From Anaerolineales bacterium (GTDB lineage Bacteria; Chloroflexota; Anaerolineae; Anaerolineales; E44-bin32): 6,127 nucleotides of DNA. Below are positions 1 through 6,127 of the stretch, piece after piece. Both the position numbers and the translations under genes were made by a program. The notes under the pieces were generated by a model. It had not been told where the DNA came from, searched no databases, and saw only the letters and a program-made list of their open reading frames with translations. The stretch is taken from NCBI GenBank assembly GCA_011772595.1, contig WVZH01000420.1, positions 14,353-20,479 on the forward strand. Reading direction: 5' to 3'. How positions within the stretch are numbered: position 1 is the first letter of the stretch; the number at the start of each line of letters is the position of its first letter.

Positions 1-665
1 CGGGCGTCGCGGACAAAGGTCATCATTTTGAGTGTGTCCATCCCCCAAAACATCCCTCGGAAACCTGACCCCTCAACGGACAGGAAGGAAATTCCCGCTT
101 CGCCAGCCATAGCTTTTGCCAGCATTGTTTTTCCGGTACCAGGCTCACCGAACAGCATGATGCCGTTGATGTACTCCCCCCCCATCTCGATGAATTTCGA
201 GCGGTCTGAAAGCAAATCAATCCATTGCGATACCAGCTCGACCAAGGCGGGTTGCCCCCAGTAGTCGTCGAAAGTCACTTCTTTTTGATCACCAGGCCGG
301 ATGACGACTTTACGAGTGCGACTGATGAACCAAAAAAGGGCACCGAATTGAACAACCATGAAGAGAATAGCAAACAGCAAACGGCCTATGAAACTAAGCG
401 CGTAGAGAAGGATGTCCAAATTCGCGGGGTCTTCCATGGCCCAGAGGACGAGAAAGGTCGGTAGCGCCAGCCACCAAAAGTGACGTAATTTGCGTATGAT
501 GTTTGATAATCGACTTCGTTGTGGCCCATTTTTAGACCAGGATCTTTCAAAATGATTCCCCTGTTTTTGTGCTGTGATTTCTTGGTCTCCAACGGTTGAA
601 GTCAGATTTTCTACCTCTGCTGCACCGCCAATGGCATCAACATTTGAGGGATCTTTTTCGCTCAT
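1..665 (-). CDS. FtsH-like membrane-anchored AAA+ ATPase, N-terminal part (3' end outside window)
   Basis: The visible 221 codons encode a cytoplasmic, polar N-terminus (residues 1-61), a hydrophobic hairpin (about 63-77 and 84-114) and the beginning of an AAA+ domain. The frame is still open at the window edge. The AAA part starts with VTFDDYWGQPALVEL (130-144), equivalent to the VTFxDVAGxxEAK segment of FtsH, and contains a Walker A motif GEPGTGKT (173-180). Basic residues flank the hydrophobic block on both sides (RKLRH at 58-62, RTRK at 116-119), which predicts both termini inside the cell. The ATG at 665-663 is chosen because an AGGTGA Shine-Dalgarno lies at 671-676; a GTG three codons upstream is possible but has worse spacing. 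In FtsH this architecture drives ATP-dependent degradation of membrane proteins. Whether a zinc-protease domain follows cannot be seen, so the protease function is not established. Oddities are the near-absent external loop and an altered pore-loop region (FWGMD, where FtsH has FVGVG). Confidence 0.85.
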   Translation of the reverse strand, partial: MSEKDPSNVDAIGGAAEVENLTSTVGDQEITAQKQGNHFERSWSKNGPQRSRLSNIIRKLRHFWWLALPTFLVLWAMEDPANLDILLYALSFIGRLLFAILFMVVQFGALFWFISRTRKVVIRPGDQKEVTFDDYWGQPALVELVSQWIDLLSDRSKFIEMGGEYINGIMLFGEPGTGKTMLAKAMAGEAGISFLSVEGSGFRGMFWGMDTLKMMTFVRDA

Positions 666-853
666 CGGTTTCACCTACTTGTTACAATAATCACCATTAC
701 CTCAGTCAGAAACATGCATACCATATCTATCGACATGAGGTAAACCACTTTAGGTTTCCGAAGGCGTCCCTCTCCTTCTCTCCGTAAAGATGGACATCTC
801 TCGTTGGTTAACCGCTTTCCTCATTTGAGGAGGCGCGAGAGCTAAGTCTTGCA

Positions 854-1417
854 TTAATTGCTCCTCCCCACCCATGGGATGTCTTCGTCAGCGATTGCCA
901 ACGCGTTGCCAGGGAAGACCAAACACTGCCTCAGGAGCGGAGCGGCGTTGGTTCCATCGTATTTTTTGATTACATGCCATGCGCAGATAAGGCTTTCTTG
1001 ATGAAGGAAGACCTCAACTGGTTCGGACTCGACCGATAATGCCTCGGTTTCACTCCATATTTGGGATTCGATTGCGAGTTCCCCCTCCCTGGCAAGATCG
1101 ACCAAATAGAAGGTTACCTTGGTTAGTTTGGCTACATCTTCTTCACTCCAGTTACCGTACGCATTGTCGAGAACGGTCATGACGACCCGATCGTCGAGGG
1201 TGCGGATGTTAAGAACATCGAGCTTTCGATGGTCTGCCTCGATCTTAAGAGCAGTCTCATATTCGGGGCTTGGGGTTAAACTTGAATCTGTCTTTAATTC
1301 TGTGGATAGCCCTAGACGATGGAGCAATCCCGGTCCGAATGCAACCACAGCAATTGTGAAGACTGCCAGCCCTATGGCTGATTTGACGACATCCTCAAAA
1401 TGGACCCCCCGAAACAT
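854..1417 (-). CDS. Hypothetical single-pass membrane protein, 187 aa
   Basis: I do not recognise the family. The protein begins with a short cytoplasmic stretch and one strong transmembrane segment (about residues 12-30, VKSAIGLAVFTIAVVAFGPG region). A soluble domain of about 150 residues follows, with alternating hydrophobic and charged stretches that look like a compact mixed alpha/beta fold. It has two cysteines (C145 and C165) and no catalytic signature that I can identify. The ATG at 1417-1415 is fixed by an in-frame TGA just upstream; GGTGAG lies very close to the start and AGGAAAG a little further away, so the ribosome site is ordinary to weak. It is transcribed toward the FtsH-like gene with a 188-bp gap. 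The two could share a message, though the gap leaves room for a separate promoter. A membrane accessory role is possible only by proximity. It is called real because the frame is long, ATG-started and protein-like, and the opposite-strand frame here is not. Confidence 0.75.
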   Translation of the reverse strand: MFRGVHFEDVVKSAIGLAVFTIAVVAFGPGLLHRLGLSTELKTDSSLTPSPEYETALKIEADHRKLDVLNIRTLDDRVVMTVLDNAYGNWSEEDVAKLTKVTFYLVDLAREGELAIESQIWSETEALSVESEPVEVFLHQESLICAWHVIKKYDGTNAAPLLRQCLVFPGNALAIADEDIPWVGRSN

Positions 1418-1915
1418 ATCTCACCACTTTCCTGAACGTGCACAAAAAATTCCGTTCAACCCTGTTAAATGAATTGTATAGGACAGGCGAATTGCACCCG
1501 CTTACAGTCTACCTACAGTTCTGGGGGAGGGAATGGATCAATGTGGATCGAACAGGTTCACAGCAATTAAGCACTGGTTGCTGGGTCTCAGGTGGCGATC
1601 GGGATCGGGAGGATAATGACGAACCCATGCGATGATAAAAGGTTGAGTGTAGATCTTGCATTCGATCTAGCTCATCAGGTATTCTTACACACGTCAAAAA
1701 CCGCTGCACCTTGCCGTTAAATCCAAGAAGCGAAACTGAAGCAAAATCATGGCATAGGTTTGTTGATTTTGATGGTCGACTGGTATGGATGGTCGAAGCG
1801 GGCCTCAGATGTATTGCTGACAACTTTCCATTTCATATGCTTATCATCGGCTAACCCGGGACGTTGTGAACCCATTAGAACAGCCGCCCTACCTTGAACC
1901 GATGGAGGGGAGAGT
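1418..1915. other. 498-bp intergenic region between divergent genes
   Basis: No convincing gene lies here. Visible structure: an inverted repeat TAGATC-N8-GATCTA at 1650-1669; a 9-bp direct repeat GATGGTCGA at 1771-1779 and 1788-1796 (17-bp offset, under two helical turns); and the tandem GATCGG copies just before 1611. A 34-codon frame (1616-1720, starting MTNPCDDKR) follows GGGAGG with only 3 nt spacing. A different frame (open from 1639 to the stop at 1852-1854) ends in a protein-like stretch, VDFDGRLVWMVEAG, but has no good start. These could be a decayed gene remnant or chance. The 5' leaders and promoters of the flanking genes (1417 leftward, 1916 rightward) must lie in this stretch. 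Confidence 0.6.
1817..1847 (+). promoter_or_regulatory. Possible sigma-70-type promoter of the lipoprotein gene
   Basis: CTGACA (1817-1822) resembles a -35 element and TATCAT (1842-1847) a -10 element, with a long 19-bp spacer. An overlapping alternative is TTGCTG (1814-1819) with TATGCT (1836-1841) at 16 bp. Either would give a leader of about 60-70 nt before the ATG at 1916. Matches are partial, so this is a weak call by eye. Confidence 0.3.
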
Positions 1916-2608
1916 ATGTTGCAAATCAATTCCACGCGATATCCGAAGGGCTTCATTTTATTGCTCGTGACGTTTGTAATCCTAATGTACCCACTAGCTG
2001 GTTGTTCGGCCATTGGGGGGCAGGTCCGGGAGGATGAGCGTGAGGAGGAATTGGCTCCCGAAGGCACATCGAAGGACGAGGATCGTGAGAAGCAGGATGA
2101 ATCCGAGAGGTCAGAATGTCCGCAAACTGATGTCCAGGTCCTGGTGGACTATGTTCATATCATTATCATGCGGCCGCCTGAGGGAGAGGTCAAATTGACT
2201 GCTCCAGCGGCAGCAGAGTTTTTCGTTACTTTCCGGGGCGATGGAAGCATCGACAGTAACGACTATGAGAACCGTATTCCTGTCTTTCTCAGCGGGACTC
2301 TGGATGATTGCACGATTGAGGGAGAGGGGGAGCTAAGTGCAACGTTTACGGGTACGTGCAAGAATGGATTCGTGAACGTAGATATTGTTGAACGACTCCA
2401 TGGGTCGACAGCCACAATGACCTGTCCGGAAGAGGGTTCACAGACCGTCAGTCTTGAGGGCTTGTTCTCCGCGCCGGAGGAACTCGCACAGTTTGAGCTC
2501 AAGGGTACAGAATACAGCCATGTCCTGGAAGCGGATGTCGTGGCGCAATCGCTTTATTACAGTTGGACGTTCAAATTTGGCTGGGAAGTTGAGCCCCTTG
2601 CTCCGTGA
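1916..2608 (+). CDS. Predicted lipoprotein, 230 aa, family unknown
   Basis: The N-terminus has a basic/polar start, a hydrophobic core (about residues 12-26) and a lipobox LAGC at 27-30. This predicts cleavage by signal peptidase II and lipid attachment at C30, with the protein anchored on the outer face of the membrane. A very acidic and basic linker (about 35-67, rich in E, D, R and K) follows the anchor. From about residue 71 there is a globular domain of mainly beta character, with four further cysteines in the mature protein (C68, C132, C148, C170), which could form disulfides outside the cell. The ATG is supported by GGAGG at 1904-1908 with 7 nt spacing. It stands alone: the gene to its left diverges from it and the gene to its right converges on it. 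I do not recognise the domain and assign no function. Confidence is high for a surface lipoprotein gene and nil for activity. Confidence 0.85.
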   Translation: MLQINSTRYPKGFILLLVTFVILMYPLAGCSAIGGQVREDEREEELAPEGTSKDEDREKQDESERSECPQTDVQVLVDYVHIIIMRPPEGEVKLTAPAAAEFFVTFRGDGSIDSNDYENRIPVFLSGTLDDCTIEGEGELSATFTGTCKNGFVNVDIVERLHGSTATMTCPEEGSQTVSLEGLFSAPEELAQFELKGTEYSHVLEADVVAQSLYYSWTFKFGWEVEPLAP

Positions 2609-2613
2609 GAATA

Positions 2614-2657
2614 TGCGGTTCAAGGTTGCGGTTCGAAGCAGAATCGAACGTGCGGTT
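2614..2657. repeat. Three TGCGGTT copies and a GTTCGA/TCGAAC inverted repeat
   Basis: TGCGGTT occurs at 2614-2620, 2627-2633 and 2651-2657. Between the last two lies GTTCGA (2631-2636), a 7-nt loop, and TCGAAC (2644-2649). A perfect 10-nt palindrome, TACCGCGGTA, sits nearby at 2676-2685. This is the gap between convergent genes, where terminators are expected, but no T-rich tract follows the hairpin on either strand, so it is not called a Rho-independent terminator. Confidence 0.45.
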
Positions 2658-2725
2658 GAATCTTGAGGGGTGTGGTACCGCGGTAGAGCGATCCATTGCG
2701 CTAACTATTGGCGATCTATTCGCTT

Positions 2726-4351
2726 TCACCAAGGAAGGAATGAGGTATCGACATACGATAGATAAAAAGAAAATCCCGGTGCTCTTTGGGATGCCATATT
2801 GGGTCTGGATCGCTCAACCAAAACAAGTGCATCCTCGGACACCCAACCGACTTTATTGCCGATGTCGACCCACCACCAGTGTGTTCCCTTGGCAAGCACG
2901 CCGTTCGTATCATTCATGTGTGGCAAGATCACCCCGCTTGCATCTTCGGGAACGGTTCCACGCAGTGCGAAATTTGTCCCGGGGCCGAAGTACACCCCTG
3001 TGGATTGTAGGGTCTTTACCTTATCCCGCACTTGGAAGGAATCCGAGCGTTCCATCGGCTCTACGACGACCATCATAATGCCGTTCGCCACCTCGCGCTC
3101 TGCACCGTCGGAAGGTGAATTCATCACCTTTCCATTGACCCACATTGTAGAGGAGCCGCCGCCATCTTGATTGATCCCCCATCGAGCACCTAGATCGTCC
3201 CTACAAAACATGGCCAATTCGTCGCTCGTCATGCCAATGCTGAAGTTTTTCTGGCGGCCATCGACGACGACGAAAAAGATGTATTCGTCGTTGTAGCAGA
3301 TTGCAGTGCGTGGGTGCCGTTGGGTTGCTCCAAGATTATCATCAAAGCTTTGGATCTTACCGTCTTTTAGGAAATAGAAGCTCCCGCTCAGACTCGCATA
3401 GGTGTTGGCCCAGCCGACGTTGAGCGCATTCTCACAATCAGACTCAAGGGATGTGATCTCCAGGGAAATCCCAACGACATCACCTACCCTCACCGTGTCG
3501 AGGAGTTTCCTGCTTTCGCCGGCACCATATGTCGAAATCACGATCTGGTCGAAAGGTATCTGGATTGGACCCTTTTTGAATTGAACCTCGCGCACGATAC
3601 CCACCGTCATGTCCGGATATGGTCTAACGCCAAGAGGGCGGGTGAGTTGTATGCGCACCTCCGCATTTCCACTCCCCGCATTGCTTTGTTTATCGAATTG
3701 GGGAGTGAAAAGGATGGTTTTTTCACCTCGGTCGCGGAAGTTGATGTTGTCGATTTGGATAGTTTTACCCGTTGTCAGGTTCGTAAGGATTTGTTTTTCA
3801 GGTGGGTGGTACGTGCACTCACCGATAAACGCCGTTCGGCTTTGCTTCCATGCAAATCCACTCGAGCCACCTAAATCGCCGTACGTTTTCACATACCATC
3901 CTGAGTGGACGAGTCCACCCGAGGTCACGCCGGTGTCTGGATTGTAGAAGGTGCCGTTGATCGCGACCACGACGTCGTTGCGAGGTCCCCAGGGTTTGAG
4001 TATTGGATTGGTGGGTCTTCGACCATCCGAAACGGGAAAGATGGTATCTTCCTTATCCGGTCCGGGAGCCCAGGCGCTCAGCGATTGATCATAACGGTCC
4101 GCCATTTCGCTTACCGTTTCCTTGCCTCCCGAAAGCTTTCCCTGGGCAATGCTAGTCTCGAGGATTAGATTTTGATTACTGCGATCCATACGGGCCACGT
4201 AAACCCGCTTAGGACCAGTTAAGTGGAATTCCTGATAATCGATTCCCTCAACGACGGTCTCCCAACCCGTGGAAAAGGCGGGCATACTCAGCGCATATGC
4301 GCTAAGCGTCAGGGAAAGTAGGACCAATACCAAGAAAGATCGTCGTTTCAC
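2726..4351 (-). CDS. Exported phosphodiester glycosidase (NAGPA-type) domain protein with C-terminal SH3b domain
   Basis: A signal peptide (residues 1 to about 27, MKRRS then a Leu/Val-rich core ending near AFS) predicts export. The NAGPA/DUF2233-like domain covers about 125-430. It begins near VVVAINGTFY (127-136) and carries the family's conserved C-terminal half: HPRTAIC (346-352), VVDGRQ (362-367), NQDGGGSST (394-402), NSPSDG (411-416) and EREVANG (418-424). In the family these surround the active site; known members remove N-acetylglucosamine from phosphodiester-linked sugars, and bacterial members are generally envelope or exopolysaccharide related. The exact substrate is not deducible. 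Residues about 438-513 form an SH3b-like domain (FGPG at 455-458, HWWWVD at 491-496, GWVSEDAL at 502-509), usually a wall- or glycan-binding module. A 28-residue tail follows. The start is GTG at 4351-4349, supported by AGGAGGG at 4361-4367. It is divergent from the sigma-factor fusion, which bears a similar SH3b module. Confidence 0.9.
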   Translation of the reverse strand: MKRRSFLVLVLLSLTLSAYALSMPAFSTGWETVVEGIDYQEFHLTGPKRVYVARMDRSNQNLILETSIAQGKLSGGKETVSEMADRYDQSLSAWAPGPDKEDTIFPVSDGRRPTNPILKPWGPRNDVVVAINGTFYNPDTGVTSGGLVHSGWYVKTYGDLGGSSGFAWKQSRTAFIGECTYHPPEKQILTNLTTGKTIQIDNINFRDRGEKTILFTPQFDKQSNAGSGNAEVRIQLTRPLGVRPYPDMTVGIVREVQFKKGPIQIPFDQIVISTYGAGESRKLLDTVRVGDVVGISLEITSLESDCENALNVGWANTYASLSGSFYFLKDGKIQSFDDNLGATQRHPRTAICYNDEYIFFVVVDGRQKNFSIGMTSDELAMFCRDDLGARWGINQDGGGSSTMWVNGKVMNSPSDGAEREVANGIMMVVVEPMERSDSFQVRDKVKTLQSTGVYFGPGTNFALRGTVPEDASGVILPHMNDTNGVLAKGTHWWWVDIGNKVGWVSEDALVLVERSRPNMASQRAPGFSFYLSYVDTSFLPW

Positions 4352-4360
4352 GAAACAATA

Positions 4361-4367
4361 CCCTCCT
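4361..4367 (-). promoter_or_regulatory. Shine-Dalgarno site fixing a GTG start
   Basis: On the minus strand AGGAGGG is followed by 9 nt and then GTG (4351-4349). A near-consensus site at good spacing, followed at once by a signal-peptide sequence, identifies this non-ATG start for the NAGPA-type gene. Confidence 0.75.
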
Positions 4368-4391
4368 GGAGAGTGACGATGCTCCTACCAT

Positions 4392-4434
4392 CATACCTTC
4401 AAGTACGGTTTCATGGAAAGGTGACTTGGGTATG
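4392..4434. repeat. Imperfect inverted repeat in the leader of the NAGPA-type gene
   Basis: CATACC (4392-4397), a two-base bulge TT and CAAGT (4400-4404) pair with ACTTG (4424-4428) and GGTATG (4429-4434). This is an 11-bp stem around a 19-nt loop, which itself holds TTTC-ATG-GAAA. If the minus-strand promoter at 4464-4493 is right, the structure lies wholly inside the transcribed leader, upstream of the Shine-Dalgarno. It may be an RNA hairpin or a dyad bound by a regulator. No known riboswitch class is recognised. Confidence 0.45.
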
Positions 4435-4463
4435 TATCCGCAGGGTAGGGAGAAAGCGAGTGA

Positions 4464-4493
4464 ATTATACCGATTTCTACAATTGTTTCTGAA
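4464..4493 (-). promoter_or_regulatory. Predicted promoter of the NAGPA-type gene
   Basis: On the minus strand a perfect TATAAT -10 hexamer (4469-4464) is preceded at 18 bp by TTCAGA (4493-4488), a 4/6 match to the -35 consensus. It predicts a leader of roughly 105 nt to the GTG start at 4351. It overlaps the oppositely directed promoter of the sigma-factor gene. Confidence 0.5.
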
Positions 4494-4505
4494 TCGTGCT
4501 ATAGT
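4476..4505 (+). promoter_or_regulatory. Predicted extended -10 promoter of the sigma-factor fusion gene
   Basis: TGC-TATAGT (4497-4505) is an extended -10 element (TGn plus a 5/6 hexamer match). A weak -35 candidate, TCTACA (4476-4481), lies 18 bp upstream. It would give a leader of about 60 nt before the TTG start. It looks like a housekeeping-type promoter; no ECF-style GGAAC element at proper spacing was found to suggest autoregulation. Confidence 0.45.
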
Positions 4506-4543
4506 CTTTTCTAGCCTTTTTCGTAATAGATGTCACAAAAGAG

Positions 4544-4566
4544 CTCTCCGATACGTTAGAGAGGTG
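4544..4566 (+). promoter_or_regulatory. Shine-Dalgarno of the sigma fusion, within a small hairpin
   Basis: AGAGGTG (4560-4566) with about 6 nt from the GAGG core to TTG at 4571 fixes the non-ATG start. CTCTC (4544-4548) can pair with GAGAG (4559-4563) across a 10-nt loop, partly covering the ribosome site. A five-pair stem is weak, so a role in translation control is only a possibility. Confidence 0.5.
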
Positions 4567-4570
4567 TAAG

Positions 4571-6127
4571 TTGTCAGAGGATAGTTTGAAGGTAGTCGGG
4601 CATGTAGATGTCACGTTGGTTCAACAGGCTCAGCAGGGAGAGGGTGAAGCATTTGCTGCGCTCTTCAATCAACTGCACCAGCCAGTGTTGAACTACATTT
4701 ACCACATGCTTGGGAACCGCCAGGTGGCAGAGGATGTCGCGCAGGATGCTTTCATTCGCGCCCACGAGCGTATTGGCCAGCTTGGCCCACCCTGGGATTT
4801 CAAATCGTGGGTCTTCCGTATTGCCAGCAACTTGGCGGTTGATTATTTACGCGGTCAGCGACGATTTGTAGATCATGAAGAGCCGGAGATGATGGCAGGC
4901 CCGCCTACTACTCGACGACCATCCGAACGCGGCGTTCAGCGAGAGGAGGTGCGTCGCGCAGTTCGACAGACTCTGGATGGTTTGCCGACAGTTTACCGCC
5001 AAGCACTTGTTTTGCGTGAGTTTAACGGTTTCAGTTATCGAGAAGTCTCCCAGGCGCTCGAGTGCACGTATGACAACGCTCGACAATTGGTACATCGGGC
5101 GCGATTACGTTTCCGAGAGCAACATGGACTTCGAATGACTCTCGAAGAAGGTGTTGAACGCTGCAGGGAGTTGGGAGATCTCCTTTCCGCTTATCACGAT
5201 GGTGAGATCGATACGAAACAACGTAAGGCGGTCAGGGCTCACATCTCTGCCTGCCCACAATGTCGGGAAACGGAAGAAGACTTGAAGAAGGTCGGTGCGT
5301 TAGTAGCGGGATTGGCACCGATATGGCCTTCGGAAGGTTGGATGGCGCAAGTTTTAAACCAGGTGGGAATTCAGGAGGTTCCTGCGCCCGTCCCGGGAGG
5401 CGTTGGGGGCGGGGCGGGAATAGGAGGAGGAGGTGCAACCGGCGGTGGGATCAAGGCTTTCATGATGAGTGGCAGCTGGATGATGAAAGTGGGAGCGGTC
5501 GTCATGGCCTCCATCCTCGTAATGGGGGGACTGGTTCTCGCCTCTCTCATTCTGTCGCCGCCGCCACCTCCGCCTCCGCCGTCTGAGACCACCCAAGCGG
5601 TCACAACCGAGCCACCTGACGCAACCTCCTCGGCCCCGCCGAGTACACCGGCACCTGGTGGAGGGGATGTGGAGGAGACGTCGACAAGCACGCCGACGAG
5701 CACAGCCACCACGACCCAGACGCAAACTGCTACAGCGACCGATGGTCCGCCTATAGCCGAAGCCAACGTGAATAGCAACTGCCGCTTCGGTCCCGGTGCT
5801 GTCTACGCCATTATCGGGACTCTTCTGAAGGGAGAAACGGCGCCGATCGACGGTCGCAACGAGGATTGGACTTGGTGGTGGATCGAACGACAAGACGGTC
5901 CTGGACATTGTTGGATTTGGGATGCGCTTGTGACCGTAAGCGGGGATACCAGCGCGGTGCCGCTCATCCAAGCCCCACCCCCTCCAGAACCAGAGGACAC
6001 GGAGCCGCCTTCCGTATCCATCAACCACAGCCCCAGCGGAGGTTTGAAGCCCGACGAAACTGACGTTGTCTCGTTCACCGCTTCGGCAAACGACGATGGT
6101 GGTGTCGAGCGTATCGAGATTTGGGTT
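4571..6127 (+). CDS. ECF sigma factor fused to anti-sigma zinc finger, TM helix, SH3b and Ig-like domain (3' end outside window)
   Basis: One uninterrupted frame of 519 codons runs off the right edge. Domains in order: sigma region 2 (about 27-98, with AEDVAQDAFIRAHERI and FKSWVFRIASNLAVDYLRG); sigma region 4 (about 128-183, LPTVYRQALVLREFNGFSYREVSQ followed by a helix-turn-helix); an anti-sigma zinc finger (about 196-236, C198 then H224-x3-C228-x2-C231, the zf-HC2/ZAS pattern); a Gly-rich linker (276-293); one TM helix (about 304-328); an eight-proline run and a Thr/Ser/Pro-rich stalk (330-390); SH3b (about 397-456, NCRFGPG and CWIWDAL); a second Pro-rich linker; and the start of an Ig-like domain (about 480 on). 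This order predicts sigma and inhibitor inside the cell and SH3b/Ig outside. ECF sigma factors direct RNA polymerase to stress regulons and are normally held by a separate anti-sigma factor; here both are one chain. The TTG start is chosen because of AGAGGTG at 4560-4566 and an in-frame TAG at 4502-4504 with no better start between. Confidence 0.88.
   Translation, partial: MSEDSLKVVGHVDVTLVQQAQQGEGEAFAALFNQLHQPVLNYIYHMLGNRQVAEDVAQDAFIRAHERIGQLGPPWDFKSWVFRIASNLAVDYLRGQRRFVDHEEPEMMAGPPTTRRPSERGVQREEVRRAVRQTLDGLPTVYRQALVLREFNGFSYREVSQALECTYDNARQLVHRARLRFREQHGLRMTLEEGVERCRELGDLLSAYHDGEIDTKQRKAVRAHISACPQCRETEEDLKKVGALVAGLAPIWPSEGWMAQVLNQVGIQEVPAPVPGGVGGGAGIGGGGATGGGIKAFMMSGSWMMKVGAVVMASILVMGGLVLASLILSPPPPPPPPSETTQAVTTEPPDATSSAPPSTPAPGGGDVEETSTSTPTSTATTTQTQTATATDGPPIAEANVNSNCRFGPGAVYAIIGTLLKGETAPIDGRNEDWTWWWIERQDGPGHCWIWDALVTVSGDTSAVPLIQAPPPPEPEDTEPPSVSINHSPSGGLKPDETDVVSFTASANDDGGVERIEIWV

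Follow-up and report, generated by a model that had tools for sequence, protein, structure and literature searches.

The window, meaning the whole 6,127-nucleotide stretch that was analyzed (contig WVZH01000420.1 of an Anaerolineales bacterium, assembly GCA_011772595.1), carries at its right end a forward-strand gene that encodes a putative sigma factor, an anti-sigma domain, a membrane helix and an outer part in one reading frame. The gene runs past the window end, and its full-length database copy (P0002) has 579 residues. The features of the gene and of the region just upstream are given below.

4531..4557, + strand: promoter-like site TGTCACA-N16-CGTT, with the -35-like element at 4531-4537 and the -10-like element at 4554-4557; at -40 of the gene
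4560..4566, + strand: Shine-Dalgarno-like AGAGGTG, 4 nt 5′ of the TTG start, read from the sequence
4571..6127, + strand: fusion gene with a TTG start; residues 1-519 of 579, stop past the window end
4661..4864, + strand: sigma region 2, residues 31-98 (PF04542, E 3.2e-15, over cut-off)
4955..5110, + strand: sigma region 4, residues 129-180 (PF08281, E 4.9e-13, over cut-off)
5162..5266, + strand: zinc anti-sigma domain zf-HC2, residues 198-232 (PF13490, E 1.9e-10, over cut-off)
5393..5449, + strand: glycine-rich stretch between the anti-sigma domain and the membrane helix, residues 275-293, read from the translation
5480..5548, + strand: single membrane helix, residues 304-326, hydropathy peak from 307
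5753..5950, + strand: SH3b-like domain, about residues 395-460 (SH3_3 in P0002, E 0.0025, 18.4 bits against a cut-off of 27)
6005..6127, + strand: first part of an Ig-like domain, residues 479-579 in the full protein (Big_7, E 0.0013)

Elsewhere in the window, positions 3-674 (- strand) encode the N-terminal part of a membrane AAA+ protein, which scores 82.5 bits with FtsH models against a cut-off of 600. Positions 2726-4351 (- strand) hold a divergent phosphodiester glycosidase gene (NAGPA, E 5.9e-30), the end of which gives a weak SH3 match; beside the fusion's closest relative, at L047 (10037-11647), lies a divergent gene that is 62% identical to it.

The sigma part consists of regions 2 and 4 only, as in ECF sigma factors, and scores 90.3 bits with the NCBIfam model TIGR02937 (sigma70-ECF; cut-off 42.9). 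Behind it, the zinc ligands C198, H224, C228 and C231 are invariant across an alignment of 120 homologues. The zf-HC2 match over cut-off and the Hx3Cx2C motif, present in 120 of the 120 homologues listed, are those of class I (zinc) anti-sigma factors; the PDB match of this domain to ChrR is weak (E 3e-4). Exactly one hydrophobic segment of the membrane-helix type occurs in 118 of the 120 homologues listed, and the AlphaFold model shows the helix with low confidence. A Pro/Thr/Ser-rich linker follows, leading to the SH3b-like domain. Both outer domains are modelled as beta folds at pLDDT 92-98. Ig-like structural neighbours were found for residues 479-575, and the Big_7 score, 19.8 bits in P0002 against a cut-off of 24.1, rises over the cut-off in the homologue P0097 (28.1 bits). 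The structural-neighbour lists held no SH3b entry and barely covered the SH3b region, in which C404 and C447 are invariant in the alignment of 120 homologues. We infer an N-in, C-out topology, with which zinc cysteines inside and paired cysteines outside would agree. By these predictions, a single polypeptide joins an ECF sigma factor to a zinc anti-sigma domain and, past one membrane helix, to two outer beta domains.

A sequence-only reading of this DNA had described a single frame open from the sigma factor through the anti-sigma domain, the membrane helix and SH3b into the Ig-like domain. It had taken the domain order, that of the usual sigma/anti-sigma operon, as a sign that two genes had fused, and had considered as counter-cases a sequencing error joining two frames near 5100-5170 and homologues that consistently consist of two genes. 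The open frame was confirmed, with the stop reached in the 579-residue database copy, and neither counter-case was borne out. Our homologue search was restricted to proteins of 0.55-1.75 times the query length; it scored a candidate set capped at 7998 and found 237 homologues, of which 120 were listed, and in all 120 listed the C-H-C-C motif lies behind the sigma domain. Conserved alignment columns flank the sigma/anti-sigma junction on both sides in these homologues. Because the length window bars short unfused sigma factors, the sigma part was searched alone as well. This search gave nine matches at an identity of at least 57%. The zinc motif is present in P0122, P0124 and P0130; P0125 and P0129 end at or within the start of the zinc domain; P0123, P0126 and P0127 end within sigma region 4; and P0128 has an unrelated C-terminal tail and is possibly frameshifted. 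From the positions of their ends, P0123, P0125, P0126, P0127 and P0129 appear to be contig fragments. Among the next seven matches (P0131-P0137), five carry the zinc motif and P0131 and P0136 stop short of it, and lower matches are mostly listed without zf-HC2.

The sigma domains of fused and unfused proteins were compared in a tree of 63 chosen sequences (12 of the 120 homologues, 19 loci, 6 next-tier matches, 6 two-gene paralogues and 20 lower matches). The 37 fused sequences lie on one side of a single branch and the 26 unfused ones on the other, with support of 100/97, in a tree where P0131, cut ahead of the zinc motif, is labelled fused by kinship and several unfused rows are long-branched. 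Moreover, at L008-L012 and L015, six loci of the same genomes, sigma and anti-sigma factors are encoded as two genes that overlap by 8, 14 or 35 nt; zf-HC2 is matched beside four of the six, and HxxxCxxC was recognized by eye in the remaining ones. The single fused branch and these overlapping pairs fit the earlier proposal of two genes fused with the operon order kept. That an assembly or sequencing error merged two genes is exceedingly improbable, and we rejected the joining of frames, because the junction is identical in 120 of the 120 homologues listed, conserved columns stand on either side of it and one supported branch unites the fused proteins. As far as these comparisons reach, the fusion is real and old and no artefact.

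The fusion is found in part of the class and order concerned. With three candidates scored per genome, so that weak members may be missed, 10 of 396 genomes sampled from the class to which G001, the genome holding L001, belongs match the fusion at E 1e-40, and 19 of 400 drawn from its order match at 1e-30, 16 of them with the fusion or a contig-cut part; G415, G467 and G752 match in the outer domains only. The outer part varies among ten further fusions that were scanned: N_BRCA1_IG occurs in L021 and L022, SdrD_B in L034, weak SH3_3 matches in L028 and L037 and a weak Ig_Rha78A_N match in L018, and no named family was found in the outer part of L016, L024, L031 and L033. In the same ten, zf-HC2 is over the cut-off in six and under it in two, and L031 and L033 have the cysteine-histidine pattern with no such domain listed. 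Proteins of the same genomes at L007, L013 and L014 match only the outer domains of the fusion or its membrane helix plus SH3b (query ranges 356-542, 311-475 and 313-475, respectively).

The promoter-like site in front of the gene is the sole match in the window at up to one mismatch. An equally lax match occurs in 90 of 200 shuffles, and therefore the weight rests on its conserved position. The upstream regions of fusion genes share TGTCAC or TGTAAC, 17 bases and CGTT, and by a fixed rule the exact site starts 27-47 nt 5′ of the frame start in 16 of 26 fusion loci. Correcting an over-extended start adds L048 (its site being L071), and sites with one mismatch were found in L021 by the rule and in L017 and L023 by eye. 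The site is absent from six distant fusion loci (L024, L031, L034, L035, L037 and L045) and was found in none of the six two-gene paralogues. The other window genes lack it, with 3 matches at up to three mismatches against 3.9 expected. The -10-like CGTT is separated from AGAGGTG by 2 nt and from the start codon by 13 nt, a spacing shared by several relatives; with CGTT so near the start codon, the transcript leader would be very short, almost absent.

Across five fusion genomes (G466, G001, G002, G003 and G557), we counted 33 exact TGTCACA-N16-CGTT sites against 6 of the reversed pattern. When the spacer was varied from 6 to 26 in the same genomes, N16 gave 33 sites, N15 gave 10 and the 19 other lengths gave a mean of 3.0; with any other last base in the -10 element, 5 sites were found (control 8) compared with 33 for CGTT. 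Ten fusion genomes contain 48 matches against 8 controls, and thirty genomes without a listed fusion match contain 14 against 20. The enrichment is uneven, with 15 against 2 in G466, 6 against 4 in G557, 2 against 0 in G001 and 1 against 1 in G476. In eight genomes of a sister branch, TGTAAC-N17-CGTTNCAG gave 11 matches against 1 control; three of these sites precede fusion genes and six precede genes that pass the lipoprotein rule, the start behind L156 is uncertain, and a contig end falls at L155. The site sequences of L155 and L159 are identical, so that the two are worth little as separate cases. The site is enriched with the fusion and not where the fusion is missing, and it is likely the output of the sigma factor. 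Past the core, the sites L049-L078 often run on as CGTTA(T/C)AG and then TGAA, 27-38 nt from the site start; A stands at +29 in 24 of the 33 sites and T at +34 in 22.

The genes behind the sites were identified as the longest frame starting at most 220 nt away, and a lipoprotein was called when a lipobox followed an uncharged hydrophobic stretch. A lipoprotein gene comes next in 21 of the 33 N16 sites and the fusion gene itself in five more; four others have signal-like N termini, the product at L090 starts MLAGCNPPS and is perhaps a lipoprotein whose start is misplaced, and L055 and L068 are of neither kind. Behind the N15 sites, lipoprotein genes were found in 8 of 10 cases. In contrast, wrongly spaced control sites of the same genomes (58 sites in 57 regions, three shortened by contig ends) have a lipoprotein behind 1 of 58 (Fisher p 3e-11, N16 against these). 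Control sites lie inside long frames in 31 of 58 cases and N16 sites in 8 of 33; with those removed, the lipoprotein counts are 16 of 25 against 1 of 27. Among the 38 non-fusion products, 30 were scanned at E up to 0.01, some matches being under cut-off; SdrD_B was found in 6, Ig_Rha78A_N in 5, N_BRCA1_IG in 4, fn3 in 3, Big_7 in 2, Beta_helix in 2, CBM_11 in 1 and a weak SH3_3 in 1, with no family in 8. From these modules, the products look like multidomain surface proteins.

Two loci add detail on such genes. At L047 (2768-7840, - strand), three consecutive secreted-type genes lie behind the fusion gene, with SdrD_B, propeller repeats and N_BRCA1_IG, respectively, and the third has its own N16 site (L066). 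Within the window, positions 1916-2608 (+ strand) encode a probable lipoprotein (PLAGC) of no Pfam family and without a good site; its identity with a lipoprotein encoded at 4943-5671 of L002 is 26%, and that L002 gene does have an exact N16 site (L054), 132 nt ahead of it.

Lipoprotein genes also lie next to the fusion genes. We looked for a downstream gene at 18 of the 26 distinct fusion loci (the remaining 8 are contig-cut or have no notable frame); a downstream frame is present in 16 of the 18, and 12 of these start like lipoproteins by eye. For 11 such lipoproteins of more than 150 residues, the sensor ectodomain matches its own neighbour at E of 1e-3 or below in 8, and no match at E 1e-3 was found for L003, L018 and L034. 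The N_BRCA1_IG module shared by sensor and neighbour is 88% identical in L021 and 85% in L022. Matches of the SH3b type are at 30-40% and hit lipoproteins of other loci too, and therefore we claim no special pairing of sensor and lipoprotein. Concerted evolution of the two sets of modules was considered but is not claimed, because the identities within L021 and L022 exceed the 82% between the sensors by too little.

Overall, we consider that in Anaerolineales the fusion probably acts as a membrane-spanning, one-component switch built on an ECF sigma factor, which controls the site and the surface lipoproteins behind it. The sequence-only reading had proposed a one-component transmembrane transcription switch. 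The single branch, the invariant ligands and the specific site at the fusion gene and at lipoprotein genes fit this proposal, whereas AlphaFold gave no confident docking of the sigma and anti-sigma parts (pTM 0.37 and 0.42). At rest, the zinc domain would hold sigma-2 and sigma-4 in cis, away from RNA polymerase. When the SH3b/Ig ectodomain receives a signal, the sigma part would be let go, most likely by regulated intramembrane proteolysis and less likely by a conformational opening; we favour proteolysis because IutY and the model for ECF52, both discussed below, point there. The freed sigma factor would read TGTCACA-N16-CGTT and raise the expression of its own gene (positive autoregulation) and of multidomain surface proteins that are secreted and for the most part lipid-anchored, some with sensor-type modules. 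M50 proteases are encoded in five of five fusion genomes and likewise in all 14 control genomes. Judged from its architecture, the fused inhibitor poses a problem foreign to two-gene systems, namely that a degrading protease must halt before sigma-4. Analogues exist of glycine-rich stretches that halt ATP-dependent proteases. We did not adopt such a role for the glycine-rich linker, which is no more than an idea: simple trimming would call for a stop on the other side of the anti-sigma domain, and among the 120 homologues listed the linker is strong (glycine at least 30% of the 45 residues preceding the helix) in only 60.

The stopping problem, which any degrading protease would face, also speaks for the same switch operating without proteolysis, in which the zinc domain opens through a change in conformation, redox state or zinc and the sigma factor works while tethered to the membrane. 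The zinc ligands are invariant, and zinc domains are described as redox switches in some soluble anti-sigma factors (PMC8999054). However, the membrane-bound relatives covered in the relevant parts of PMC8999054 and PMC5826349 are cleaved, as shown for IutY, or proposed to be so, as for ECF52, and the zinc motifs of membrane anti-sigma factors are often structural according to the account in PMC7406223; we regard this version as unlikely. A different reading of the site data is that another ECF factor of the same genomes reads the lipoprotein sites and simply counts the fusion gene among its targets. Further ECF factors do occur in these genomes, and the motif is nearly that given for ECF41 (TGTCACA, 16±1 bp, CGTC) in PMC3426412. 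Against this, the enrichment tracks the presence of the fusion, and in the sister branch a corresponding TGTAAC variant precedes the fusion gene there as well as lipoprotein genes. Additionally, ECF41 itself is unsupported as the reader, as matches to the SigJ model were found in 0 of 10 fusion genomes, possibly incomplete ones, at E 1e-30. A separate reader therefore seems quite improbable to us.

Returning to the switch itself, we tentatively offer an extension that we hold to be possible rather than probable. Sensor, membrane pass, inhibitor and sigma factor in one chain might form a self-referential surface homeostat, in which the displayed lipoproteins compete with the module-sharing ectodomain for a common wall or matrix ligand, so that switching stops at a full coat. 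The sigma-inhibitor-membrane unit might then be a platform that exchanges ectodomains (SH3b-Ig, N_BRCA1_IG, SdrD_B and others) along with its target set. One-chain transmembrane sigma factors are known mainly from Actinobacteria, with few tested cases. A Chloroflexota clade with a sharp motif and predicted targets makes the release of an inhibitor-fused, membrane-fused sigma factor testable, and it suggests how these bacteria, largely uncultured, may control many of their unexplained surface lipoproteins.

That ECF sigma factors fused to C-terminal extensions are known, as the sequence-only reading had noted, holds for ECF48, ECF52 and ECF53, in which the sigma factor and a membrane-anchored inhibitor form one chain, and for IutY (PMC8999054, PMC5826349). 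In the portions of these sources that treat ECF52 (SCO4117 of Streptomyces coelicolor), as with ECF48 and ECF53, the protein comprises a sigma factor, a pfam13490 zinc domain, a membrane helix, a proline-rich stretch and an outer domain, and its release by proteolysis is a proposal. The fusion protein has the ECF52 order of sigma factor, zinc finger, membrane helix and proline-rich extension and, by this predicted architecture, would work like ECF48/52/53. As described there, ECF52 differs in being confined to Actinobacteria and in having a carbohydrate-binding outer domain and another proposed promoter motif, whereas the present fusion belongs to Anaerolineales, has an outer part of the SH3b-like and Ig-like type and is linked to TGTCACA-N16-CGTT and to a set of predicted lipoprotein targets. 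No carbohydrate-binding module was found in P0002 (Pfam, up to E 5), which shows the weak SH3_3 and Big_7 matches instead. IutY of Pseudomonas putida (ECF243) likewise has a membrane-bound anti-sigma domain fused C-terminal to the sigma factor, and is cleaved by Prc and RseP (PMC8999054); in that account it serves iron-siderophore cell-surface signalling, with no SH3b/Ig ectodomain described. ECF41 (SigJ-type) shares nearly the same site and an inhibitory C-terminal extension, but the relevant text of PMC3426412 gives it a soluble SnoaL-like extension, a -10 of CGTC in place of CGTT and other enzymes as targets; P0002 has no SnoaL-like match up to E 5 and scores 70 bits with the SigJ model NF007214 (cut-off 271). 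In SigI/RsgI of Clostridium thermocellum, the outer sensor module is of the same kind as the regulated surface proteins, as the GH10 domain of RsgI6, 57% identical to Xyn10D, exemplifies (PMC4711584), and cleavage ends in ClpXP (PMC12203970). In these sources as far as they bear on it, that system differs in consisting of two genes, in its sigma and anti-sigma families and in its polysaccharide binding in vitro. In the literature searched, with the main ECF classification outside it, we found no report of the SH3b/Ig form, the Anaerolineales clade or a lipoprotein set behind such a site. The idea is known; the Anaerolineales SH3b/Ig variant and its likely output are new, set apart from ECF52 by the features described.
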